The notes under the pieces: generated by a model
Told to the model about the DNA's origin: nothing
What the model saw: the letters and a program-made list of their open reading frames with translations, nothing else
Databases searched by the model: none
In this document: positions 1 through 64,000 of the stretch, piece after piece
Layout: every line of letters starts with the position of its first letter
Numbering within the stretch: the first letter of the stretch is position 1
Translations under genes and position numbers: made by a program
DNA from: Haloarcula sp. CBA1129
GTDB lineage: Archaea > Halobacteriota > Halobacteria > Halobacteriales > Haloarculaceae
DNA length: 64,000 bases
Reading direction: 5' to 3'
Assembly (NCBI RefSeq): GCF_008729015.1
Contig: NZ_RKSM01000001.1
Coordinates: 2,170,001-2,234,000 of the forward strand

Positions 1-229
1 CTGATTGTCCCGCCATCCCTTCGACGGCTGTCTCGAACGCAGGACCAATGGGGTCGCCCGCAGCCGCGCGGTCGAGTCCGGGACGAGCCCCGACGGCACC
101 GGCCATGAAGTGCTCGAACCGGAGATCGTCGTACTCTCGCTCGCGGTCGACGTTGCCGGGCTTCGGCGTGCCGGAGACCTCCAGTAGTAGTGCCAGTTGG
201 GCGTTCTGTCCGACCGACCGCTCTGTCAC
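1..229 (-). CDS. Triphosphoribosyl-dephospho-CoA synthase-like protein (CitG/MdcB family), N-terminal part
   Basis: Only the first 76 codons lie in the window; the gene continues past base 1. A GTG start at 229 sits in a GTGA overlap with the stop of the upstream TIM-barrel gene. The visible N-terminus carries LEVSGTPKPGNVDRE followed by HFMAGAVG, matching the TPKPGLVDR and HFLAS segments of CitG/MdcB enzymes, which make the 2'-(5''-triphosphoribosyl)-dephospho-CoA prosthetic group precursor. Haloarchaea are not known for citrate or malonate lyase, and the gene is translationally coupled to cofD. A role near F420 or another nucleotide-type cofactor is therefore plausible, but that is inference. 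Confidence 0.75.
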   Translation of the reverse strand, partial: MTERSVGQNAQLALLLEVSGTPKPGNVDREREYDDLRFEHFMAGAVGARPGLDRAAAGDPIGPAFETAVEGMAGQS

Positions 230-972
230 GGTGACACCTCCGATTCGAACCACTCCGTCGTTGCTTTTTGGACGGCGCGGAGCGTCTCGTGGTCGTCGCT
301 TGCGCGACCGACGCTGACCGCGTCCGCGCCGTAGGTGAGGTACTCCCGCGCCGTCTCACCCCCTCGGACGCCGTTGTTCGCAACGACGAACAGGTCGGTG
401 GCGTCGGTCACCTCGGCGATGACGGACTCCGAGTCCATCGCGTCGACGTGGAACATGTCGCCACCGGCCGCTTCGATGGCTTGAGCAATGGCTGGGAGCG
501 AGGCGCCGTCGAGTTCAGCGCGGCCTTTCACCGAAACCGTCGCCCCCGTCGACGCTGCTGCTTCCACGAACGTCGCCAGTCGCTCCGGTTCCCGCAGCAG
601 CGACTCGCCGGCACCGGCAGCGCACATCTCGTCTTGCCGGCAGTGGGCATTGATCTCGATGATGGCGTCGTGACGCTGACAAACGGTGGCAGCCCGCTCG
701 ACAGGGTCGAGCGCCGCGCTCCGGACGTTGAACGCCGGGCGTAGCGGAGCGTCTTCGAGCGTGCCGAGCTGGTCGTCGACGAACGCGACCGGGTCGTCGG
801 GCAGGAACTCGGAGCGGTCGCGGTCCCTCATCGCTCGGGCGGCCTCGCGGGTCCGGTCGTCAAGTGCGATACCGCCGAGGAACGCACACCCGATGTGGGA
901 TTCGACCGCGCGGGCCCACGACGCGTCGGCCTCGCCGCTCAGACTCGCGAGGGCGATTCGCGGCTCGAACAT
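226..972 (-). CDS. TIM-barrel protein, dihydrouridine synthase/dihydropyrimidine dehydrogenase-like (MJ1144-like)
   Basis: A 248-residue protein with features of a flavin-type TIM barrel. They are an IEINAHCRQDEMC stretch near residue 104, a VSVKGRAEL strand near 145, a FHVDAMD strand near 175, and a C-terminal NNGVRGGETAREYLTYGAD...VGRAS segment that looks like the phosphate-binding end of the barrel. The family resembles archaeal proteins annotated as dihydropyrimidine dehydrogenase or Dus-like; the true substrate is unknown. Its ATG overlaps the cofD stop by one base (TGATG), and its stop overlaps the next gene's GTG, so the three genes form one coupled operon. The protein is shorter than true Dus enzymes (about 300-350 residues) and lacks an obvious tRNA-binding C-terminal domain. 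Confidence 0.6.
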   Translation of the reverse strand: MFEPRIALASLSGEADASWARAVESHIGCAFLGGIALDDRTREAARAMRDRDRSEFLPDDPVAFVDDQLGTLEDAPLRPAFNVRSAALDPVERAATVCQRHDAIIEINAHCRQDEMCAAGAGESLLREPERLATFVEAAASTGATVSVKGRAELDGASLPAIAQAIEAAGGDMFHVDAMDSESVIAEVTDATDLFVVANNGVRGGETAREYLTYGADAVSVGRASDDHETLRAVQKATTEWFESEVSP

Positions 973-1964
973 CAGGCCACCTCTGAGAGGGCCGTTTCGA
1001 CGGCGCGGTTCACTCGGTCAGCGTCGGCCTCATCATCAAGGGTGGTGTCGGTTCGGACGACGGGCACGTCCAGCGGGGTCGAATCGTCGTTGTCCAGCAC
1101 GAAGGCGTCAGCGAAGGGGTACGACTCGGCTACACCGGCGGTACTTGGCTCAACTCCGACACCGGCCATCAGCTCCGCTGCCGGCCCAGAGAACACCGTA
1201 TCTTCGATGAACGGCGAGACGGCGACGACCGTTGTTTCGTGGAGTGCCTGTTCAATCTCGTCGATGGCAAGCATCGGCCCGAGCGAAGTTACGGGGTTCG
1301 ACGGTCCAATGACGACGGCGTCGTCGAGCGCGGTCAGAACGGCATCCGTCGCGTTAGCCGTCTCGGAGCCACGGAACTCCACGTCCTCGACCGGTGGTTC
1401 GCCGTTGCGGCCAACCCACCACTCCTGAAAGTGCATCGGCCCGCTCGGCGTGTGGATGATCGAAGCGACGGGGTCGTCACTCATCGGCAGCAGCGTTCGG
1501 TCGAGGCCGAAGGCGTCTGCGAGCGTGCGCGTCACCTCGGTCAGCGAGTGGCCCTCGTCGAGCAGCGAGGTCCGCGTGATGTGGACCGCACGGTCCCGGT
1601 CGCCGATGTGCATGAACTCCGCAACGCCGGAGAAGCGCCGCCAGCGAGCGATATCACGCCCCGCTGTCTGTGCGTCGGCAGGGAGGTATCGCGGGCCGCC
1701 GTCGAGCCCGGCGGCGTCAGCAAGTCGTGTCAGCTCGGCGTGTGTCTCGGCAGTGTCGTCGGCGATACCCCACCACATCTCTCGGTCGAGGACATCACCG
1801 TCCAGAAACAGGCCGGTATCGAGGTCTGGACAGATCAGATGCCCACCCAGTTCGATATCGTCGCCGGTGTTGGCGACGACAGTCGTCGCCGCGGGCGAAA
1901 ACACGTCGTCGGCACCGGCGAGGAGCTTCGGCGTTCCCGTCCCACCGGCAAGAAACGTCACCAT
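972..1964 (-). CDS. cofD: 2-phospho-L-lactate transferase (coenzyme F420 biosynthesis)
   Basis: This 330-residue protein transfers a phospholactyl (or phosphoenolpyruvyl) group from the guanylyl-activated donor to the deazaflavin Fo, the first committed step in making F420. The N-terminus [17 protein letters not shown] is the family nucleotide-binding loop. [20 protein letters not shown] and a [13 protein letters not shown] segment near residue 222 are also CofD hallmarks. Length matches the family. It is the first gene of an operon with a TIM-barrel protein and a CitG-like gene, which overlap it head to tail. The start ATG at 1964 is followed at once by the family motif, so no other start is needed. 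Confidence 0.95.
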
Positions 1965-2124
1965 GTCTCGACGTAGGGGGAACTGACAGTATAAACGTGA
2001 CCACTGGAACCGGTCGGGTCGGTAAGCAGTTGTGGAGAAACTACCTTCTATTCAGAGAATCACAGCTGAGAACTGGGTGGGTAGAATCAAGGGGGTACGT
2101 AGGATAGGCAGGACAACGGGTGCT

Positions 2125-2664
2125 ATGCCCATCGTGAATCCACACCGCTTCGCGCCTGCAACCTCCAACGAAGAGTACGTCTACGGCTCCTGTGCACCGG
2201 GCTGGCATACTGCCGCCACACATCAGGACGCTATCGACGACTGGGTCACACATATGCAGGCACACGACATCGAGCGGGTCTGCTGTCTCCTTCCGGGGCA
2301 ACAACTCGACGACGCTGGGGCAAACATCCAGCGCTATCGGGCGGCCTTCGGAGCGTCATCAGTCCGTCACGTACCGGTTCCCGATCATCAACTCATCCCT
2401 CAGGACCGCCTCCACAACGAGATTCTGCCGTTCCTCGTCGACGCCTGTGAGACAGAGGAACGAGTTGTCGTTCATTGTCTGGCCGGCATCGGTCGCACCG
2501 GACAGGTACTCGCCGCATGGCTGGTGTATCATTACGACTACGGCCCCGACCGTGCCATCGAGACAGTACAGGAGATGGGTCGTGACCCCAAGGACGCGGT
2601 CAAATCGGGGAACGCGACCAAAGAAGAACTGTTCGACCTGTTGTCGTCTGTCGCGCGTCTGTAA
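2125..2664 (+). CDS. Dual-specificity/tyrosine phosphatase-like protein
   Basis: A 179-residue protein with the Cys-based phosphatase P-loop HCLAGIGRTG (CX5R: Cys then Arg six residues later). It is preceded by a general-acid-type VPDHQLIPQ stretch and followed by a helix-rich tail. This is the small archaeal PTP/DSP family, which dephosphorylates phospho-proteins or possibly phosphorylated nucleotides or inositides; the substrate is not evident. An upstream in-frame ATG at 2032 would add 31 residues of non-family sequence, so the ATG at 2125 (MPIVNPHRF) is preferred. The gene is monocistronic, between cofD (divergent) and the ABC exporter (convergent). Confidence 0.8.
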   Translation: MPIVNPHRFAPATSNEEYVYGSCAPGWHTAATHQDAIDDWVTHMQAHDIERVCCLLPGQQLDDAGANIQRYRAAFGASSVRHVPVPDHQLIPQDRLHNEILPFLVDACETEERVVVHCLAGIGRTGQVLAAWLVYHYDYGPDRAIETVQEMGRDPKDAVKSGNATKEELFDLLSSVARL

Positions 2665-2684
2665 GGCCCCTCAGCACAGCGGAT

Positions 2685-3425
2685 TCAGTCCGTTCGCGGG
2701 AGAAGCCGTGCGCCGACAGCAAAGCCGACGACGGCACAGACGGTGAGAACAGCGAGCGGGCCGAGCGCTTCGCCAGTCCCCGTCGTCGCCGCACGGACGC
2801 CACGTGAGAAGTACGTCAGCGGCGAGAGCCACGTCGGCAGCCACGCGGGCAGAAGCGTCTGTGGGACGAACGTCTCCGAGAGGAAGAGCAACGGGAGTGC
2901 GAGGCCGTTGCTCGCTGCGATAACGCCGTCCTGCGAGTCCGCGAGACTGCCCAGCATCGCGCCGACGGCACAGAACAGCGCGACGCCGAGGCCGACAAAC
3001 GGGAGCAACAGCCCCGACAGGTGTATCGTCGCGCCGGTGAGCCACACCATCAGGCCCAGAATCAGGAGGCCGGCGATGCCGATGATGACGACGTTGACGA
3101 GCGTCTGTGCCAGCAGCCACTCGGTGCGGGTCAGCGGCGTCGTCGCCAGTTTCTCGAAGCGGTTGCCGTCCCGATGACGCGCCACCTCGCTGCCGACGCG
3201 GGAGAGTGGCGTGAACAGGACGACGACGGCCAGATATCCCGGCGCGTAGAAGCTCGGCGGCTCAGTAAACAGCCCGCCGCCACCCGGCTGAGTCTGGACC
3301 AGTACGCCGAAGATGACGACGATGATGACCGGGAAGAAGAACGTGAAGAAGACGGCCGTCCGTCGCCGGAGAAAGGCCAGCGACGCTGCACGCGTCTCCG
3401 ATGTGAGTCGCCCTAGTCGACTCAT
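2685..3425 (-). CDS. ABC-2 type transporter permease
   Basis: A 246-residue integral membrane protein with about six hydrophobic segments: one near residues 28-45, several between 60 and 200, and a last one near 222-240. A polar loop ARHRDGNRFEKLATTPLTRTEW follows the second helix, typical of the coupling region of ABC-2 permeases (drug, lipid or polysaccharide exporters). Its ATG overlaps the stop of the upstream ATPase gene by four bases (ATGA), so the two are coupled and form one exporter. Nothing in the sequence shows the substrate. Confidence 0.88.
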   Translation of the reverse strand: MSRLGRLTSETRAASLAFLRRRTAVFFTFFFPVIIVVIFGVLVQTQPGGGGLFTEPPSFYAPGYLAVVVLFTPLSRVGSEVARHRDGNRFEKLATTPLTRTEWLLAQTLVNVVIIGIAGLLILGLMVWLTGATIHLSGLLLPFVGLGVALFCAVGAMLGSLADSQDGVIAASNGLALPLLFLSETFVPQTLLPAWLPTWLSPLTYFSRGVRAATTGTGEALGPLAVLTVCAVVGFAVGARLLPRTD

Positions 3426-4363
3426 TGGACACCACCCGCGACCGGCTCCGTCTGCTGTGGTTCACCGCGCTGGCCGACGGCCGTCCCGGTGAGTTCGAGA
3501 TACACGTCTTCCAAGTCTGGCTGTTTCCAAGTCAGGCTGTCGTACTCGATGCCCGCCTCCCCCAGCTGCGCAGTGATGTTTCCGATAGATTCCGGGCGGA
3601 TGCCGTAGACGACCAACCGACCGTTCCGGAGTGCCGTCTCCGCCGGGTAGTCGATGGCTGCAACAGCGGCTTCGTCGAAGGTCCCCTCCACAACGAGCTG
3701 GCTGTCGCCGCCGTGCTCAGCGACGAGGTCCTCCGGGGAATCAAGTGCAATAAGCCTCCCGTCAGCGAGGAGGCCGACACGGTCCGCGAGGCGCTGGGCT
3801 TCCTCCATGTAGTGTGTCGTCACGAGTATCGTCACGCCGCGGTCGGCAAGCCCCTCCAGTAGTCGCCAGAGGTCACGCCGACCGGCCGGGTCGATGCCAG
3901 TCGTGGGTTCGTCCAGCACGAGGAGGTCCGGATCATTGATGAGCGCCGTCGCAACGCACGTCCGTCGCTGTTGCCCGCCTGAGAGATTTTCGTAGGTTGT
4001 GCTAGCCGTGTCAGCCAGACCGACATCATCGAGGACACCCTCGACATCACGGGTATCGTCGTACAGGCCGGCGTAGTACTCAAGTAGTTCTCGGGCCGTC
4101 AACCGCTCGTGGGGCGAAAACGACTGTGGCAAAAGACCGATTCGGTCGCGAGCGACCGTTCTGGGTGACTGGCCGAACAGCCGTACCTCGCCAGTCGCAT
4201 CTGTCGTTCCAGTCAACGCGCGTACCAGCGTGGTCTTGCCAGCCCCGTTTGGACCGACCAGCGCGAGTACCTCTCCGGTAGTCGCCGTCAGCGAAACGCC
4301 GTCGAGTGCGACCGTCTCGCCGTAGCGCCGCCCGACATCCGACGCGACCAGTACCTCGTCCAT
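3422..4363 (-). CDS. ABC-2 type transporter ATP-binding protein
   Basis: A 313-residue ATPase of the DrrA/CcmA type. Walker A GPNGAGKTT is near residues 39-47, the signature LSGGQQRR near 128, Walker B LLVLDEPTTGIDP near 146-158, and the switch His in TTHYMEEAQ near 182. The region after residue 220 is the extra C-terminal domain common in exporter ATPases. It pairs with the overlapping permease downstream. The transcript probably starts just upstream of 4363; the intergenic space to the small zinc-finger gene is only 55 bases. Confidence 0.93.
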   Translation of the reverse strand: MDEVLVASDVGRRYGETVALDGVSLTATTGEVLALVGPNGAGKTTLVRALTGTTDATGEVRLFGQSPRTVARDRIGLLPQSFSPHERLTARELLEYYAGLYDDTRDVEGVLDDVGLADTASTTYENLSGGQQRRTCVATALINDPDLLVLDEPTTGIDPAGRRDLWRLLEGLADRGVTILVTTHYMEEAQRLADRVGLLADGRLIALDSPEDLVAEHGGDSQLVVEGTFDEAAVAAIDYPAETALRNGRLVVYGIRPESIGNITAQLGEAGIEYDSLTWKQPDLEDVYLELTGTAVGQRGEPQQTEPVAGGVQ

Positions 4364-4418
4364 GCGCCCTCGTCCGGTCGGGTTGCCGAAAGCAGTTCCG
4401 TTCTCGCGTGACTATATA

Positions 4419-4526
4419 CTACACGTTACGTCCACATTCCAGACAAACAGCCGGGAGCCACGGCTTGTCCGTGACGACTGGCGTAGTCTCTTCACAGTGG
4501 TCACAGAATTCGGTTTTCGTCGCCAT
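4419..4526 (-). CDS. 35-residue zinc-finger microprotein (two CxxC knuckles)
   Basis: A short frame, ATG at 4526 and TAG at 4419-4421, that encodes MATKTEFCDHCEETTPVVTD followed by KPWLPAVCLECGRNV. Two CxxC pairs spaced 16 residues apart form a classic zinc ribbon. Haloarchaea encode many such one-domain zinc proteins of under 60 residues, some with roles in regulation. A TATA-like TTTATTG lies upstream (around 4552-4560 on the + strand) at a distance fitting a short leader. It lies directly upstream of, and on the same strand as, the ABC exporter operon and may be its first gene. Function unknown. Confidence 0.7.
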   Translation of the reverse strand: MATKTEFCDHCEETTPVVTDKPWLPAVCLECGRNV

Positions 4527-4635
4527 GTGGCGAAGATGTCACAGCAAAACAATAAATAGTTTGTTGTGCGGGAGGCCGTCACAGACCCAATAGCAGTTCC
4601 GGCACAGAATTCCACGGACAGCATCACGATGCCTG

Positions 4636-4875
4636 TCAGATGACGTGCGAGCGGACCTTGCGTACAATAGCGTCCACGTCGAACTCGTCGCCGGCCTCAG
4701 CTTTGTCGTAGACCGTCTCGTCGTCCACGGTAATCCTGAACACGCCGTGGTCGCCCATGACCAGTCGGACGCTGTCGAGTTCCTGCTCGAGTCCGGACAG
4801 AATCGCTTGCTGGACGTTTACCGCTCGCTCACGGAATCCACACGGGACGCAGTATTCGATTTCGACAGAACTCAT
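4636..4875 (-). CDS. Rdx family (SelW/SelT-like) small redox protein
   Basis: A 79-residue protein beginning MSSVEIEYCVPCGFRERAVN. The CxxC after the first beta strand is the Rdx/SelW-like redox motif of the thioredoxin-like fold. The strand-loop segment VFRITVDDETVYDK and the C-terminal helix VDAIVRKVRSHV complete the compact fold. An ATG four codons upstream (4887) is possible; the downstream one fits the family start better. These proteins are thought to act in thiol redox chemistry, though the archaeal partner is unknown. The gene stands alone, tail-to-head with the zinc microprotein. Confidence 0.85.
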   Translation of the reverse strand: MSSVEIEYCVPCGFRERAVNVQQAILSGLEQELDSVRLVMGDHGVFRITVDDETVYDKAEAGDEFDVDAIVRKVRSHVI

Positions 4876-4906
4876 ACCCGTTTTCACGTCTGTCAGCCTG
4901 AAAGCC

Positions 4907-5605
4907 CTATGGTCCGATCAACGTTCGGAGCCGACCGACAAGCGTCACGTCGAACCGGTGGACACCGTACAGCAGTCCGACCGAGGTGACGAACACCACC
5001 GTCGAGAGACCATACGACTGGGACAGGGCCGCCTGAGATAGCGTTGCCCCGACGCCCACGAAACCGCCCAGTATCGACGCGATAATCGGGAGGACACAGG
5101 AGACACACGAAAAGAGGCCGACGATGCCGCCCACCGCGCCGCCACTCGCGTCGACAGCAGTCACGAACACCAGATACGAGAGCGCCAAGTAGCCGGCAAT
5201 CTTCCACGGGATAAGCACCACGCTAAGGGTCGCACCGCTGAACACGACCGTCGGCGAGAACCCCGGCGGGGCCTGCGTGACTAGCCGAAGGCCGGTCCCC
5301 TGACCGCCCGTTCCGTACACGCCGCCGACGTACCCAAGCACGAGTAGATAGCCCAGAGCGAGAACCGCACTGCCGAGTGTCCGGCGGCGGCCAGTCAGTT
5401 CCGGTCGGACCCGAAGGAAAACGAGACCGGCGATGTTGAGCCAGATGAACGGGAACACAAGCAGGAACGGGTCCGTCGCTGGCTGGGCGGTGTTGACGAC
5501 ATAGCCCAGAATGAGGATGAATTCCGCGTTCAACACGGCTGCTCCAGTCACCAGCGAGCGCGTGTCCGGTATCGCGTCTCTCAGAGTCGCTGTCGTGGTA
5601 CTCAT
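4907..5605 (-). CDS. Haloarchaeal integral membrane protein linked to heme O synthase
   Basis: A 232-residue protein with six to seven hydrophobic helices (about residues 20-38, 47-63, 73-92, 118-150, 158-185, 195-212). It contains LFSCVSCVLPIIASILGGF near the middle, which holds a CxxC within a helix. I do not recognise a characterised family. Its ATG at 5605 overlaps the stop of the CtaA-CtaB fusion gene by four bases, so it is coupled to heme O/A synthesis and oxidase assembly. The paired Cys next to a membrane region could handle heme, copper or a disulfide, but that is a guess. Longer upstream starts would read through the end of ctaB and are rejected. Confidence 0.75.
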   Translation of the reverse strand: MSTTTATLRDAIPDTRSLVTGAAVLNAEFILILGYVVNTAQPATDPFLLVFPFIWLNIAGLVFLRVRPELTGRRRTLGSAVLALGYLLVLGYVGGVYGTGGQGTGLRLVTQAPPGFSPTVVFSGATLSVVLIPWKIAGYLALSYLVFVTAVDASGGAVGGIVGLFSCVSCVLPIIASILGGFVGVGATLSQAALSQSYGLSTVVFVTSVGLLYGVHRFDVTLVGRLRTLIGP

Positions 5606-6990
5606 AGTGCCAGTGCGTCGACAACGATGGCGATCAGGACCGCACCGAGGTAGGCGTTCGACGCGTGGAACGCTCGGAACGCCGCCGCTTCGGTCTGCTC
5701 GCGGTGGAGCAGGATGACGGCCCAGAGGAACACCGCACCCAGCAATACCGACGTGACAGCGTACAGCCAACCAAGCGATGTGAGCACGCCCAAGACGCCC
5801 GAGGCGATGAGTGTCGCCCCGAGATAGTAGACGATGTGCTTTCGCGTCTCCGTCTCGCCACGGACGACCGGCATCATCGGGAAACCACCCGCCTCATAGT
5901 CGTCCTTGTACGCGAGCGCGAGGTTGTAGAAATGCGCCGGCGTCCAGAGGAAAATCACGATGGCGAGGATGACGCCCGGGAGGCCGACCGACCCGTCGGC
6001 GGCGACCCATCCGATGAGCGCCGGTAGTGCGCCGGCAGCCCCGCCGATGACAGTGTTCTGAACAGTGTTTGGCTTCAACACGAGCGTATAGATGACGCTG
6101 TAGAACACAATCGCAGTCAGGCCGAGCACCGCCACGAGCGCGTTCACCTGCCAGAACAACCATAGTGACGCAAACGACAGGAGCAATCCGAACGCCAGCG
6201 CGTTCCGGACCGGAATCTGGTGGGTCGCGATAGGACGGTCCGAGGTCCGGTCCATCCGCTTGTCGATGTCACGTTCGAGGACGTGGTTAAACGTCCCGGA
6301 TGCGCCGATAGAGAGGACGCCACCCCCGAGCGTGAGCAGCACCGTCCGAACAGTGAGCGTCTGTCCAGCGGCCAGTGCCATCCCGGCCGCGGCGACCAGA
6401 CACAGGAGCCACATCAGACGAGGCTTCATCAGGCGGAAGTACGCGGATAGAGTTTCGATGACGCGCTCACGAGCGGAGAGCGTCGGCGACCGTTCCGGCC
6501 CGTCGTCAGCTGGTTCCGGCGCGAGTGTCGGATTCTTCACGGGGGTCTCATCGTCGCTGCCTGTCTCAGCTTCGAGGTGCCACGCCAGAGCCAGCACGAA
6601 CGAGCCGAAGATGCCCATCCCCAGAGCGAGGTGGGCGCCGGGGAGTGCCGTCTCGGTGGTCGTCGCGACGACGGCACCGAGCGCGATCTGGACCGGGTAC
6701 AGCGCGGCTCCGAGAATGATAGCTGCCTTGACGCGGCCACGACAGTTGGATCGGAGGCCGACAACGGTCATAGCCACCACGAGAAGTCCGACGGCGGCTG
6801 CGACAAGTCGATGTCCCCAAGCGACCAGCAGGGCCGTGTTCGTCACGTCGACCGGTCCGTCACACAGCGGCCAAGTAGTACAGGCTGCTGCCGCATCCGT
6901 GAGCGTTGTCGTCGCGCCGGCGAGAACTAGCAAGTACACGCCGACAGCGGTTGCGGCGAGCAGCCCGGTGAAGGTCCGGCTCTCTGCCAT
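5602..6990 (-). CDS. ctaB: Protoheme IX farnesyltransferase (heme O synthase) with N-terminal CtaA-like domain
   Basis: A 462-residue fusion. Residues 1 to about 145 have four helices with CTTWPLCDG (paired Cys), WGHRLVAAAVG and PGAHLALGM. These His-bearing helices resemble one half of heme A synthase (CtaA/COX15). Residues 185-462 are a complete UbiA-type heme O synthase, with FNHVLERDIDKRMDRTSDRP (prenyl-diphosphate/Mg site) and a YKDDYEAGGFPMMPVV second Asp-rich region. A charged Pro/Glu linker joins them. Such N-terminally extended CtaB proteins are known in haloarchaea. The gene is divergent from cytochrome oxidase subunit II, consistent with supplying heme to the oxidase. Confidence 0.92.
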   Translation of the reverse strand: MAESRTFTGLLAATAVGVYLLVLAGATTTLTDAAAACTTWPLCDGPVDVTNTALLVAWGHRLVAAAVGLLVVAMTVVGLRSNCRGRVKAAIILGAALYPVQIALGAVVATTTETALPGAHLALGMGIFGSFVLALAWHLEAETGSDDETPVKNPTLAPEPADDGPERSPTLSARERVIETLSAYFRLMKPRLMWLLCLVAAAGMALAAGQTLTVRTVLLTLGGGVLSIGASGTFNHVLERDIDKRMDRTSDRPIATHQIPVRNALAFGLLLSFASLWLFWQVNALVAVLGLTAIVFYSVIYTLVLKPNTVQNTVIGGAAGALPALIGWVAADGSVGLPGVILAIVIFLWTPAHFYNLALAYKDDYEAGGFPMMPVVRGETETRKHIVYYLGATLIASGVLGVLTSLGWLYAVTSVLLGAVFLWAVILLHREQTEAAAFRAFHASNAYLGAVLIAIVVDALAL

Positions 6991-7101
6991 TATTGTATCC
7001 TTCGATGCTGGCCACTTAGACCTCGCGATTCCGCTGTCTCCGTTCGGAGCAATTCTGCTGCCCTATTGCTGCAAATCGGGGGCCTGCGGCGAAGACAGCA
7101 G

Positions 7102-7110
7102 TTATTTATC
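7102..7110 (+). promoter_or_regulatory. TATA-like element of coxB
   Basis: TTATTTATC is centred about 27 bases before the coxB ATG at 7133. This is the spacing expected for an archaeal TATA box driving a leaderless or near-leaderless transcript. Confidence 0.6.
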
Positions 7111-7132
7111 TCCGAAATCCTAAGCCGCATCC

Positions 7133-7897
7133 ATGACCCGGAAACGCGCCGGTCTGGTCGCTCTGTTCGGTGCTGCGTTGCTCGCGCTCGCCGTCGAGCC
7201 GGCCGCCGCCGCACAGATTCAGGACTCGACGACGGATAGCCTCATCTGGGGGCTAAATATGAACCTCCTGTACGTCGCTATCCCGATTACGGTCCTCGTC
7301 GAAGGGATTCTGGTCTACACCGTCTGGCGGTTCCGTAATCAGGAAGAGGCGCTTCCCACGCAGGAGAACCGCCGACTCGAAGTCACTTGGACCATCGCAA
7401 CGGCGATCATTCTTCTGTTCGTCGGCGTCGCCTCCTATCAGGTGATGGCGAGCCCGTACGTCACCGCCGAAGCCGGTGACCAAGCCGCACTGCAAGAACA
7501 GGACACTGAGCTCATTACCGTCGAGGCCCAGCGGTACGGCTGGACGTTCTACTACAACGAATCGAGCTGGGACGGCGAGGCGGAAGTCACCACCAGAACA
7601 GACCTGAAGATACCGGCCAATCAGGACGTATCGCTGCGCGTGACATCCACGGATTGGTTGCACGCGTTCCACGTTCCCGGACTTGGACTGAAATCCGACG
7701 CGTTCCCCGGCCAGTACAACCGTCTCCGGACCAACGCGGGTAACACCGGGACATACCAGCTCTACTGTGCCGAGTACTGTGGTTCAGGTCACTCACAGAT
7801 GCTTGGGACCGTTGAGGTCGTCCCACAGGACGAGTACGAGGACTGGCTGGCAGAGCAAAAGAGCGGCGGTGACGGCTCCGGAAACAGCGGCGAGTAG
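7133..7897 (+). CDS. coxB: Cytochrome c oxidase subunit II (CuA-type)
   Basis: A 254-residue oxidase subunit. It has a signal-like hydrophobic start ending in EPAAAAQIQ and two membrane helices (about residues 40-62 and 88-107). An extracytoplasmic cupredoxin domain carries the CuA ligands: His in DWLHAFHVPGLG near 176, then YCAEYCGSGHSQM near residues 211-223 with both Cys, His and Met. It accepts electrons from a blue-copper or cytochrome donor and passes them to subunit I, which is not in the window. The gene is divergent from the heme O synthase gene. The acidic C-terminal tail ends in a Gly/Ser-rich stretch. Confidence 0.95.
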   Translation: MTRKRAGLVALFGAALLALAVEPAAAAQIQDSTTDSLIWGLNMNLLYVAIPITVLVEGILVYTVWRFRNQEEALPTQENRRLEVTWTIATAIILLFVGVASYQVMASPYVTAEAGDQAALQEQDTELITVEAQRYGWTFYYNESSWDGEAEVTTRTDLKIPANQDVSLRVTSTDWLHAFHVPGLGLKSDAFPGQYNRLRTNAGNTGTYQLYCAEYCGSGHSQMLGTVEVVPQDEYEDWLAEQKSGGDGSGNSGE

Positions 7898-8596
7898 CGC
7901 GGTAGCTGAGCGTCTGTTCTCCTTCGAGAAGTGGCGAGTTACGGGATATCACTCTCAACACTAGCACGTGAGCTTCCGGTACGCTAACTGCCAGTGACGA
8001 CCGACCCGAGCGATCACGGGAGAGCCGAACCGATCTACCAGTCGTTACTGGACGACCCATCTTGCAGTTACTTCACCGTTTGAATCCACTATCTACGCCG
8101 CGGTTGATCTGGATCGAGTCCTCTATTTGAATTGAAGGTTCCTTGTTCTGGCAGGTGGCAATCAGTACAACGTCGCCCGCAAAACCGCCACAATATAGGC
8201 TTCCACGAGCTTCGGCCCTTCACACACCGGCGGCCAACATTCCGGCGTCACGGCTTCGGGATGGCCTCTGGGTTAGTGTTGCGGTGTTGTTCGGCGTTTC
8301 TGTCGTGTTCGGCGCTGAGGCGTTATTTTCCGTCGCACCGTCAATACCCACTCGGCACGGTCGGGGAGGGATACGGAAAGTGCTGAGAGTGAGAGGAACT
8401 GTCGGCGATTCATCGTCGCTGGTGAGATCGAGTGCGGTTTACGAGCGGTTCACACAGAGAGCAAAGCGACGACACCGCTCACATTGAGCTGAAACGCGTA
8501 GAACTTGGACACGATGTGTGAGAGTGGCGGCAAGGCAGCGCTCACGAACGGCCCAGCCGTCAGAGCGGTCGCTGCGCCGATCAACCAGTCTGACCG
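7898..8596. other. Long gene-free stretch with decayed coding DNA
   Basis: About 700 bases with no intact gene and visibly lower GC than its neighbours in places. The recognisable content is the broken lipoprotein start at 8220-8413 on the minus strand. Short plus-strand frames across 8132-8487 have poor haloarchaeal codon use and no family resemblance. The stretch may mark an old deletion or insertion scar between coxB and the CAP gene. Confidence 0.6.
8220..8413 (-). pseudogene. Frameshifted remnant of a secreted lipoprotein (signal sequence plus Ser/Thr linker)
   Basis: From an ATG at 8413 the frame reads MNRRQFLSLSALSVSL, a typical haloarchaeal Tat-like lipoprotein signal. It then loses sense and stops at 8273-8275. 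In a second frame (8357 down to the stop at 8220-8222) the sequence continues with a Cys at the expected lipobox position. A spacer rich in Asn/Thr/Pro follows (ENNASAPNTTETPNNTATLT), the usual post-lipobox linker in this group. Reading the two frames together restores a plausible N-terminus, so this is probably a gene broken by a frameshift and then truncated. Halocyanin-like or other lipoproteins are candidates; the functional domain is gone. Confidence 0.6.
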
Positions 8597-9367
8597 TTAG
8601 CCACAGATGTTGGCGGTCGCGTACACGTTGCCGGTGTCGGTTATCTCCACGCCGATACCGACGAGATTGGCGTTACGGAGCGTGAGTCGCTCGCGATAGT
8701 CCGGCCATGCCATCCAGTCATCGACGATCTTTCTGGCGATTTCCTTGTCGGTAGCATGGAACCGCTCTTTGCCGTCCTCCTCGTAAGTCTGTCCGGCCAC
8801 TGTCTGCTCAACCGCCTCGAACCGGTTTCGGTCGGGCTGTTCTATGTACTCGCCCTCCGCTGAATCGAACGTACACCGGTCGTAGAGTCCAGTGTCTTGG
8901 TACCGGTCCTTACTGGAGACGCCGTCGATTGTGTGAATCGCCTTCCCCTCGACGGCCATCTGCTCGCTGTGAGCCCTTGCCATCTCGTTGAGATCGCCTT
9001 CGGTCTGGAGTCCCGACGTGAACGGCGGGACACCTGCGGCCTCGCGCTCCTCGTTGAGGAACGTCCGGATATAGTCCGAAACGTTCTGTTCATTGAACTT
9101 CCGCGCCGGGATTGCCTCCTGTTGTGGGGCCGCTGTTTCAGTCGGCGTCGCCGTCTTGTTTGCTCCCGGTGTCGGTGTTGGCGAAGTACTACTGTCCGCT
9201 GTCGCCGTCGACGTTGAACCACCACTGCTGTCGTCGCTCTGTGAATCAGTCGTCTGTGCCGTTGGACCCGCTGTCCCGCCCGCAAACTGTGCTCCGATAA
9301 GGACACCCGTCCCCAGAACCACAAGAAGCACCACGGCGGTGATAGCGAGTAACCCTTTCTTTACCAT
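8597..9367 (-). CDS. Secreted CAP (SCP/PR1) domain protein
   Basis: A 256-residue protein with an N-terminal membrane helix ([20 protein letters not shown]) and a low-complexity Ser/Thr/Pro linker to about residue 90. A CAP domain follows: [27 protein letters not shown] (helix with the conserved His), a late [12 protein letters not shown], and [20 protein letters not shown] at the C-terminus, the family signature strand. CAP proteins are extracellular and of varied function (binding or protease-like). The hydrophobic segment has no lipobox Cys, so it is probably a membrane-anchored exported protein. The gene is divergent from srp19. Confidence 0.88.
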
Positions 9368-9489
9368 ATACCACGGATAGATTACAGAGGTATGTAAGCT
9401 TGATTCTTCATATACTTCAACTGATTTTCACTTCGGATACTGTCGGCGGTGACGATAACCCATATATGCCACGGGCGGCCACTGCCGGT

Positions 9490-9768
9490 ATGGTCGAGAA
9501 CGTTATCTGGCCGGCGGCACTCGACGCCAACCGTTCGCGCAGCGACGGGCGTCGCGTGTCACTGGATCTAGCCGTCGAGGACCCGACTATCGACGAGATC
9601 GCCAAAGCCGTCCAGCAGGTCGGCTACGACGCGGTCATCGAACGGGACAAGACGTATCCACGCGAGTACGAAGCTCGCGGGCGGGTCGTCGTCAAGGACG
9701 CTGACGATGCGACGAAAAGCGACCTGCTCGGGGCCGTGGCGGCCTACATGCAGGCCCTGCGTGAATGA
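9490..9768 (+). CDS. srp19: Signal recognition particle 19 kDa protein
   Basis: A 92-residue SRP19. The start [20 protein letters not shown] and the segment [20 protein letters not shown] match the archaeal family; SRP19 clamps helices 6 and 8 of 7S RNA so that SRP54 can bind. The preferred ATG is at 9490; an upstream frame extension has no family match. The stop overlaps the gar1 start by four bases (ATGA), so the two RNA-binding proteins are co-translated. The 7S RNA gene itself is not in the window. Confidence 0.93.
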
Positions 9769-9992
9769 AACGCATCGGTACTGTTTCACGGGTCGCACAG
9801 GGACTCGCAGTGGTCCGAGCGCCTGACGACGAGTACGCGTCCGTGGGAACTGACGTGGTCGACGAGGAACTCCAGACTGTTGGCTCCGTCGTCGATGTGT
9901 TCGGCCCGGTCGAGCGGCCGTACCTTGCAGTCTCGCCGAACGACAGCGTGCATCTTCCAGCGCTGGTCGGTACCGTCCTGTACGCGCGGTAA
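9765..9992 (+). CDS. gar1: H/ACA ribonucleoprotein component Gar1
   Basis: A 75-residue archaeal Gar1, a small beta-barrel that binds Cbf5 in H/ACA guide RNPs and aids pseudouridylation of rRNA. The core [25 protein letters not shown] carries the family motif (G-V-D-F-GPV-PY). Length fits archaeal Gar1, which lacks the Gly/Arg tails of eukaryotes. It overlaps srp19 by four bases and is followed by the presenilin-like protease. Confidence 0.92.
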
Positions 9993-10067
9993 CGGCCCTC
10001 CGAACCGCCGACGCCTGTCTACACCTGCTTCGTAACGCTCAAACCGGTTCCTGTAGGACGTGTGTGC

Positions 10068-11183
10068 ATGGAGCGACGGTGGCGAATCCTCGGCGGTTGT
10101 GGTCTTATCGCTGGTATCTTCCTGTTCGTCCAACTCGGCGCGCTGGCGCTGGTCCAGCCCTTCGAATCGGCTGGCTACCAAGCCGTCGAAGACCCATCTG
10201 ACCCCACGAATAGCCTCATGTACATCGGGGCGATTCTGGTCGCGACGGCGGTTATGTTGCTTGCCTTCCGCTACGACGTTGACCAGCTCATCCGCGGGCT
10301 CATTGTCTTCTCGGCGGCCTGGCTCTCGCTGTACGTGTTTCAGGTGCTGGTGCCGCCAGTGCTCACGTACGCCGGCCTCAACGTCGTTGCCGTCCTGTTA
10401 GCGCTGGGCTTAGGGACGGCACTGCTGGTGTATCCCGAGTGGTACGTCATCGATAGTGCCGGTGCGGTGATGGGGGCTGCCGCCGCGGGTCTGTTCGGTA
10501 TCAGTTTCGGGATTCTGCCGTCGCTGGTCTTGCTAACCGTGCTCGCGGTGTATGATGCGATTAGCGTCTACGGGACCGAACACATGCTCACGCTGGCCTC
10601 GGGCGTGATGGACCTCAAGGTCCCCGTCGTCCTCGTGATCCCGATGACGCTGTCGTACTCGTATCTCGACGCGACGACGCCGGACCCGACAGCGGAAGAC
10701 GAGACGAGCGACAACTCACCGGCGGCGGCGGACGACGCAGCAGAGGGGGAAACAAACACAGAATCCGGTGCTGACGCGAACGGTACGGCAGTTGCAGACG
10801 GAAGCCAGCCGGCGGACCATCCCGACGAGGCAACGGACACCGGCAAAGCGGGCGAGGGTGGCGACGTTCACGCCGACCCGCTAGAGCGCGACGCCCTGTT
10901 TATCGGGCTCGGTGACGCCATCATCCCGTCGATACTCGTCGCCAGCGCCGCCTTTTTCGCCTCGTCGGACGTGCTGTCGGTGTTCGGTGTCCCGTTGCCG
11001 GCGCTGACCGCAATGATCGGGTCTTACGTCGGTCTGACGATACTACTCTGGATGGTACTGAAGGGGCGCGCGCACGCAGGGCTTCCGCTGTTGAACGGTG
11101 GGACCATCGCCGGCTATATCGTCGGCGCGCTCGCCGCTGGTATCAGTCTGGTCGATGCTCTCGGCCTCGGCCCGTACCTCTAA
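10068..11183 (+). CDS. Presenilin/SPP-like intramembrane aspartyl protease (A22 family)
   Basis: A 371-residue, nine-helix-type membrane protease. The catalytic aspartates are visible: YDAISVYGTEHML near residue 162 (YD motif) and FIGLGDAIIPS near residue 280 (GxGD motif). A C-terminal PLLNGG near 340 stands where the PAL motif is expected. Between the two catalytic helices is an unusual acidic, low-complexity insert of about 65 residues (Glu/Asp/Ala/Thr rich), presumably cytoplasmic. ATG 10068 is preferred over the GTG two codons upstream. It lies 75 bases after gar1 on the same strand and may be part of that operon. Confidence 0.9.
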   Translation: MERRWRILGGCGLIAGIFLFVQLGALALVQPFESAGYQAVEDPSDPTNSLMYIGAILVATAVMLLAFRYDVDQLIRGLIVFSAAWLSLYVFQVLVPPVLTYAGLNVVAVLLALGLGTALLVYPEWYVIDSAGAVMGAAAAGLFGISFGILPSLVLLTVLAVYDAISVYGTEHMLTLASGVMDLKVPVVLVIPMTLSYSYLDATTPDPTAEDETSDNSPAAADDAAEGETNTESGADANGTAVADGSQPADHPDEATDTGKAGEGGDVHADPLERDALFIGLGDAIIPSILVASAAFFASSDVLSVFGVPLPALTAMIGSYVGLTILLWMVLKGRAHAGLPLLNGGTIAGYIVGALAAGISLVDALGLGPYL

Positions 11184-11201
11184 CTGTCGCTTCGGTTGCC
11201 A

Positions 11202-12209
11202 CTATCGGCCGGTCAAAGCTTTGCTCGCGGGCGCAAAGTCGATCTCCTCGCCGCGGCCCTTGGCCTTCGCTCGCTCGTACAGCATGTGGCCCGCAGCGAC
11301 GGTTTCGATGGCTGTGCCACCGGAGTCAAAGACTGTAATCTCGTCGGGAGACTGCCGCCCGGGGGCGTTACCAGCGACGATGTCTCCCAGCTCAGCGTGG
11401 ACGTGGTCCTCGTCGATGACGCCCGCATCAAGGGCGTTGATGAACGACCCGGCGTCCTGTGTCACCCGCTCACGCAGGTCCGGGACGTACGTGGCGCGTT
11501 CGATTGTCGTCGCGTCCAGTTCGTTCTTTTCGGGATGGTACTGGCCCATCGCGGTCACGTGGGTTCCCGATTCGAGCAAGTCGCCGTCGAACACCGGCTC
11601 GCTCGCGCTGGTCGCCGTGATAACGACATCGGCCCCTTCGATTGCTGCGGCCGGGGACGCGACGGCCGCCACAGTCGGGTCCAGTGCGTCGTTCATCTCC
11701 GCAGCGAAGGACTCCCGGTTACTGGCCGTTGGGGAGTACACCTCGATGCGGTCGAAGTCCCGGACTGTTGCCGTCGCACGGACCTGACCACGGGCCTGTG
11801 CGCCGCTGCCGATGACTGCGAGGTCGCTAGCGTCACGGCGGGCCAGTGCGTCGACACCGACTGCCCCGGCCGCGCCAGTTTTGTGCGGGTTCATGCTCGC
11901 GCCGTCAAGGACAGCGAGCGGGTCGCCGCTGTCGGCGTCAAAGATCGGGAGCGTGAAGTGTGCGTCTCGTCCGCCGAAACCGGCTGCGTAGGTGTATCCG
12001 CCCATCGCACCGGTATCGGGGAGAATCGCGAGATAGCCCGTCAACATTCCTGCGGGCTCGTCCGAGAACAGCGTTGTTCTGGGAGTTGCCGGGGCACCCT
12101 CCCCACGCTGACGGTATCCCTCTCTGACAGCGTCGACGTACTCGGCGGGTTCAGCGAGGTCGGCGACCTCGTCACTCTGCAAGAACAGCGCTGTCGCATC
12201 TGTTGGCAT
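11202..12209 (-). CDS. Ornithine cyclodeaminase/mu-crystallin family protein (possible alanine dehydrogenase)
   Basis: A 335-residue NAD-dependent enzyme. The Rossmann motif VIGSGAQARGQ lies near residues 124-134. The substrate-side segment DGASMNPHKTGAAGAVG (the catalytic-type Lys and Thr region) lies near 100-116. The C-terminal part has MGQYHPEKNELD and VFDSGGTAIETVAAG. The archaeal members include alanine dehydrogenase and ornithine cyclodeaminase; the sequence alone does not decide between them. ATG 12209 (MPTDATALFLQSDEV) is chosen because the 15 residues upstream are basic and not family-like. The gene is convergent with the presenilin-like gene. Confidence 0.88.
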   Translation of the reverse strand: MPTDATALFLQSDEVADLAEPAEYVDAVREGYRQRGEGAPATPRTTLFSDEPAGMLTGYLAILPDTGAMGGYTYAAGFGGRDAHFTLPIFDADSGDPLAVLDGASMNPHKTGAAGAVGVDALARRDASDLAVIGSGAQARGQVRATATVRDFDRIEVYSPTASNRESFAAEMNDALDPTVAAVASPAAAIEGADVVITATSASEPVFDGDLLESGTHVTAMGQYHPEKNELDATTIERATYVPDLRERVTQDAGSFINALDAGVIDEDHVHAELGDIVAGNAPGRQSPDEITVFDSGGTAIETVAAGHMLYERAKAKGRGEEIDFAPASKALTGR

Positions 12210-12322
12210 ACTCCGTCGTTTGTGCGACCGACTCTTATACTGCCCGGCAGCCAATATGTTCAGTCGAGAATACGATCAGTCAATATCTATCGAAAGCAGG
12301 AGAGTAGACGATGGGACAGCGC

Positions 12323-12556
12323 TCAGTCCGCTGTCTGTACCGGGTCCGACTGCGCGCTCTGCTGGGCCGGCGTGTCGTTTGGAACCGGGTCGACGGGGGC
12401 ACGGACGAACATCGCATGGCCGATGAGGCCAACCGTTACGACAGAGGCCATCGGAATCGCCGTCGTCAGTTCGAGGCCGACAACGAACAGGGAGGCGGTG
12501 ATGCCAGCCATGGCAAGCGGAATGAGTCCGAGAATGATGTCGTAATATCCCGTCAT
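12323..12556 (-). CDS. Small two-helix membrane protein, unknown
   Basis: A 77-residue protein with two hydrophobic helices (about residues 8-28 and 34-52) joined by a short loop containing ELTTAIP. A Pro/Asp/Gln-rich soluble tail follows. I do not recognise the family. It has good acidic-tail codon use and starts at ATG 12556, with AT-rich promoter-like DNA upstream (12557-12620). It may be part of a membrane complex or a stress protein. Confidence 0.6.
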   Translation of the reverse strand: MTGYYDIILGLIPLAMAGITASLFVVGLELTTAIPMASVVTVGLIGHAMFVRAPVDPVPNDTPAQQSAQSDPVQTAD

Positions 12557-12663
12557 AAGTATAAATTATCTATGGTAGCAGAGTATATGAATGTTTCCCT
12601 AAAATACGGAATAATACATTCAATGGCCCCTGCAAATTTACTCAGTACCCGCTGTGTAACAAC

Positions 12664-12678
12664 CTCATAAGTTATGAG
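12664..12678. promoter_or_regulatory. 15-base palindrome, operator candidate
   Basis: CTCATAAGTTATGAG is a perfect inverted repeat of 7+1+7 bases in AT-rich intergenic DNA, some 50 bases before a second palindrome of the same geometry. Confidence 0.45.
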
Positions 12679-12714
12679 TTGGATAGTGGGAAAAGATTAA
12701 TATACCACAATTCC

Positions 12715-12729
12715 TGTGAGTAACTCACA
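12715..12729. promoter_or_regulatory. 15-base palindrome next to a TATA-like box
   Basis: TGTGAGTAACTCACA is a perfect 7+1+7 inverted repeat. It is followed immediately by ATATAAGG (TATA-like, about 12730-12737), which would direct plus-strand transcription into the structured region beyond 12755. A repressor bound here would block TBP/TFB access. Confidence 0.5.
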
Positions 12730-12739
12730 ATATAAGGTC

Positions 12740-12900
12740 GATGACGGCCTGTCTTTGCTGGCCCGCAGATACACGTGGGTTCCCCGTGAGAGCGGATACG
12801 GGGTTCACCCCTGCTGTCCGGAGACTACTGCAACGGCGATCCGTATTCCGGGGTAGAAGCCTCCCATCCTCCCGGTTTCAGAAATTGAGAACTAGGTTAG
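12740..12900 (+). ncRNA. Candidate structured small RNA
   Basis: Several helices can form: CCCCGT (12782-12787) with ACGGGG (12798-12803); GGGG-ttca-CCCC (12800-12811); and a longer-range pairing of ATACGG (12796-12801) with CCGTAT (12841-12846). These pairings compete, as in a switch or a folded RNA. A TATA-like element lies about 20-30 bases upstream. No family (7S, RNase P, tRNA) is recognised. An eroded insertion-sequence end is the main alternative. Confidence 0.3.
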
Positions 12901-13023
12901 GTGGTCAGTGGAGTGGTCATGGCCTCTATTTTCTCCGGTGATAACTGGGTCCATGTGCTTATTAGGTCTCCCGAGATATGTTAAATCGGAGAAAAACGGT
13001 AACGCCGACTTCCAAACGAGACA

Positions 13024-13191
13024 ATGAGCACGAACGCAACGGACAACACGACGGACGCCGCGACCGACGACCAAGAACGACGATACGCCGAACTGAACAT
13101 CGGCGACGAAGAGTTCGTAATCTACGACCGAGAGAACCATCAGGCATGGATCCAGTCGACAGAGTCGCTTGAAGTCGCCGACCTGCGATAG
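13024..13191 (+). CDS. Small acidic protein, 55 residues (DUF7331-like)
   Basis: The frame starts at ATG 13024 and ends at TAG 13189-13191. It has a Thr/Asp-rich N-terminus and a conserved-looking core: YAELNIGDEEFVIYDRENH, then QAWIQSTESLEVADLR. The VIYDRENxxAWIQS pattern resembles a short haloarchaeal family I recall as DUF7331; the function is unknown. Its composition is typically halophilic and acidic. It is preceded by an ordinary intergenic space and followed by a convergent DUF3054 gene. Confidence 0.65.
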   Translation: MSTNATDNTTDAATDDQERRYAELNIGDEEFVIYDRENHQAWIQSTESLEVADLR

Positions 13192-13227
13192 TCCGTCATC
13201 GACACCGTAGCGCTGCAGCAGGCCGCC

Positions 13228-13641
13228 CTATTTTACGACTGCAATTGCACCACGCCAGAGCAGCAACAGCGTGCCGCCGACGAGGACGGATACGAGTGCG
13301 AATGTCAGCGCCGCACTCCCGGGGAACATCGCCGTCGACCGAAGTCCCTGCGCGATCCCGACTGCCAGCACCCACGCCACGATAGTACGGCCGACCGCCG
13401 CTCGAACCGTCCCGGTCGCAGCGGCGGTGTACAAGCCACCGATACCCGCGACGAGGAGCCAACCGAGGTAAAACGGCGTCAGCGTCCCTGCGAACCGGCC
13501 CGGGTTGAGTATCGGATTGATCCCGTGGGTCAGTTCGCCGACACCGACGAACACAGCAATCGCCAGCAGGTCACCGACAGCGACTAGCGCCGTCCGAGCG
13601 GACAGTTCGATACGACCGTTCCCCACCGTCGAGACGCTCAT
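13228..13641 (-). CDS. DUF3054 family membrane protein
   Basis: A 137-residue protein with four helices. The family pattern is clear: FVGVGELTHGINPILNP, GRFAGTLTPFYLGWLLVA, then LAVGIAQGLRSTAMFPGS. Function is unknown. ATG 13641 (MSVSTVGNG) is preferred; upstream in-frame starts extend into the region shared with the divergent GNAT gene. Confidence 0.82.
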   Translation of the reverse strand: MSVSTVGNGRIELSARTALVAVGDLLAIAVFVGVGELTHGINPILNPGRFAGTLTPFYLGWLLVAGIGGLYTAAATGTVRAAVGRTIVAWVLAVGIAQGLRSTAMFPGSAALTFALVSVLVGGTLLLLWRGAIAVVK

Positions 13642-13759
13642 ACAGGGAGTTCCAGTTCCGGGCACTTCGCTCTCCCGGATTCGACGACAGCGATTGGTGC
13701 TCTGGAACAGACAGGTCGGACCATCACTGATTACAGGGAGCGGCCCGTCCAGTTGCACT

Positions 13760-14308
13760 ATGGAGTTCACGCTGCTCGGCTGGCCCGAAGACGGCCACCG
13801 GCTCCGGCTGGACTACGAGCAGTTCGCGTACGCGGGCAAGTTCGTGATGACCTCGACCGGAAAGGCGGTCATCGGGGACGACAGCGTCGTTGCCGCGGCT
13901 GCGTTCGACGCTGACCGGACAGACTCGAACACACTCTGTGTCCGGTATATCACCGTTCGGCAGGACCGGCAGGGCGACCGGCTCGGAGCCCGCCTCTTGC
14001 GATTCGTTCGGGAGCGTGCTACGGAGCGGGGTTTCGAACGTGTGTCCATCGGCGTCAATAACCCGTTTTCCTACCAAGCCGCCTACCGGGCCGGGTTCTG
14101 CTTCAGCGGTGCGGAGTCAGGCATGGCCGAACTCGACCTTGTCTGGCCGGGCGACCGGAGCACCGAACGGTATCAGGCCGGACTGGACCTGTTCCGGAAG
14201 CGCGACCTCTCGACAGAAGAGGAGTCGTTCCTCGACGCGAAGGCCGACGCCGACCCCCCGCCGACCCTCGACGACTGGGCGGAGCAGCCCTCCGAGCCCA
14301 CAGACTGA
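13760..14308 (+). CDS. GNAT family N-acetyltransferase
   Basis: A 182-residue protein. The GNAT core contains CVRYITVRQDRQGDRLGARL (beta4 plus the acetyl-CoA loop; QDRQGDRLG is a variant of Q/RxxGxG/A). It is followed by RATERGFERVSIGVNNPFSY and AAYRAGFCFSG, the usual motif B. The C-terminal 50 residues form an acidic extension. The substrate is unknown. It sits 90 bases upstream of the FEN1 gene on the same strand. Confidence 0.82.
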   Translation: MEFTLLGWPEDGHRLRLDYEQFAYAGKFVMTSTGKAVIGDDSVVAAAAFDADRTDSNTLCVRYITVRQDRQGDRLGARLLRFVRERATERGFERVSIGVNNPFSYQAAYRAGFCFSGAESGMAELDLVWPGDRSTERYQAGLDLFRKRDLSTEEESFLDAKADADPPPTLDDWAEQPSEPTD

Positions 14309-14398
14309 CACGTGGGCACAAACGGTCCGTCAGCAACCCCGACGGCATGCCGCGTCGTCTCCGAGAGATTCAAGCGGCTGTCGGCCAAAAGCCTGCCA

Positions 14399-15379
14399 AT
14401 GGGAAACGCTGATTTGCGGTCGCTCGCGGCGCTGTCGGACGTTTCGTTCGGCGACCTCGGCGGGAGCGTCGTCGCCGTGGACGCCCACAACTGGCTCTAT
14501 CGCTATCTGACGACGACAGTGAAGTTCACCAGCGAGTCAAAATACACCACCAGCGACGGCGAGGAAGTGGCAAACCTCATCGGCGTCGTCCAAGGCCTGC
14601 CGAAGTTCTTCGAGCACGATATGACGCCGGTGTTCGTCTTCGACGGCGCGGTCACGGACCTCAAAGACGACGAGGTCGAGAAGCGCCGCGAACAGCGCGA
14701 GAAGTACGAGTCCGAACTGGAAGATGCCCGCGAGGCCGGGGACGCGACCCGCGTGGCGAAACTGGACTCTCGGACCCAGCGGCTGACCGACACTATCGTC
14801 GACACCACGCGGGAACTGCTGGAACTGCTCGGCGTGCCTATCGTCGACGCCCCGGCGGAAGGCGAGGGACAGGCATCGGTGATGGCCCGTCGGGGCGACG
14901 TGGACTACGTCGGGACCGAGGACTACGACGCGCTGCTGTTTGGCGCGCCGATGACGCTCCGCCAGATCACCTCGAAGGGAGACCCCGAGCTGATGGACTT
15001 CGCGGCCACGCTCGAACAGCACGATCTCACTTGGGAGCAACTGGTCGACGCCGCTATCCTGATGGGGACGGACTTCAACGAGGGTATTTCGGGTATCGGC
15101 CCCAAGACCGCCGTCACGGAACTCCACGAGCACGGCGACCTCTACGCTGTTCTCGACGCCCGCGGCGAGCACATCGACCACGCAGACCGCATCCGGGACC
15201 TGTTTCTCGACCCCGCAGTGACCGACGACTACGAAATCCCCGACAGCATCGAGCCGGATATTGACGCCGCCCGCGCGTTCGTCACCGAGCAGTGGGAGGT
15301 CGACGCCGACGAAGTCGCTCGCGGGTTCGAGCGCATCGACGAGTCGGTCGTCCAGACCGGGCTCGACCGGTGGGCGTGA
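14399..15379 (+). CDS. fen: Flap endonuclease 1
   Basis: A 326-residue structure-specific nuclease that removes 5' flaps during Okazaki-fragment maturation and repair. The N-terminal nuclease domain shows [41 protein letters not shown] and [11 protein letters not shown], with the metal-binding acidic residues. The internal domain has [19 protein letters not shown], the helix-three-turn-helix. The extreme C-terminus QTGLDRWA fits a PCNA-interacting peptide (QxxLxxW/F). The N-terminal glycine after Met (MGNADL) is a family hallmark and fixes the start. Confidence 0.96.
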
Positions 15380-15418
15380 ACACCGGCTGCCCGACAGCGC
15401 AGTAAAAACGGCTCCAGC

Positions 15419-16558
15419 TCAGACGACCGATTCGACCGTTTCGATCTCGTCGAGTGTGCGGTTCCGGATGGCCTCTCCGCTGGCCGTATCGAAGAGGTGA
15501 ATCGCGTTCTCAGGGATGTGGACTTTGACGCGCTGGCCGGACTTGAGCTGTTTCATCCCGCCGACCGTCGCGATGAACTGGTCGTCCATCGATTCGTCGA
15601 ACTGCAGGTGGGCCGTGTTCTCGTTCCCGCGTGGCTCGACGACGTGGACCGTCGAATCGAACACGTTCGGACCGGTGTCGCTCTGGACGAACTCGATGTC
15701 TTCGGGTCTGATGCCCAGCGTGATGTCGGTCGTTCCCTCGACCTGAGCGACCGTCTCATCGCTGAGTTCGTACTCGAACCACTCGCCTTTGAGCGTCGAC
15801 CCTTCGAGGGTCATCGGGAAGAAGTTCATCGACGGCTCACCGATGAACCCCGCGACGAAGAGGTTGTTCGGCTCGTGGTAACACTCAAGCGGCGTCGCAC
15901 ACTGCTGGAGGACACCGTCGTTGAGGATGGCGATGCGGTCGGACATCGTCATCGCCTCCGTCTGGTCGTGTGTGACGTACACCGTCGTCACGTCGAGGTC
16001 CTGCTGGAGTTCCTGTAGTTCGGTCCGCATCTCGGCTTTGAGCTTCGCGTCGAGGTTCGCCAGCGGCTCGTCCATCAGGAACACTTCGGGGTCCCGGACG
16101 ATGGCGCGGCCCAGCGCCACGCGCTGTTGCTGGCCGCCGGAGAGTTCGCCGGGCTTGCGGTCGATGAGTTCGAAGATGCCCATGTCCTTGCACGCCTCCT
16201 CGACGCGCTCGTTGATCTCCTCGTCGGGCATGTCCGTCGACTCCTCCAGCCCGAACGCCATGTTCTCCCGCACGGTCATGTGGGGGTACAGGGCGTAGGA
16301 CTGGAACACCATCGCCACGTTCCGGCGGGCCGGCGGCTGGTCGTTGATGATCTGGCCGTCCAGCCGGATTTCACCGCGCGTGATGTCTTCGAGCCCGGCA
16401 ATCATCCGCAGGGTCGTCGATTTCCCACAGCCCGATGGGCCGACGACACAGAGGAACTCGCCGTCCTCGATGTCGACCGAGACCTCGTCAACTGCGATGA
16501 TTTCGCCGTCGTCGTCTTGGAACGTCTTCGTTACCTCGTCCAGTGTGAGTTGTGCCAT
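15419..16558 (-). CDS. Sugar ABC transporter ATP-binding protein (UgpC/MalK type)
   Basis: A 379-residue MalK-type ATPase. Walker A is GPSGCGKST, the signature LSGGQQQRVALGRAIVRDP, Walker B VFLMDEPLANLDAKLK, and the switch YVTHDQTEAMTMSD. Residues after about 240 are the MalK-type regulatory (TOBE/OB) domain. It energises the two permeases upstream (17 bases apart), giving a CUT1 carbohydrate or glycerol-phosphate importer. Transcription runs permease A, permease E, ATPase. Confidence 0.93.
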   Translation of the reverse strand: MAQLTLDEVTKTFQDDDGEIIAVDEVSVDIEDGEFLCVVGPSGCGKSTTLRMIAGLEDITRGEIRLDGQIINDQPPARRNVAMVFQSYALYPHMTVRENMAFGLEESTDMPDEEINERVEEACKDMGIFELIDRKPGELSGGQQQRVALGRAIVRDPEVFLMDEPLANLDAKLKAEMRTELQELQQDLDVTTVYVTHDQTEAMTMSDRIAILNDGVLQQCATPLECYHEPNNLFVAGFIGEPSMNFFPMTLEGSTLKGEWFEYELSDETVAQVEGTTDITLGIRPEDIEFVQSDTGPNVFDSTVHVVEPRGNENTAHLQFDESMDDQFIATVGGMKQLKSGQRVKVHIPENAIHLFDTASGEAIRNRTLDEIETVESVV

Positions 16559-16575
16559 TGTGAATACCTCCGTAA

Positions 16576-17505
16576 TTACTCTCCAGCGACGCCTTTCGCG
16601 AACTGTTCGCCGAACACGATGTAGACGAGCAGTGTCGGCAGTGCTGCGACGATGGCCCCAGCCATCGTGGTGTTGAACGACTGGACGACCCCGCCAGTGA
16701 GCGCCGCAAGGCGCTGGGTCGCCACCTGTGAGGCCGGTTCGTTGATGAGCACCAGCGCGAACAGCAGGTCGTTGTACACCTGCGTGAACTGGTAGATGAG
16801 CGTCACCGCGAACATCGGCAGCGACAGCGGGAGGATGATGTTGCGGTAGATGCTGAACGCGCTCGCGCCGTCGAGGCGAGCGGCCTCGATCATCTCCTCG
16901 GAGATGCTCTGATAGTACGACCGGAACAGCAGCGTACAGATCGGTATCCCGTACGCCGCGTGAGTAATCGACAGCTGTAGCAACTGTACGTAGCCGTTCC
17001 GGCTCGGATACTCCCAGCTACCGCCCGTAATGAAGCCAAAGAGGGTGTTGACGAACCCCTCGACCAGTCCGGGGAGTATCTGGAACCAGAACTGTGCCAG
17101 CGGGACCAGCACGGCCTGATATGGGATGAAGATGCCCGCGATGATGAGGACGACCACGCCGACTTGGCCGCGCCAACTAATCGTCGTCAGTCCGTACGCG
17201 GTCAGGCTTCCCAGTAGCGCCGACATAATCGTCGCCGGAATCGCCATCAGCAGTGAGTTCAACAGTCCCGGCCGGAGCGTGTTCCAAGCGGTACTGAGCG
17301 CGTCGAGCGTGAAGCCGTCAGTGCCCGGCGGTGCGAACGGGAGCGTCCGGGCGAAGGCGCTCTCGGTCTTGAACATCGTCATCACGGCCGTCTCCACCGG
17401 GAAGAGGTAGAAGGCGATGCCCGCCAGCAGGAGGGCATACAGGCCGATACGGCTGTTCTCTGTACTGCGGAGTTCGTCGATGAAGTCCCCGTCTCTGATA
17501 CTCAT
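16576..17505 (-). CDS. Sugar ABC transporter permease (UgpE/MalG type)
   Basis: A 309-residue permease with six membrane helices. The EAA motif region EEMIEAARLDGASAFSIYRN near residues 197-216 and IILPLSLPMF define the coupling loop of binding-protein-dependent importers. An unusually long loop between helices 3 and 4 (about residues 127-150) contains FVNTLFGFITGGSWEYPSRN. It overlaps the upstream permease by four bases (ATGA). Confidence 0.92.
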   Translation of the reverse strand: MSIRDGDFIDELRSTENSRIGLYALLLAGIAFYLFPVETAVMTMFKTESAFARTLPFAPPGTDGFTLDALSTAWNTLRPGLLNSLLMAIPATIMSALLGSLTAYGLTTISWRGQVGVVVLIIAGIFIPYQAVLVPLAQFWFQILPGLVEGFVNTLFGFITGGSWEYPSRNGYVQLLQLSITHAAYGIPICTLLFRSYYQSISEEMIEAARLDGASAFSIYRNIILPLSLPMFAVTLIYQFTQVYNDLLFALVLINEPASQVATQRLAALTGGVVQSFNTTMAGAIVAALPTLLVYIVFGEQFAKGVAGE

Positions 17506-18566
17506 AGTTCACCCCGTCGGTATTCGCTGTAGAGGTACGGTCCGATAACCAGCAGTGCGAGGGCAAACAGCACGATAGCGACGGCCGACCCGTACGCCCA
17601 CTGGAGGCTGTCGAACGCGACCCGATACATCATCGTCGCCAGAATGTCCATGTTCGCCCCCGGCTGTGAGCCACGGAGCGCGTAGATGAAGTCGAACGCT
17701 TTCAGCGCAAACACCATCAGCACGACCGACGCCGACACCGCGGAGGCGCGGAGTTGCGGGATGATTACCCGCGCATACATCCGAATCGTGGACGCGCCGT
17801 CGACCCGAGCGGCCTCGTAGTGTTCTGTCGGAATCGCTCGGAGGCCGGCGAGAAAGACGACCATCGCGTAGCCGCTGAACTGCCAGATGAGCGCGAAGAT
17901 GACCGCCGCTAGAGCGGTCGTATTCCAAGAAAGCCACTGAATGACTTCGGCGTTGACTCCTGCCGGGCGAAGCAGTCCCACAAGAGCACCTTCGAGATTG
18001 AACAATCGGAAGAGCTGATTGAGCACACCGTTGCGGGCGTTGTACACCCACGCCCACATCGTCGCCGTGACGACGAACGAGAGGCTCATCGGGAGCAGGT
18101 ATATCGTCCGGAACGTGTTCTCGAAGCGTATCTGCTGGTCGATGAGGATGGCCACAAACAGGCCAAGCGCCAGACAGAGAACGGTGAACACGACCAGTAA
18201 CACGACTGTGTTCTGTGCCGCCTGCCAGAACGCCCCGTCGTTCAGCATGCGGCTGTACATACTGAAATCGAAGGTCTCGTACTGTGCACCACCCAAGCCG
18301 TTGTAGTCAGTCAGCGACAGGAGGAAGTTCCAAGCGATAGCGCCGTAGACGAAAAAGCCCGCAAACAGGACTGGCGGGAGCCAGAACGGGGCGGATTCGA
18401 TGAGTTCCCACTCGACCGGCAGTGAGTTCCGGAGCGAGTCGCCCCGAGTCGTTTCCACCGTCGCCCCGCCGTCTGTTGCCAGTTGGTCTCCGTCCGATTC
18501 GTCTCTCGATACCGCCGACCGGAGCCTACCCCCGGTGGCGAGGAGTCTACTGAGTATCTCGCGCAT
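17502..18566 (-). CDS. Sugar ABC transporter permease (UgpA/MalF type)
   Basis: A 354-residue permease. A roughly 50-residue hydrophilic N-terminus is followed by six or so helices; the EAA loop is EHYEAARVDGASTIRMYARV near residue 261. It forms a heterodimer with the downstream permease. No solute-binding protein gene lies next to it on either side, which is atypical for this family; a binding protein elsewhere would be needed for uptake. Start ATG 18566. Confidence 0.92.
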   Translation of the reverse strand: MREILSRLLATGGRLRSAVSRDESDGDQLATDGGATVETTRGDSLRNSLPVEWELIESAPFWLPPVLFAGFFVYGAIAWNFLLSLTDYNGLGGAQYETFDFSMYSRMLNDGAFWQAAQNTVVLLVVFTVLCLALGLFVAILIDQQIRFENTFRTIYLLPMSLSFVVTATMWAWVYNARNGVLNQLFRLFNLEGALVGLLRPAGVNAEVIQWLSWNTTALAAVIFALIWQFSGYAMVVFLAGLRAIPTEHYEAARVDGASTIRMYARVIIPQLRASAVSASVVLMVFALKAFDFIYALRGSQPGANMDILATMMYRVAFDSLQWAYGSAVAIVLFALALLVIGPYLYSEYRRGEL

Positions 18567-18628
18567 GGTTGGTCAGTCGTTCGCCGACGTGAGTTCGCCG
18601 TCCATCGTCCCGACGGATGTGTCGTCAG

Positions 18629-18898
18629 TCACATAGACTCGCCAGCTAACACGCGTACAGACCACGCAACCCGCCCAGCCTGTCGCACCAACACAGGCTG
18701 GCAGGCGACGTGGGAACGCCAGATGACGGGTGTGCCATCCCGTCGTCGTGTCGAGCGGGCGAGCGGTTGCAACGCGGCGGGTACACCGGCTGCGAGCGTT
18801 CGCGATGTGTCACGTCCGTCGGTGTCCCATCGGGCCCCGGCAGCCGACGACAACAGCAACACACTGCCGTCACCGAGCATTGTGGGGGCGTCAGTCAT
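18629..18898 (-). CDS. Doubtful small ORF, 89 residues
   Basis: An open frame from ATG 18898 with product beginning MTDAPTMLGDGSVLLLSSAA, upstream of and on the same strand as the sugar ABC operon. It is Arg-rich in the second half and has weaker third-position GC than the neighbours, so coding is uncertain. An AT-rich promoter-like stretch lies at 18940-18955. It could be a leader or a remnant of the lost binding-protein region. No family is recognised. Confidence 0.25.
   Translation of the reverse strand: MTDAPTMLGDGSVLLLSSAAGARWDTDGRDTSRTLAAGVPAALQPLARSTRRRDGTPVIWRSHVACQPVLVRQAGRVAWSVRVLAGESM
18676..18700. promoter_or_regulatory. Perfect hairpin upstream of the sugar ABC operon
   Basis: CAGCCTGT (18676-18683) and ACAGGCTG (18693-18700) form an 8-bp perfect stem with a nine-base loop, about 110 bases before the permease start. 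It may be an operator for the importer or an RNA hairpin in its leader. Confidence 0.35.
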
Positions 18899-19100
18899 GA
18901 ACGTCTCTGTGGCGTCGAACTCATGGTAAGTGGAGAGAGATTCTACTTAATATTTCCGAATGATAATACACGTTTATCTAGGTCACGGGTTCTGAGCCCC
19001 ACGGTCTCCGCTGTCCGACCGGGGACTCGTGATACCCAGTGAACTCCATCCCGGACGCTACAGGCTTGTGACGAGTGGTGTCCAGACTCGTACCGGAGGG

Positions 19101-19107
19101 TTTTACG
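19101..19107 (+). promoter_or_regulatory. TATA-like element of fumC
   Basis: TTTTACG lies 26-32 bases upstream of the fumC ATG at 19133, in otherwise GC-rich DNA, as for a leaderless haloarchaeal promoter. Confidence 0.5.
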
Positions 19108-19132
19108 ACCGGGCGGACCACCCCCCGGACGT

Positions 19133-20539
19133 ATGACCGACGAGTACCGGACAGAGCAGGACAGCCTCGGTGAGATGCAGGTGCCAGCCGACGCGTACTG
19201 GGGCGCACAGACACAGCGCGCCGTCGAGAACTTCCCGATCAGCGACGTGACGTTCGGACGGCGGTTCATCCGAGCACTCGGCGTCGTGAAGAAGGCGGCC
19301 GCGCAGGCGAACCGCGACCTCGAAACGATTCCGGCAGACAAGGCGGACTGTATCATCGAAGCCGCCGACGAGGTCATCGCCGGCGAGCACGACGACCAGT
19401 TCCCCGTCGATGTGTTCCAGACCGGGTCGGGTACGTCGTCGAACATGAACGCCAACGAGGTCATCTCGAACCGCGCCACGGAACTGTACGGCGGCGAGGT
19501 CGGGACCCGCGAGATTCACCCGAACGACCACGTCAACTTCGGCCAGTCCAGCAACGACGTGATTCCGACGGCGATGCACGTCGCGTCGCTAGAGGCCGTC
19601 GAGAAGGACGTGATTCCCGGCCTGAAGACGCTGCGTGACGAACTCGAAGCCAAAGAAGACGAGTTCGACAACGTCGTCAAGACCGGTCGGACCCACCTCC
19701 AAGACGCGACCCCGGTGACGCTGGGACAGGAGTTCTCCGGCTACCGCACGCAGGTCGAAAAAGGTATTTCCCGCGTGCAGGACGTCCACGGCCGCCTCGC
19801 CGAACTCGCACTCGGCGGAACCGCAGTCGGGACCGGCCTCAACACCCATCCCGAGTTCCCGGAAAAGGCCGCTGCGTACATCAGCGAAGAGACCGATCTC
19901 AGCTTCCGCGAGGCGGACAACCACTTCGAGGCACAGGCCGCCCACGACGCGATGTCAGAAGCCCACGGTGCGCTTCGAACCGTCGCTGGTTCGCTGAACA
20001 AGATCGCCAACGACCTCCGCCTGCTCGCCTCCGGCCCACGCAACGGCCTCGGCGAGATCGACCAGCCGGAGAACCAGCCCGGCTCCTCGATTATGCCCGG
20101 CAAGATCAACCCCGTCGTCGCCGAAGCGGTCAATCAGGTCCACAAGCAAGTCGTCGGCAACGACGCCGCCGTGTCAGCCGGTGCGGCGGAGGGGCAGATC
20201 GACCTGAACCTCTACAAGCCCGTGCTGGCCTCGAACTTCCTGCAGTCGGCCAAGCTCATCGCCAACAGCAGCGCGGTGTTCGGCGAGAAGTTCGTCGCCA
20301 AACTGGAGGCCGATGCCGACCACTGCGCCGAGCGCGTCGAGCAGAGCATGGCGCTGGCGACGGCGCTCAACCCCGCCATCGGCTACGACAAGGCGAGCAA
20401 GGTCGCGAAGAAGGCGCTCGACGAGGAAAAGACCATCCGCGAGGTCGTCCTCGAAGAGGGGTATCTCGACGAGGACGAGGTCGACGACGTGCTCGACCCC
20501 GAGAAGATGACGAAGCGTGGGATTCTGGGCGAGGAGTAG
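19133..20539 (+). CDS. fumC: Class II fumarate hydratase
   Basis: A 468-residue soluble TCA-cycle enzyme, interconverting fumarate and malate without an iron-sulfur cluster. Visible motifs are QTGSGTSSNMNANEVISNRA, the substrate loop NDHVNFGQSSNDVIPTAMH, and the family signature GSSIMPGKINPVVAEAV near residue 317. Length and order match FumC (rather than aspartase or argininosuccinate lyase). It is monocistronic, with its own promoter. Confidence 0.95.
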   Translation: MTDEYRTEQDSLGEMQVPADAYWGAQTQRAVENFPISDVTFGRRFIRALGVVKKAAAQANRDLETIPADKADCIIEAADEVIAGEHDDQFPVDVFQTGSGTSSNMNANEVISNRATELYGGEVGTREIHPNDHVNFGQSSNDVIPTAMHVASLEAVEKDVIPGLKTLRDELEAKEDEFDNVVKTGRTHLQDATPVTLGQEFSGYRTQVEKGISRVQDVHGRLAELALGGTAVGTGLNTHPEFPEKAAAYISEETDLSFREADNHFEAQAAHDAMSEAHGALRTVAGSLNKIANDLRLLASGPRNGLGEIDQPENQPGSSIMPGKINPVVAEAVNQVHKQVVGNDAAVSAGAAEGQIDLNLYKPVLASNFLQSAKLIANSSAVFGEKFVAKLEADADHCAERVEQSMALATALNPAIGYDKASKVAKKALDEEKTIREVVLEEGYLDEDEVDDVLDPEKMTKRGILGEE

Positions 20540-20739
20540 CGAGGGGCGCGAACGAAGCGAGGGGCGTGAACGGAGTGAGCGGCCCTCGAAATTGCGAACG
20601 GCGAACGAAGTGACCCGTGAGCAGCGAGCGGCCCTCGAAATTGCGAACGGGGAGCCGTGGAATAGCGAGGGCGCTCGTGTCGAACAGGCACGCGAGAGTG
20701 TGCCCGAGCGCGGCAGCGACGCTGGCAGTCGTCCCGCTC
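20540..20739. repeat. GC-rich tandem/direct repeat tract after fumC
   Basis: A 25-base unit (GAGCGGCCCTCGAAATTGCG plus AACGG) occurs exactly twice, at 20577-20601 and 20626-20650, a period of 49. It is embedded among related short words such as GAACGAAGCGAG, GAACGGAGTGAG and GAACGAAGTGAC. Similar GAACGAAGTGAGC-type words are common between haloarchaeal genes. The tract lies between convergent genes. It has no protein-like signal in its own right, and its function is unknown. Confidence 0.75.
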
Positions 20740-21240
20740 TCAGACCTGTGGCTCGTCGTTGAGGACGTAACGGCTCTCGGGATAGCGCTCCCCGCCGATT
20801 TCGGTCTCGCTTTCGTCGACGAACTCGAACCCGAACTGCTCGTAGAACTCGGCCCCCGGTTCGTTCGCCGAGAGGACCATCGCGTTGACCCGGTCGATAT
20901 CGTGCTCGAACAGTTCCGTGCAGGTCCGTTCTAGTAGGGCCCGGCCAATTCCCTCCCGGCGGTAGTCTGGATGGACGTACAGTCGGAGAATATACCCCAC
21001 GCGATCGGTTTCGTGCCACGTCGCGTGTGCGAACCCGACGACGCGCTCCTCGCGTTCGAAGACGAGCAGGAGAGTCTGTGATTCGACCAGTTCCGATTCG
21101 ATTTGCTCGGGCGAATACCAGTCGCCGACGCCGTCTTCAACTGTTTCCTGAGTGAGGCGAGGGTAATCCGTCTCCCAAGCCGCCGACGCCACCTGATTGA
21201 TGGCCGTTACATCGCCCGGAGTTGCCAGTCTGACTGTCAT
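20740..21240 (-). CDS. GNAT family N-acetyltransferase
   Basis: A 166-residue protein of the RimI-like type. The acetyl-CoA binding core RLYVHPDYRREGIGRALLER (R/QxxGxG/A) is near residues 80-99. Earlier are the MTVRLATPGDVTAINQVAS strand-helix and VGFAHATW; later come LSANEPGAEFYEQFGFEFVD. The likely start is the ATG at 21240; a TTG two codons upstream is possible. A palindrome overlaps the start codon. Confidence 0.88.
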   Translation of the reverse strand: MTVRLATPGDVTAINQVASAAWETDYPRLTQETVEDGVGDWYSPEQIESELVESQTLLLVFEREERVVGFAHATWHETDRVGYILRLYVHPDYRREGIGRALLERTCTELFEHDIDRVNAMVLSANEPGAEFYEQFGFEFVDESETEIGGERYPESRYVLNDEPQV

Positions 21241-21253
21241 ATGCAAACATATG
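21238..21253. promoter_or_regulatory. Palindrome overlapping the GNAT start codon
   Basis: CATATGCAAACATATG: two CATATG half-sites four bases apart, the first containing the start codon of the GNAT gene. Because each half is itself palindromic, the whole reads as an inverted or direct repeat. It is well placed for autoregulation. Confidence 0.35.
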
Positions 21254-21381
21254 TCATAGTCTGTGATATGTTTTCCCCGCCCGAGGAGGGTTAAATGTCA
21301 GGTCACGCCATGACAGTCGAGTTCGAGCGGCTGAACCGACTCTTAGCCATTCTTGATCCACAGTCTGTCACTCATTGCTAG

Positions 21382-22161
21382 TCATTCGGTGAGCCACGCC
21401 GGCCGCTCTGCTGTCGTCTCGCCGATATCCTCGTACCAGAAGCTGTATTCGACAATACGGGCTTCGGTACGGTACCAGACGCTGAATCGGCGGACGAGGC
21501 CATCAGGTTCGACTAGCAGTTCGATTCGGAACGCCGCCAACCGTTCTGTGGTCGGAATCTCGCCACCGGACCCGCGAATCCGGTAGGCCCGACTGCTGTC
21601 GCTCGTAACGACGGCCGTAGCACTCTGGTTGACCACAGCGTAGCGATTCAAGTAGAACGCCGTCCGGTAGGCGTACTTGTCGCGACTGAATCGGACCTCG
21701 CCACGCTGGCGCTCGACGGTGCCGCCGTCCCGTCGCTCGTACCAGTTGGAGCCATCGGCATAGGTCGACTGTTCGTACCGCTCGACGGTCCCGTTCGAGT
21801 CGGTCGTCACTCTGACCATCTCGTCACGGTACCGCGTCGGTGATTCGACGGCGACAGTCTCTTCGCGCCGGACGGAACTGCTGTCGTTCCCGATTGCGAA
21901 CTCGCTGTAGCGTTCGTTCAGGGTGTAGGTGGTGCCGTTGAGCGCCTGCCGGTGGGCGGCCGACAGGAGCGCGACGTTTTCGAGCCGTTCCATAGTCACG
22001 CCGGGCGGTGGGTCCAGCGTCGTTGCCGTGTCCGACTCCGCTGCTGTCGGGACCGGGGCCGGCGTGACGGTGCCCCGGTCGACGGTGTCAGCACCGACAA
22101 AGGCGTTACAGCCGGCTGTCAGGAGAAGGACGACCACCGCAGCTGTCGACAGCCAGCGCAT
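21382..22161 (-). CDS. Haloarchaeal lipoprotein, unknown function
   Basis: A 259-residue protein starting MRWLSTAAVVVLLLTAGCNA, a signal peptide with lipobox TAGC and an N-terminal lipidated Cys. A Thr/Pro linker precedes a beta-rich domain that repeats polar strands (ETVAVESPTRYRDEMVRV, YEQSTYADGSNWYERRDGG, LAAFRIELLVEPDGLVRRFS). It resembles the large family of haloarchaeal lipoproteins without known function (DUF7537-like). ATG 22161 is chosen over an upstream frame because it begins the signal peptide. It is divergent from gatE. Confidence 0.8.
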   Translation of the reverse strand: MRWLSTAAVVVLLLTAGCNAFVGADTVDRGTVTPAPVPTAAESDTATTLDPPPGVTMERLENVALLSAAHRQALNGTTYTLNERYSEFAIGNDSSSVRREETVAVESPTRYRDEMVRVTTDSNGTVERYEQSTYADGSNWYERRDGGTVERQRGEVRFSRDKYAYRTAFYLNRYAVVNQSATAVVTSDSSRAYRIRGSGGEIPTTERLAAFRIELLVEPDGLVRRFSVWYRTEARIVEYSFWYEDIGETTAERPAWLTE

Positions 22162-22249
22162 ACTGACAGTGAGGGAGACACGGCCAAAAGCACGGCGGCG
22201 AGGGCGGGAAGGGTGCGTTTTTTGGCCCCCGGTCCCGGACACCTCGACA

Positions 22250-24121
22250 ATGACTGAGTACGACTACGAGGAGCTGGGGCTCGTCGCCGGTCTGGAGATC
22301 CATCAGCAACTCGATACCGCGACGAAACTGTTCTGTGACTGTCCGACAACGATCCGCGAACCCGAAGAGAGCGGGCGCTCCTTTACTCGCTATCTGCACC
22401 CGACCAAGAGCGAGCTCGGGGAGATCGACGAGGCGGCGCTTGAGGAAAGCATGGTCGACCGGGAGTTCGAGTATCTGGCCTACGACACGACCTGTCTCGT
22501 CGAGGAGGACGACGAACCACCCCATCGGGTCGACCGCGAGGCGATGGAGACGACGCTGGAAATCGCCCAGCTACTGGATATGTCCGTCGTCGATCAGGTG
22601 AACGTCATGCGAAAGATCGTCGTCGACGGCTCGAACACCACTGGGTTCCAGCGCTCGATGCTGGTCGCTAACGACGGGGCCATCGAGACGAGCGCCGGCC
22701 CGGTCGGTATCGAGGACATGCTACTGGAGGAGGAGTCCTGCCAGCGAGTCGAGGAAACCGACGACGGGGTCCGCTTCTCGCTGGACCGCCTCGGCATTCC
22801 GCTGATCGAAATCGGGACGAAGCCGGACATCAGTTCGCCCGAGCAGGCCCGCGAGGCCGCCGAGCGAATCGGGATGCTGCTGCGTTCGACGGGTAAGGTC
22901 AAGCGCGGCCTCGGGACCATCCGGCAGGACGTGAATGTCTCCATCGAGGAGGGCGCGCGCATCGAACTGAAGGGCGTCCAGAGCCTCGACGACATCGACG
23001 ACCTCGTCCGCAACGAGGTCCGTCGGCAGGTCGAACTGCTCGACATCGCCGAGGAACTCGCCGAGCGCGACGCCGCAATCGGCGAGCCACAGGACGTAAC
23101 TGGGGTATTCGAGGACACGGACTCTGGCGTCATCGAAGGCGCGCTCTCCTCGGGCGGGACGGTTCAGGGGCTTCTGCTCGAAGGGTTCGACGGGCTCGTC
23201 GGCCGCGAAATCCAGCCGGACCGGCGGCTCGGGACGGAACTGTCCGACCACGCCAAGCGCCACGGCGCGGGCGGCATCTTCCACACCGACGAACTCCCGG
23301 CCTACGGCGTCACCGAGGCGGAAGTCGAGGCGCTGCGGGACGCCGTCGGGGCGGGTCCCGAGGACGCCGTCGCCATCGTCGCCGACGACCCGGAGACCGC
23401 CGAACTGGCTATCGATGCCGTCGCCGAGCGGGCCGAAACGTCGCTCGAAGGCGTGCCCGAGGAGACCCGCGATGCGAACGAGGACGCCACGTCGAGATAC
23501 CTTCGGCCGCTCCCCGGCGCGGCGCGGATGTACCCCGAGACGGACGTGCCACCCGTCGAGCCGGACGTAACCGAAGTCGAAACTCCGGAACTGCTCACCG
23601 AGAAGGTCGACCGATACGTCAGCGAGTTCGACCTCGGTTCCGGCCTCGCCGAGCAGGTCGCCTACGGCCAGCAGTGGCCGCTGTTCGAGGCGCTGGTGGC
23701 GGGTGAGGGCGTCGACCCGACGCTGGCCGCCGGGACGCTGGAGTCGACGCTGACCGAACTCCGCCGCGACGATGTGCCTGTCGAGAACCTCACGGACGAG
23801 CACTTGCAGGGAGCGATTCTGCTGGTCGACGGTGGGGACGTACCGCGTGAGGGAATGGAGGACCTGCTGACAGCACTCGCCGAGACCCCGTCGCTGACGG
23901 CCGAGGAAGCCGTCGAACAGGAGGGACTGGGTGGCGTCGACGAGTCGGAGGTCCGGGACGCCGTTGTCGGCGTCGTCGAGCGCCACGAGGACCAGATCGC
24001 TGAGGAAGGTATGGGGGCGTTCTCGGCGCTGATGGGCGAGTGCATGGGCGCGCTCCGGGGCAAGGCCGACGGCGATACAGTTAGTGACGTGTTGCGTTCG
24101 GAGATACAGAAGCGGGCTTAA
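22250..24121 (+). CDS. gatE: Glu-tRNA(Gln) amidotransferase subunit E
   Basis: A 623-residue archaeal GatE, which together with GatD (not in the window) converts mischarged Glu-tRNA(Gln) to Gln-tRNA(Gln). The start MTEYDYEELGLVAGLEIHQQ is the family hallmark (GLEIHxQL). GTIRQDVNVSIEEGARIELKG is the kinase-like catalytic region, and the C-terminal part is the tail domain ending in RSEIQKRA. An AspRS-like insert with GGTVQGLLLEGFDGLVGREI lies near 300. The stop overlaps the convergent HTH-type gene by four bases. Confidence 0.96.
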   Translation: MTEYDYEELGLVAGLEIHQQLDTATKLFCDCPTTIREPEESGRSFTRYLHPTKSELGEIDEAALEESMVDREFEYLAYDTTCLVEEDDEPPHRVDREAMETTLEIAQLLDMSVVDQVNVMRKIVVDGSNTTGFQRSMLVANDGAIETSAGPVGIEDMLLEEESCQRVEETDDGVRFSLDRLGIPLIEIGTKPDISSPEQAREAAERIGMLLRSTGKVKRGLGTIRQDVNVSIEEGARIELKGVQSLDDIDDLVRNEVRRQVELLDIAEELAERDAAIGEPQDVTGVFEDTDSGVIEGALSSGGTVQGLLLEGFDGLVGREIQPDRRLGTELSDHAKRHGAGGIFHTDELPAYGVTEAEVEALRDAVGAGPEDAVAIVADDPETAELAIDAVAERAETSLEGVPEETRDANEDATSRYLRPLPGAARMYPETDVPPVEPDVTEVETPELLTEKVDRYVSEFDLGSGLAEQVAYGQQWPLFEALVAGEGVDPTLAAGTLESTLTELRRDDVPVENLTDEHLQGAILLVDGGDVPREGMEDLLTALAETPSLTAEEAVEQEGLGGVDESEVRDAVVGVVERHEDQIAEEGMGAFSALMGECMGALRGKADGDTVSDVLRSEIQKRA

Positions 24122-24537
24122 TTGCTCCGTTCGGGGTGTAAGGAAGCGATATCGACGGTGTTCGATGACAGGCCGTCACCGCTCGTCGACAGGTCGTGTT
24201 CGATTGTCGACTCAAGCAGCGGGACGAGCGCTGGCGCGTTCGGCCCAATGTCGACGATATCTTCCGACTGGTTGTACCGGACGACACCGGCATCGACTAG
24301 CCGCGGAAGGTGGTTGTGATAGAGGGCTGTATAAATCCGGAGTCGCTCGTCGCGGGACTGTTCGGCCGGTGTTCCGTGTTCGAATTCGGTCACTGTGTCC
24401 GTGAGCACGGCCAGTGAAACTGGCGTCGTGTACTGTGAAAGCCCGTACAGGAGGTACCGCCGGTAGTGCGACGACAGGAGCGACAGCCGGTCGTCCAGTG
24501 GCAGCGAGTCCGGGATTTCGGTGTGTTGCGTGTTCAT
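24118..24537 (-). CDS. Winged-helix DUF7344-like regulatory protein
   Basis: A 139-residue protein. A helix-turn-helix-like region LSLLSSHYRRYLLYGLSQY is near residues 17-35. The wing-like pattern LYHNHLPRLVDAGVVRYNQS near 94-113 matches haloarchaeal DUF7344 proteins, which are probable DNA-binding regulators. The C-terminus is acidic and low-complexity. It is tail-to-tail with gatE and lies next to another regulatory-type gene transcribed in the same direction. Confidence 0.72.
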   Translation of the reverse strand: MNTQHTEIPDSLPLDDRLSLLSSHYRRYLLYGLSQYTTPVSLAVLTDTVTEFEHGTPAEQSRDERLRIYTALYHNHLPRLVDAGVVRYNQSEDIVDIGPNAPALVPLLESTIEHDLSTSGDGLSSNTVDIASLHPERSN

Positions 24538-24593
24538 TTTAGTTGTGTTGCTGGGTGGGGACGTTAGGGGATCATTTCGGAGCAGTTCGAACG

Positions 24594-25082
24594 CTACTGT
24601 ACCACAGTACGCTCATGTTCAAGTTCGTCGGCCAAGTCTGCGGTATCGGTAAGGCGGCTAACACGGTCGGTGACGCGGTGAACCGTTCCATTCCGCGTAC
24701 AGGGGGCGACGTGCTGGAGGTCATCGCCAACGTATTCGGCGAGGGCAAGTGTCGGCAGCGTGATGACGCTGACCGACTCGTCGGAAACCATGTTCGTCAC
24801 TGGGTGCTGCCAGTCGAAAGCGTCAAGCGAGGCGTCAGTGTCGCGCTCCCACTGTCTAAACATGGAAAGCTGCTCCAACAGGTGTCGACCCTCCGCAGTC
24901 CGCTGTGCGAGTCGCGGTTCGATCCGGCGACCCCAGATAACTATCGACAGGTCCTCGATACGGCCCGCCTCCTCGAGAGCCTGTAACCGGTCAAGCACGT
25001 AGCTCTGTTGTTGCAGTGCATCTTCCGGACAAAGGGACCGGACGAACAGTTCGACGCGAACTGGGTTGGCAGTGGAATCCAT
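24594..25082 (-). CDS. Haloarchaeal HTH-annotated protein of unknown function
   Basis: A 162-residue conserved haloarchaeal family protein. It has an N-terminal PVRVELFVRSLCPEDALQQQ strand-loop, IVIWGRRIEPRLAQRTAEG, and the conserved LPTLALAEYVGDDLQHVAPC with a Cys after APC. Members are usually annotated as HTH-domain proteins; a clear helix-turn-helix is not obvious to me. The operon neighbour downstream is the DUF7344-like gene, 56 bases away. Confidence 0.6.
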   Translation of the reverse strand: MDSTANPVRVELFVRSLCPEDALQQQSYVLDRLQALEEAGRIEDLSIVIWGRRIEPRLAQRTAEGRHLLEQLSMFRQWERDTDASLDAFDWQHPVTNMVSDESVSVITLPTLALAEYVGDDLQHVAPCTRNGTVHRVTDRVSRLTDTADLADELEHERTVVQ

Positions 25083-25381
25083 AGTGCGGTGGTGAGTGTC
25101 CTGTGGGCCGCTACAGCGGTAACTGTCCTAAGCACTCTCTCTAGGCCCCTAGAATAAACCGGGGTGAGTCGGCGTCATGGATGATATATCCGGGCGGATC
25201 GGTAATTGGTTAGTATGTGAATATCTGGTGGTTGTTCTGCCAAGTGTTCGTTCAAACCAGCCCGAATATCGCCCCCAAGTCCCGTCTCTCCACAGTATTC
25301 ACCGTAGGCGTGTGTCCCAACCAAATATTACTATTCTAACTAGACACCGGCCGTTAAGTAGCTTGCCGACACACTGAGCGC
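25083..25381. other. Divergent promoter region
   Basis: About 300 bases between divergent regulatory genes. It holds the perfect palindrome TCTAGGCCCCTAGA (around 25140-25153). TTTATT on the minus strand (near 25153) may serve the gene at 25082. AATATTA (near 25325) and other AT-rich patches may serve the plus-strand regulator. No coding frame is convincing. Confidence 0.5.
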
Positions 25382-27856
25382 ATGGTCCCGAGTATCATGG
25401 ATGGCCATGATGTCCCAGCCCTGTACGGGCCAGCCATCGATACACTACCCCTCATGGTTGCGATTGTAGATGCGTCCGGGGTGATTCTCTCGACGAACGA
25501 GGCGTGGAGCGAGTTCGGCCGGGCAAACGGAACAGAGCTGACACCGAAGACGCTGGGCGTGAACTACCTTGACATCGCCGACATGGCGGACGCCATGACC
25601 GGGCAACAGGCAGCCGACGGAATCAGGGCCGTTCTCGCCGGCGAGCAATCCTCGTTCGAACTCGAATACCCGTGTCACACCCCGTCGACGAAACGGTGGT
25701 TCCGGTTGTACGTCGCCCCGTTCACCATCGATGGGGCGACGTATGCGTCTATCGCACATATCGATATCACACAGCGGAAGCAACGAGAGGCGACGCTCGA
25801 AGCGGCCAACGACATCTGTACCGACGCGAACCGGACGTTCACGGAACAGCTCAACGCGCTGCTAGAACTCGGCTGTGAGACGCTCGAAACGTCGTTTGGG
25901 ACGCTCTCCCAGACCCACGGCGACGAATACGTGTTCGAGGCGGTCACCGCACCCCCGACTGTCGACCTCGAAGCGGGCAGAACGGCCAGCATCGAGTCCC
26001 TCCCGAACTGCAGACACGTCGTCGAACACCGAGAACCGCTCGCGATCAGCGATGTTGAAGCAGAAGCGCCAGACCTCGCTGACCCGGAGTGGGGAATTGC
26101 GAGCTACATCGGCGCACCCGTTGTTGTCGACGGGGCCGTGTACGGGACGTTCTGCTTCTATGGGCTGGAACCGCGCGAGACGGTGTTCACGCAGTGGGAC
26201 CTGACGTTCGTCCGGTTGCTCTCGGACTGGGCGGGCTACGAACTCGAACGACAGCGCCACACGGAACAGCGCAATGCGTTGAACACTGCCCTCCCAGACC
26301 CCAGTTTCATCATTGATGCGGAAGGGCGGTTCCTCGACTGCCTGACCGACCCCGAGACGATGCTGACGGTAGACGATACGGACACGCTTGTCGGCCAGAC
26401 GCTACACGAATTCTTCCCCGACGACACTGCGGATTCGCTACTGGAGACCGTTCGTACGGCCCTCCGAACCGGGCTGTTTCAGTCCGTGGAGTACAGTCTG
26501 CAAGTTCCCGGTGGCAAGCGGTGGTTCGAGGCGCGAGTCGCGCCGCTCGAAAGTCGCGCGTACGACCTCGATACCGTCATCTTCGTCGCTCGAGATATCA
26601 CCGCTCACAAAGAGCGCCAAGCCGAGCTCGAACGACAGCGTGATGAACTCGAACAGGCACAGCGACTCAACGTACTGGGCAGAGAGATAGCGAAGGCGCT
26701 CCAAGACACACAGACCCGCGAGGAAATCGAATCGGCAGTGTGTACACATCTCACCGAGTCGGACCTGTACCAAGCCGTGTGGGCCGGGAGCCGCGGGAGT
26801 GCCACGAGGATAGCACTGGGTGCCGCCGCCGGGATTGACACAGCAACGCCGGAGCATATTTCCCCCGGCGAGCACAGCCTCGCCAGAGACGCCATCGACA
26901 CCGGCGAGGTGCAGGTCGTCGAGGATATCGCTGACCTGTCGACGCCCTCGGACACCAAGAGAGACCGGCCACTAATCGCAGACCGCTGCTCCGTCGCGGC
27001 AGTTCCTCTGACTACTGGCGAAACCACATACGGCGTGTTGATGGTGTATGCATCGACCGAAGCGACGATTGGCTGTCGTGAATCGGACATCCTAGCAGAT
27101 CTAGGGCGACTCATCGCGCTTTCCATCCAGCGCGTCCACAGTCAGCAGTCACTGCTGGCGGCGACGACCGTCGAGCTAGAGTTCCTGACGCCGGATTCCG
27201 ACGATATCTTCGCCAGCCTCTCCGCGATGCTGGACTGTTCGTTCACGCTTGAACGGCGCGTCCCGACCAGTTCCGGGAGCTGCCTCCACTACGTTCGCGT
27301 CAGCGGTGGAGACACTGACCGGGTGTGTCAGGCGCTCACTGAGGTGCCGTCGGTCGAGTCCTGTGCCGTCGTGGAAACGGCGGCGGAGAACCGAGCACCT
27401 CTGCTCGAAGTCACGCTCAACGAGATAGCCGCATCGCCGTTTGACACGCTCACAGATTACGGCGGGGCCGTGCGGCGGGCCGTCGCAGCGGACGGTGACC
27501 TGCGGTTCGCAACAGAGATGGCACCGGATATCAACGTTCGCGCCGTCGTTGAGGCGATTCAGGAGGTAGCGCCCGGGACAGAACTGCGGAGCAAGCAGTA
27601 CGTCGATCAGCCGGTCTCGACGGTGACGGACTTCCAGACACAGATACGCGACCGGCTGACGCCGAAACAGGCCGCCGCGCTCAAGACTGCCTATGCACGC
27701 GGCTACTACGACTGGCCGCGAGGGAGTTCCGCCGAGGAGCTGGCTGAGACACTCGATATCTCCGCGCCGACCTTACACTACCGTCTGCGGAAGGCCCACG
27801 ACGCCGTCATCGGCGCGCTGTTCGGCTCGGGAACCGGATCCGAGAAACTCGACTGA
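25382..27856 (+). CDS. PAS-GAF-PAS-GAF-Bat/HTH_10 transcriptional regulator
   Basis: An 824-residue sensor-regulator. PAS 1 is at about residues 12-135 (ending IAHIDITQRKQREA), GAF 1 at 140-300, and PAS 2 at 300-425 (VIFVARDITAHKERQAELER). GAF 2 follows at 440-585, then a bacterio-opsin-activator-type domain at about 590-745. The C-terminal HTH_10 carries LTPKQAAALKTAYARGYYDW and ELAETLDISAPTLHYRLRKA. The layout is that of Bat, the light/oxygen regulator of bacteriorhodopsin genes, but with no histidine kinase domain. The start may be at 25382 or, five codons later, at 25397. Ligands of the PAS and GAF domains are unknown. Confidence 0.93.
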   Translation: MVPSIMDGHDVPALYGPAIDTLPLMVAIVDASGVILSTNEAWSEFGRANGTELTPKTLGVNYLDIADMADAMTGQQAADGIRAVLAGEQSSFELEYPCHTPSTKRWFRLYVAPFTIDGATYASIAHIDITQRKQREATLEAANDICTDANRTFTEQLNALLELGCETLETSFGTLSQTHGDEYVFEAVTAPPTVDLEAGRTASIESLPNCRHVVEHREPLAISDVEAEAPDLADPEWGIASYIGAPVVVDGAVYGTFCFYGLEPRETVFTQWDLTFVRLLSDWAGYELERQRHTEQRNALNTALPDPSFIIDAEGRFLDCLTDPETMLTVDDTDTLVGQTLHEFFPDDTADSLLETVRTALRTGLFQSVEYSLQVPGGKRWFEARVAPLESRAYDLDTVIFVARDITAHKERQAELERQRDELEQAQRLNVLGREIAKALQDTQTREEIESAVCTHLTESDLYQAVWAGSRGSATRIALGAAAGIDTATPEHISPGEHSLARDAIDTGEVQVVEDIADLSTPSDTKRDRPLIADRCSVAAVPLTTGETTYGVLMVYASTEATIGCRESDILADLGRLIALSIQRVHSQQSLLAATTVELEFLTPDSDDIFASLSAMLDCSFTLERRVPTSSGSCLHYVRVSGGDTDRVCQALTEVPSVESCAVVETAAENRAPLLEVTLNEIAASPFDTLTDYGGAVRRAVAADGDLRFATEMAPDINVRAVVEAIQEVAPGTELRSKQYVDQPVSTVTDFQTQIRDRLTPKQAAALKTAYARGYYDWPRGSSAEELAETLDISAPTLHYRLRKAHDAVIGALFGSGTGSEKLD

Positions 27857-27859
27857 ATC

Positions 27860-28585
27860 CTAATCGTCTTCGGCCCGCTCGATGCGCTGTCGGGCTTGCC
27901 GGAACAGGCCGCGAAGCGTCTTCGTCTCTCGACCGGTCGGTTGCGCACGCCCGAGCACCCGCCGGAACAGCCGCCGGGCCTTGTGCTGTTTCTCTTCGGG
28001 GTGACCAATAGTGCCGAGGAAGCGGTCGAACTCCTCGTGTAATCCCTCGACGGCCGGCGTCTCGGCGAGGGTGTGCAGTTCCTCGGGATGCTGGGTCTCG
28101 TCGACAGTTAGCTCGCGGAGTTCATAGAGAACGATGGTAGCCGCCTGTCCGAGATTCAACACCGGGTACGACGCGCTGGCCGGGATAGAACAGATGACGT
28201 CCAGCCGTGCGAGCTCGTCGTTTGAGAGTCCGACCCGCTCGCGGCCGAAGACGACGCAGATGTCGCCCTCGACGTCCCGGAGCGAGTCAGCCAAGTCGGC
28301 CGGCGTCGTCGCCGGATACCGGACGTGGTTGGCCGGGTCCTCGTTGGTCGTCGCCGTACAGGCGACGGTGTGGTAATTCTCGACGATCTCGTCGAACGTC
28401 ACTGTCCGGGCGTTCGGGAGGATGTCGTCACGGGCCTGTCCAGCAAAGCCGTATGCCTCGCCGTCAGGGTCCAACTCCGGCGGATCGACCAACAGCAGCT
28501 CCGACAGGTCGAAGTTCTTCATCGACCGGGCGATGGTGCCGACGTTACCCGGCGTCTCCGCGTCGACGACGGCGACCGATATCAT
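27860..28585 (-). CDS. TrmJ/SpoU-type tRNA 2'-O-methyltransferase
   Basis: A 241-residue SPOUT enzyme. Motifs are VVDAETPGNVGTIARSMKNF (motif 1), ICVVFGRERVGLSNDEL (motif 2), and CSIPASASYPVLNLGQAATI (motif 3), the knotted SAM-binding fold of TrmJ, which methylates position 32 of tRNAs. The C-terminal extension, about 60 basic residues rich in Arg, probably binds RNA. It overlaps the upstream gene by four bases and is tail-to-tail with the Bat-type regulator. Confidence 0.9.
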   Translation of the reverse strand: MISVAVVDAETPGNVGTIARSMKNFDLSELLLVDPPELDPDGEAYGFAGQARDDILPNARTVTFDEIVENYHTVACTATTNEDPANHVRYPATTPADLADSLRDVEGDICVVFGRERVGLSNDELARLDVICSIPASASYPVLNLGQAATIVLYELRELTVDETQHPEELHTLAETPAVEGLHEEFDRFLGTIGHPEEKQHKARRLFRRVLGRAQPTGRETKTLRGLFRQARQRIERAEDD

Positions 28586-29106
28586 ACGTCCAGATCGCTG
28601 AGGTCCATATCAATCGTGTCGAGGTCCGCCTCGTCCATCTGCTCGACCTCCTCTTCGAGTCCCGGAATCGCTTCGTCCCTGTCGGGGGCCTCCGGCAGTG
28701 CTGTCGGGTCCTCGTCGACGTGTTCGAGGCCGACGTACGACTCGGGGGCGCGGTTCCCATCGAGGAACCACTCGTGGAAGGCCGATGCGAGGTCCGGATC
28801 GCCAGCGTAGGCCTCACCCCCTTCCTCACGGAACCAGTAGATGAAGTCCGTCTCGTGGTCCGAACAGACGACCACCTCGCCCATCGGCTCCCCGTAAATA
28901 GCATCCGCGACGTTGCACTGCTCGATGTCTTCGTCGCCGTGAATCAGCCAGCAGGCGTCACAGGGGTCGACAACCCGCTCTGCGAGTACCAGCAATCGCT
29001 GACGGATCTCCGGTTCCATCGTCTTGAGGGGGCGGACCCGTCCGTCCGGCCCGAGCACGTCCTCGTCGAAGCGCCAGCCACGGAGTCCGATATTGACCTT
29101 GCTCAT
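28582..29106 (-). CDS. Conserved haloarchaeal protein, unknown function
   Basis: A 174-residue, strongly acidic protein. The core has VNIGLRGWRFDEDVLGPDG and RVVDPCDACWLIHGDEDIEQ (a CxxC that may bind zinc). VVCSDHETDFIYWFREEGG carries another Cys and His. The C-terminal half is very acidic (EEEVEQMDEADLDTIDMDLS). The family is unrecognised. Translationally coupled to the TrmJ-type gene (ATGA overlap), it may have a role in tRNA or translation. Confidence 0.65.
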   Translation of the reverse strand: MSKVNIGLRGWRFDEDVLGPDGRVRPLKTMEPEIRQRLLVLAERVVDPCDACWLIHGDEDIEQCNVADAIYGEPMGEVVVCSDHETDFIYWFREEGGEAYAGDPDLASAFHEWFLDGNRAPESYVGLEHVDEDPTALPEAPDRDEAIPGLEEEVEQMDEADLDTIDMDLSDLDV

Positions 29107-29335
29107 AGCTCAAAGTCGGAGAGTCCCGGACTAAAAGAGCGCGATATGCCGGGCACCCGAGGCCAGTCCGTCCGCGCTCCATCATCGTCGCAGAGCGAGA
29201 ACGGGGTGTGCCGGTCGGTTACACCCATCGCTCGCCCGAAACATAGACCGTTCTAGCTAAATTCAACATGATTATTCCATCTAGCATTCACAGCTGGCAT
29301 CAAAATCAGGCAAAACCGTCGGTGTCGCCCAAACA

Positions 29336-29343
29336 TTTATAAG
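29336..29343 (+). promoter_or_regulatory. TATA box of tfb
   Basis: TTTATAAG, an excellent archaeal TATA box centred about 32 bases before the TFB ATG at 29372. The leader, if any, is only a few bases. Confidence 0.7.
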
Positions 29344-29371
29344 TGATTGGCTTTTCTCCGTAAAAGAACAC

Positions 29372-30331
29372 ATGGAACGGCCGACGCGCCAGCGGGATTC
29401 TGACCAGGAGGAACGCGAGGAGGAGTCCGAGAGCACGGGCCAGCAGACCTGTCCCGAGTGTGAGTCGGAGTCCATATCTAGCGACGGCGGTGGTGAACTC
29501 GTCTGCGAGGACTGTGGCCTCGTCATCGAGGACGAGAACATCGACCGCGGGCCGGAGTGGCGGGCGTTCAATCACTCCGAACGCCAGTCCAAGTCACGCG
29601 TCGGAGCCCCCACGACCCAGACGATGCACGACAAGGGGCTGACCACACAGATCGACTGGAAGGACAAGGACGCCTACGGTCGGTCGCTCTCCTCGGAGAA
29701 GCGGAGCCAGATGCACCGCCTCCGGAAATGGCAGGAGCGCATCCGAACCAAGGACGCCGGCGAGCGGAACCTGCAGTTCGCGCTGTCAGAGATCGACCGC
29801 ATGGCGAGCGCACTCGGTGTCCCCCGGTCGGTCCGGGAGGTTGCCTCGGTCATCTACCGACGGGCGCTCAACGAGGACCTCATCCGCGGTCGCTCCATCG
29901 AGGGCGTCGCCACGGCCTGCCTGTACGCGGCCTGTCGACAGGAAGGCATCCCCCGCAGTCTGGAAGAAGTCTCGGATGTCTCTCGGGTCGAGCAGAAGGA
30001 AATCGGGCGGACGTATCGCTACGTCGCTCAGGAACTCGAACTGAAGATGGAACCGGTCGACCCCAAGCAGTACGTCCCGCGGTTTGCCTCCGAACTGGAA
30101 CTCTCCGAGGAAGTCCAGTCCAAGGCCAACGAAATCATCGACACGACCGCCGAGCAGGGCCTGCTCTCGGGGAAATCACCGACCGGCTACGCCGCCGCAG
30201 CCATCTACGCCGCCTCGCTGCTCTGTAACGAAAAGAAGACACAGCGCGAGGTCGCTGACGTGGCTCAGGTGACAGAAGTCACCATCCGGAACCGGTATCA
30301 GGAGCAGATCGAAGCGATGGGCATCCACTGA
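29372..30331 (+). CDS. tfb: Transcription initiation factor TFB
   Basis: A 319-residue TFIIB homologue. The N-terminal zinc ribbon has [20 protein letters not shown] then DCG (two Cys pairs). The B-reader/finger region with [20 protein letters not shown] follows, then two cyclin repeats (about residues 120-215 and 220-315). The first contains [20 protein letters not shown]. The second contains [20 protein letters not shown] and the classic [20 protein letters not shown]. It recruits RNA polymerase to TBP-bound promoters. Haloarchaea carry several TFBs, so this may serve a subset of promoters. It is monocistronic, with a strong own TATA box. Confidence 0.96.
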
Positions 30332-30474
30332 CTGGGCGCGGTTGCGTTCTTCTACCGTAGTATAGCCGCCGTTTACTATGTGGTGCTGCCAACGATAGCA
30401 CGACTCGGGCGGTCGTTACAGGTGTGGTAACAAGCAACGTGTAGAGCTATCTGTCTGGACAGCGAACTGTCGGT

Positions 30475-30807
30475 ATGCCTGTCTCCCCATCACAGAAACG
30501 GCTCGCACTGCTCGTCATCGGACTGGTGGTCCTCTTTGCACCCGCGCTGTTTGTCGTCGCCACACTGGAGTTTCTCATCCTGTCCGGCGACCTCGCGCTC
30601 AGCGAGATCTCGCTCTTGGAGTTCCTCGAACTCTATCTCATCGACCTGTTGCTGTTCGTCCTGCTCGGTTACGGTGTCTACCGGCTGACGTTCTGGCTGA
30701 TCAAAGACCAGCTTCCGGAAGCACTCGATACCGTAGACGAGACCGAGGCAGCCGACGCGACTGACGAGGCAGAGACCAGCGGGACCGTCAGTAAGGAGAG
30801 CCCCTGA
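30475..30807 (+). CDS. Two-helix membrane protein with acidic tail
   Basis: A 110-residue protein with two long hydrophobic helices (about residues 9-35 and 50-75, LLFVLLGYGVYRLTFWLI). A Thr/Glu/Asp-rich soluble tail follows from about residue 86. The family is unrecognised; small two-helix proteins of this kind are common in haloarchaea. It is separated from tfb by 140 bases and from the rhodopsin operon by convergent transcription. Confidence 0.6.
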   Translation: MPVSPSQKRLALLVIGLVVLFAPALFVVATLEFLILSGDLALSEISLLEFLELYLIDLLLFVLLGYGVYRLTFWLIKDQLPEALDTVDETEAADATDEAETSGTVSKESP

Positions 30808-30968
30808 CTGGCCACCGCTGTTGTCGGATAAGCGTATCACTCACACAAAACGAGGCCGTTCGCAACGCCGAGCGGCGTTCACTGCTCGCGGGTCGTTCCG
30901 CCCCGTCGTCGGGCGGCGATACCGTCCGACTGCCTGTGGGACCTCCGCTCCCGCTCCGCTCGCATTTT

Positions 30969-30990
30969 CGAGAGCCTTCGAAGGCTCTCG
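30969..30990. terminator. 22-base perfect palindrome after the rhodopsin gene
   Basis: The sequence CGAGAGCCTT and its exact reverse complement meet around a central CG, forming a perfect 22-base palindrome. It lies immediately before the stop codon of the minus-strand rhodopsin gene (stop at 30991). The position suits a transcription terminator or end-of-operon hairpin. Confidence 0.5.
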
Positions 30991-31701
30991 CTAGTCCCCT
31001 GCCACCGCCGTCGACTCCTCGGCAGTGTCACCGACTGAGCCGAGGTCTATCATCGCCAGCAAGGCGATGACGCCGAAGCCGACTTTCGTGACCACGTCGA
31101 GGTACACAATCACGAGTGTCGCAGTTTCGACATCCATCAGTCCCAGTCCTGCCGCACCGAGCAGCCACACGACCGGGTACACCAGCCAGAGAACGACGAC
31201 GAAGTTCCGGAGCGTGCGGTACAGGCTGATCTCGATGTCGGACAGGGTCGACTTCGCAGCCACCGCGATATTCCGATAGAGGAGGTAGATGACACCGCCG
31301 AACAGTGTCGCGCCGACCGCGAACAACGCGTAGTTGACCGGCGATGGCGTGACCGCGCCGGCGAACCCGAAGACGATAGTCAACGCCTGCAGGACGACGA
31401 GTTTCACCGTGTCCTTCTGGCTCGCGCCGGCGAGTAGCGCCAAGAACCAGACGTTGAGCGGCGTCGTCAACAGCCAATCAATGTACCGAATCACGTACAC
31501 CGTGTGGCCATCGCTCTGTATCGACCCAAAACCAAGCGCCATCAGAGCGTAGGCGACGATTGCGATACCCGGAATCGCGATCAGCAGCAGATACCGCTTC
31601 CGTACCTCTTCGGGGACGAGCGTGTAGCCGTACGCCAGCACCGCCGTCCCGAGCAGTTCACCCAGTAGTCCCAGCGTGAACCAAGTCGTTATCGTTGCCA
31701 T
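30991..31701 (-). CDS. sop2: Sensory rhodopsin II (phoborhodopsin)
   Basis: A 236-residue seven-helix retinal protein for blue/green-light avoidance. Retinal binds Lys206 in VYLDVVTKVGFG, with the Asp202 counter-ion and Thr205 next to it, as in SRII. Helix C is RYIDWLLTTPLNVWF: Arg72 and Asp75 are kept, and the proton-donor position of bacteriorhodopsin is Phe86, the SRII state. A Tyr (175) sits at the signalling position LWLVYPVVW. Asn83 is unusual. It is the second gene after its transducer, two bases apart, so the pair is coupled. Confidence 0.93.
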   Translation of the reverse strand: MATITTWFTLGLLGELLGTAVLAYGYTLVPEEVRKRYLLLIAIPGIAIVAYALMALGFGSIQSDGHTVYVIRYIDWLLTTPLNVWFLALLAGASQKDTVKLVVLQALTIVFGFAGAVTPSPVNYALFAVGATLFGGVIYLLYRNIAVAAKSTLSDIEISLYRTLRNFVVVLWLVYPVVWLLGAAGLGLMDVETATLVIVYLDVVTKVGFGVIALLAMIDLGSVGDTAEESTAVAGD

Positions 31702-31703
31702 TG

Positions 31704-34028
31704 TTAGTCGTCCCCCACCGCAGCCGTGCTGTCGGCGTCTGTGCCGGCCGAGCTCTCGACCGTAAAGCGAGCCAGTAGCGATTCGAGGTCGTCAGCACGC
31801 TGTCGGAGTTCCGTCGCGGAGTCCGACACTTCGTCGATAGACGCGGACTGGTCCTGTGCCGCGCCGGCCACGGTATCGGCTTCCGTCGCCGTCTGCTGAC
31901 TGATCGTCGTCAGGTCGTCGATGGTCCCCATCACGTCCTGTGCAGTCCGGGCCTGCTCCTCGGTCGCCCGGTCGATCTCCTGAATGCCGGTGTCGACCTC
32001 TTCCGTGTACTCGACGATTGTCTCCAGCGCGTCGACGGTCTCCTCGACTGTCGAGACGCCTTCGGTGATCCGGGTACTGGTCGATTCCATCGTTTCGACC
32101 GTGTCGCCGGCCTGTTCCTGAATGGCTTCGATGCGCTGTTCGATGTCGGCGGCGGCCTCCTTGGTCTCCTCTGCGAGACCCTTGATCTCGTCTGCGACGA
32201 CGGCAAAGCCTTCACCGTCACCGTCGGCGTGGGCGGCCTCGATGGAGGCGTTCAGCGCGAGCATGTTCGTCTGCTCGACAATGCTCGTGATGACACCGAC
32301 GATCTCGCCGATCTCGTCGAGTTCGTCGTCGAGCGCGTTGATCTCCTCGACGGTCTCGCCGGTCTCGTCCTCGATGGCGCTCATCTCCGCGATAGCCTCT
32401 TGGGCGGCTTCGCGGCCGTCCTCGCCGACGTCAGCGGCTGACTGGGACGTATCAGCAACCTGTTGAGCGGAGGAGGCGACCTGCTGGGCGGTCGCCGAGA
32501 GGTTCTGCATCTCGGCGGCCGCCGATTCAAGCCCCTCGTTTTGCTCAGTCGTGCCCTCGAAAATCTCGTTTATCGACTTCGACACCTGCTTGCTGGCCCG
32601 GTCGACTCGTTCCGCGTTCGAGTTGACACGGTCGCTTGACTGGATGACGTTCGCCGCGAACGCCTTCATGTCGGCGATAGTGTCTTCGAGCGCGTCCAGC
32701 GTCGTGTTGATGTCCTCACCGACCTCCGCCATCGCGTCGTTCATACTGTCGGTGTCTACCCGTGCGGTAAGGTCGCCGTTGGCGGCGGCGTCGAGCGCGT
32801 CGCTGTACTGCTGGGCCTTGAGTTCGAGGTGGCCGGTCAGCGCCTCCATCTCGTTGCGTTCGGATTCGACGTCCTCGCGGGCCGCCTGTGCCTGCTCTTT
32901 GGCCTCCTCGGCTTCCTGCTTGGCAGTTTCGGCTTCGGATATCTGTGTCCGGAGGTTCGTCCGCATATTGTCGAAGGCCGCGTACAGCGTTCCGAACTCG
33001 TCTTCTCGCGACGTATCGAGATCGACATCGAGGTTGCCCCCCGCCATCGCTTCGGCCTTCACTGAAAGCCGCCGCAGCGAGGCGATCGTGTTCCCACCAA
33101 TCGTGACCCCGATGAGCCCGAGGTTGACGACGGCAAGTAGGATAAGCCCGATGAGGTCGGAGTTGATCTGGTCGCTCAGAGCGTAAGCGACCTCCGGGTC
33201 AGAATGGACCATAACGACCCAGTCCTGCGATTCGAGGCGGGTCAGCCCCATCAACATACTCTCTGTTTCGTGGAATGCACTCTGTCCGGATTCAAGCGTG
33301 CCCAGTGGGTCCGAGTCCATCTGGGAAATCGGAGCCGTCGACCCGATCATCGAGTGGTTAGGGTGTGAAACGAACTCGCCGTCAGTGTTGACGACCGTCG
33401 TAAATGACCCATCGCGCTGGTTCGATATCTGGTCGGCCTTCTCCCGGAGGTCTACCATATACACGAGCGCTCTGTCCTCGTCTCCGGGGACTGGTGAAAC
33501 GACAGCAACTATCGGGTGGTCAACGACCGAGACGGAGAACGGCTCCGTCACGTGGGTGTCGTCGGGACTGTCGAACTGCGGCGGGTCCGTAGCGAACGGC
33601 GCCCCCTGCTCGGCAGCGTTGACCCCGATGAAATCCCGGTTCGAACTGGCGCGGATCTCGTTGGTCTCAGTGTCGAAGTAGTGCACTGCGACGACACCGG
33701 GCGGCAGCTCCTCGTTAGACCGTAACGCCTCCAGTCGTTGCTGTTTCTCCGTGTTGGTTCCGTCGGTGAATACGGGGAGTCGCGATACTGACCGGGCATC
33801 CCGGCGCGATGTTGTCAGCCAATCGTCTAGCTGTGCGGCCTGCGTCTCTGACAGCGCTGTGATGTCGTCCGCCACGTCTTCTTCGAGAGTGGCGGACGCC
33901 TGCACGCTTGTCAGGACTCCAGCAGCGATAATGATAATTATCGCGAATGAAAGCGCTAACCCGAGCCTAGCAGCGTAACTGCCAGCGATAACACTCGGGA
34001 GCGGCGAGTCCCTATCTGGTTCCATCAT
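31704..34028 (-). CDS. htr2: Sensory rhodopsin II transducer HtrII (methyl-accepting)
   Basis: A 774-residue transducer. TM1 is at about residues 22-43 and an extracellular cache-type sensor domain at 44-285. TM2 ([20 protein letters not shown]) leads to HAMP at about 310-365 and a long coiled coil, then the methyl-accepting signalling domain with the hairpin core [20 protein letters not shown]. The large sensor domain suggests chemical sensing as well as light relay. It is the first gene of the htrII-sopII pair and works through CheA/CheY (not in window). Repeats of acidic heptads suit methylation sites. Confidence 0.93.
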
Positions 34029-34305
34029 CCGGTGCTACGCAAACGTGCTAATAAAGGGTTGTTGCGCAATTTTCACCGATGATAAACACTGCCGCTAATT
34101 GTGGAAACCCATCGCCTCAGCACGGCTACCGCTGGTTAGTTCTGTTGTTCGGAGGACACCTTCCGCAGTCACCGATGTACGGACCGGCCTGACTCGTTCG
34201 CTACCGGTGATATCACTCCACGTCCCACGATATGTTGGCACCCGTATTCGGGCCCGCTCAGTCCGTGGGGAAAGGTTTTCCCGATACCACCTGACGCATA
34301 TCCCA

Positions 34306-35262
34306 ATGCGTGCTGTACGATTCCACGAATACGGCGGGGCGGACGTGCTCCGCGTCGACGACATCGAACGACCGACACCAGACCCCGACGAGGTCCTGCT
34401 CGAAGTCGAGGCAGCCGCGGTCAATCCGGTCGATACGTACTTCCGGACTGGCGGCTACGAACCGGGCGAACTGCCCTGGACACCCGGCTCCGACTGTGCC
34501 GGGACCATCGTTGCGACCGGAGAGAACGTCGCTACCTTCGCCGAGGGCGACCGGGCGTTCGCGACCGGGCTGGGAAACTGGCTTCAGGGGACCTGCGCGG
34601 AGTATGTCACCGTTCCCGAGTCACATCTGGCGCACCTCCCCGAGGGGGTGTCAGCCGAAGCGGGGGCGGCCGCCGCGCTGGTCGGCGTCACCGCTTGGCA
34701 GACGCTCGTCGACACCTGCTCGCTGGAGCCGGCCGAGCGGGCGCTGATTCACGGCGGGAGCGGCGGTGTGGGCCACGTTGCGGTCCAGTTGGCTGCGGCG
34801 AACGGAGCGCAGGTCACCACGACCGCGTCGCCGACCTACCACGACCAACTGGCCGACCTCGGCGCGGACGACGTGTTCGACTACGCCCGGGACGACCTCG
34901 CCGACGCAGTGGGCGGCGCGGGCGCGCCGGACGTGATTCTCGACCACCGTCTCGACGATTACCTCGCCTTTGACGCCGAGGTGGCTGCGCAGGGCGCTCG
35001 AATCGCCGCCATCGGCAACACTGACCCCGCGGCGACCTTCGAGAACGTCCCGCGCTGTCGAGCGAAGGCCCTCAGCGTCCACCACGTCTCGATGTTCAAC
35101 ACGCCCGATTTCGGCGCAGTGCTTGGCCGGCTCGCGACGCTCATGGCCGATAACGATCTGACGCCCGTCGTCGCTCGGCGGTACGACCTCGACGAAGTCC
35201 CGTCCGCCCACGAAGCCGTGTTGAACGACAGCTTCCTCGGCAAACTCGTCGTCACCCCGTAG
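34306..35262 (+). CDS. NADPH:quinone reductase-like medium-chain oxidoreductase
   Basis: A 318-residue protein of the zeta-crystallin/quinone oxidoreductase group. The N-terminal domain MRAVRFHEYGGADVLRVDD and PWTPGSDCAGTIVATGENVA are typical. The NADPH site is ALIHGGSGGVGHVAVQLAAA. No zinc ligand set is seen, which fits the quinone-reductase branch. Upstream starts are rejected because MRAVRFHEYGG is the family start (34306). Its substrate is undefined. Confidence 0.9.
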   Translation: MRAVRFHEYGGADVLRVDDIERPTPDPDEVLLEVEAAAVNPVDTYFRTGGYEPGELPWTPGSDCAGTIVATGENVATFAEGDRAFATGLGNWLQGTCAEYVTVPESHLAHLPEGVSAEAGAAAALVGVTAWQTLVDTCSLEPAERALIHGGSGGVGHVAVQLAAANGAQVTTTASPTYHDQLADLGADDVFDYARDDLADAVGGAGAPDVILDHRLDDYLAFDAEVAAQGARIAAIGNTDPAATFENVPRCRAKALSVHHVSMFNTPDFGAVLGRLATLMADNDLTPVVARRYDLDEVPSAHEAVLNDSFLGKLVVTP

Positions 35263-35352
35263 CCCAGCCGGCGCGATAGGGCCACCGTCAGTTCTCCGAC
35301 TGCGAATTCTCGGGAATGGGCCTTTATACCATTGCCATCCGTTAGCATACGC

Positions 35353-36063
35353 ATGTCAGTGGAATTTAATTTCGACGGCGAGGTGGCACTGATTACGGGC
35401 ATCGGCGGAGCGTTGGGGAGTGCGGTCGCAAACGCCTTCCTCGAAGCCGGAGCGACCGTCTGTGGGAGCGACATCATCGAACCGAACACCGAGGACTTCC
35501 TGCTGTCAGACCCCGACAGCGTGGATTTCTACCAGGCAGACTTCAGCGACGAGGCCGCCGTTGCCGAGACCATCGAGACAGTCATCGACGAACACGGCCG
35601 ACTGGACTACCTGCTGAACATCGTCGGGACGTGGCGCGGCGACACACCGATTCACGAGACGGACGCGGACACGTTCGATTTCCTGTTCGATGTGAATCTG
35701 AAGACGATGTTTCTGGCGTCGAAACACGCGATTCCGCACTTGCGGGAGGGCGAGGGCTCAATCGTTTCCGTCTCTGCACGGACATCACTTCAGGGCGGTG
35801 ACGGCGACGGCATCTACCGGGCGTCGAAAGCCGGCGTCCGACTCCTGACCGAGACCATCGCGGAAGAGAACGCCGGGACAGTGCGAGCAAACGCTGTCAT
35901 GCCGAGTGTGATTGACACCCCGATGAACCGCGAGATGATGCCCGACGCCGACTTCGAGACGTGGGTCGACCCGAAAGACATCGCCGACGTACTGCTGTTC
36001 CTCTGTTCCGACGCCGCAGCCGTGACCAGTGGTGCGGCCGTTCCGGTGTACGGCGAGGTCTGA
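35353..36063 (+). CDS. Short-chain dehydrogenase/reductase
   Basis: A 236-residue SDR. The dinucleotide motif ALITGIGGALGSAVANAF is near residue 12. The catalytic region SIVSVSARTSLQGGDGDGIY followed by RASK contains Ser...Tyr-x3-Lys, the SDR catalytic set. LLNIVG replaces the usual NNAG. ATG 35353 begins the family fold directly. It follows the quinone-reductase-like gene by 90 bases on the same strand. Confidence 0.92.
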   Translation: MSVEFNFDGEVALITGIGGALGSAVANAFLEAGATVCGSDIIEPNTEDFLLSDPDSVDFYQADFSDEAAVAETIETVIDEHGRLDYLLNIVGTWRGDTPIHETDADTFDFLFDVNLKTMFLASKHAIPHLREGEGSIVSVSARTSLQGGDGDGIYRASKAGVRLLTETIAEENAGTVRANAVMPSVIDTPMNREMMPDADFETWVDPKDIADVLLFLCSDAAAVTSGAAVPVYGEV

Positions 36064-36143
36064 CCCCGATTGCTATCCAGCCTCGTGAATACTGTCTGTG
36101 TCCTGATATTATCGGATGGTATTGCGAACCTGAATCACGGTGG

Positions 36144-36151
36144 TTTTTATA
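36144..36151 (+). promoter_or_regulatory. TATA box of the SNF-family symporter
   Basis: TTTTTATA is centred about 29 bases before ATG 36177, good archaeal spacing for a leaderless transcript. Confidence 0.6.
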
Positions 36152-36176
36152 CCCCAAAAGAATATGCCGCATCACA

Positions 36177-37514
36177 ATGAGTGACAGAGAAACGTGGGCC
36201 TCACGGCTCGGGTTCATTCTCGCAGCAATCGGTAGCGCAGTCGGCCTCGGAAACATCTGGCAGTTCCCGTTCAAGACCGCGACAAACGGCGGCGCAGTGT
36301 TTCTCGTCTTTTACCTCGTCGCCGTATTGCTCATCGGCTTCCCGGCAATGCTGGCAGAATTCATCATCGGGCGGCGAACGAACCGCAATGCCGTCGACGC
36401 GTTCGCGGAACTCGGGTTCAAGCAGTGGCGGGTCGTCGGTGGCCTGGGCGTCTTTACCGGGTTCTGGATTCTCTCGTATTACAACGTCGTCGGAGGGTGG
36501 GTCATGCGGTATATCCTCGGCAGTGCGACGGGGGCATACTTCGGAAACTCCGCGGAGTACTTCGGTGCCATCTCCAGTGGTCCGGAGGCCGTCGTCGGGC
36601 AGGCGTTGTTCCTGCTAGTCTGTGTCGGCATCGTCGCAGTGGGTGTCGAAGACGGTATCGAGAAGGCGACAAAGGTGATGGTTCCCAGTATTGTGATCCT
36701 CATGGTCGGGATGGCGGCCTGGGTCACCACACTCGAAGGAGCCGGGGCAGGCTACAGCTACTTCCTCTCACCGGACTTCTCGACGCTGGCGGCAAACGCA
36801 GGTGACCTGATCCCGTTCGCAGTTGGACAGGCGTTTTTCACCCTCTCGCTGGGGATGGCAGCCATGATTACTTACTCGTCGTACATCGGTGACGACGAAA
36901 GCCTCCCTGTTGATGGTGGTATCATCGTCGTGACGAACACGCTCGTCGGTGTGCTGGCTGGGCTTGTCGTGTTCCCGATCCTCTTCGCGATCAACGTCAG
37001 TCCCGACACCAGCGGCCCGTCGGCCATCTTCGTCGCGATGGCGTCGGCGTTCCCACAGCTCCCCGGGGGGCGACTCCTCGGCGTCGTGTTCTTCGGCGTT
37101 GTCCTCATCGCGGCGATCTCCTCTGCGATCAGCCTGCTAGAGGTTGCAGTCTCCTACGGCATTGACAACACGTCATACTCGCGGGTGCAGCTGTCAGCAA
37201 TGCTTGGGGTTGTGCTGTTCGCCTTGGGCTTCCCATCAGCCTGGGACCTAGCGTGGTTCGGCTGGTTCGACACGCTCGCGTACAAGCTGTTCCTCCCGCT
37301 GTCGGTGCTGCTCATCCTAGTGTTCGTCGGCTGGGTTCTCTCCTCCAATGCGGTTGCCGAGCTCCGACAAGGGACGGGTGGGCTTCGAGCGTTCGGTCCG
37401 ACTTGGCTCTGGATGGTCCGAACGGTGGTCATCCTCGGCGTCATCCTGACGCTGGCTCTCGGACTGCAGACGCTGTTCCTCGCCGAGGACCCGGCGATCA
37501 TCCCGCCGATATAA
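36177..37514 (+). CDS. Sodium:neurotransmitter symporter (SNF) family transporter
   Basis: A 445-residue transporter with about eleven to twelve helices. It begins with the family hallmark WASRLGFILAAIGSAVGLGN followed by IWQFP, where Na1/Na2 ions and substrate bind in LeuT. Archaeal members probably co-transport amino acids or other small amines with Na+. The substrate is unknown. An upstream extension in frame is basic and unlike the family, and the ATG at 36177 is preceded by its own TATA box. Confidence 0.93.
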   Translation: MSDRETWASRLGFILAAIGSAVGLGNIWQFPFKTATNGGAVFLVFYLVAVLLIGFPAMLAEFIIGRRTNRNAVDAFAELGFKQWRVVGGLGVFTGFWILSYYNVVGGWVMRYILGSATGAYFGNSAEYFGAISSGPEAVVGQALFLLVCVGIVAVGVEDGIEKATKVMVPSIVILMVGMAAWVTTLEGAGAGYSYFLSPDFSTLAANAGDLIPFAVGQAFFTLSLGMAAMITYSSYIGDDESLPVDGGIIVVTNTLVGVLAGLVVFPILFAINVSPDTSGPSAIFVAMASAFPQLPGGRLLGVVFFGVVLIAAISSAISLLEVAVSYGIDNTSYSRVQLSAMLGVVLFALGFPSAWDLAWFGWFDTLAYKLFLPLSVLLILVFVGWVLSSNAVAELRQGTGGLRAFGPTWLWMVRTVVILGVILTLALGLQTLFLAEDPAIIPPI

Positions 37515-37717
37515 GCGACACGGCCATCGGTTTCTCGCGGATTCGGACCGCCTTTGCCACAGTTTTGGTGACCGACCGGTGTAGGCAGTCGTCGCGGAAA
37601 ATAGTCACGTAGTCTGACAGGAATCCAGACAACGTTTTACGGGTGCGTTTTCAGCCGTGGCAGTCTGCATAAACAGGACAGTAGGACGGCGAATTGAGTG
37701 GGTTGGGGTACCGGAAG

Positions 37718-38035
37718 TCAGGACTCGCGCCATTTGTGGCCGCACTCGATGCAGGTGAACAGTCGAACCTCGTAGGAACCGCCCGGCTTCGGCAGCATCT
37801 CGTAGTAAGCCCGGTCGCTGTCACAGCCGTCCGCCGGACAGGACTCCTGCATTGTCTCGGTGGAGCGCTGGGTCGCGTCGGCCACAGCGGGTGCCCCGTC
37901 GTCGCGCTGTCCGTTCTGAATCGCCATCGCCGCCTCCGCTTGCGAGTCCCGCGACTCCTCGTTCTCACAGGAGCGACACAGCCATGTATCGCCCTCCGTG
38001 TGCATCATCGAACCACACTCGTCACAGAATTGCAT
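37718..38035 (-). CDS. TFS/RpoM-like transcription factor with altered C-terminal loop
   Basis: A 105-residue protein with an N-terminal zinc ribbon (Cys4, Cys7, Cys20, Cys23) and a C-terminal one (Cys66, Cys71, Cys95, Cys98), joined by a flexible linker. It looks like TFS, the archaeal TFIIS-type cleavage-stimulating factor. However, the loop between the last two Cys pairs reads KPGGSYEVRLF, where active TFS has the acidic Asp-Glu pair of the form RSADE. The first Cys pair of that domain is CX4C rather than CxxC. A non-catalytic or inhibitory TFS paralogue is therefore likely. The start is ATG 38035 (MQFCDECGSM). Confidence 0.88.
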   Translation of the reverse strand: MQFCDECGSMMHTEGDTWLCRSCENEESRDSQAEAAMAIQNGQRDDGAPAVADATQRSTETMQESCPADGCDSDRAYYEMLPKPGGSYEVRLFTCIECGHKWRES

Positions 38036-38175
38036 ATAAAGTGCGAATACACGGTTGTCGGATATATGTGTTAAGTTCCGATCTGTCGTGAGTTGCAGGC
38101 AGCCGCGCATGCTGACTGTCCTGACCAGTGTAGACTGTAAGCGGGTCCAGAGCTATGACACCATAGCAGACCGCC

Positions 38176-39156
38176 TCAGTCGGACTCGAACCCGCGCGGT
38201 TCGTCCGCGATGCCGAGACTCTCGGACACGGTGTCAGCCTCGTCAGCGGTGTCCGAGAGTAGCGCGTGGATATCGACCGACTCGCTGCCAAGCACCGCGA
38301 ACCCGGTGAAGATGGTCAGAAAGCCCGCCACTGCGGTCGGAGTGATTGCCTCGCCGAGTACGGCCCACCCGCCGAGCGTCGACACGACGGGAACGACGTA
38401 GAAGATGAGGTTGGCCTGAATTGCGCCAGTGACATCGAGCAGACCGAAGTAGGCGATGTAAGCGATTGCCCCAGCGAAGATACCGACGTACAGCAGGGCC
38501 GCTATCGCGGTCGGAGACCAGACCGCCGTGGCAAGCGACTCGCCCATGCCGACGCTCAGCGCGTGACAGAACGCGGCGGCGACGGGGAGCGCCCACGCGG
38601 TCCGGACCGTACTCGACAGGCCGCCGCCGGACCACCTGATGAGGACGCTGCCCAGCGCGGCGCTGGTCGCGCCAGCGAACAGGATGAGTTTCCCGATGCC
38701 CCCGCTCAGGAGCATCGCCGGGTCGGGGCTGACGACGAGGCCGACGCCGAGCAGGCCGATAACCATCCCGAGGCCGCCCCGAGCCGAAAGCCGTTCGTCG
38801 GAGAGCAGGAGAGCGGCGAACACCGGCGTCAGTATCGGGTTGAGGCTGAAGATGATGGCGGCGACCGCGCTAGTGGCGGACTGCTGGCCCACGAATATCA
38901 GTGCGTTTGCGAGGCCAAGCGCGAACAGGCCCGTCGAGAGGATCGCCAGCACATCGCCGCGGGTTTGCGGGAGCAGGTCATCCCGGGACCGCGTCACGAC
39001 AACGTAGCTGAGGAGCACGACAGCGGCGATGTCGAACCGCAGGGCGACAAACAGAAGCGGCGGGAGATACGACAGGCCAGCCTTCGCGCCGACGAAGGTT
39101 CCGCCGAGCAAAACGCTGGCGACCGCAGCGAGGGCGAGGGTCCGGCGCGAAATCAT
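38176..39156 (-). CDS. DMT superfamily (EamA-type) transporter
   Basis: A 326-residue membrane protein of the EamA/RhaT type with ten predicted helices in two repeats, ALALAAVASVLLGGTFVGAK opening the first and IGKLILFAGATSAALGSVLI the second. It probably exports a metabolite. ATG 39156 begins the helix pattern. It is divergent from an HTH regulator across a 27-base palindrome, so it may be controlled by it. Its end has GGTTCGAGTCC, which by chance resembles a tRNA T-arm. Confidence 0.87.
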   Translation of the reverse strand: MISRRTLALAAVASVLLGGTFVGAKAGLSYLPPLLFVALRFDIAAVVLLSYVVVTRSRDDLLPQTRGDVLAILSTGLFALGLANALIFVGQQSATSAVAAIIFSLNPILTPVFAALLLSDERLSARGGLGMVIGLLGVGLVVSPDPAMLLSGGIGKLILFAGATSAALGSVLIRWSGGGLSSTVRTAWALPVAAAFCHALSVGMGESLATAVWSPTAIAALLYVGIFAGAIAYIAYFGLLDVTGAIQANLIFYVVPVVSTLGGWAVLGEAITPTAVAGFLTIFTGFAVLGSESVDIHALLSDTADEADTVSESLGIADEPRGFESD

Positions 39157-39318
39157 ACCGCCACCTCTGATTCTAATTCTGATATGACCGCACGACCGAC
39201 GGAGAGAACGTGTAGAGAAACCGGAGTCATCGTACTCTACAGTATGGGATTGGGGATTATAGTCCCGTTTAGAAAATCTTACATAATGCGAAACTGCCGA
39301 ACACCCGTGGTGGATGTT

Positions 39319-39345
39319 CACGGTGTGAAATTATTTCACACTGTG
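39319..39345. promoter_or_regulatory. 27-base near-perfect palindrome, operator
   Basis: Arms CACGGTGTGAAAT (39319-39331) and ATTTCACACTGTG (39333-39345) around a central T are inverted repeats, with one mismatch in 13 pairs. It lies in the divergent promoter region, 36 bases before the regulator start and 163 bases before the DMT gene start. It is large enough for a dimer or tetramer of the adjacent HTH protein. Confidence 0.65.
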
Positions 39346-39380
39346 AAAGCGCTTTACTATGGACTCCCTAACGCGGCGGT

Positions 39381-40172
39381 ATGGAATCGGCGCTCGAAGA
39401 GATCGAGTTCCTCGCGCTCTCGTCGAACCGGGTCGAGGTGCTACGGCTCCTAGCGGCGGAGCCACACTCACGCGGGGAACTCGCAACTGAAACCGGCGCG
39501 TCACAGGCGACGCTCGGGCGTATCATCGCTGACTTCGAAGAGCGGTCGTGGATTCGCCGGACAGGTGGCGAGTACGTCGCGACGGCGACGGGCCGCATCG
39601 TCGCCGACGGCTTTACCGACCTGCTCGACAGCCTCGAAACCGAGCGGCGACTGCGCGACATCGTCCAGTATCTTCCAACTGATGCGATGGACTTCGATCT
39701 GCAGCACTTGGCCGACGCGACAATCACCGTCCCGAGCCAGACACGTCCGAACGCGCCGGTCCAGCGACTGCTCGACTTGCTTCGAGACGCCGAGACGGTC
39801 CGGACGTTTTCCCACGCGTTCAACGACCAAGCGATCCGGGTCGTACAGAAGCGTGTCAGCGCCGGCGAACAGCGGTTTTCAGGCGTGTTCTCGCCCGGCG
39901 CAATCGACGCGCTGGCGGCGGACGACCGGCTCCGAAGCCAACTCGAATCGCTACGTGCCGAACCGGACGCGTCACTCCGGGTTCGGAACGACGGCGTGCC
40001 ACTCGCCGTAATGATCGCTGATGATGTGGTCCATCTGCTGTTGCGCGACGGCAACGGCGTCCTGCAGGCATCGCTCGAATCGACTGCGCCAGCCGTTCAC
40101 GAGTGGGCCGTCGAGACGTTCGACACCTACTGGGAGTCCGCGGACCCGCTCTCGGCCGAGCGGTCGCTGTAA
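39381..40172 (+). CDS. HTH transcriptional regulator (ArsR-like, DUF1724-type family)
   Basis: A 263-residue protein. An N-terminal winged helix-turn-helix (residues about 8-70, EVLRLLAAEPHSRGELATET then GASQATLGRIIADFEERSW) is followed by a C-terminal effector-type domain to 263. That domain resembles regulators of the DUF1724/MarR-like haloarchaeal type, for example LAVMIADDVVHLLLRDGNGV. It is divergent from the DMT transporter and has a large palindrome in its own promoter, so autoregulation and control of the transporter are likely. Confidence 0.83.
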   Translation: MESALEEIEFLALSSNRVEVLRLLAAEPHSRGELATETGASQATLGRIIADFEERSWIRRTGGEYVATATGRIVADGFTDLLDSLETERRLRDIVQYLPTDAMDFDLQHLADATITVPSQTRPNAPVQRLLDLLRDAETVRTFSHAFNDQAIRVVQKRVSAGEQRFSGVFSPGAIDALAADDRLRSQLESLRAEPDASLRVRNDGVPLAVMIADDVVHLLLRDGNGVLQASLESTAPAVHEWAVETFDTYWESADPLSAERSL

Positions 40173-40227
40173 CGTTGTGTTGCAAGTCGCCGGAACGGTA
40201 CCGCTAGAGAGAGCAGCTGAGGCGCAG

Positions 40228-40851
40228 TTACCGAACCAGATACGGGTCCTCGCCCGGCATGAACCGGCCGAGGTCCGCCTCCCGGCGATAGTCCGTTTCC
40301 AACAGCGCCGTCAGCGCGTCGACGAGGGCTTCCTCATCGTCGTCAGTCCACTCCGCGGGCTCCTTGATAGGGAAGACAAGCCAGCCGCTCCCGACGACTT
40401 CGGTCGCGTGGCGTGCGTCCATGTCTATCGACTCGGTCGGCTCCGATGTCGTGTTCGCGAACACGTGTCGGGTGGCGCGCTCGCCGACGGGCAAGAGTAC
40501 GTGGGCGGTGATGGCCCGGAGTTCCGTGTCGAACAGCGGCTCGAAGTCGTCGTAGTCCGTCTCTGTCGGCGGGTCGCCGCCGCACATGTACAGATACGAC
40601 AGATACGTCTTCTCGACAGTCGGCGGCGTACCGGCTTCGGCCAGCAGTCCGGCCGCGACGAGGGCCCGCTGGAGACGCTCGCCCGCAGCGTTGTCGGTAA
40701 ACGGGATGCCGGATGTCGCGCCACCGTGGACGCCGGGGTGGTCACCGATGACGTGGAAGTGGGCGTTGGCGTCGCCGTACCCCGGCACGAACGGCTCACA
40801 CGGCGCATCGAAGCCGAAGGGGTTGTGCTGGCGGGCCGTGACGTTCTTCAC
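40228..40851 (-). CDS. Uracil-DNA glycosylase superfamily protein
   Basis: A 207-residue protein. The motif HFHVIGDHPGVHGGATSGIP followed by FTDNAAG is like the UDG active-site loop (GxDPG...). Later LSYLYMCGG and the C-terminal half resemble the family, but a clear HPSP motif is not seen. The start is a GTG at 40851 (VKNVTARQHNPFG), since longer frames run into the divergent pccB gene. It may act in DNA repair or be a family variant without uracil activity. Confidence 0.7.
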   Translation of the reverse strand: MKNVTARQHNPFGFDAPCEPFVPGYGDANAHFHVIGDHPGVHGGATSGIPFTDNAAGERLQRALVAAGLLAEAGTPPTVEKTYLSYLYMCGGDPPTETDYDDFEPLFDTELRAITAHVLLPVGERATRHVFANTTSEPTESIDMDARHATEVVGSGWLVFPIKEPAEWTDDDEEALVDALTALLETDYRREADLGRFMPGEDPYLVR

Positions 40852-40992
40852 GCCCGGTAGCAACAGGCCGTCGCTCAAAACTCCGCCGGTTTCGGATATC
40901 GAATACGAGAAATAATGGTTAAGTTTGATAACGCTTTTCTCGGATGCCCGCAAGGAGTCGGATATGCTCCGGTCCGGGAGAAGTGATATCGC

Positions 40993-42543
40993 GTGAGCCA
41001 CGATGACCGTGTCGAGGACCTTCGAGAACGGAAAGCCGAAGCCGAGCGGGGTGGTGGCGAGGAACGAATCGAGGCGCAACACGACCGCGGGAAACTCACC
41101 GCGCGTGAGCGCATCGATTACTTCCTCGACGACGACACCTTCGTCGAGATCGACTCGCTCCGTGAACACCGCTCGACGAACTTCGACATGGCCGAGAAGA
41201 AGGTACCCGGCGACGGCGTCGTCGTCGGCTACGGGAAAGTCGACGGCCGCCGGGTGTACGTCTTCGCCCACGATTTCACCGTCTTCGGCGGGTCACTGGG
41301 CGAGGCGTTCGCACAGAAGGTCTGTAAGGTGATGGACAAGGCCATCGAGACGGGCGCACCCATCATCGGCCTGAACGACTCCGCCGGCGCGCGGATTCAG
41401 GAGGGCATCGACTCGCTGGCGGGCTACGCCGACATCTTCCACCGCAATCAGCAGGCCAGCGGTGTCGTCCCACAGATTTCGGCCATTATGGGGCCGTGTG
41501 CCGGCGGCGCGGTGTACTCCCCTTCGATCACGGACTTCATCTACATGGTCGAGGAGACCAGCCACATGTTCATCACCGGCCCCGATGTCATCGAGACGGT
41601 GACCGGCGAGGAGGTCGGCTTCGACGAACTCGGCGGCGCGAAGACCCACGCCTCCGAGTCCGGGGTGGCCCATTTCACGGCCGCCGACGAGAAGGACGCG
41701 ATGGACGACATCCGCTACCTGCTGTCGTATCTCCCCCAGAACAACGTCGAGGACCCGCCACGGGTCAAACCATGGGACGACCCCGAGCGCCGGGACGAGG
41801 AACTGAAGACGGCTGTGCCCAACGCGCCACAGAAGCCCTACGACATGACGGACGTCGTCGGCCGCATCGTCGACGAGGACTCCTTCTTCGAGGTCGCCGA
41901 GGACTTCGCGCGCAACATCGTCATCGGGTTCGCCCGCATGGACGGCCACAGCGTCGGCGTCGTCGGCAATCAGCCGCGGGTCAACGCCGGGACGCTCGAC
42001 ATCAACGCCTCGCGGAAGGGCGCTCGCTTCGTCCGGTTCTGTGACGCGTTCAACATCCCGATTCTCACGTTCGTCGACGTGCCCGGGTTCATGCCCGGCA
42101 AGGATCAAGAGCGCAACGCCATCATCAATCACGGCGCAAAGCTCCTGTACGCCTACTCCGAGGCCACCGTCCCGCTGGTGACCGTCATCACGCGGAAGGC
42201 ATACGGCGGGGCCTACGACGTGATGGCGTCGAAACACATCGGCGCGGACATGAACTACGCTTGGCCCACCGCCGAAATCGCCGTGATGGGGCCGAAGGGT
42301 GCGGTGAACGTCCTCTACGACGACGAGCTGGAGGACGCCGATGACGTGGAGGCCCGCCGGCAGCAACTCATCGACGAGTACCGCGACGCCTTCGCGAACC
42401 CCTACACGGCGGCCGAGCGCGGCTTCGTCGACGACGTCATCGAACCCCAAGAGACCCGCCCGCGGCTCATCAACGATCTGGACCTGCTCCGGGGGAAACG
42501 CAAGGACCAGCCCGACCGCAAGCACGGCAACATCCCGCTGTAA
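40993..42543 (+). CDS. pccB: Acyl-CoA (propionyl-CoA) carboxylase carboxyltransferase subunit
   Basis: A 516-residue carboxyltransferase. Sequence blocks include [60 protein letters not shown], and the CoA-binding glycine motifs in [14 protein letters not shown]. It also has the biotin-side [14 protein letters not shown]. It moves CO2 from biotin to an acyl-CoA. With pccX and pccA downstream it forms the haloarchaeal propionyl/acetyl-CoA carboxylase. The start is GTG 40993. Confidence 0.93.
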
Positions 42544-42545
42544 CG

Positions 42546-42851
42546 ATGGCCGCTGACACAGACTCGGCTGTCGATGCCGAACTGGTCGCGGAGATCGCTG
42601 CACAGCTCGACGACGCCTCGACGGACGAGGCGGCTGCCATCGCCGTCGCTGTCGGCGCACACCTCACTGACCGCCAGCGCGCGGCCGCAGCGGCCGCAGC
42701 GGCCGCGGCAGCAGACAGCGAGGACTCCTGGGACGGCAAGCAGTGGTCCTTCTCCGGGCGCGTCGAAGCCACGCAAAAGCGGTCCGTTCGGGTCCGTTCG
42801 GACGCGCCAACCGACCCTTGGAGCGCCGCCGGCCGGACCGAACGGTTCTAA
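42546..42851 (+). CDS. pccX: PccX-like small subunit of acyl-CoA carboxylase
   Basis: A 101-residue protein placed between pccB (two bases away) and pccA, as in the haloarchaeal carboxylase whose small third subunit is PccX. It has an Ala-rich helix of 9-12 Ala, encoded by three near-identical GCGGCCGC-based repeats (42681-42707). A conserved-looking C-terminal [20 protein letters not shown] follows. It is needed as an accessory subunit in the known case; the role here is inferred from position and composition. Confidence 0.78.
42681..42707 (+). repeat. Three tandem 9-base GCGGCCGC(A/G) repeats inside pccX
   Basis: GCGGCCGCA occurs at 42681-42689 and 42690-42698, then GCGGCCGCG at 42699-42707. 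They encode an all-Ala stretch. Slipped-strand expansion could change the length of the Ala run without shifting frame. Confidence 0.8.
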
Positions 42852-42959
42852 CCGCCGATAGTTCTTCTGTCAGTTGAACGGCGACGCCCTGTCTGGATTT
42901 GCGGGCATGTCCCATACTAACATGATTATATATGTAAGATTGCCGCTATCTGCGCATAG

Positions 42960-42966
42960 TTTTATG
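42960..42966 (+). promoter_or_regulatory. TATA-like element of pccA
   Basis: TTTTATG lies about 28 bases before the pccA ATG at 42991, suggesting its own promoter, separate from the pccBX transcript. Confidence 0.5.
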
Positions 42967-42990
42967 GGCCGACTCTCAGTATGGGCGCGT

Positions 42991-44835
42991 ATGTTCGATA
43001 AGGTGCTCGTCGCTAATCGCGGGGAGATTGCGGTGCGCGTGATGCGCGCATGCGAGGAGTTGGGCATCGGTACAGTGGCCGTCTACTCTGACGCCGACAA
43101 GCACGCCGGCCATGTCCGGTACGCGGACGAGGCATACAACGTCGGCCCGGCCCGAGCCGCCGACTCCTATCTCGATCAGGAAGCGATTATCGACGCTGCC
43201 AAACAGGCGGACGCGGACGCCATCCATCCGGGGTACGGCTTCCTCGCCGAAAACGCCGACTTCGCCGAGCGCGTACAGGACACGGAGGGTATCACTTGGG
43301 TCGGCCCCGAGAGCGAGTCGATGGAGGCACTGGGCGAGAAGACGAAGGCCCGCAAAATCATGCAGTCGGCCGACGTGCCTATCGTCCCCGGAACGACCGA
43401 CCCGGTCGAGGACCCCGAGGAAGTCGTCGAGTTCGGGGAGGAGAACGGCTTCCCAGTGGCAATCAAGGCCGAGGGCGGTGGTGGCGGCCGCGGGATGAAA
43501 ATCGTCCACGACCCCGAGGAAGCCGAGGAGCAACTCGAAAGCGCAAAGCGGGAGGGCGAGGCGTACTTCTCGAACGATTCGGTGTATCTCGAACGCTATC
43601 TGGAGAATCCCCGCCACATCGAGGTTCAGATTATCGCCGACCACCACGGCAACGTCCGGCATCTGGGCGAGCGTGACTGCTCGCTCCAGCGACGCCACCA
43701 GAAGGTCATCGAGGAAGGCCCCTCGCCGGCCCTGAACGACGCCCTCCGCGAGCAAATCGGCGATGCTGCCCGCCGCGGTGTCCGTGAGTCGGACTACTAC
43801 AACGCCGGGACCGTCGAGTTCCTCGTCGAAGAGGACACCGACCGCGAGCAGGGTGAACTGCTCGGTGAGGACGCGAACTTCTACTTCCTAGAGGTCAACA
43901 CCCGAATCCAAGTGGAGCACTGCGTCACCGAGGAGATCACCGGTATTGACATCGTCAAGTGGCAGCTTCGGGTGGCGATGGACGAGGAGATTACCTTCGA
44001 TCAAGACGACGTGGAGATCGAGGGCCACGCGATGGAGTTCCGCATCAACGCCGAGAACGCCGCCGACGACTTCGCGCCCGCGACGGGTGGCAGCCTCGAC
44101 ACGTACGACCCGCCGGGCGGCATCGGCGTTCGCCTCGACGACGCGCTCCGGCAGGGCGACGACCTCGTCACCGACTACGACTCGATGATCGCGAAGCTCA
44201 TCACCTACGGCGGGGACCGCGAGGAGTGTATCGAGCGCGGGAAGCGGGCGCTCAAGGACTTCGACATCGACGGCATCCCAACCGTCATTCCGTTCCACCG
44301 CCTGATGCTCACCGACGAGAAGTTCGTCGGCGGCACGCACACCACGAAGTACCTCGACGAGCAACTCGACCGAACGCGCGTCGAGGAAGCGCAGGAGAAG
44401 TGGGGCACGGTCACTGAATCCGGCGGCGACGATGACGAGGAGGTCGTCGAGCGCGAATTTACTGTCGAGGTCAACGGCAAGCGCTTCCAAGTCGACCTCG
44501 AAGAGCGCGGCGCGCCCCCAATCAACGTCGGGGACGTGGACGCTGACGGCGGGAGCCAGCCACAGCGGCCACAGGGTGGCAGCAGTTCCGACAGCGGCGG
44601 CGGCAGTGCCTCCACCGCCGAGGGGCAGGAAGTCACCGCGGAGATGCAGGGGACGATTCTGGAGGTCAACGTCGAGGAAGGCGACGAGGTCGAGGCCGGT
44701 GACGTGCTCTGTGTGCTCGAAGCGATGAAGATGGAAAACGACATCGTCGCCGAACGCGGCGGCACTGTCAATGACGTGGCCGTCAGCGAGGGCGAATCCG
44801 TCGACATGGGCGACTTGCTGTTCGTGGTTGGGTGA
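42991..44835 (+). CDS. pccA: Acyl-CoA carboxylase biotin carboxylase/BCCP subunit
   Basis: A 614-residue fusion of biotin carboxylase and biotin carrier. The carboxylase part shows [35 protein letters not shown], a glycine-rich ATP loop [14 protein letters not shown], and [20 protein letters not shown]. The C-terminal 70 residues are a BCCP domain with the biotin-acceptor motif EAMKMEN, following a Gly/Ser linker. Biotin is attached by the BirA ligase encoded directly downstream. The start is ATG 42991. Confidence 0.95.
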
Positions 44836-44869
44836 GTTAGCGGACTGACCACTACGCTCTGCAGGCACC

Positions 44870-44876
44870 TTTTATT
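44870..44876 (+). promoter_or_regulatory. TATA-like element of birA
   Basis: TTTTATT about 26 bases before the birA ATG at 44899 indicates its own leaderless promoter, after the pccA stop. Confidence 0.45.
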
Positions 44877-44898
44877 CCGGCCGGTCGAAGCCCCGTGT

Positions 44899-45846
44899 AT
44901 GAACGAGACACGCCACCGGGTACTCGACGCACTGGCGGACGGCCCCGTCTCGGGGCCGACCCTCGCCGACGAACTGGATATCTCTCGCTCCGCAGTCTGG
45001 AAACACGTCGAAGCCCTTCGCGAGGAAGGGTTCGAGATACGGAGCGACGACGCAGGCTACGCCCTCGGTTCGGTTCCGGAGTTCGGGGCAAGCGCGGTCG
45101 AATACGGCCTCGATGCGCCCTTCGCCGTCGAGTATCACGACAGCATCCCGAGTACGAATGCACGGGCCCGAGATCTTGCGGCGGAGGGCGCGTCGGACAG
45201 TGTGGTGCTGGCCGACGAACAGACCGGCGGGCGGGGACGGCTCGACCGGGATTGGCACTCGCCAAGCGGCGGGGTCTGGCTCTCGGTGCTGTTCCGGCCC
45301 GACGTCCCGATGGCTCACGCGCCGGTGTTCACGCTTGCGGCGGCCGTCGCAGTAACGCGAGCGGCCCGCGAGGCCGGCGTCGATGCCAGTATCAAGTGGC
45401 CCAACGACGTGCTCGTCCGCCACGACGACGGGGAGCGTAAGCTGGTCGGGATCCTCACCGAGATGGAAGGTGAGGCTGACCGCGTCTCTTGGGTGGCCGT
45501 GGGCATCGGCATCAACGCGAACGTCGACCCTGCGGACCTCCCCGAGGAAGCGAACCCGACGAGCCTCTCGGCCGAACGCGGCGAACCGGTCGACCGGCGA
45601 CTGTTCACGCAGCGACTGCTAGAAGAGTTCGACGCGCTGCGACAGGACACGGGGCAGGTCGTCGAGGCGTGGCGCGAGTATGCGACGACGCTGGGACAAC
45701 GGGTCCGGGTCGAGACGCCGGGAGGCTCCATCGAGGGCGAAGCCGTGGACATCCAGTTCCCGGGCGCGCTCGTCATCGAGACAGAATCCGGTACAGAGAT
45801 CGTTTCAGCGGGGGACTGTGAGCATCTCCGCCCGGTTACGGAGTGA
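44899..45846 (+). CDS. birA: Bifunctional biotin-protein ligase/biotin operon repressor
   Basis: A 315-residue BirA. The N-terminal winged helix (residues 1-60, VSGPTLADELDISRSAVWKH then VEALREEG) is the repressor domain. The ligase core has DSIPSTNARARDLA, the biotin/AMP loop EQTGGRGRLDRDWHSPSGGV followed by W, and IKWPNDVL, then the C-terminal SH3-like domain. It activates biotin with ATP and loads it on the EAMKMEN Lys of pccA. With the HTH domain it may also repress biotin or carboxylase genes. Confidence 0.95.
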   Translation: MNETRHRVLDALADGPVSGPTLADELDISRSAVWKHVEALREEGFEIRSDDAGYALGSVPEFGASAVEYGLDAPFAVEYHDSIPSTNARARDLAAEGASDSVVLADEQTGGRGRLDRDWHSPSGGVWLSVLFRPDVPMAHAPVFTLAAAVAVTRAAREAGVDASIKWPNDVLVRHDDGERKLVGILTEMEGEADRVSWVAVGIGINANVDPADLPEEANPTSLSAERGEPVDRRLFTQRLLEEFDALRQDTGQVVEAWREYATTLGQRVRVETPGGSIEGEAVDIQFPGALVIETESGTEIVSAGDCEHLRPVTE

Positions 45847-45866
45847 ACTCGACGGCAGGAGACACA

Positions 45867-46346
45867 TCACTGCGGGACGCCGGCAGGCTGCTCGTCCTCC
45901 GAGACATCTTGCAGCGTTGTCTCTACCGGAACGGTGACGACCGGGATGTGAGCCGACCGGACGACCCGTTCGGCGACGCTCCCCAGTAGCAGGCGGTCGA
46001 TGCCGCCCCGTCCGTGCGTCCCCATCACGATGAGGTCACAGGCGTGCTGATTCGCGTAGTCGACGATTTCTCGGCTTGGGCTTCCCTCGGCCGTCGCTCG
46101 CGTGACAGTCACATCATCGGCGACGAGGCGCTCCACCATGTCCAGTGCCATCTCGCCCTCGCGGTGGAGCGAGTCGGTGACGCTCTCCCACGTCGGTTCG
46201 TGTGGGAGCGTCGAGAACCGACCGGTATCGACGACGTACAGCGCGTGAATCTCGCTGTCGTGGGCCGCTGCGAGTGTCTTAGCATGTGTGAGTATATCTC
46301 TCGTTCCCGGTGAACCGTCCGTCGGTACCAGTATCCTGTTGTACAT
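45867..46346 (-). CDS. Universal stress protein (UspA family)
   Basis: A 159-residue Usp with the typical nucleotide-binding motifs: MYNRILVPTDGSPGTRD (strand 1 and loop) and LIVMGTHGRGGIDRLLLGSV (GxxGxxxxxxGS-type Walker loop). It then reads VAERVVRSAHIPVVTVP. It is an ATP-binding-type stress protein acting in the cytoplasm. A palindrome (GTACATATTGTAC) overlaps its start codon and may hold its regulator. Confidence 0.93.
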   Translation of the reverse strand: MYNRILVPTDGSPGTRDILTHAKTLAAAHDSEIHALYVVDTGRFSTLPHEPTWESVTDSLHREGEMALDMVERLVADDVTVTRATAEGSPSREIVDYANQHACDLIVMGTHGRGGIDRLLLGSVAERVVRSAHIPVVTVPVETTLQDVSEDEQPAGVPQ

Positions 46347-46353
46347 ATTGTAC
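46341..46353. promoter_or_regulatory. Palindrome across the UspA start codon
   Basis: GTACATATTGTAC is a perfect 5+3+5 inverted repeat that includes the start codon (46346-46344). A longer-range inverted pair, TGACTGTCT (46357-46365) and AGACAGTCA (46401-46409), lies just upstream of the gene. Both could be operators. Confidence 0.4.
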
Positions 46354-46418
46354 TATTGACTGTCTGATGGGATATAGGTTGGTAATGGATACCACACTAT
46401 AGACAGTCAGGATACGGC

Positions 46419-46868
46419 TCAGTTCAGCTCTCGGTCCCGTTCGACGCCGCCCATTTCGGACCCGTCCACGGACGGTTCGTCGAGCGCCTGTTCGAGCCGT
46501 CGTTCCAGTTCGGCCTCGGTTAGCTCCCCGTTGGCGTAGCGCTCGGAGAGTCGTTCAACGGGGTCCGTCTCGGTGGTGCTGGTCACACCCACTGCGTCGG
46601 TAGCCTGTGTCACGTCAGTGGTCGCCGCCTGCTCGTCTCGCCCAACAGCCCTCGACACGAGCCAGTACACGGCATACCCGATAGCCACAAGAACCCCAAT
46701 CGTAGCGGCCAAGGAGATGATACCGAACAGCAGACCCACAAGCCCAAAGAACAGCCCGAAGACGAGCCGTACGGCCGCAAGGACGACGATTAGCGAGACG
46801 ACGCCCAGCAGACCGTACAGCAGTACTTTCAGCGGTGTGCTCAGAGCACGATCGGTGGTGGAGGGCAT
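46419..46868 (-). CDS. SHOCT domain membrane protein
   Basis: A 149-residue protein. The first 70 residues hold two long hydrophobic helices (about residues 14-32 and 38-72). The C-terminal segment DPVERLSERYANGELTEAEL (near 102-121) is the SHOCT motif, a short oligomerisation module. The rest is a Thr/Asp/Val linker and an acidic tail. Function is unknown; SHOCT proteins often accompany other membrane proteins. Confidence 0.83.
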   Translation of the reverse strand: MPSTTDRALSTPLKVLLYGLLGVVSLIVVLAAVRLVFGLFFGLVGLLFGIISLAATIGVLVAIGYAVYWLVSRAVGRDEQAATTDVTQATDAVGVTSTTETDPVERLSERYANGELTEAELERRLEQALDEPSVDGSEMGGVERDRELN

Positions 46869-46909
46869 CGCCTGTGTGTACTATTCCCGCAGTGATAAGA
46901 ATTATTCCG

Positions 46910-47926
46910 TCACGGATGGACGACCCGTTGAACGTCGTCTGTCCCCGCCCGGCGAACGACGGCGCGGACAGGGTTTCGCGCCCCGGAGAGGTTATCCGAA
47001 TCCCCGTCGAGGACTTGCAGCCGTGCCGGCTGGCCGGTCTTGATGAGACCGCCGCCAAGCCCCGCGATTTCGGCTCCGTTGACCGTCGCCATCCGCAACA
47101 CCTCGCGGGCCGAGATATCGTACAGCTTCGCGGTGAACTCCATCTCGCGGAACATCGAGGGGCTGTTGAGCATGACGTTGTCCGTCCCGAGCGCAACTGT
47201 CGTCCGCTCGGTCAGTTCCTCGACTGGCGGACGGCCCACATCGGTGACGATGTTCGACCGGGGACAGACGACGACCGGGAGTTCGCTGTCAGCGACCCGC
47301 TGGAGATGTAGCGACTCCGCGTGGACCATGTGGACGAGGAAATCCGGGTCGAGATCGAGCGCGGGGTTGATGTCGGAGCTGTCGACCTCGCCGGCGTGGA
47401 TGCCGAACAGTTTCCCGGCGTCCCGGGTGGCGCGCCGTTCCGCCCCGAACTCGCTATCGTTGGCCCCGCTCGCACCGAACCCATCGGCCAGTTCCATCGC
47501 GTCAGTCGTCTCGCGCCCGAGAATCACGCTTTCGAGCGACGAGTCCGACAGCGCGTCGCGTATCGCCTCGACGCCCTCGACGCCGCCCTCACGGAACTCC
47601 ACGAACGCGCCGGTCCCGGCCTGTTCCATGAACGACAGTGACCGCGCCATGGCGGCGACCAGTTCGTCCTTGCTGGCGTCACGGAGCAAGCGGTGTTTCA
47701 GGCCGTCCGGCGGCGCGACCAGTTCTTCCAGCGAGAGCCCCTCGCCGGCCTCCTTCGCAATCGAGTCGCCGATGTGCGTGTGGGCGTTGACGAACGACGG
47801 CACCACGATGTCGTCGCTATCAACGGCTGCCTCCTCGATGGCGGTTATCTCCCCGTCCTCGACGACGACGCGACCCTCGACGGCCTCGAACGACCGCCCC
47901 GTCAGAATCGTCCCTTCGAGAATCAT
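46910..47926 (-). CDS. Amidohydrolase family protein (deaminase-like)
   Basis: A 338-residue metallo-dependent hydrolase. The metal site HTHIGD (SFVNAHTHIGD) is near residue 49. It continues with GKLFGIHAGEVDS, VHMVHAESLHLQRV, VVVCPRSNIVTDVGR and VALGTDNVMLNSPSM, giving the classic His, His and Asp ligands. This pattern fits the cytosine-deaminase/S-adenosylhomocysteine-deaminase branch, acting on a nucleobase or guanidine-type substrate. It is on the same strand as the HD phosphohydrolase upstream. Confidence 0.9.
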   Translation of the reverse strand: MILEGTILTGRSFEAVEGRVVVEDGEITAIEEAAVDSDDIVVPSFVNAHTHIGDSIAKEAGEGLSLEELVAPPDGLKHRLLRDASKDELVAAMARSLSFMEQAGTGAFVEFREGGVEGVEAIRDALSDSSLESVILGRETTDAMELADGFGASGANDSEFGAERRATRDAGKLFGIHAGEVDSSDINPALDLDPDFLVHMVHAESLHLQRVADSELPVVVCPRSNIVTDVGRPPVEELTERTTVALGTDNVMLNSPSMFREMEFTAKLYDISAREVLRMATVNGAEIAGLGGGLIKTGQPARLQVLDGDSDNLSGARNPVRAVVRRAGTDDVQRVVHP

Positions 47927-47947
47927 ACTTGCTGTTCGCCCGTTCTC

Positions 47948-49171
47948 TCAGTTAAATTCATCGAGGGTCGCATGGATACCCGTCCGCACGTCGCGCACTC
48001 TGGACCCATCGAGGTCGAGTCCCAGTTCGCGAATCGCCGCCGCACCGACCCGCTCGCTCTCGGATTCGGGGGCGTAGACACCGAGTCGCCACTGGTCGCG
48101 CTGGGCGGCGCGGATAGCGTTTACCAGCGTCGACTGCTCGCCGAGGCGGCGGACCTCACCGTTGACGAGGACGCGGCTGCTCGACTCAGTCACCGACGGC
48201 TCGGGCGGGATATCGAGGATGACGGCGTCACTGCCGACGTTCGCTTCGTCGGCGATAGTCTCTTCCATCGTTCCGACCGTCTCGTGGTCGGCCGCCAGCA
48301 CCTCGTCGGGGACGGCCCCCCACTCCGCCCAGACGGCACGTTTGTACAGGTCCCGCCGGCTCAGCCGCCGGGCGTAGGCCGCCGTCGCCTCGCACTGTCG
48401 CAGGGCCACGAGCAGGTCGCTGTCGTCCCACCGGCGAAGCGTCTCGGCAGTCGTGCCAGTCGCGGCGAGCAGTTCCTCGGTCCCGCGGCGCAGCATCGAC
48501 TTGGCGATGCGGGCGACGTGGTGCTGGTAGACGGTTGGATTCATCAGCGCCCGCGCGAGCAGGAGCGACTCGGCCGTCTGGACGTTCCCCTCGTCTAAGA
48601 CGAGTTCGCCGTCGACGAAGCTCAGCTCTCGGACCAGCCGCTCGTGGTCGATAGTGCCGTAGGGAACGCCCGTGTGGTGGGCGTCACGGACCAGATAGTC
48701 CATCCGGTCGACGTCCAGTTCGCCGGAGACGAGCTGGCCCAGCTCGCCCTCGCCGGCGACAAGGCCGGCCACGCGGTCAGGATTGAGGCCGTGTTCCGAG
48801 AGGACCCGCGCGACCGGGCCGTCACCGAGCAGTTCGTCCACGTCGTCGTGGTACTTACCGGTCCGGCGGTGAATGAGCGCCTCGACGTTGTGGCTGTACG
48901 GCGAGTGCCCCACGTCGTGGAGCAACGCCGCCGCACGGACCCGTTCGGCCTGCTGGCCTTCGATGCCGAGATGGGACAGCGCCCGGTCTGCGAGGTGATA
49001 GACCCCAAGCGAATGCTCGAATCTGGTGTGGTTCGCCGAGGGGTAGACGAGCGTCACCGTGCCGAGCTGTGAGATGTGTCGGAGCCGCTGGACCGGTGGC
49101 GTATCGAGCAGCGCCGCCGCCACGCCCTGAACCTCGATGTGGTCGTGGACGCTGTCCTTGATTGTAGTCAT
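47948..49171 (-). CDS. HD domain phosphohydrolase (dNTPase/SAMHD1-like)
   Basis: A 407-residue protein. The metal-binding HD motif is near residues 51-75: FEHSLGVYHLADRALSHLGI, then AALLHDVGHSPYSHNVEAL, with H..HD. Further on, VSGELDVDRMDYLVRDAHHT has the conserved Asp. This resembles the dGTPase/SAMHD1 family, which hydrolyses dNTPs to nucleosides plus triphosphate. An archaeal substrate is not proven. It is just upstream of the amidohydrolase, which could feed nucleobase salvage. Confidence 0.88.
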   Translation of the reverse strand: MTTIKDSVHDHIEVQGVAAALLDTPPVQRLRHISQLGTVTLVYPSANHTRFEHSLGVYHLADRALSHLGIEGQQAERVRAAALLHDVGHSPYSHNVEALIHRRTGKYHDDVDELLGDGPVARVLSEHGLNPDRVAGLVAGEGELGQLVSGELDVDRMDYLVRDAHHTGVPYGTIDHERLVRELSFVDGELVLDEGNVQTAESLLLARALMNPTVYQHHVARIAKSMLRRGTEELLAATGTTAETLRRWDDSDLLVALRQCEATAAYARRLSRRDLYKRAVWAEWGAVPDEVLAADHETVGTMEETIADEANVGSDAVILDIPPEPSVTESSSRVLVNGEVRRLGEQSTLVNAIRAAQRDQWRLGVYAPESESERVGAAAIRELGLDLDGSRVRDVRTGIHATLDEFN

Positions 49172-49232
49172 TGCCGTGGCCTACGGCGGCGGCCGGCAAA
49201 ATCGTTCGCCACCGAACACGCGGAAACCGCTA

Positions 49233-49814
49233 CTAGCGGGGAACCCAGCCGTAGATGTGGTTCAGCATCACGTACGTGACGAGTCCGAGAAAGAGGCTTA
49301 GCCCCCAAGCCGAGACGGCGATGCGACCCACGCGGGCGTGGACCGTCTCTCTGAGTTCGGCCGGAGAGTGCGTCAGCCCGAGAACGACGGCGTGAACGAC
49401 AACAGGCACAGACACCGCGGACAGCAAGATGTGTACGGCGAGCATCACGATGTACGCCGTCCAGACGAACCCTTCGGCGACGATTTCCTTCTCGAAGCCG
49501 CCGCCGACCTTGAGGATGTACAGGACCAGAAAGGCCATGATGAGGGAGAAGGCGGTCAGCATCGCCGTGCGGTGTTTCTGTACCTGACCGCTCTTGATGA
49601 AGTAGACGCCGGCGATGATTGTGAGGAGCGCGATGCTGTTGACGACCGCGATTGCGTCGCCGAGCAGGATGACGGTGTGCCGCGAGAACTCAGGCAGCGG
49701 CAACACGCCGCCGAACGCGCCGAACACGAGCGCGTAGCCAACGACCGAGACGACAGCGGTGACGAGCCGCGGACGAGCGCGGGCACGCGACTGGAGTGTG
49801 TCTGCGACGGCCAT
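49233..49814 (-). CDS. DUF420 family membrane protein
   Basis: A 193-residue protein with five helices. The DUF420 pattern is clear: IAGVYFIKSGQVQKHRTAML (His in the loop before a helix), LKVGGGFEKE, and the C-terminal VGRIAVSAWGLSLFLGLVTY. DUF420 proteins are often found with terminal oxidase genes; their exact role is unclear. Its position next to PAN here gives no further clue. Confidence 0.85.
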   Translation of the reverse strand: MAVADTLQSRARARPRLVTAVVSVVGYALVFGAFGGVLPLPEFSRHTVILLGDAIAVVNSIALLTIIAGVYFIKSGQVQKHRTAMLTAFSLIMAFLVLYILKVGGGFEKEIVAEGFVWTAYIVMLAVHILLSAVSVPVVVHAVVLGLTHSPAELRETVHARVGRIAVSAWGLSLFLGLVTYVMLNHIYGWVPR

Positions 49815-49941
49815 ACCGACAGGTCAGGACCGGAGTGGTAACTGTGTTCTGAAACGGGCGAGCACGACAGGACGATTGCGAACCGAAGCGGTGGCTACTG
49901 AACTCGAAAACAGCGAGAATTGGGTAGCAGCGCCGCCGAGC

Positions 49942-51156
49942 TCAGGCGAAGGTCCGCGACACTTCTTCGTCGTCGGTCTCTTCCTGCTGGATCTTCTCCC
50001 AAGCGTTGTGGAAGTCCGCCATCGTGACCTCTGTCCGGTCGTCGCGGATGGCGAACATCCCGGCTTCGGTACAGATGGCCTTCACGTCAGCACCGGAGGC
50101 GTCCGTTATCTCCTCGGCCAGCGACTCGAAGTCCACATCGTCGGAGACGTTCATGCTGCGAGTGTGGATCTGGAAGATCTGCTTGCGACCCTCGACATCC
50201 GGGTTCGGGACTTCGATGAGGCGGTCGAAGCGGCCGGGACGGAGGATGGCGCGGTCGAGCATGTCGAAGCGGTTCGTCGCGGCGATGATGCGGATGTCGC
50301 CGCGGTCGTCGAACCCATCCATCTCCGAGAGCAGTTGCATCATCGTCCGCTGGACCTCGGCGTCGCCGGAAGTCTTCGACTCCGTCCGCTTGGCTGCGAT
50401 AGCGTCGATCTCGTCGATGAAGACGACGGCGGGCTCTTCCTGACGGGCCAGTTCGAACAGGTCACGGACCAGCTTCGCGCCCTCGCCGATGAATTTATGG
50501 ACCAGCTCGGAGCCGGCCATCTTGATGAACGTCGCGTCGGTCTCGTTGGCGACGGCCTTGGCGAGCATCGTCTTCCCGGTGCCGGGCGGGCCGTGCAGCA
50601 GGACGCCGCTCGGCGGATCGATGCCGACGTCTTCGAACATTTCGGGGCTCTTCAGCGGCATCTCGACGGTCTCGCGGACCTCTTCCATCTGCTCTTCGAT
50701 GCCACCGATGTCGGCGAAGGTGACGTCCGGCGACTGGTCGACCTGCATGACGCGGGCACGAACGTCGGTCTCGTCGTCGAGCTGTTTGACGATAGAGAGG
50801 GAGTTGTTGACAGCGACGCGGTCGTCGGGTTCGAGGTCCTCACGCATCTCGTCGGTGACCTCTGTCAGGGCCTCCTGATTGTTGCCGTGCTGTTTGATAA
50901 TCACGCCGTCACTGGACAGCTCTTGGACGGTGGCGACAAACAGCGGCGACTGCTTGAGCTTCTTGTTCTCGTGCGTGAGCCGTTCGAGCTTCTGCTGGTA
51001 CTTGTTGTTCTCAGCGTTCGCGTCAAGCAGCTTGTCGCGCATCTCCTCGTTCTGGGATTCGAGCACCTCCAGCCGCTCCTGCAGCGCCTCGATCTTCTGT
51101 TGCTGAGACGCGTCATCGTCGTACGGCATGTCGACCTCATCGACGGTGTCGGTCAT
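49942..51156 (-). CDS. pan: Proteasome-activating nucleotidase
   Basis: A 404-residue AAA+ ATPase that unfolds proteins for the 20S proteasome. The N-terminal coiled coil (about residues 12-65, [20 protein letters not shown]) precedes the OB domain and the AAA domain. In the latter are Walker [13 protein letters not shown], Walker [15 protein letters not shown], and the second region of homology, [17 protein letters not shown]. The last residues are SRTFA, with Phe where the HbYX docking motif has Tyr. The start ATG 51156 is followed at once by an acidic N-terminus. Confidence 0.96.
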
Positions 51157-51311
51157 TACGACGCCTTTAGTAGGTGTACCGTTATGAGGCTTCGGGTAGT
51201 CTCAGAAACTGTATCGCCCGGCGTGAGCCCGGAGGGGGCCGCTACTGGCCGCTTCCCGTCTGTAGGTCGCAAACCGGCACGTTTCTTGGCCCCCACCGGA
51301 AACATCTGCTC

Positions 51312-52052
51312 ATGCCAACCGACCGCGAAGAAGTCCTCATCGTGGGCGGGGGCGTCGCCGGACTTTCGGCGGCGATCTACACCGCTCGCGCCGACCTGTC
51401 GACACGAATTATCTCGACCGGCGAGTCGATACTGAACCGCAACGCCCATCTGGAGAACTATCCCGGATTCCCGGCCGGAATCAATCCGCGACTCCTGCTC
51501 GAACTGATGCGCGCACAGGCACGGCGGGCCGGGGTCTGGTTCATCGACGGCGAGGCCGAGCAGGTAGAGCGAGTCGACGGGGGCTTCGAGGTATCCTGTT
51601 CTGACGGCGAGTCCTACGACGCGACGTATCTCATCGCCGCGTCTTGGTCTGACCCGTCGTATCTAGAGGGACTGGACATCTCGCTCGTCGACCGTGGTTC
51701 GAAACAGTTCATCTCAACCGACGAGCAGGGCCGAACCGATATCGAGGGGCTGTACGCGGCTGGTCGGCTGGCCGAGCAGCACCACCAGACCATCGTCGCC
51801 GCGGGCCACGGCGCACAGGTCGGACTCACGCTGCTGGAAGACTCCGACGTCGACTTCTATCACGACTGGACCGCGCCTGAAGGGTACTTCACCGGCCGCG
51901 ACCGCCCGGTCCCGCCGGGCTGTGAGGAGATTGATGAGACAGAGCGTAAGCAGCGCGAACAGGAGTCGCTGGAAGTCATGCAGCGGTACTTCGAGGAGCC
52001 GATGCCGGGCGAGCCGACGATGCACCCGAGCGTCGATCAGGATTCAGACTGA
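51312..52052 (+). CDS. TrxR-like FAD-dependent protein lacking the NADPH domain
   Basis: A 246-residue flavoprotein. The FAD motif VLIVGGGVAGLSAAIYTARA is at residue 8. Later come LNRNAHLENYPGFPAGINPR and the second FAD motif TDIEGLYAAGRLAEQHHQTI near residues 149-168, giving an FAD-domain-only layout. The intervening NADPH-binding domain and the redox CxxC of thioredoxin reductase are absent; only two isolated Cys occur. It is therefore unlikely to reduce thioredoxin. The start ATG 51312 begins the family; longer frames upstream are unsupported. Its 3' end overlaps the convergent htpX gene. Confidence 0.85.
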   Translation: MPTDREEVLIVGGGVAGLSAAIYTARADLSTRIISTGESILNRNAHLENYPGFPAGINPRLLLELMRAQARRAGVWFIDGEAEQVERVDGGFEVSCSDGESYDATYLIAASWSDPSYLEGLDISLVDRGSKQFISTDEQGRTDIEGLYAAGRLAEQHHQTIVAAGHGAQVGLTLLEDSDVDFYHDWTAPEGYFTGRDRPVPPGCEEIDETERKQREQESLEVMQRYFEEPMPGEPTMHPSVDQDSD

Positions 52053-53105
52053 CCCTGTTTCGAGCGAGCGCGCGACGGACTGCAGCCGCTCGATTCGCTC
52101 GGTCGTCGGCGGATGTGACCGCGTTTCGATGGACAGTGAGTCAGTTGCCGTCGCGGTTCCGAACCCGTGTGGGAGAAAGCACAGTCCGCGGATGCCCGCG
52201 TACGCGGAGCGTTTGTCTGTCTCCGGACGGTCGTCGCCCTCGCCAGCAAGAGTTTCTAGCGCGGCGACAAGCGCGGCGGGGTCCCCGGTCAACTGCGCTG
52301 CGCCCCGGTCGGCGGCGAACTCCCGGGCGCGCGACAGCGAGCGCCCGAGGACGACGACGGGCGCGGTGAACACGCCCAGCGCGACGCCGCCGAACAGGAC
52401 CGTCACCGCGAAGAGAAACAGAAACCCCAGCGTGAACGAGAGGCTTCCGAACGGGGCGTCAAGCACCCGAGCGCTGAACACGTAGGCGAGACCGAGCGCG
52501 ACCAGCCCGACTACGTATCGGCTCCCGCCCGGACGCAGGTCCGAAAGCGGGTCGTACTCGCCGTTGGTCAGCGACGGGAGGAAGCTGGCCAGCGTCATGA
52601 CCGTCGCGTCGCGGTTGGCGACGTGCATGAGTTCGTGGGCCAGCACCGCATCGAGTTCGTCGCCCGCAAGCGTCGAGAGGAGCCCCTCGCTGACGACGAC
52701 CGTCGCGCCGCCGAGCGTCCCGATGGCGAAGCTGTTCGGCACGTCGGCGTCCGCAACGGCGATCTGTGGCGGCGTGAGGTCGGCCAGTTGCGCGAGGCGT
52801 TGCACCCGTTCGTGGAGGTCGGGGTACTCATCGGGGCCGACAATTCGGGCGTCGACTTCGGCCATCGTCTGCGCTCTGGTGTAGCGAAGCTGTGCCCAGA
52901 CGAACGCCACAAGCGCGGGGGCGAGAATGGCCACCCACCAAGCGATGCGTGCCGATGCCCCACCGAACGGGAGGGCAGTCGCGACGGCGTCCCGCACCGG
53001 CACAAGCCATGGCGTCAAGAGCGCTGCCGTGGTGGCTACCACCGCGATATCGACGGCGAGGAGGAGCAGGAGGGTCCACAGGATACGGCGTGTCAGTGTC
53101 CGCAT
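52044..53105 (-). CDS. htpX: HtpX-like M48 membrane protease
   Basis: A 353-residue protease. The zinc motif HELMH is near residues 157-161, within DELDAVLAHELMHVANRDA. A Glu-containing segment near 240-275 (LSRAREFAADRGAAQLTGDP) supplies the third ligand. Four hydrophobic segments flank it (two near 10-70, two between 190 and 240). It acts in membrane protein quality control. The start ATG 53105 (MRTLTRR) is chosen because the 19 preceding residues are basic and unlike the family. Confidence 0.93.
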   Translation of the reverse strand: MRTLTRRILWTLLLLLAVDIAVVATTAALLTPWLVPVRDAVATALPFGGASARIAWWVAILAPALVAFVWAQLRYTRAQTMAEVDARIVGPDEYPDLHERVQRLAQLADLTPPQIAVADADVPNSFAIGTLGGATVVVSEGLLSTLAGDELDAVLAHELMHVANRDATVMTLASFLPSLTNGEYDPLSDLRPGGSRYVVGLVALGLAYVFSARVLDAPFGSLSFTLGFLFLFAVTVLFGGVALGVFTAPVVVLGRSLSRAREFAADRGAAQLTGDPAALVAALETLAGEGDDRPETDKRSAYAGIRGLCFLPHGFGTATATDSLSIETRSHPPTTERIERLQSVARSLETGSV

Positions 53106-53172
53106 ATGGTTAGTTCTGCTAGATCCACCGCGAATGAAAGGTTTTCTGCTCCGACAGCCCAAGGGTGAGGAA

Positions 53173-53180
53173 AATATTTA
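53173..53180 (+). promoter_or_regulatory. TATA-like element of the DUF4129 operon
   Basis: AATATTTA is centred 29 bases before the GTG start at 53206, in the usual archaeal position; a leaderless transcript is likely. Confidence 0.55.
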
Positions 53181-53205
53181 CTCTGCGGCCGGAAACGGTC
53201 TCGTA

Positions 53206-54315
53206 GTGTCAACAAAGCTGGTTCGTGCCGCCCTCGCCCTCCTCTGTGCGGTCGCTGTCCTGTTCGGCACAGCGCTGTTCCCCGGCGCGCTCGGCGTCGA
53301 ATTCGAGTCGAGCGGCCCCCTCGACAGCCAAGCGAACGAGCCGGTCACGCCCGACGGTACAGCACCCGGCGAAGTCGACAGTGGGCCGACGCCGGTAGCG
53401 ACAATCACGGATTCAGAGACAACGACGGAACCGAGCGACGAACAGGAGTCCACAGCGACGCCAACACCGACGGAGACGGCGACAGAGACGCCGGCAGCCA
53501 GCGAGGGCGGAGACAGTGTGTCGCCCGTGCTAGTGAAACTGCTTGGGCTGGCGCTGATCGGCGGGTTCGGCGTCGTCGCAGTCGGGGTCATCCGAGCGGC
53601 ATCGAACGCGGAGCACGACGGGTCGACAGACGCCGGGCTCCTCCTGCATCCGCTCGTCGACAAACTGGTCGGCACGGTCGCCGGGGCGGTCGCAGACGGT
53701 GCAATTGGCCGGGCTATCGGCCGGATTCCACAGGTAACGACCGCCGCGCTGCTCTCGGGAGCGTCAGCGCTCTCACGAGTCGGAGCCGGCGTCAGTGCCG
53801 TCTCTAGCGGCGTCCTGACGGGGTTAGCGACTGGCATCGGGTCGGTCGGCACGATGTCATTGCGAGGGGTCGCCGGTCTGCCGAGCGCCCTCGGGTCGCT
53901 CTCGGTCGCGCCGTTCAAAGCCCTCAGCGGCTTCGGTGGAACCGGCGGGTTCCTTGCCTCGGTTCGAGATGGTGTCGACAGCCCATCGCTGTTTGGCTCG
54001 TCGGCGGCAGAGTCCAGCCAGTCGACGGCCACCGAATCGACGGCAGAAGCGGACGACGGGCCGGACATCGATTCACTGTCGATACAAGAGGCATGGGCAC
54101 TGCTTGCCGACCGCGTATCTGTGCCGGACCCTGAGACAGCGACGCCCGGAGAGTACGCCCGCCGGGCCATCGATAGCGGGCTGCCGGCCGAGCCCGTTCG
54201 CCGGCTGACCGTCCAGTTTCGAGAGGTCACATACGGCGGGAAATCGGCGACTGGAGAGCGAACTGAGGCGGCTCGTAACGCCCTCAGACAACTCCTCAGC
54301 AGGGGTGGCGACTGA
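53206..54315 (+). CDS. DUF4129-type membrane protein, first gene of the DUF58 operon
   Basis: A 369-residue protein. An N-terminal membrane helix (residues about 6-25) precedes a Ser/Thr/Pro/Glu-rich extracellular-type linker (40-105). A second helix lies near 111-130, then a Gly/Ala-rich middle region, and a C-terminal DUF4129-like domain: LSIQEAWALLADRVSVPDPE, TPGEYARRAIDSGLPAEPVR and TVQFREVTYGGKS. The start is a GTG at 53206. DUF4129 domains usually accompany transglutaminase, DUF58 and MoxR proteins in operons of unclear membrane function. It overlaps the next gene by one base. Confidence 0.8.
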   Translation: MSTKLVRAALALLCAVAVLFGTALFPGALGVEFESSGPLDSQANEPVTPDGTAPGEVDSGPTPVATITDSETTTEPSDEQESTATPTPTETATETPAASEGGDSVSPVLVKLLGLALIGGFGVVAVGVIRAASNAEHDGSTDAGLLLHPLVDKLVGTVAGAVADGAIGRAIGRIPQVTTAALLSGASALSRVGAGVSAVSSGVLTGLATGIGSVGTMSLRGVAGLPSALGSLSVAPFKALSGFGGTGGFLASVRDGVDSPSLFGSSAAESSQSTATESTAEADDGPDIDSLSIQEAWALLADRVSVPDPETATPGEYARRAIDSGLPAEPVRRLTVQFREVTYGGKSATGERTEAARNALRQLLSRGGD

Positions 54316-55058
54316 TGAGTGACGCGGAGTCCAAACAGGGAGAAACTGCCAGCGTAACCATCGATGTCAGTGTCGAACGCCCGACACCGGGACGCAGGTT
54401 CGTCCAATACACCCTGCTAGGACTCGCCGCGCTTGCTGGGGCAGTGTTCGTCGTCACCTTCCCTTCAGTTCTGCCGGACGTTGGTAGCGGGACGGCCAGA
54501 CAGCTCCAGTTCGTTGCAAGTGTCAGTGCCGCTGTAATCGGTCTGTTCGGCCTGTACACTGTCGTACGGACACAGGACTCCGATCTTCCACCGGTGAAGG
54601 GGAGCCAGCCGCGTGACCCGTACCACGACCGCGACACCGACGACGAGCCGGCGGCGCTGCTTGCTGCGCTGTTAGAACCCGAAACGACGCAGTCGGAATC
54701 CGGGGATCTGGTCGGCGATGATATCGACGAGCTACTCGCAAAGATCGACGGGCGTGTCGACCCCTACAACGGCCTCGAAGCGAGCTATGCGTCCGAGGTC
54801 AGGAACAGGCTCCGCGAGGCCGCGCGACAGATGCTGGTCGAAACGGCGGATATGTCGATGGAGGCAGCGGCCCGGGGAGTCCGTACTGGTTCGTGGACGG
54901 ACAACCGCCGGGCGGCCGCCTTCCTCGGCGGCCCGGACGCGCCCGATCCACCAATCGAGATGCAGTTACGAGACTGGGCCAGCGGCGAGGGATTCGACCG
55001 GAAAGTTGCGGCGGCGGCGGCCGAGATACGGCGGCTCCAGCGGGGTGAGCGGGCATGA
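54315..55058 (+). CDS. DUF7269-like membrane protein
   Basis: A 247-residue protein with two N-terminal helices (about residues 29-50 and 64-86) and a soluble C-terminal domain. The C-terminal domain contains KIDGRVDPYNGLEASYASEV and AARGVRTGSWTDNRRAAAFL. I associate it with the DUF7269 family. It overlaps the DUF4129 gene by one base (TGATG) and the DUF58 gene by four (ATGA), so all three are coupled. The Arg/Ala-rich C-terminus may contact the other operon proteins. Confidence 0.72.
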   Translation: MSDAESKQGETASVTIDVSVERPTPGRRFVQYTLLGLAALAGAVFVVTFPSVLPDVGSGTARQLQFVASVSAAVIGLFGLYTVVRTQDSDLPPVKGSQPRDPYHDRDTDDEPAALLAALLEPETTQSESGDLVGDDIDELLAKIDGRVDPYNGLEASYASEVRNRLREAARQMLVETADMSMEAAARGVRTGSWTDNRRAAAFLGGPDAPDPPIEMQLRDWASGEGFDRKVAAAAAEIRRLQRGERA

Positions 55059-56380
55059 ACACGCGCGAAACGTCACAGCGTAACGTCGGCGTCTCGGCCG
55101 CGCTGGTGGCTGGCGGGGTCGGTATCGTCACTGGGAACCCGACGGTTTTCATGGTCGCGGCAGTGGCGCTGGTGTACGCGGCCTATCAGGCGGCTATCGG
55201 TGACCCTGAGCCGACGCTCACGGTCGAGCGGCACGTCGACCCGGCCGACCCGCTCCCCGGTTCGGAGGTGACCGTAACGCTGACGCTCACGAACGGCGGA
55301 GACGCGACACTGCCCGATGTTCGCGTCCTCGACGGCGTTCCGGAGCGGCTGGAAGTCGTGGGGGGGTCCCCGCGGTTCGGGACCCACCTCGAAGCCGGGG
55401 CGTCGGATTCAGTCACCTACACCGTCGAAGCCCGGCGCGGCGACCACGCCTTCACCGACGTGGCGGTCGTCTGCCGGAACCTGACCGGGACTGTCGAGTT
55501 CGCCGAACAGGTCCCCGTCGAGACGACGCTGTCGTGCAGTGCGAGCGTCGACACCGTCCCGCTCTCGGGCCAGACGCTCGCACAGTCCGGGCGCGTCCCG
55601 ACGAACGCCGGCGGGAACGGGCTCGCCTTCTACGCCATCCGCGAGCACCAGTCCACAGACCCGATGAGCCGCGTCGACTGGAACCGCCTCGCGAAGACGA
55701 ACGAGCTGGCGACAGTCGAGTTCAAGGAGACGCGAGCGGCCACCGTCATCACGCTCGTGGATAGTCGACATCACGTTGCAGGCGAGGCGAACGCGCCCAC
55801 CGCCGTCCAGTTCTGTGCCTACGCGGCCCGGCAGGTCGGCTCGGCGCTCCTAGGGATGGATAACCGCGTCGGTGCCGCCATCTACGACAGTTGCGAGACG
55901 CTACAGCCGTCGGCGAATCGTGCACAGGAACAGCGATTGGAGGCGTTCCTGAGTACGGTCGTGAGTGGGGCTGCGACCGGTTCATCGCGGTCCCGCGGTT
56001 CAGCACTCCTCAACACCGGCACCCGAACCCGGCGAACGCAGTCGCCGACCGGAACGGCGGACCGGTACGGCATCACCGACGGCGGTGACGCAGTAGCGAC
56101 GCTCGACCGCTCGATTCCGAGCGAGTCACAGGTCGTGTTCTGCACGCCCCTACTCGACGACCGGGCGGCCGATGCGGCAAAGCGGCTCGCTGCGTACGGG
56201 CACGCGGTCACGGTCGTCAGCCCGGACATGACAACTGGGGATAGCCCGGGCAGCACCGTCGAGCGAATCGACCGAACTGCTCGCCTCGACGGCCTTCGAG
56301 GCACGGTTCGAGTCGTCGATTGGACGCCAGCGGAACCGCTCGCCAAAGCTCTCATTCATGCAACGGAGCGGTGGGCATGA
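55055..56380 (+). CDS. DUF58 domain protein
   Basis: A 441-residue protein. Two N-terminal helices (about residues 10-45) precede a beta-sandwich domain (50-170, with DPLPGSEVTVTLTLTNGGDA). The DUF58 core then follows: DPMSRVDWNRLAKTNELATV and EFKETRAATVITLVDSRHH. The last part is vWA-like (VVFCTPLLDDRAADAAKRLA). DUF58 proteins are usually next to a MoxR AAA+ ATPase; here that gene is not adjacent. It overlaps both neighbours. Confidence 0.9.
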   Translation: MNTRETSQRNVGVSAALVAGGVGIVTGNPTVFMVAAVALVYAAYQAAIGDPEPTLTVERHVDPADPLPGSEVTVTLTLTNGGDATLPDVRVLDGVPERLEVVGGSPRFGTHLEAGASDSVTYTVEARRGDHAFTDVAVVCRNLTGTVEFAEQVPVETTLSCSASVDTVPLSGQTLAQSGRVPTNAGGNGLAFYAIREHQSTDPMSRVDWNRLAKTNELATVEFKETRAATVITLVDSRHHVAGEANAPTAVQFCAYAARQVGSALLGMDNRVGAAIYDSCETLQPSANRAQEQRLEAFLSTVVSGAATGSSRSRGSALLNTGTRTRRTQSPTGTADRYGITDGGDAVATLDRSIPSESQVVFCTPLLDDRAADAAKRLAAYGHAVTVVSPDMTTGDSPGSTVERIDRTARLDGLRGTVRVVDWTPAEPLAKALIHATERWA

Positions 56381-57942
56381 CGGCGCTCGACAGTCGGCCG
56401 GCGGCGGCGAGCGCGGCGCTGGCCGGAACAGTCGCGGTGCTCGTCTCGCTCGGTCTCGGCGTCGCCACCGGAGAGCCGAGAGCCGTACTGACCGGCTTCG
56501 TCGGCGGGCTCTGTATCGCGGCCGGGGTCTGGGCGCTCCGTAGCGACGCACACACGCGCATCGCCGGCGGCAGCGTCGCCATCATCATCGGCGCGGGCGT
56601 GTTCTGTGGGACCGCGCTGTTGGCCCCCGACTACTGGTCGCTCGTTGTGGCACTCGGGTTCCCGCTGGCCGCGACACTCGTTGTTATCGACGCGAGTAGC
56701 GGACTGGTACTGCCGACCGATGAAACGGACGACCTCTCGGCCATGCTCGATGAGAGTTTCGTGGTGCTGCTTGTCGGCATCGGCAGCACAATCGTCTGTG
56801 CCGTCGCCGCCGCCGTCAGGCTGCCTTGGGTGCTCGTCCGGGTCGTCGGTGACTTCTCGGTCCACCCGCTCGTGGGCTTCGTGACGCTACAGGCCGGGGT
56901 CCTCCTCGCTCTGTTGTTGCTGGACTGGGCCACAGAGACGCTGGAGTCGTGGATTCCGGCAGCCACGGCGACGACGGACCGGGCGCTTGGGCGGCTACGG
57001 CTGCTGGGGACGAGCTGGTGGGACATCGACCGCTACGTCAAAGCCGCTGTGGGCCTGCAGGTGCTCGTGGCGTTTGTCCCGACAGCACAGGGACTGTTCG
57101 ACCGCTTCCTCGACAATCTCCCGGTGCTCGGGCCGGCGCTTCGGTTTGCCCTCAGTGGCCCCCTTCACCTTCCGCTCGCGGTTGGACTCCTAGCCTTGCT
57201 GGGTATCCTTGTCGCCGAACGGCTCCGGCAGTGGCTGCTGCAATGGCTCGGGGACGACCCCGGGCGGTCACTGGCACGGCAGGCCGGCAGTATCGTGATC
57301 CCTGTGGGACTGCTGCTGGGCGCGCTGGTCCTTACAGCCGCCGGCGTGACCCGTCAAGTAGCCCCCACGTATACCGGGGGCGGCCACTACGGCTCAGCGA
57401 CCGTCCTCCTCCTCGGCATCTTGATTTCGGTCGTCGCCCTTCGGGGGCTCATCGCGCTGCTGGCCGAACTAGTGAGTGTGGAGTTGCTGTCCCGACAGGT
57501 GGCAGGGTTCGCGGCCGGAAGCGGTCTCCTGTTCGTCATGACGGTGCTCGGAGCGGAGCGCGGACTCGCACCGATACTCGTCCTCATCGGGAGCGCGGCG
57601 GCGTTGCTTGTCTGGGATGCCGGTGCGCACGCCAGTAGCATCGGCCACCAGCTGGGCCGGGACGCCGAGACGACGGACAGCGAGTTCGTCCACGTCACTG
57701 GGACGGCGGCCGTCCTCTCCGGCGCAATCTTGCTCGTCATGCTCGTCAGATACGTGCTCATCCCGGTCGCGGTGCCGACAACACCGGCCGAACTCTCGTT
57801 CAGTTCGGTGGTCGCACTCGGACTGGTCTTGCTGGCGATAGCCGCGTTCACCCTCGCACTGAACGCACACGATGGGGGGCCACGTACCAGCAGTGACAGA
57901 AGCGGTACTCGGAGCGATCAGGCCGTCAATGACAGCGACTAG
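56377..57942 (+). CDS. Polytopic membrane protein of the DUF58 operon (DUF7519-like)
   Basis: A 521-residue protein with about 12 membrane helices spread over the length, no soluble domain, and a short acidic Ser/Thr tail. I associate it with the haloarchaeal DUF7519 family. ATG 56377 overlaps the DUF58 stop by four bases. A channel, transporter or membrane-embedded enzyme role is possible; no catalytic motif is visible. It ends the four-gene operon before coaBC. Confidence 0.72.
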   Translation: MTALDSRPAAASAALAGTVAVLVSLGLGVATGEPRAVLTGFVGGLCIAAGVWALRSDAHTRIAGGSVAIIIGAGVFCGTALLAPDYWSLVVALGFPLAATLVVIDASSGLVLPTDETDDLSAMLDESFVVLLVGIGSTIVCAVAAAVRLPWVLVRVVGDFSVHPLVGFVTLQAGVLLALLLLDWATETLESWIPAATATTDRALGRLRLLGTSWWDIDRYVKAAVGLQVLVAFVPTAQGLFDRFLDNLPVLGPALRFALSGPLHLPLAVGLLALLGILVAERLRQWLLQWLGDDPGRSLARQAGSIVIPVGLLLGALVLTAAGVTRQVAPTYTGGGHYGSATVLLLGILISVVALRGLIALLAELVSVELLSRQVAGFAAGSGLLFVMTVLGAERGLAPILVLIGSAAALLVWDAGAHASSIGHQLGRDAETTDSEFVHVTGTAAVLSGAILLVMLVRYVLIPVAVPTTPAELSFSSVVALGLVLLAIAAFTLALNAHDGGPRTSSDRSGTRSDQAVNDSD

Positions 57943-57993
57943 GCCCCGCCGGAGAGACAGGGGCTTTTACCCCCGCACCGCGAACCGGCAGGT

Positions 57994-59160
57994 ATGCTGA
58001 CCGGAGTTAACGTCGTTCTGGGGGTGTCGGGGTCTATCGCGGCCGTCAAGACGGTGGAACTCGCACACGAACTCCGACGACAGGGCGCGTCCGTCCGGGC
58101 CGTGATGACCGACAGCGCGACAGGCATTATCCACCCGTGGGCGCTGTCGTTCGCGACGGACAACGAGGTGGTGACCGAAATCACGGGCAGCGTCGAACAC
58201 GTCGAACTCTGCGGGCGCTCGGGCTGGGGGGACGTGCTCTTGCTCGCACCGGCGACGGCAAATACCGTCGGCAAGGTCGCCGGGGCAATCGACGACACGC
58301 CCGTGACGACGTGTGCGACGACTGCTCTCGGTGCTGACGTCCCGGTCGTCGTCGCGCCAGCGATGCACGAACCGATGTACGACCATCCCGGCGTGCTGGA
58401 CGCTATCGACCGCGTCGAGTCATGGGGCGTCGATTTCGTTGACCCGCGAATCGAGGAGGGAAAGGCCAAAATCGCAACTGAGGAGGCCATCGTCACGGCG
58501 ACCGCACGGGCCACGGGCGACCGGCCGCTTTCGGGAGAGCACGTCGTCGTGACCGCGGGCGCGACCACGGAGTCGGTCGATCCCGTGCGGACGCTCTCAA
58601 ATCGCTCCTCGGGACGGACCGGCCGGGCAGTCGCGCGGGCCTGTTACGCCCGTGGAGCAGACGTGACACTCGTCCACGACGGACCGGACGTGCCGTACGC
58701 CACCGTCGAGCAGGCCGAATCCGCCGCGGAGATGACCGAGGCCGTCCGCCGGGTCGCTGGTTCGGCCGACGCACTGGTCTCGGCGGCCGCCATCTCGGAT
58801 TACACCGTCGAGGAAGCCCCTGAGAAGATCAAGAGCGGGCAGGCAGAGTTGACGCTGACGCTCGAACCGACGCCGAAACTCATCGACACTGTCCGGGCTG
58901 ACCACCCGGCCCTCCCCATCGTCGGGTTCAAAGTCGAAACCGAAGGCGATGACGAGACGCTGGTCGAACGCGCCCGGGAGATACGCGAGCGGGCCGGACT
59001 GGCCTTCGTGGTCGCCAACGACGCGGGCGTCATGGGCGACGACGAGACGCGTGCCCTGCTCGTCGACGCAGACTCGGCGACGGAGTACGTCGGCAAAAAG
59101 GAGGGGCTCGGCGCTCGTGTCGCCGACGAACTCGGTGACCATCTGTCCAGTCGCGACTGA
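57994..59160 (+). CDS. coaBC: Bifunctional phosphopantothenoylcysteine decarboxylase/phosphopantothenate-cysteine ligase
   Basis: A 388-residue CoaBC that makes 4'-phosphopantetheine in CoA synthesis. The FMN-dependent decarboxylase half starts VNVVLGVSGSIAAVKTVELA and has LLLAPATANTVGKVAGAIDD and PAMHEPMY. The ligase half has VVVTAGATTESVDPVRTLSN, RSSGRTGRAVARACYARGAD and AAAISDYTVEEA. Both halves and order match the family. It is transcribed with or just after the DUF58 operon. Confidence 0.95.
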   Translation: MLTGVNVVLGVSGSIAAVKTVELAHELRRQGASVRAVMTDSATGIIHPWALSFATDNEVVTEITGSVEHVELCGRSGWGDVLLLAPATANTVGKVAGAIDDTPVTTCATTALGADVPVVVAPAMHEPMYDHPGVLDAIDRVESWGVDFVDPRIEEGKAKIATEEAIVTATARATGDRPLSGEHVVVTAGATTESVDPVRTLSNRSSGRTGRAVARACYARGADVTLVHDGPDVPYATVEQAESAAEMTEAVRRVAGSADALVSAAAISDYTVEEAPEKIKSGQAELTLTLEPTPKLIDTVRADHPALPIVGFKVETEGDDETLVERAREIRERAGLAFVVANDAGVMGDDETRALLVDADSATEYVGKKEGLGARVADELGDHLSSRD

Positions 59161-59263
59161 GCGCGTAACCGATTACGAAATAGTTTTGCGTGTTCCGTTG
59201 CTCCGGTGCGATAACGACAGTACTGCCCGACGAACCGCTATTCGGAGTTTCTACACAGAGACT

Positions 59264-60355
59264 GTGACTGTACCACCACCCCGTCGCCTGCTCGTGCCAG
59301 TAGCCGATTCGGTGACGGTCCGGAACACCGTCGCCTACGCCGTTGAACAGGCCGAATCGGCGGCCAGAGAGGGACAGCAGCGGGTGTCGCTGCACCTCGT
59401 CGCCGTCGCAAGCACGCGCGCCGTCGACCCCGACGCTCAGACGGAACTCGGCCAAGCCAAGGACCTGCTCGACCGCATCGAGGTCTGGCTCGCCGAAGAT
59501 CTGGGCGCTGACCCGCCGTCGAATCTCGACGTTGAACTGGGCGTCATCGGTGCCGACCGCTACCTGTTCAGCCCCGGCGATTACGCCGACGCGATACTGG
59601 CCTACGCTGACGAACACAGCATTGAGCGGGTCGTCCTCGATCCGGAGTTCAACCCGGGTGGGACGACGCCGATGCTCCGGCCGCTCGAAGTCGAACTCGT
59701 CCGGGGCGATGTCGAGGTCGAGACCGCACCAGTCGAGCGGCCGGCGCGGTCGACCGCGCTCGCTCGCGCCGCGACGCTCCCGAAGTATCTCACTATTTTC
59801 GGGGCGTCGTACCTGTTTTATTTGCTGTTGAGTTCGTACAAACCGCTGGATTTCCTCACTGGCGCGATAACGGCGACGATTGTCACTGCATTGCTTGCGC
59901 CAATCGCGTTCAGTCGCCAGCCGTCGCTGACTCGGGTTCCGGGACAGGCCGCTCGGCTGGCCCTCTACATCCCGTACCTCCTCAAAGAGATCGCCGTCGC
60001 AAACCTCGAAATCGCCTACGTCGTCTTGCACCCGTCACTACCAATCGACCCGGAAATGGTCGAACTGGAGGCCGCAATCTGGGGGGACGGGCCGGTGACG
60101 ACGCTGGCAAACAGCATCACGCTGACGCCCGGAACACTCACGGTCAGCGTCTCCGAGCAGGCGTTCGATATCCATTCGCTCACTGGCGGGGCGCGCGAAG
60201 ATCTATTCGAGGGCGGCCTTGAGAGGGCCGTCCGGTTCGTTTTCTACGGCCGGGAGGCAGCCGCGATTCCCTCGCCGCGCGAACGAGGGCAAGGGGACGA
60301 CAACGACCCCATCGAGAGCGACATCGGCGACCCGGAGGTGACCGATGATGATTGA
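59264..60355 (+). CDS. mnhE: Mrp/Mnh antiporter subunit E with an N-terminal Usp-like domain
   Basis: A 363-residue fusion. Residues 1-150 form a Usp-like alpha/beta domain (RRLLVPVADSVTVRNTVAYA at the start; AYADEHSIERVVLDPEFNPG later). From about 165 to 310 is MnhE/MrpE: YLFYLLLSSYKPLDFLTGAI, YIPYLLKEIAVANLEIAYVV, and TTLANSITLTPGTLTVSVS. The start is a GTG at 59264. It opens the antiporter operon, which exchanges Na+ (or K+) for H+. The Usp domain is not part of bacterial MrpE and may sense nucleotide or stress. Confidence 0.9.
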   Translation: MTVPPPRRLLVPVADSVTVRNTVAYAVEQAESAAREGQQRVSLHLVAVASTRAVDPDAQTELGQAKDLLDRIEVWLAEDLGADPPSNLDVELGVIGADRYLFSPGDYADAILAYADEHSIERVVLDPEFNPGGTTPMLRPLEVELVRGDVEVETAPVERPARSTALARAATLPKYLTIFGASYLFYLLLSSYKPLDFLTGAITATIVTALLAPIAFSRQPSLTRVPGQAARLALYIPYLLKEIAVANLEIAYVVLHPSLPIDPEMVELEAAIWGDGPVTTLANSITLTPGTLTVSVSEQAFDIHSLTGGAREDLFEGGLERAVRFVFYGREAAAIPSPRERGQGDDNDPIESDIGDPEVTDDD

Positions 60356-60623
60356 GTTCGAGGCGGCGCTACTTACGATCGCCAGCGCGTTCGTCCTGTT
60401 CGCTATCGTGTCGCTGTACCGCGTGTTCGCGGGGCCGACGGACCACGACAGAGTCATCGCAGTCAACGTGATGGGGACGAACACCGTCATCGCTATCGCG
60501 CTCGTCTCCGGCGCGCTCGATAAGCCGCTGTTCCTCGATATCGCGCTCGTGTACGCCCTGCTGAACTTCCTGCTCTCGATAGCGTTCTCGAAGTTCAACG
60601 TCGAGCACGGGGGTGTGCTATGA
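60345..60623 (+). CDS. mnhF: Mrp/Mnh antiporter subunit F
   Basis: A 92-residue protein with three helices: LLTIASAFVLFAIVSLYRVF, AGPTDHDRVIAVNVMGTNTV and LDIALVYALLNFLLSIAFSK. It has the conserved GPTxxDRV motif of MrpF. It overlaps the mnhE end by 11 bases (or 8 if ATG 60348 is used). Confidence 0.93.
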   Translation: MMIEFEAALLTIASAFVLFAIVSLYRVFAGPTDHDRVIAVNVMGTNTVIAIALVSGALDKPLFLDIALVYALLNFLLSIAFSKFNVEHGGVL

Positions 60624-60940
60624 CGCCGCTGGAGTGGGGTATCGTCGCGCTCGCACTGGTGGGTGCGTTCTTCGCTGGCGTCGCCTCGATCGGCATCGTC
60701 AGGTTGCCGGACGTGTACACTCGCACACACGCGGCGTCGAAAAGCGATACGCTGGGAGCCGTCCTCGCTATCGCTGCTGCCGCGCTCGCGATTCAGACCG
60801 ACCTCGCGACCATCAAGGCCGTCTTCCTGCTTGTGTTCATGTTTCTGACGAACCCCACCGCCGCCCACGCCATCGCCCGGGCGGCACAGGATCAGGGTAT
60901 CGAGCCGTGGACTGCCGGCGATGAGGAGGGAGAGTCATGA
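60620..60940 (+). CDS. mnhG: Mrp/Mnh antiporter subunit G
   Basis: A 106-residue three-helix subunit. The MrpG motif GIVRLPDVYTRTHAASKSDT lies near residues 29-48. The helices ALVGAFFAGVASI and ATIKAVFLLVFMFLTNPTAA flank it, and an acidic tail ends it. It overlaps mnhF by four bases (ATGA) and the next gene by four. Confidence 0.93.
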   Translation: MTPLEWGIVALALVGAFFAGVASIGIVRLPDVYTRTHAASKSDTLGAVLAIAAAALAIQTDLATIKAVFLLVFMFLTNPTAAHAIARAAQDQGIEPWTAGDEEGES

Positions 60941-61482
60941 CGCTCTCGCTCATCGAGGGACTGTTGCTGGTATTCGTGCTGGGCTGTGCTATCGGCGCAG
61001 CTGTACTCCGTGACGTGCTGGCGTCGCTGATGGCGTTTGCCGCCTACAGCCTCGGCATTTCCATTATCTGGGTGATGCTTGAGGCCCCCGACGTGGGGCT
61101 GACCGAAGCGGCTGTCGGGGCCGGCATCATGACGATCCTGTTCATCTTGGCGCTAGCAAACACCGTTCGGCCACAGGAGAACGGCCTGTTCGAGTCGATC
61201 AGCGTCCGGACCGTCGTGCTGGTCGGCGCGTTCGTCGTCGTCATGATTGCGACCGTTCCGTCACTGCCCGCTGTTGGAGCAGAGGGCGCGGCAAACCCAG
61301 TCGTCAGCGGCGAAGTGACACAGTACTACATCGACAACGCGTACGCAGACACGGAGGTCCACAACGCGGTAACTGCTGTGCTCGCGGCCTACCGTGGATT
61401 CGATACGCTGGGTGAGGCAGTCGTGGTCTTCTCAGCCGGGGTCGCGGCACTGACCGTCCTCAGGCAGGAGGTGTTCGCATGA
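60937..61482 (+). CDS. MbhD/E-type hydrophobic subunit (DUF4040) of the Mrp antiporter
   Basis: A 181-residue protein with about five helices. The N-terminal part is a DUF4040 (MbhD) region: LRDVLASLMAFAAYSLGISI, MLEAPDVGLTEAAVGAG. The C-terminal part is MbhE-like (VLAAYRGFDTLGEAVVVFSA). These are the portions that in bacteria form the C-terminal end of MrpA. It overlaps both neighbours. Confidence 0.85.
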   Translation: MTLSLIEGLLLVFVLGCAIGAAVLRDVLASLMAFAAYSLGISIIWVMLEAPDVGLTEAAVGAGIMTILFILALANTVRPQENGLFESISVRTVVLVGAFVVVMIATVPSLPAVGAEGAANPVVSGEVTQYYIDNAYADTEVHNAVTAVLAAYRGFDTLGEAVVVFSAGVAALTVLRQEVFA

Positions 61483-61952
61483 GTAGCGACGAGCGAACTG
61501 GGCTGTACGTCGAGAGCACGATTATCATGACGACGGTCCGCGTGGTGTCGCCGTTCGTGCTCACCTTTGCCCTGTTCGTGATGTTCCACGGGGCGAACTC
61601 CCCCGGCGGCGGATTTCAGGGCGGGGTCATCGCTGGCTCAGTCGTGATGATGCTCGCTTTCGCCTACGGCATCGACGCGGCCCGTGAGTGGCTCGATGTC
61701 CGCGTCGTCGCAGCGCTCGCGTCCGGCGGCGTGCTCACGTTCGCAGCAATCGGGCTGGGAACGATTCTCCTTGGGGGGAACTTCCTCGAATATCACCTGT
61801 ACGAACAGTTCGTCTCGCACGCGACCGCGTACGGCATCGAACTCGTTGAACTGGGCATCGGTGGCATCGTCGCCAGCGTCGCCATCGGCCTCTTTTTCCT
61901 GCTTGCGGCCGGGTTCGGCCACGCCGTCGACTCACCGGAGGATGAGAGCTAA
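61479..61952 (+). CDS. mnhB: Mrp/Mnh antiporter subunit B
   Basis: A 157-residue subunit with four helices. The MrpB motifs are VSPFVLTFALFVMFHGANSP, PGGGFQGGVIAGSVVMMLAF and HLYEQFVSHATAYGIELVEL. It overlaps the upstream gene by four bases and mnhC by one (TAATG). Confidence 0.93.
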   Translation: MSSDERTGLYVESTIIMTTVRVVSPFVLTFALFVMFHGANSPGGGFQGGVIAGSVVMMLAFAYGIDAAREWLDVRVVAALASGGVLTFAAIGLGTILLGGNFLEYHLYEQFVSHATAYGIELVELGIGGIVASVAIGLFFLLAAGFGHAVDSPEDES

Positions 61953-62308
61953 TGTTTGAACTGCTGAACTCACATTACAACTACTTCGCAGTGATGCTCC
62001 TGCTGGGTATCGGCCTCTACATGCTCATCGAGTCCCAGAACCTCGTAAAGAAGGTCATCGGGATGAACATCTTCCAGACGGGCATCTTCCTGTTTTTCAT
62101 CACGCTTGCGTTCAGGGCCGGCGGAAACCCGCCGATAATCGAGGAGGGTGGCGGCCCCTACGTCAGCCCGCTACCACACGTCCTCATCCTGACCGCTATC
62201 GTCGTCGGGGTGAGTCTGACCGCCGTGGCACTGGCGCTTATCATCCGCATCTACACCGAGTACGGCACACTGGACGAAGACAAACTCAAACAGCTCTACT
62301 ATGATTGA
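61952..62308 (+). CDS. mnhC: Mrp/Mnh antiporter subunit C (NuoK-like)
   Basis: A 118-residue NuoK-like subunit. Three helices include MLLLGIGLYMLIESQNLVKK, VIGMNIFQTGIFLFFITLAF and HVLILTAIVVGVSLTAVALA. Position and size fit MrpC, which relates to complex I subunit NuoK and takes part in the proton-translocation path. Confidence 0.93.
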   Translation: MFELLNSHYNYFAVMLLLGIGLYMLIESQNLVKKVIGMNIFQTGIFLFFITLAFRAGGNPPIIEEGGGPYVSPLPHVLILTAIVVGVSLTAVALALIIRIYTEYGTLDEDKLKQLYYD

Positions 62309-63800
62309 ACAACTCCCTGTGTTGCTGGTGGTCCTGCCGATTGTCGGCGGCGCGGTGCCGCTGGTCGCCAGCCTCGTGAGCGACCGGGCCGGGTGGCCCA
62401 TCGCGACGCTGACGCTCGTCGGACAGGCTGGCTTGGCCGGCCTGCTCGCGTGGACCGTCAGCGCGAGCGGGACCGTTTCCTACGCGGTCGGTGGTTTCGC
62501 CGCCCCGTACGGTATCGAACTCGTCGTCGACGGGCTTTCGGGGGCCGTTGCCCTGCTCGTGGCCGTCGTGTCCCTAGGCGTGCTCGCGTACGCCCGGCAG
62601 GCCGGCCCGCACTCGAACCCCTTCTATGGCCTGTACCTCCTGTTGGTCGCCGGCCTGACGGGTATGACGATCACCGGCGACGTGTTCAATCTCTACGTGT
62701 TCCTCGAAATCACGGGGCTTGCGGCGTACGGCCTCGTGGCGAGCGGCCGGGACGCCAGTGCCGCTGTCGCGGCGCTGAAGTACCTCATTATCGGGACCGT
62801 CGGGGCCTCGTTGTATCTGCTCGGCATCGGCTACCTGCTCGCGGCAACGGGCACGCTCAACATGGCCGACCTCGCCGAGAAGCTCGGTTCGATGGCGGCC
62901 TACGACTCGACGCTGGTCCTGACCGCCTTCGGGCTGATGGTCGGCGGGCTGACGGTGAAGGTGGCCCTGTTCCCCCTGCACACTTGGCAGCCCGACGCCT
63001 ACGCGAACGCCCCAGATACGGTAAGCGCGTTCATTTCCGCGCTCGTCTCGACAGTCTCGGCGTACGCGCTCGCTCGCCTGCTGTTTTCCGTGTTCACCGT
63101 GGAGTTCCTGACGGCCGTGCCAGTCGCCCGCTGGGCGCTGGTCGGCTTGGCCTGCGTGAGCATCATTGCGGGGAGCGCGCTCGCCGTCTCGCAGGACAGC
63201 GTCCAGCGGATGCTCGCGTACTCCTCGGTGTCGCAGTTCGGTCTTGTCGTCGCCGGGTTCGCCATCGCAACCCCGCTTGCCGTCGTCGGCGCAACCGTCC
63301 ACCTGCTCGGTCACGCAGTGATGAAAGGCGGGCTGTTCGCCGCGACGGGCATCATCGAGCGCAAGACGGGCGCGACAACTGTGAACGGCTACGCCGGGAT
63401 GGGGAGCCGCGTCCCGCTCACGGCGTTTTCCTTTGCCGTGCTCTCGCTGGCGATGGTCGGGGTTCCACCGGCAATCGGCTTCGTCGGCAAGTGGTACATC
63501 GTCCTCGGCGCGGTCAACGCAGGGAGCTGGCCGGTCGTGGCCGTATTGCTTGCGAGTACGCTGCTGACGCTCGCGTACTTCGCCCGCCTCGTCGAGCGGC
63601 TCTACTTCGCAGAAGCGACCATCCACTCGGAGGATGCGTCTGGGGAGGCCCCCGTCACGGACGGGAGCGGACAAGCGGTCTCGTTCGGGATGGTTGCCGT
63701 CGTCGTCATCGCAGCCGTTCTCGCGGTCGCGCTGACCGCAGCCGTCCCGGCGCTTGAACAGGTGCTTCGAGAAACGCTTCTACCCATTCTAAACCAATGA
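62301..63800 (+). CDS. mnhD: Mrp/Mnh antiporter subunit D (NuoN/L/M-like)
   Basis: A 499-residue proton-conducting subunit with about 14 helices. The core includes NLYVFLEITGLAAYGLVASG (conserved Glu), GLTVKVALFPLHTWQPDAYA (Lys and His channel region), and AYSSVSQFGLVVAGFAIATP. It belongs to the NuoL/M/N antiporter family. It overlaps mnhC by eight bases and the next gene by four (ATGA). Confidence 0.93.
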   Translation: MIEQLPVLLVVLPIVGGAVPLVASLVSDRAGWPIATLTLVGQAGLAGLLAWTVSASGTVSYAVGGFAAPYGIELVVDGLSGAVALLVAVVSLGVLAYARQAGPHSNPFYGLYLLLVAGLTGMTITGDVFNLYVFLEITGLAAYGLVASGRDASAAVAALKYLIIGTVGASLYLLGIGYLLAATGTLNMADLAEKLGSMAAYDSTLVLTAFGLMVGGLTVKVALFPLHTWQPDAYANAPDTVSAFISALVSTVSAYALARLLFSVFTVEFLTAVPVARWALVGLACVSIIAGSALAVSQDSVQRMLAYSSVSQFGLVVAGFAIATPLAVVGATVHLLGHAVMKGGLFAATGIIERKTGATTVNGYAGMGSRVPLTAFSFAVLSLAMVGVPPAIGFVGKWYIVLGAVNAGSWPVVAVLLASTLLTLAYFARLVERLYFAEATIHSEDASGEAPVTDGSGQAVSFGMVAVVVIAAVLAVALTAAVPALEQVLRETLLPILNQ

Positions 63801-64000
63801 CTGAATTCCGACCCATCCTAGCAATACTCGTCTCGGCGGTGGCTATCCCTGTGATTCTCTCGCTCAAAGGCCGGCCAAATCTGCGAGAGGGGGTGACCCT
63901 GACTGTCGCGTTCGCAAAGTTCGGTATTATTGCGAGCATGGTCCCCGGCGTCCTGAGTGGGACAGAGTACGAGTTCGTCATCGGACAGTTCGCCACCGGC
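63797..64000 (+). CDS. Second NuoL/M/N-like antiporter subunit, N-terminal part
   Basis: Only 68 codons are in the window. The product starts MTEFRPILAILVSAVAIPVI and continues with a second hydrophobic stretch near GVTLTVAFAKFGIIASMVPG, as in NuoL/M/N-type subunits. It overlaps mnhD by four bases. A second D-type or an A-type subunit is expected here; the rest lies outside the window. Confidence 0.7.
   Translation, partial: MTEFRPILAILVSAVAIPVILSLKGRPNLREGVTLTVAFAKFGIIASMVPGVLSGTEYEFVIGQFATG

Follow-up and report, generated by a model that had tools for sequence, protein, structure and literature searches.

In the open-licence literature that we searched, TFS4 of Sulfolobus is the sole archaeal cleavage factor that has turned inhibitor. 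PMC5715097 reports TFS4 as restricted to Sulfolobales and states that its inhibition depends on two to three lysines in a tip that is strongly shortened, to 7 residues compared to 15 in TFS1. The same text describes that the catalytically dead TFS1-AA impairs processivity, that TFIIS-AA and acid-less GreA mutants inhibit in a dominant negative manner, and that tfs genes have multiplied in Halobacteria. According to PMC8448823, the lobe/jaw and the funnel are where TFS4 and its relatives contact RNA polymerase. Our literature search returned no paper on a haloarchaeal TFS that lacks the catalytic Asp-Glu pair (DE).

We observed a gene for such a protein in the window, by which we mean the whole 64,000-nucleotide stretch of Haloarcula sp. 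CBA1129 DNA that was analyzed, and we refer to this DE-less TFS paralogue as TFS-C. The first-pass annotation had described it as a TFS paralogue in which the catalytic Asp-Glu pair is replaced, and this description holds: the open reading frame occupies exactly positions 37718 to 38035 on the minus strand, with its ATG at 38035 and 105 codons plus stop, and the loop contains no DE. The program-made list of open reading frames placed the start further upstream (ATG at 38110, 130 amino acids), but the conserved start of the orthologues is 38035. Eight cysteines are present in two ribbons, as in the TFS/RPB9 superfamily. The protein consists of an RPB9-type N-terminal zinc ribbon (residues 1 to 30, minus strand 37946 to 38035; PF02150 30.9 bits, cut-off 25.2), a linker, and a C-terminal ribbon whose cysteine pairs are spaced CX4C and CX2C. 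The second zinc site reads C-PADG-C, the CX4C arrangement that had also been pointed out earlier (minus strand 37823 to 37840), and its spacer of four is found in 73/73 copies. This feature is not specific to the DE-less protein, however, since the DE-keeping TFS genes at four other loci (L129, L131, L132 and L133) share it. The C-terminal hairpin reads PKPGGSYEVRLF. Residues 80 to 95 (MLPKPGGSYEVRLFTC; minus strand 37751 to 37798) stand where active TFS has its DE hairpin, and within this segment the tip, residues 82 to 88 (PKPGGSY; minus strand 37772 to 37792), lies at the position of the catalytic DE of active TFS. The gene is flanked by what we take to be a Na+ symporter-like gene, ending at 37514, and on the other side by a minus-strand gene, presumably EamA-type transporter-like; both look unrelated to TFS-C.

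A search of the whole genome with Pfam PF01096 recovered two further TFS genes, both with DE, at C1:302218-302532 (match at C1:302221; tip GSADEPPTRFF) and C1:2035263-2035577 (match at C1:2035461; tip RAADESETRFF). The first-pass annotation had allowed that TFS-C might be the only TFS of this genome and hence the active one, which is not the case. We aligned TFS-C with these paralogues (KQIRAADESETRFFTC), as had been proposed there, and found that its hairpin is one residue shorter and carries G/S in place of D-E; the stretch that reads MKQIRAADESETRFFTC in the second TFS gene is equivalent to MLPKPGGSYEVRLFTC in TFS-C. With the TFS model TIGR01384 (cut-off 64.75), TFS-C scored 41.2 bits, below the cut-off, compared to 76.2 and 71.7 for its own DE paralogues; the DE-bearing CX4C gene of L129 likewise fell below, at 59.0. 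With the TFIIS zinc ribbon model PF01096 (cut-off 21), TFS-C was again below at 17.6 bits, the own paralogues reached 62.6 and 63.4, and the DE-bearing CX4C gene reached 49.9. The DE pair is kept in 35/35 paralogues from 19 further carrier genomes, and carriers are therefore independent of the DE-less protein for cleavage. Two DE-bearing TFS genes were also obtained from 16 of the 19 other carriers examined.

We searched 391 sampled Halobacteria genomes at a cut-off of 1e-28 and found matches in 138, distributed over 49 of 86 genera. Eight of these genomes were excluded because they held only fragments, interrupted copies or ~50% identical relatives (G203, G354, G107, G339, G194, G255, G361 and G167). 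An intact copy at no less than 69% identity was thus retained in 130/391 genomes, and two such copies are present in five (G138, G202, G208, G210 and G356). In a sample of the phylum, 26/392 genomes matched, all 26 from the window's own order. Among 72,556 plasmid records there were 25 matches, 18 of them at 80% identity or higher, and among the matches listed RNA polymerase subunit M is the usual annotation of the plasmid copies. In a DNA tree of 77 rows, a branch with an SH-aLRT of 100 separates all DE-less copies from the other rows; the gene is short, and support is weak for most of the inner branches (49/73 open). The deepest copies, L129 of Halorarius litoreus and L131 of the MAG QH_7_66_36 (tip PEPRGS), are each followed directly downstream, in tandem, by a TFS gene with both DE and CX4C. 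The nearest outgroups of TFS-C are DE-bearing CX4C TFS genes, directly in tandem in two genomes, which points to a single origin by duplication. The simplest history would be one tandem duplication of a CX4C TFS gene, loss of DE, and then spread.

Compared to the window's genome, TFS-C is 88 and 89% identical in two genomes of another family (G040 and G056), where the DE paralogues are 62 and 64% (TFS-B) and 77 and 73% (TFS-A) identical. Among genus-mates TFS-B instead ranks above TFS-C, with 87-100% compared to 83-92%, and in the other order-level genomes the excess of TFS-C is smaller or absent (G059: 81, 80, 73; G053: 68, 63, 70). Genus labels on the TFS-C tree change 44 times, between the minimum of 27 and the shuffled mean of 55 (as low in 0/200 shuffles), and are thus clustered only in part. 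Thirteen genus-mates have both flanking genes matching at 85% or more; G009 is the only one with TFS-C at the window's site, 7/13 have a different stretch there, and 5/13 have short spacers, all five with TFS-C elsewhere in the genome. Judging by these comparisons, by the plasmid records and by the lack of any conserved neighbour gene, TFS-C moves horizontally between haloarchaea, on chromosomes and on plasmids. The different stretch contains a 71-amino-acid open reading frame in 6/7 of the genus-mates concerned: between the same two flanking genes, the site that corresponds to 37600-38150 of the window holds a conserved small membrane-type ORF at L139-L143 and L145.

The stretch of ~90 nt upstream of TFS-C (about -90 to -1; minus strand 38036 to 38125) is common to loci in unrelated contexts. 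It includes a TATA-like element, cacatatatc (minus strand, 38061-38070), whose position 26-35 nt upstream of the start suggests a leaderless transcript. The promoter core occurs within four mismatches in 62/74 loci, and in its own genome the motif is found upstream of TFS-C only (at most three mismatches). Across the 74 loci, the -50 to -20 core has a mean majority fraction of 0.83-0.89, compared to 0.88 for third bases of four-fold degenerate sites in TFS-C. The core is no more conserved than these sites and thus gives no sign of special regulatory constraint, and our claim is limited to a promoter that travels with its gene. At L095, L096, L116, L123 and L127, the usual promoter gives way to one of a second type (~AAAAACCTATATTTGTCACG).

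We clustered ORFs of 60 or more amino acids within ~6 kb of TFS-C across 76 loci (L057-L131 and the window), setting aside TFS-C itself and the out-of-frame clusters overlapping it. A conserved operon partner was rejected, as the commonest cluster was present at 10/76 loci in varied positions and orientations and the others at no more than 8. A block of ~900 bp around TFS-C (-213 to +683; L072:5788-6684 as reference) is common to several genera, often with internal deletions in relatives and, by eye, with a small hairpin at its 3' end. The 3' end was matched in 7/10 carrier genomes, at one place each and at two in G409, the 5' end in 4/10, at one place each, and neither end matched in the window's own genome. 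An IS200/IS605-like non-autonomous element had been suspected, but there is no multicopy family and there are no exact boundaries, and we therefore do not claim a transposon cassette. Plasmids of two species also carry sequence resembling the 3' end of the block, at two places in Haloplanus rubicundus and also in Halorientalis marina, and no TFS-C is annotated close to it. At L057, L074 and L105, the sequence directly after the TGA is replaced by a stretch beginning TACGGTTT; at L057 this stretch measures ~80 nt and has inverted-repeat ends, after which the usual downstream sequence resumes, as in a small insertion at the stop codon. An origin from viruses or phages was discarded: 50,697 phage records gave no match, viral contigs no confirmed one, and the PHROGs no good one.

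By sequence, TFS-C is homologous to TFS, RPC10, RPA12, RPB9 and TFS4, and the TFS4 chain 7oqy_Y was matched both by profile A1 (E 7.3e-8) and by Foldseek (E 8.2e-4). The AlphaFold model (pLDDT 76.6, pTM 0.39) consists of two moderately confident ribbons with an uncertain tip and arrangement; residues 81-90, which include the tip, are modelled poorly (mean pLDDT 64). Foldseek matched RPB9-type subunits, RPA12, the RPC10-type subunit of RNA polymerase III and TFS4, with a weak fold match (TM-score at most 0.39 among the matches listed). TnpB-like zinc-ribbon matches were dismissed as generic, and the PADLOC defence families gave no match of meaningful score, the only one being Cas12f at the level of the zinc ribbon (E 0.28).

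The replaced loop is maintained with great fidelity. We found PKPGGSYEVRLFTC to be identical in 71/73 aligned intact copies, and each of the two exceptions has a single substitution, which lies outside KPGGS. Over 69 full coding sequences, dN/dS, taken as pairwise counts over related sequences, was 0.227 for the whole gene, 0.158 for the N-terminal ribbon, 0.279 for the linker and 0.233 for the C-terminal ribbon. It fell to 0.092 in the hairpin and to 0.007 in residues 82-88, which makes the new tip the most constrained of the regions compared and the central linker the fastest-changing. With a normal level of synonymous change in the tip (pS 0.23), recent ancestry alone does not account for its identity. 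Purifying selection on the replaced tip is very strong, and a function other than cleavage is therefore likely. A neutral, decaying TFS duplicate would fit the decayed copies known from pNRC200 and from G016, as well as the interrupted or partial copies in G339, G194, G203, G354 and G107, but the overall dN/dS, its value at the tip and the identical loop in nearly all intact copies make this reading extremely improbable. By its selection pattern TFS-C is functional, and neither a chance product nor a decaying copy. The decayed copy on pNRC200 of Halobacterium salinarum NRC-1 (L160, ~2501-2942) lies between ISH8E and ISH27 transposases and is annotated in part as a short 'ATP-binding protein'. 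In G016, a second copy is a broken 3' fragment (L183, G016:C2:271900-273000; RPKPGGSYEGRLFTYVECGSKWRAS) and an intact copy is also present, and gain and decay thus proceed side by side.

The loss of DE argues strongly against cleavage by TFS-C, since the composite cleavage site cannot form without this pair. Together with the effects of TFS1-AA, TFIIS-AA and the GreA mutants, it leads us to favor, as somewhat probable, a non-cleaving, competing factor of the RNA polymerase funnel that would damp or retune transcription. The N-terminal ribbon would dock on the lobe/jaw of the polymerase, and the C-terminal ribbon would reach, as that of TFS does, into the funnel for NTP entry. In this funnel, the invariant Lys-Pro-Gly-Gly-Ser turn would take the place of the Asp-Glu pair, and its strict conservation suggests a defined contact in the funnel. 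Unable to complete the composite cleavage site, TFS-C would compete with the two DE-bearing TFS proteins and modulate RNA polymerase, most likely negatively, through slower elongation, stabilized pauses or backtracks, and less initiation. It would act when its own leaderless promoter is active, and would have arisen once, from the CX4C TFS duplication, to spread on chromosomes and plasmids as one gene together with its promoter. Polymerase binding, competition, inhibition and conditional expression are thus steps that we infer.

Other roles can be set against this proposal. TFS-C might instead resemble RPB9, as an accessory, non-cleaving RNA polymerase subunit that affects fidelity or trigger-loop dynamics and is not an inhibitor. 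RPB9 is a two-ribbon relative that has lost cleavage activity, according to PMC5715097, and the N-terminal ribbon of TFS-C scores above the PF02150 cut-off, with mammalian RPB9 among the best single-sequence PDB matches. We nevertheless consider this role unlikely, as the patchy, mobile and partly plasmid-borne occurrence (130/391 genomes) is unlike that of a core subunit, and it would give no clear reason for the frozen tip. The first-pass annotation had compared the protein to Sulfolobus TFS4 and suggested that it could inhibit RNA polymerase or act against stress or viruses, roles that would be conjectural for TFS-C. What stands of this likeness is the loss of DE beside active TFS, together with homology to the TFS4 chain; the lysine cluster is absent, and TFS-C has a single lysine (K83) compared to the two to three of TFS4. 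Its hairpin is just one residue shorter than in its own DE paralogues, compared to a shortening of about eight in TFS4, its net hairpin charge is +1 as against 0 and +1 in those paralogues, and the TFS4 model NF047723 gives it 26.3 bits at a cut-off of 120. An AAA mutant of TFS4 is inactive (PMC5715097), and full equivalence, as a global inhibitor that is induced by viruses or stress and acts through allosteric opening of the DNA channel, appears improbable. We also doubt that the zinc-ribbon scaffold has been co-opted for work outside RNA polymerase, such as the binding of nucleic acid or of a different protein. The C-terminal ribbon does fall below the PF01096 cut-off and the linker changes fastest, but both ribbons, the spacing between them and the hairpin residues beside the tip (E89, R91, F93, T94 and C95) are as in TFS.

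A non-cleaving, competing funnel factor could also have a more specific purpose, which we put forward as a tentative possibility of fairly low probability. As a single gene with its promoter circulating on plasmids and chromosomes, TFS-C might plug the polymerase funnel with its PGGS turn and override the host cleavage factors, to the benefit of the carrier replicon or of the attacked cell. It would then be a regulator of mobile-element type and the archaeal equivalent, in logic, of the secondary-channel factors that plasmids encode. Among the bacterial secondary-channel regulators TraR, Gfh1 and DksA, TraR is plasmid-encoded. The three are small, non-cleaving funnel factors, and comparable by analogy only, as their fold and polymerase lineage are unrelated and they are not homologous to TFS-C.

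TFS-C represents a second, independent loss of the catalytic pair, widespread and moving horizontally, and if the competing funnel factor proposed here is real, the funnel of archaeal RNA polymerase would be a recurrent control site. Its tip differs from that of TFS4 and is strictly conserved, and it would give a tractable haloarchaeal system in which genus-mates with and without TFS-C are natural controls. RPB9 of RNA polymerase II shares the two ribbons and the absence of cleavage activity, predicted for TFS-C, but is a constitutive subunit, whereas TFS-C is an optional, horizontally moving gene. The nearest paralogues, TFS/TFS1 (TIGR01384), reside in the same genomes and have the same length, two Cys4 zinc ribbons, linker and C-terminal hairpin; TFS-C differs in its missing DE, its hairpin shorter by one residue, its CX4C first pair, its scores below the TIGR01384 and PF01096 cut-offs, and its patchy and mobile occurrence. 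Sulfolobus TFS4 (NF047723, PDB 7oqy chain Y) is likewise a DE-less TFS paralogue beside an active TFS, while TFS-C is distinguished by the lack of a KKK tip, by far less shortening of the hairpin, by a separate origin inside Halobacteria and by its presence on plasmids. In conclusion, on the strength of these comparisons TFS-C adds a widespread and mobile member to the known theme of repurposed TFS paralogues.

Follow-up and report, generated by a model that had tools for sequence, protein, structure and literature searches.

By gene order and family content, the four-gene operon that we describe here from Haloarcula sp. CBA1129 is a MoxR-less, transglutaminase-less paralog of the haloarchaeal MoxR/DUF58 module. 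It lies within a window of 64,000 nucleotides (the whole stretch analysed, G000:C1:2170001-2234000 of the host genome), and we think it likely that a module-specific MoxR serves it in trans and remodels a membrane complex. MoxR/VWA pairs are widespread, but the targets of only a few are known, and gene adjacency is what usually decides which partners are matched.

A compact four-gene operon

The operon genes, g1 to g4, and the features around them are as follows.

52044..53105, - strand: HtpX-like M48 membrane metalloprotease, the upstream neighbour, divergent from g1
53170..53180, + strand: TATA-like element GAAAATATTTA, 25 bases before the GTG at 53206, conserved in orthologs as GAAARTATTTA
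53206 (GTG)-54315, + strand: g1, DUF4129 protein, 369 aa (DUF4129, E 7e-14)
54315-55058, + strand: g2, DUF7269 protein, 247 aa (DUF7269, E 1e-22)
55055-56380, + strand: g3, DUF58 protein, 441 aa (DUF58, E 1e-8, above the Pfam cut-off)
55760..55768, + strand: MIDAS motif site of g3, with D-S-R (D-S-R-H-H) in place of D-x-S-x-S
56377-57942, + strand: g4, long DUF7519 protein, 521 aa (DUF7519, E 3e-14, match at 57400-57813)
57994..59160, + strand: DFP/CoaBC flavoprotein, 51 bases downstream of g4, a neighbour conserved in the genus

Consecutive genes overlap by 1, 4 and 4 bases, a pattern shared by the orthologs, and their order, DUF4129-DUF7269-DUF58-DUF7519, is that of the haloarchaeal DUF7269/DUF7519 module. 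Measured against three orthologous loci, each of the four genes has an NG86 dN/dS within 0.11-0.29; on these ratios they are under purifying selection and are therefore no chance ORFs. The operon, its domains and its overlaps of 1-4 bases are as the original prediction had read them from the letters alone. The GTG at 53206 is kept in 10/10 aligned orthologs, and the TATA-like element ahead of it suggests a leaderless g1 transcript that would start near the start codon. An ATG at 53134 was rejected as the g1 start because the codon is not conserved.

The first protein consists of a helix, an 81-residue Thr/Pro-rich acidic loop, a second helix and a 243-residue tail, predicted to be cytoplasmic, that ends in DUF4129 (54085-54288). 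DUF4129 is its sole match above cut-off, and neither Transglut_core nor TgpA_N was matched. TgpA-like transglutaminases likewise end in a DUF4129 that follows their last membrane helix, and the end-domain of g1 is that of the TgpA-like protein in a paralogous operon of the same genome (L050, below), which has Transglut_core, minus the transglutaminase. In g2, two helices at the N-terminus precede a soluble tail of 163 residues. In g3, an N-terminal membrane hairpin (helices 12-26 and 29-47 in the structure model) is followed by an Ig-like domain (about 55217-55519) and a VWA-like DUF58 domain (55637-56161), modelled as Ig-like and alpha/beta domains, and other Haloarcula species have DUF58 proteins 86-92% identical to it. 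A fold search with g3 put Ig-like domains on top (e.g. TRAP subunits), a result uninformative for function. Judged by hydropathy and charge, g1, g2 and g3 would have their soluble regions in the cytoplasm, where a MoxR is expected. For g4, about 12 helices had been foreseen; we count 14 hydropathy peaks, and 14-15 long helices in the structure model (pLDDT 82.6). Its DUF7519 fold had no PDB match below E 0.2 and no sequence match either.

Among the Halobacteria genomes, 120/145 have DUF7269 above cut-off, and DUF7519 had no match outside the order in the sampled genomes of the phylum. PADLOC matched none of the four proteins to a defence system, and NCBIfam gave them no name except for one DUF11 repeat. 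We did not find DUF7519 or DUF7269 mentioned in the literature available to us, and the Haloferax motility and shape literature that we examined contained no MoxR, DUF58 or transglutaminase terms.

As predicted, the operon adjoins neither a MoxR nor a transglutaminase; its immediate neighbours are the M48 protease and DFP/CoaBC. The M48 gene is HtpX-like, yet below the NCBIfam cut-offs, and its divergent pairing with the operon recurs in other genera and families (L101, L103 and L172; three families), which makes the protease a possible functional partner. DFP/CoaBC is probably functionally unrelated. Farther out, the genus also conserves a gene for a proteasome-activating nucleotidase (AAA; 49942-51156, - strand) and a probable Mrp-type cation antiporter cluster (59312-63800, + strand).

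Paralogous operons in the host genome

The host genome contains seven DUF58 regions, five MoxRs, three DUF7519 genes and three DUF7269 genes, the last two families falling into three paralogous operons: the window operon, L050 and L054. The closest is L050, a neighbouring group on the DUF58 tree that shares gene order, families, a long DUF7519 and the D-x-R site of DUF58. It encodes a transglutaminase-DUF4129 protein (919 aa), DUF7269, DUF58, the long DUF7519 and a SHOCT protein, with a convergent MoxR facing the operon. The window operon, in contrast, has no transglutaminase domain in g1 and no adjacent MoxR, and is accompanied by the divergent M48 protease. The L054 operon (L054:7238-11310) has a short DUF7519, lies directly behind a delta-aminolevulinate dehydratase gene and is without a MoxR. 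Operons of its type are kept throughout the genus and recur in two further genera of the same family (L130, L155), and none of those sampled has a MoxR nearby.

Two further host sets recall known systems. L053 (G000:C1:1252001-1267000) combines a MoxR, a DUF4350 protein and an FtsX-like permease, and resembles the predicted archaeal secretion or membrane-remodelling set of arCOG01314 (DUF4350), a vWA/Ig protein and MoxR (PMC5898192); its DUF58 is also without a clean MIDAS motif. The window operon is similar to the arCOG01314 set in its Ig-like plus VWA protein, its membrane partners and the involvement of a MoxR-family ATPase, but it has no DUF4350 gene, and the host's DUF4350 set, L053, has its own MoxR. 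L052 (G000:C1:1418001-1434000) is a Bat-like set of BatA/VWA proteins, a coiled-coil protein, MoxR and DUF58, the last being the only host DUF58 in which we saw a canonical MIDAS (DTSAS). Unlike the Bat aerotolerance operon, the window operon has no BatA-type VWA proteins.

Linkage to MoxR is unstable among relatives

We compared 120 loci of 12-16 kb, in which genes were called with a simple home-made codon-based caller and labelled with purpose-built profiles, and judged MoxR adjacency within 6-8 kb. The premise that DUF58 and DUF4129 modules usually travel with a MoxR is right. In this sample, a MoxR lies within 6 kb in 58/116 sampled haloarchaeal module operons and is absent in 58/116, with no missed MoxR detected in the unlinked loci by low-threshold HMM or tblastn. 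Most of the 58 linked MoxRs are downstream and face the operon (51); four are downstream on the same strand and three upstream. Throughout the sampled genus Haloarcula the four genes stay together, and no sampled ortholog of the window-type locus has a MoxR within about 8 kb (HMM and tblastn). Most of these haloarchaeal module operons have no transglutaminase, and the window operon is unexceptional in this respect.

On a quick, unrooted DUF58 tree, MoxR linkage changes at least 12 times. The window DUF58 belongs to a 33-row clade (SH-aLRT 99, on the quick tree) that includes MoxR- and transglutaminase-linked operons. The original prediction had counted a MoxR within the same operon of relatives against itself, and one M48-linked relative has this arrangement: in L172, from another genus of the family and with the same divergent M48 gene, MoxR is the fifth operon gene, 24 bases downstream on the same strand. 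Given L172 and the position of the window clade among MoxR-linked operons, loss of linkage appears likelier than gain, although the tree is unrooted. The idea of an undescribed complex is thus only partly supported: with L172, and with MoxR adjacent to about half of the operons, the set is better seen as one form of the known MoxR/VWA modules than as something unrelated to them. Its D-x-R site and a DUF7519 fold without a solved match are unusual.

DUF7269 and DUF58 form a single ORF (575-684 aa) in 23 loci (L069, L076, L078, L082, L088, L093, L114, L122, L124, L128, L133, L136, L139, L140, L143, L144, L146, L147, L159, L161, L162, L164 and L171). These fusions suggest that the two proteins are in direct contact, and they help the case that g1-g4 would form one complex. 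In another genome, G160, a DUF7269 gene (G160:C1:1408848-1409210) is interrupted by a TAG and its match is truncated; it lies about 3.8 kb from a MoxR, and this module is possibly decaying.

A MoxR clade that tracks the module, and its orphan member in the host

A genome search for an unlinked MoxR had been proposed with the original prediction; the host has two MoxRs of a module-specific clade. One of them (G000:C1:1942925-1943872; 6925-7872 of L049) lies about 280 kb from the window operon and has no DUF58 neighbour; the second is at 2618444-2619397. The orphan groups with the MoxRs of L078, L082 and L088 (100/97 on the MoxR tree), to which it is 82-85% identical. These three loci share the orphan's flanking genes, for a DUF2070 protein, a 136-aa protein and a sulfatase, and still have an operon of DUF4129, fused DUF7269-DUF58 and DUF7519 that faces the MoxR; the host site is without the operon. 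This arrangement indicates that the orphan outlived the loss of its own cis operon. Its Walker A (DVPGTGKT) and Walker B (VVLADE) motifs are intact, it is 97-98% identical in close relatives, and the MoxR of the M48-linked L172 operon belongs to the same 8-row clade (96/91).

With the orphan as query in 144 Halobacteria genomes, and the clade defined by at least 59% identity, every genome with DUF7269 above cut-off had a clade MoxR (119/119; best E in each genome 1e-123 or better), against 0/25 of the genomes without the module (best E about 4e-88). In many multi-module genomes, this co-occurrence (uncorrected Fisher p about 1e-28) could be carried by MoxR-linked modules alone. Six genera hold both states, with and without the module, and all agree with the co-occurrence, so that shared ancestry weighs less on it. 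Generic MoxRs, at 53% identity or less, do not track the module and occur in most genomes with or without it; the three in the host have their own DUF58/VWA partners. Eight genomes (G006, G027, G103, G011, G132, G087, G136 and G085) each have just one module and one clade MoxR, separated by 135-607 kb, which argues that service in trans is general, and 19/20 sampled clade MoxR loci away from the main operon have no module gene. Two draft assemblies, G072 and G129, are without both module and clade MoxR, though congeners carry both unlinked. From the co-occurrence and from the genomes that keep both partners unlinked, we conclude that the module would normally need its MoxR, but not next to it. 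The ATPase of the window operon had been left as acting from elsewhere or as dispensable; elsewhere is the better option, and 119/119 against 0/25 speaks against dispensability.

The VWA site of g3

Like the VWA partner in NorQ/NorD (PMC9976466), g3 is a membrane VWA protein expected to work with a MoxR hexamer, and a MoxR clade co-occurs with its module. It differs from NorD in that its VWA family is DUF58, its MoxR is unlinked, it has no known target and the MIDAS D-x-S-x-S is missing. As in other MoxR/DUF58 (VWA) modules, g3 has the N-terminal hairpin and a cognate MoxR is encoded in the genome; an adjacent MoxR and the MIDAS motif are the two hallmarks that the window operon lacks. Across the subfamily alignment, D is present in 71/71 and R in 66/71 members at the D-x-R site, with S at the third motif position in 1/71, and the pattern is the same with or without a MoxR nearby. 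The altered site is therefore no sign of MoxR loss, and MIDAS decay was rejected as the reason for that loss. In NorQ/NorD the VWA domain sits on the MoxR hexamer, and the MIDAS, essential in NorD for target engagement, contacts the target and not the ATPase (PMC9976466). Since the serines of that motif are replaced here, the D-x-R subfamily may, by analogy, have kept the ATPase side while binding its target differently. The same analogy would also count the absent motif against a MoxR acting in trans.

A model for service in trans

In the model that we favour, g4, with its about 14 helices, would be the membrane core, g3 a VWA adaptor anchored in the membrane and facing the cytoplasm, and g2 and the DUF4129 tail of g1 helical partners on that side. 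A MoxR hexamer encoded elsewhere would engage the VWA protein in trans, the best candidate being the orphan and the next the second clade MoxR, and would spend ATP to assemble or remodel the complex. Together with the divergent HtpX-like protease, the system might act in membrane-protein maturation or quality control; this role, a guess from the gene neighbourhood, is the least certain step.

The operon might instead depend on another MoxR, that of the L050 transglutaminase operon or one of the three generic ones, which we consider unlikely if a serious contender. The L050 MoxR is in the orphan's own clade, and on the DUF58 tree its operon comes closer to the window type; the orphan, however, is conserved in close relatives despite having no cis partner, and the generic MoxRs are present regardless of the module and have partners of their own. 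Slightly less plausible still is a static membrane complex of g1-g4 that works independently of MoxR, the clade MoxRs serving other modules only. The lack of a MoxR near any sampled genus ortholog would fit this, as would a host module with its own MoxR (L050), and a VWA site without MIDAS could mean that no target is remodelled at the expense of ATP. Against it, MoxR-linked members have an identical D-x-R site, the eight genomes described above pair one unlinked module with one unlinked clade MoxR only, and G072 and G129 lack both partners. That the operon is a functionless, decaying paralog is very improbable: transglutaminase and MoxR partners are lost relative to the L050 type, but the low dN/dS, the conserved overlaps and promoter element, and retention throughout the sampled genus all oppose decay. 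We thus retain the model in which an ATPase is needed and probably acts on the window operon in trans.

More broadly, and tentatively, these operons may represent an ATP-driven membrane machine specific to haloarchaea. Several paralogous complexes would then share one or two dedicated MoxRs, which would act on them in trans through a D-x-R DUF58 adaptor and a DUF7519 core of unseen fold. Adjacency fails for the window operon, and here co-occurrence and the site of a lost operon name a specific candidate trans partner for an orphan VWA module. A reading from neighbours alone would go wrong for about half of these operons. Which ATPase acts on which membrane complex thereby becomes a testable question in tractable haloarchaea.
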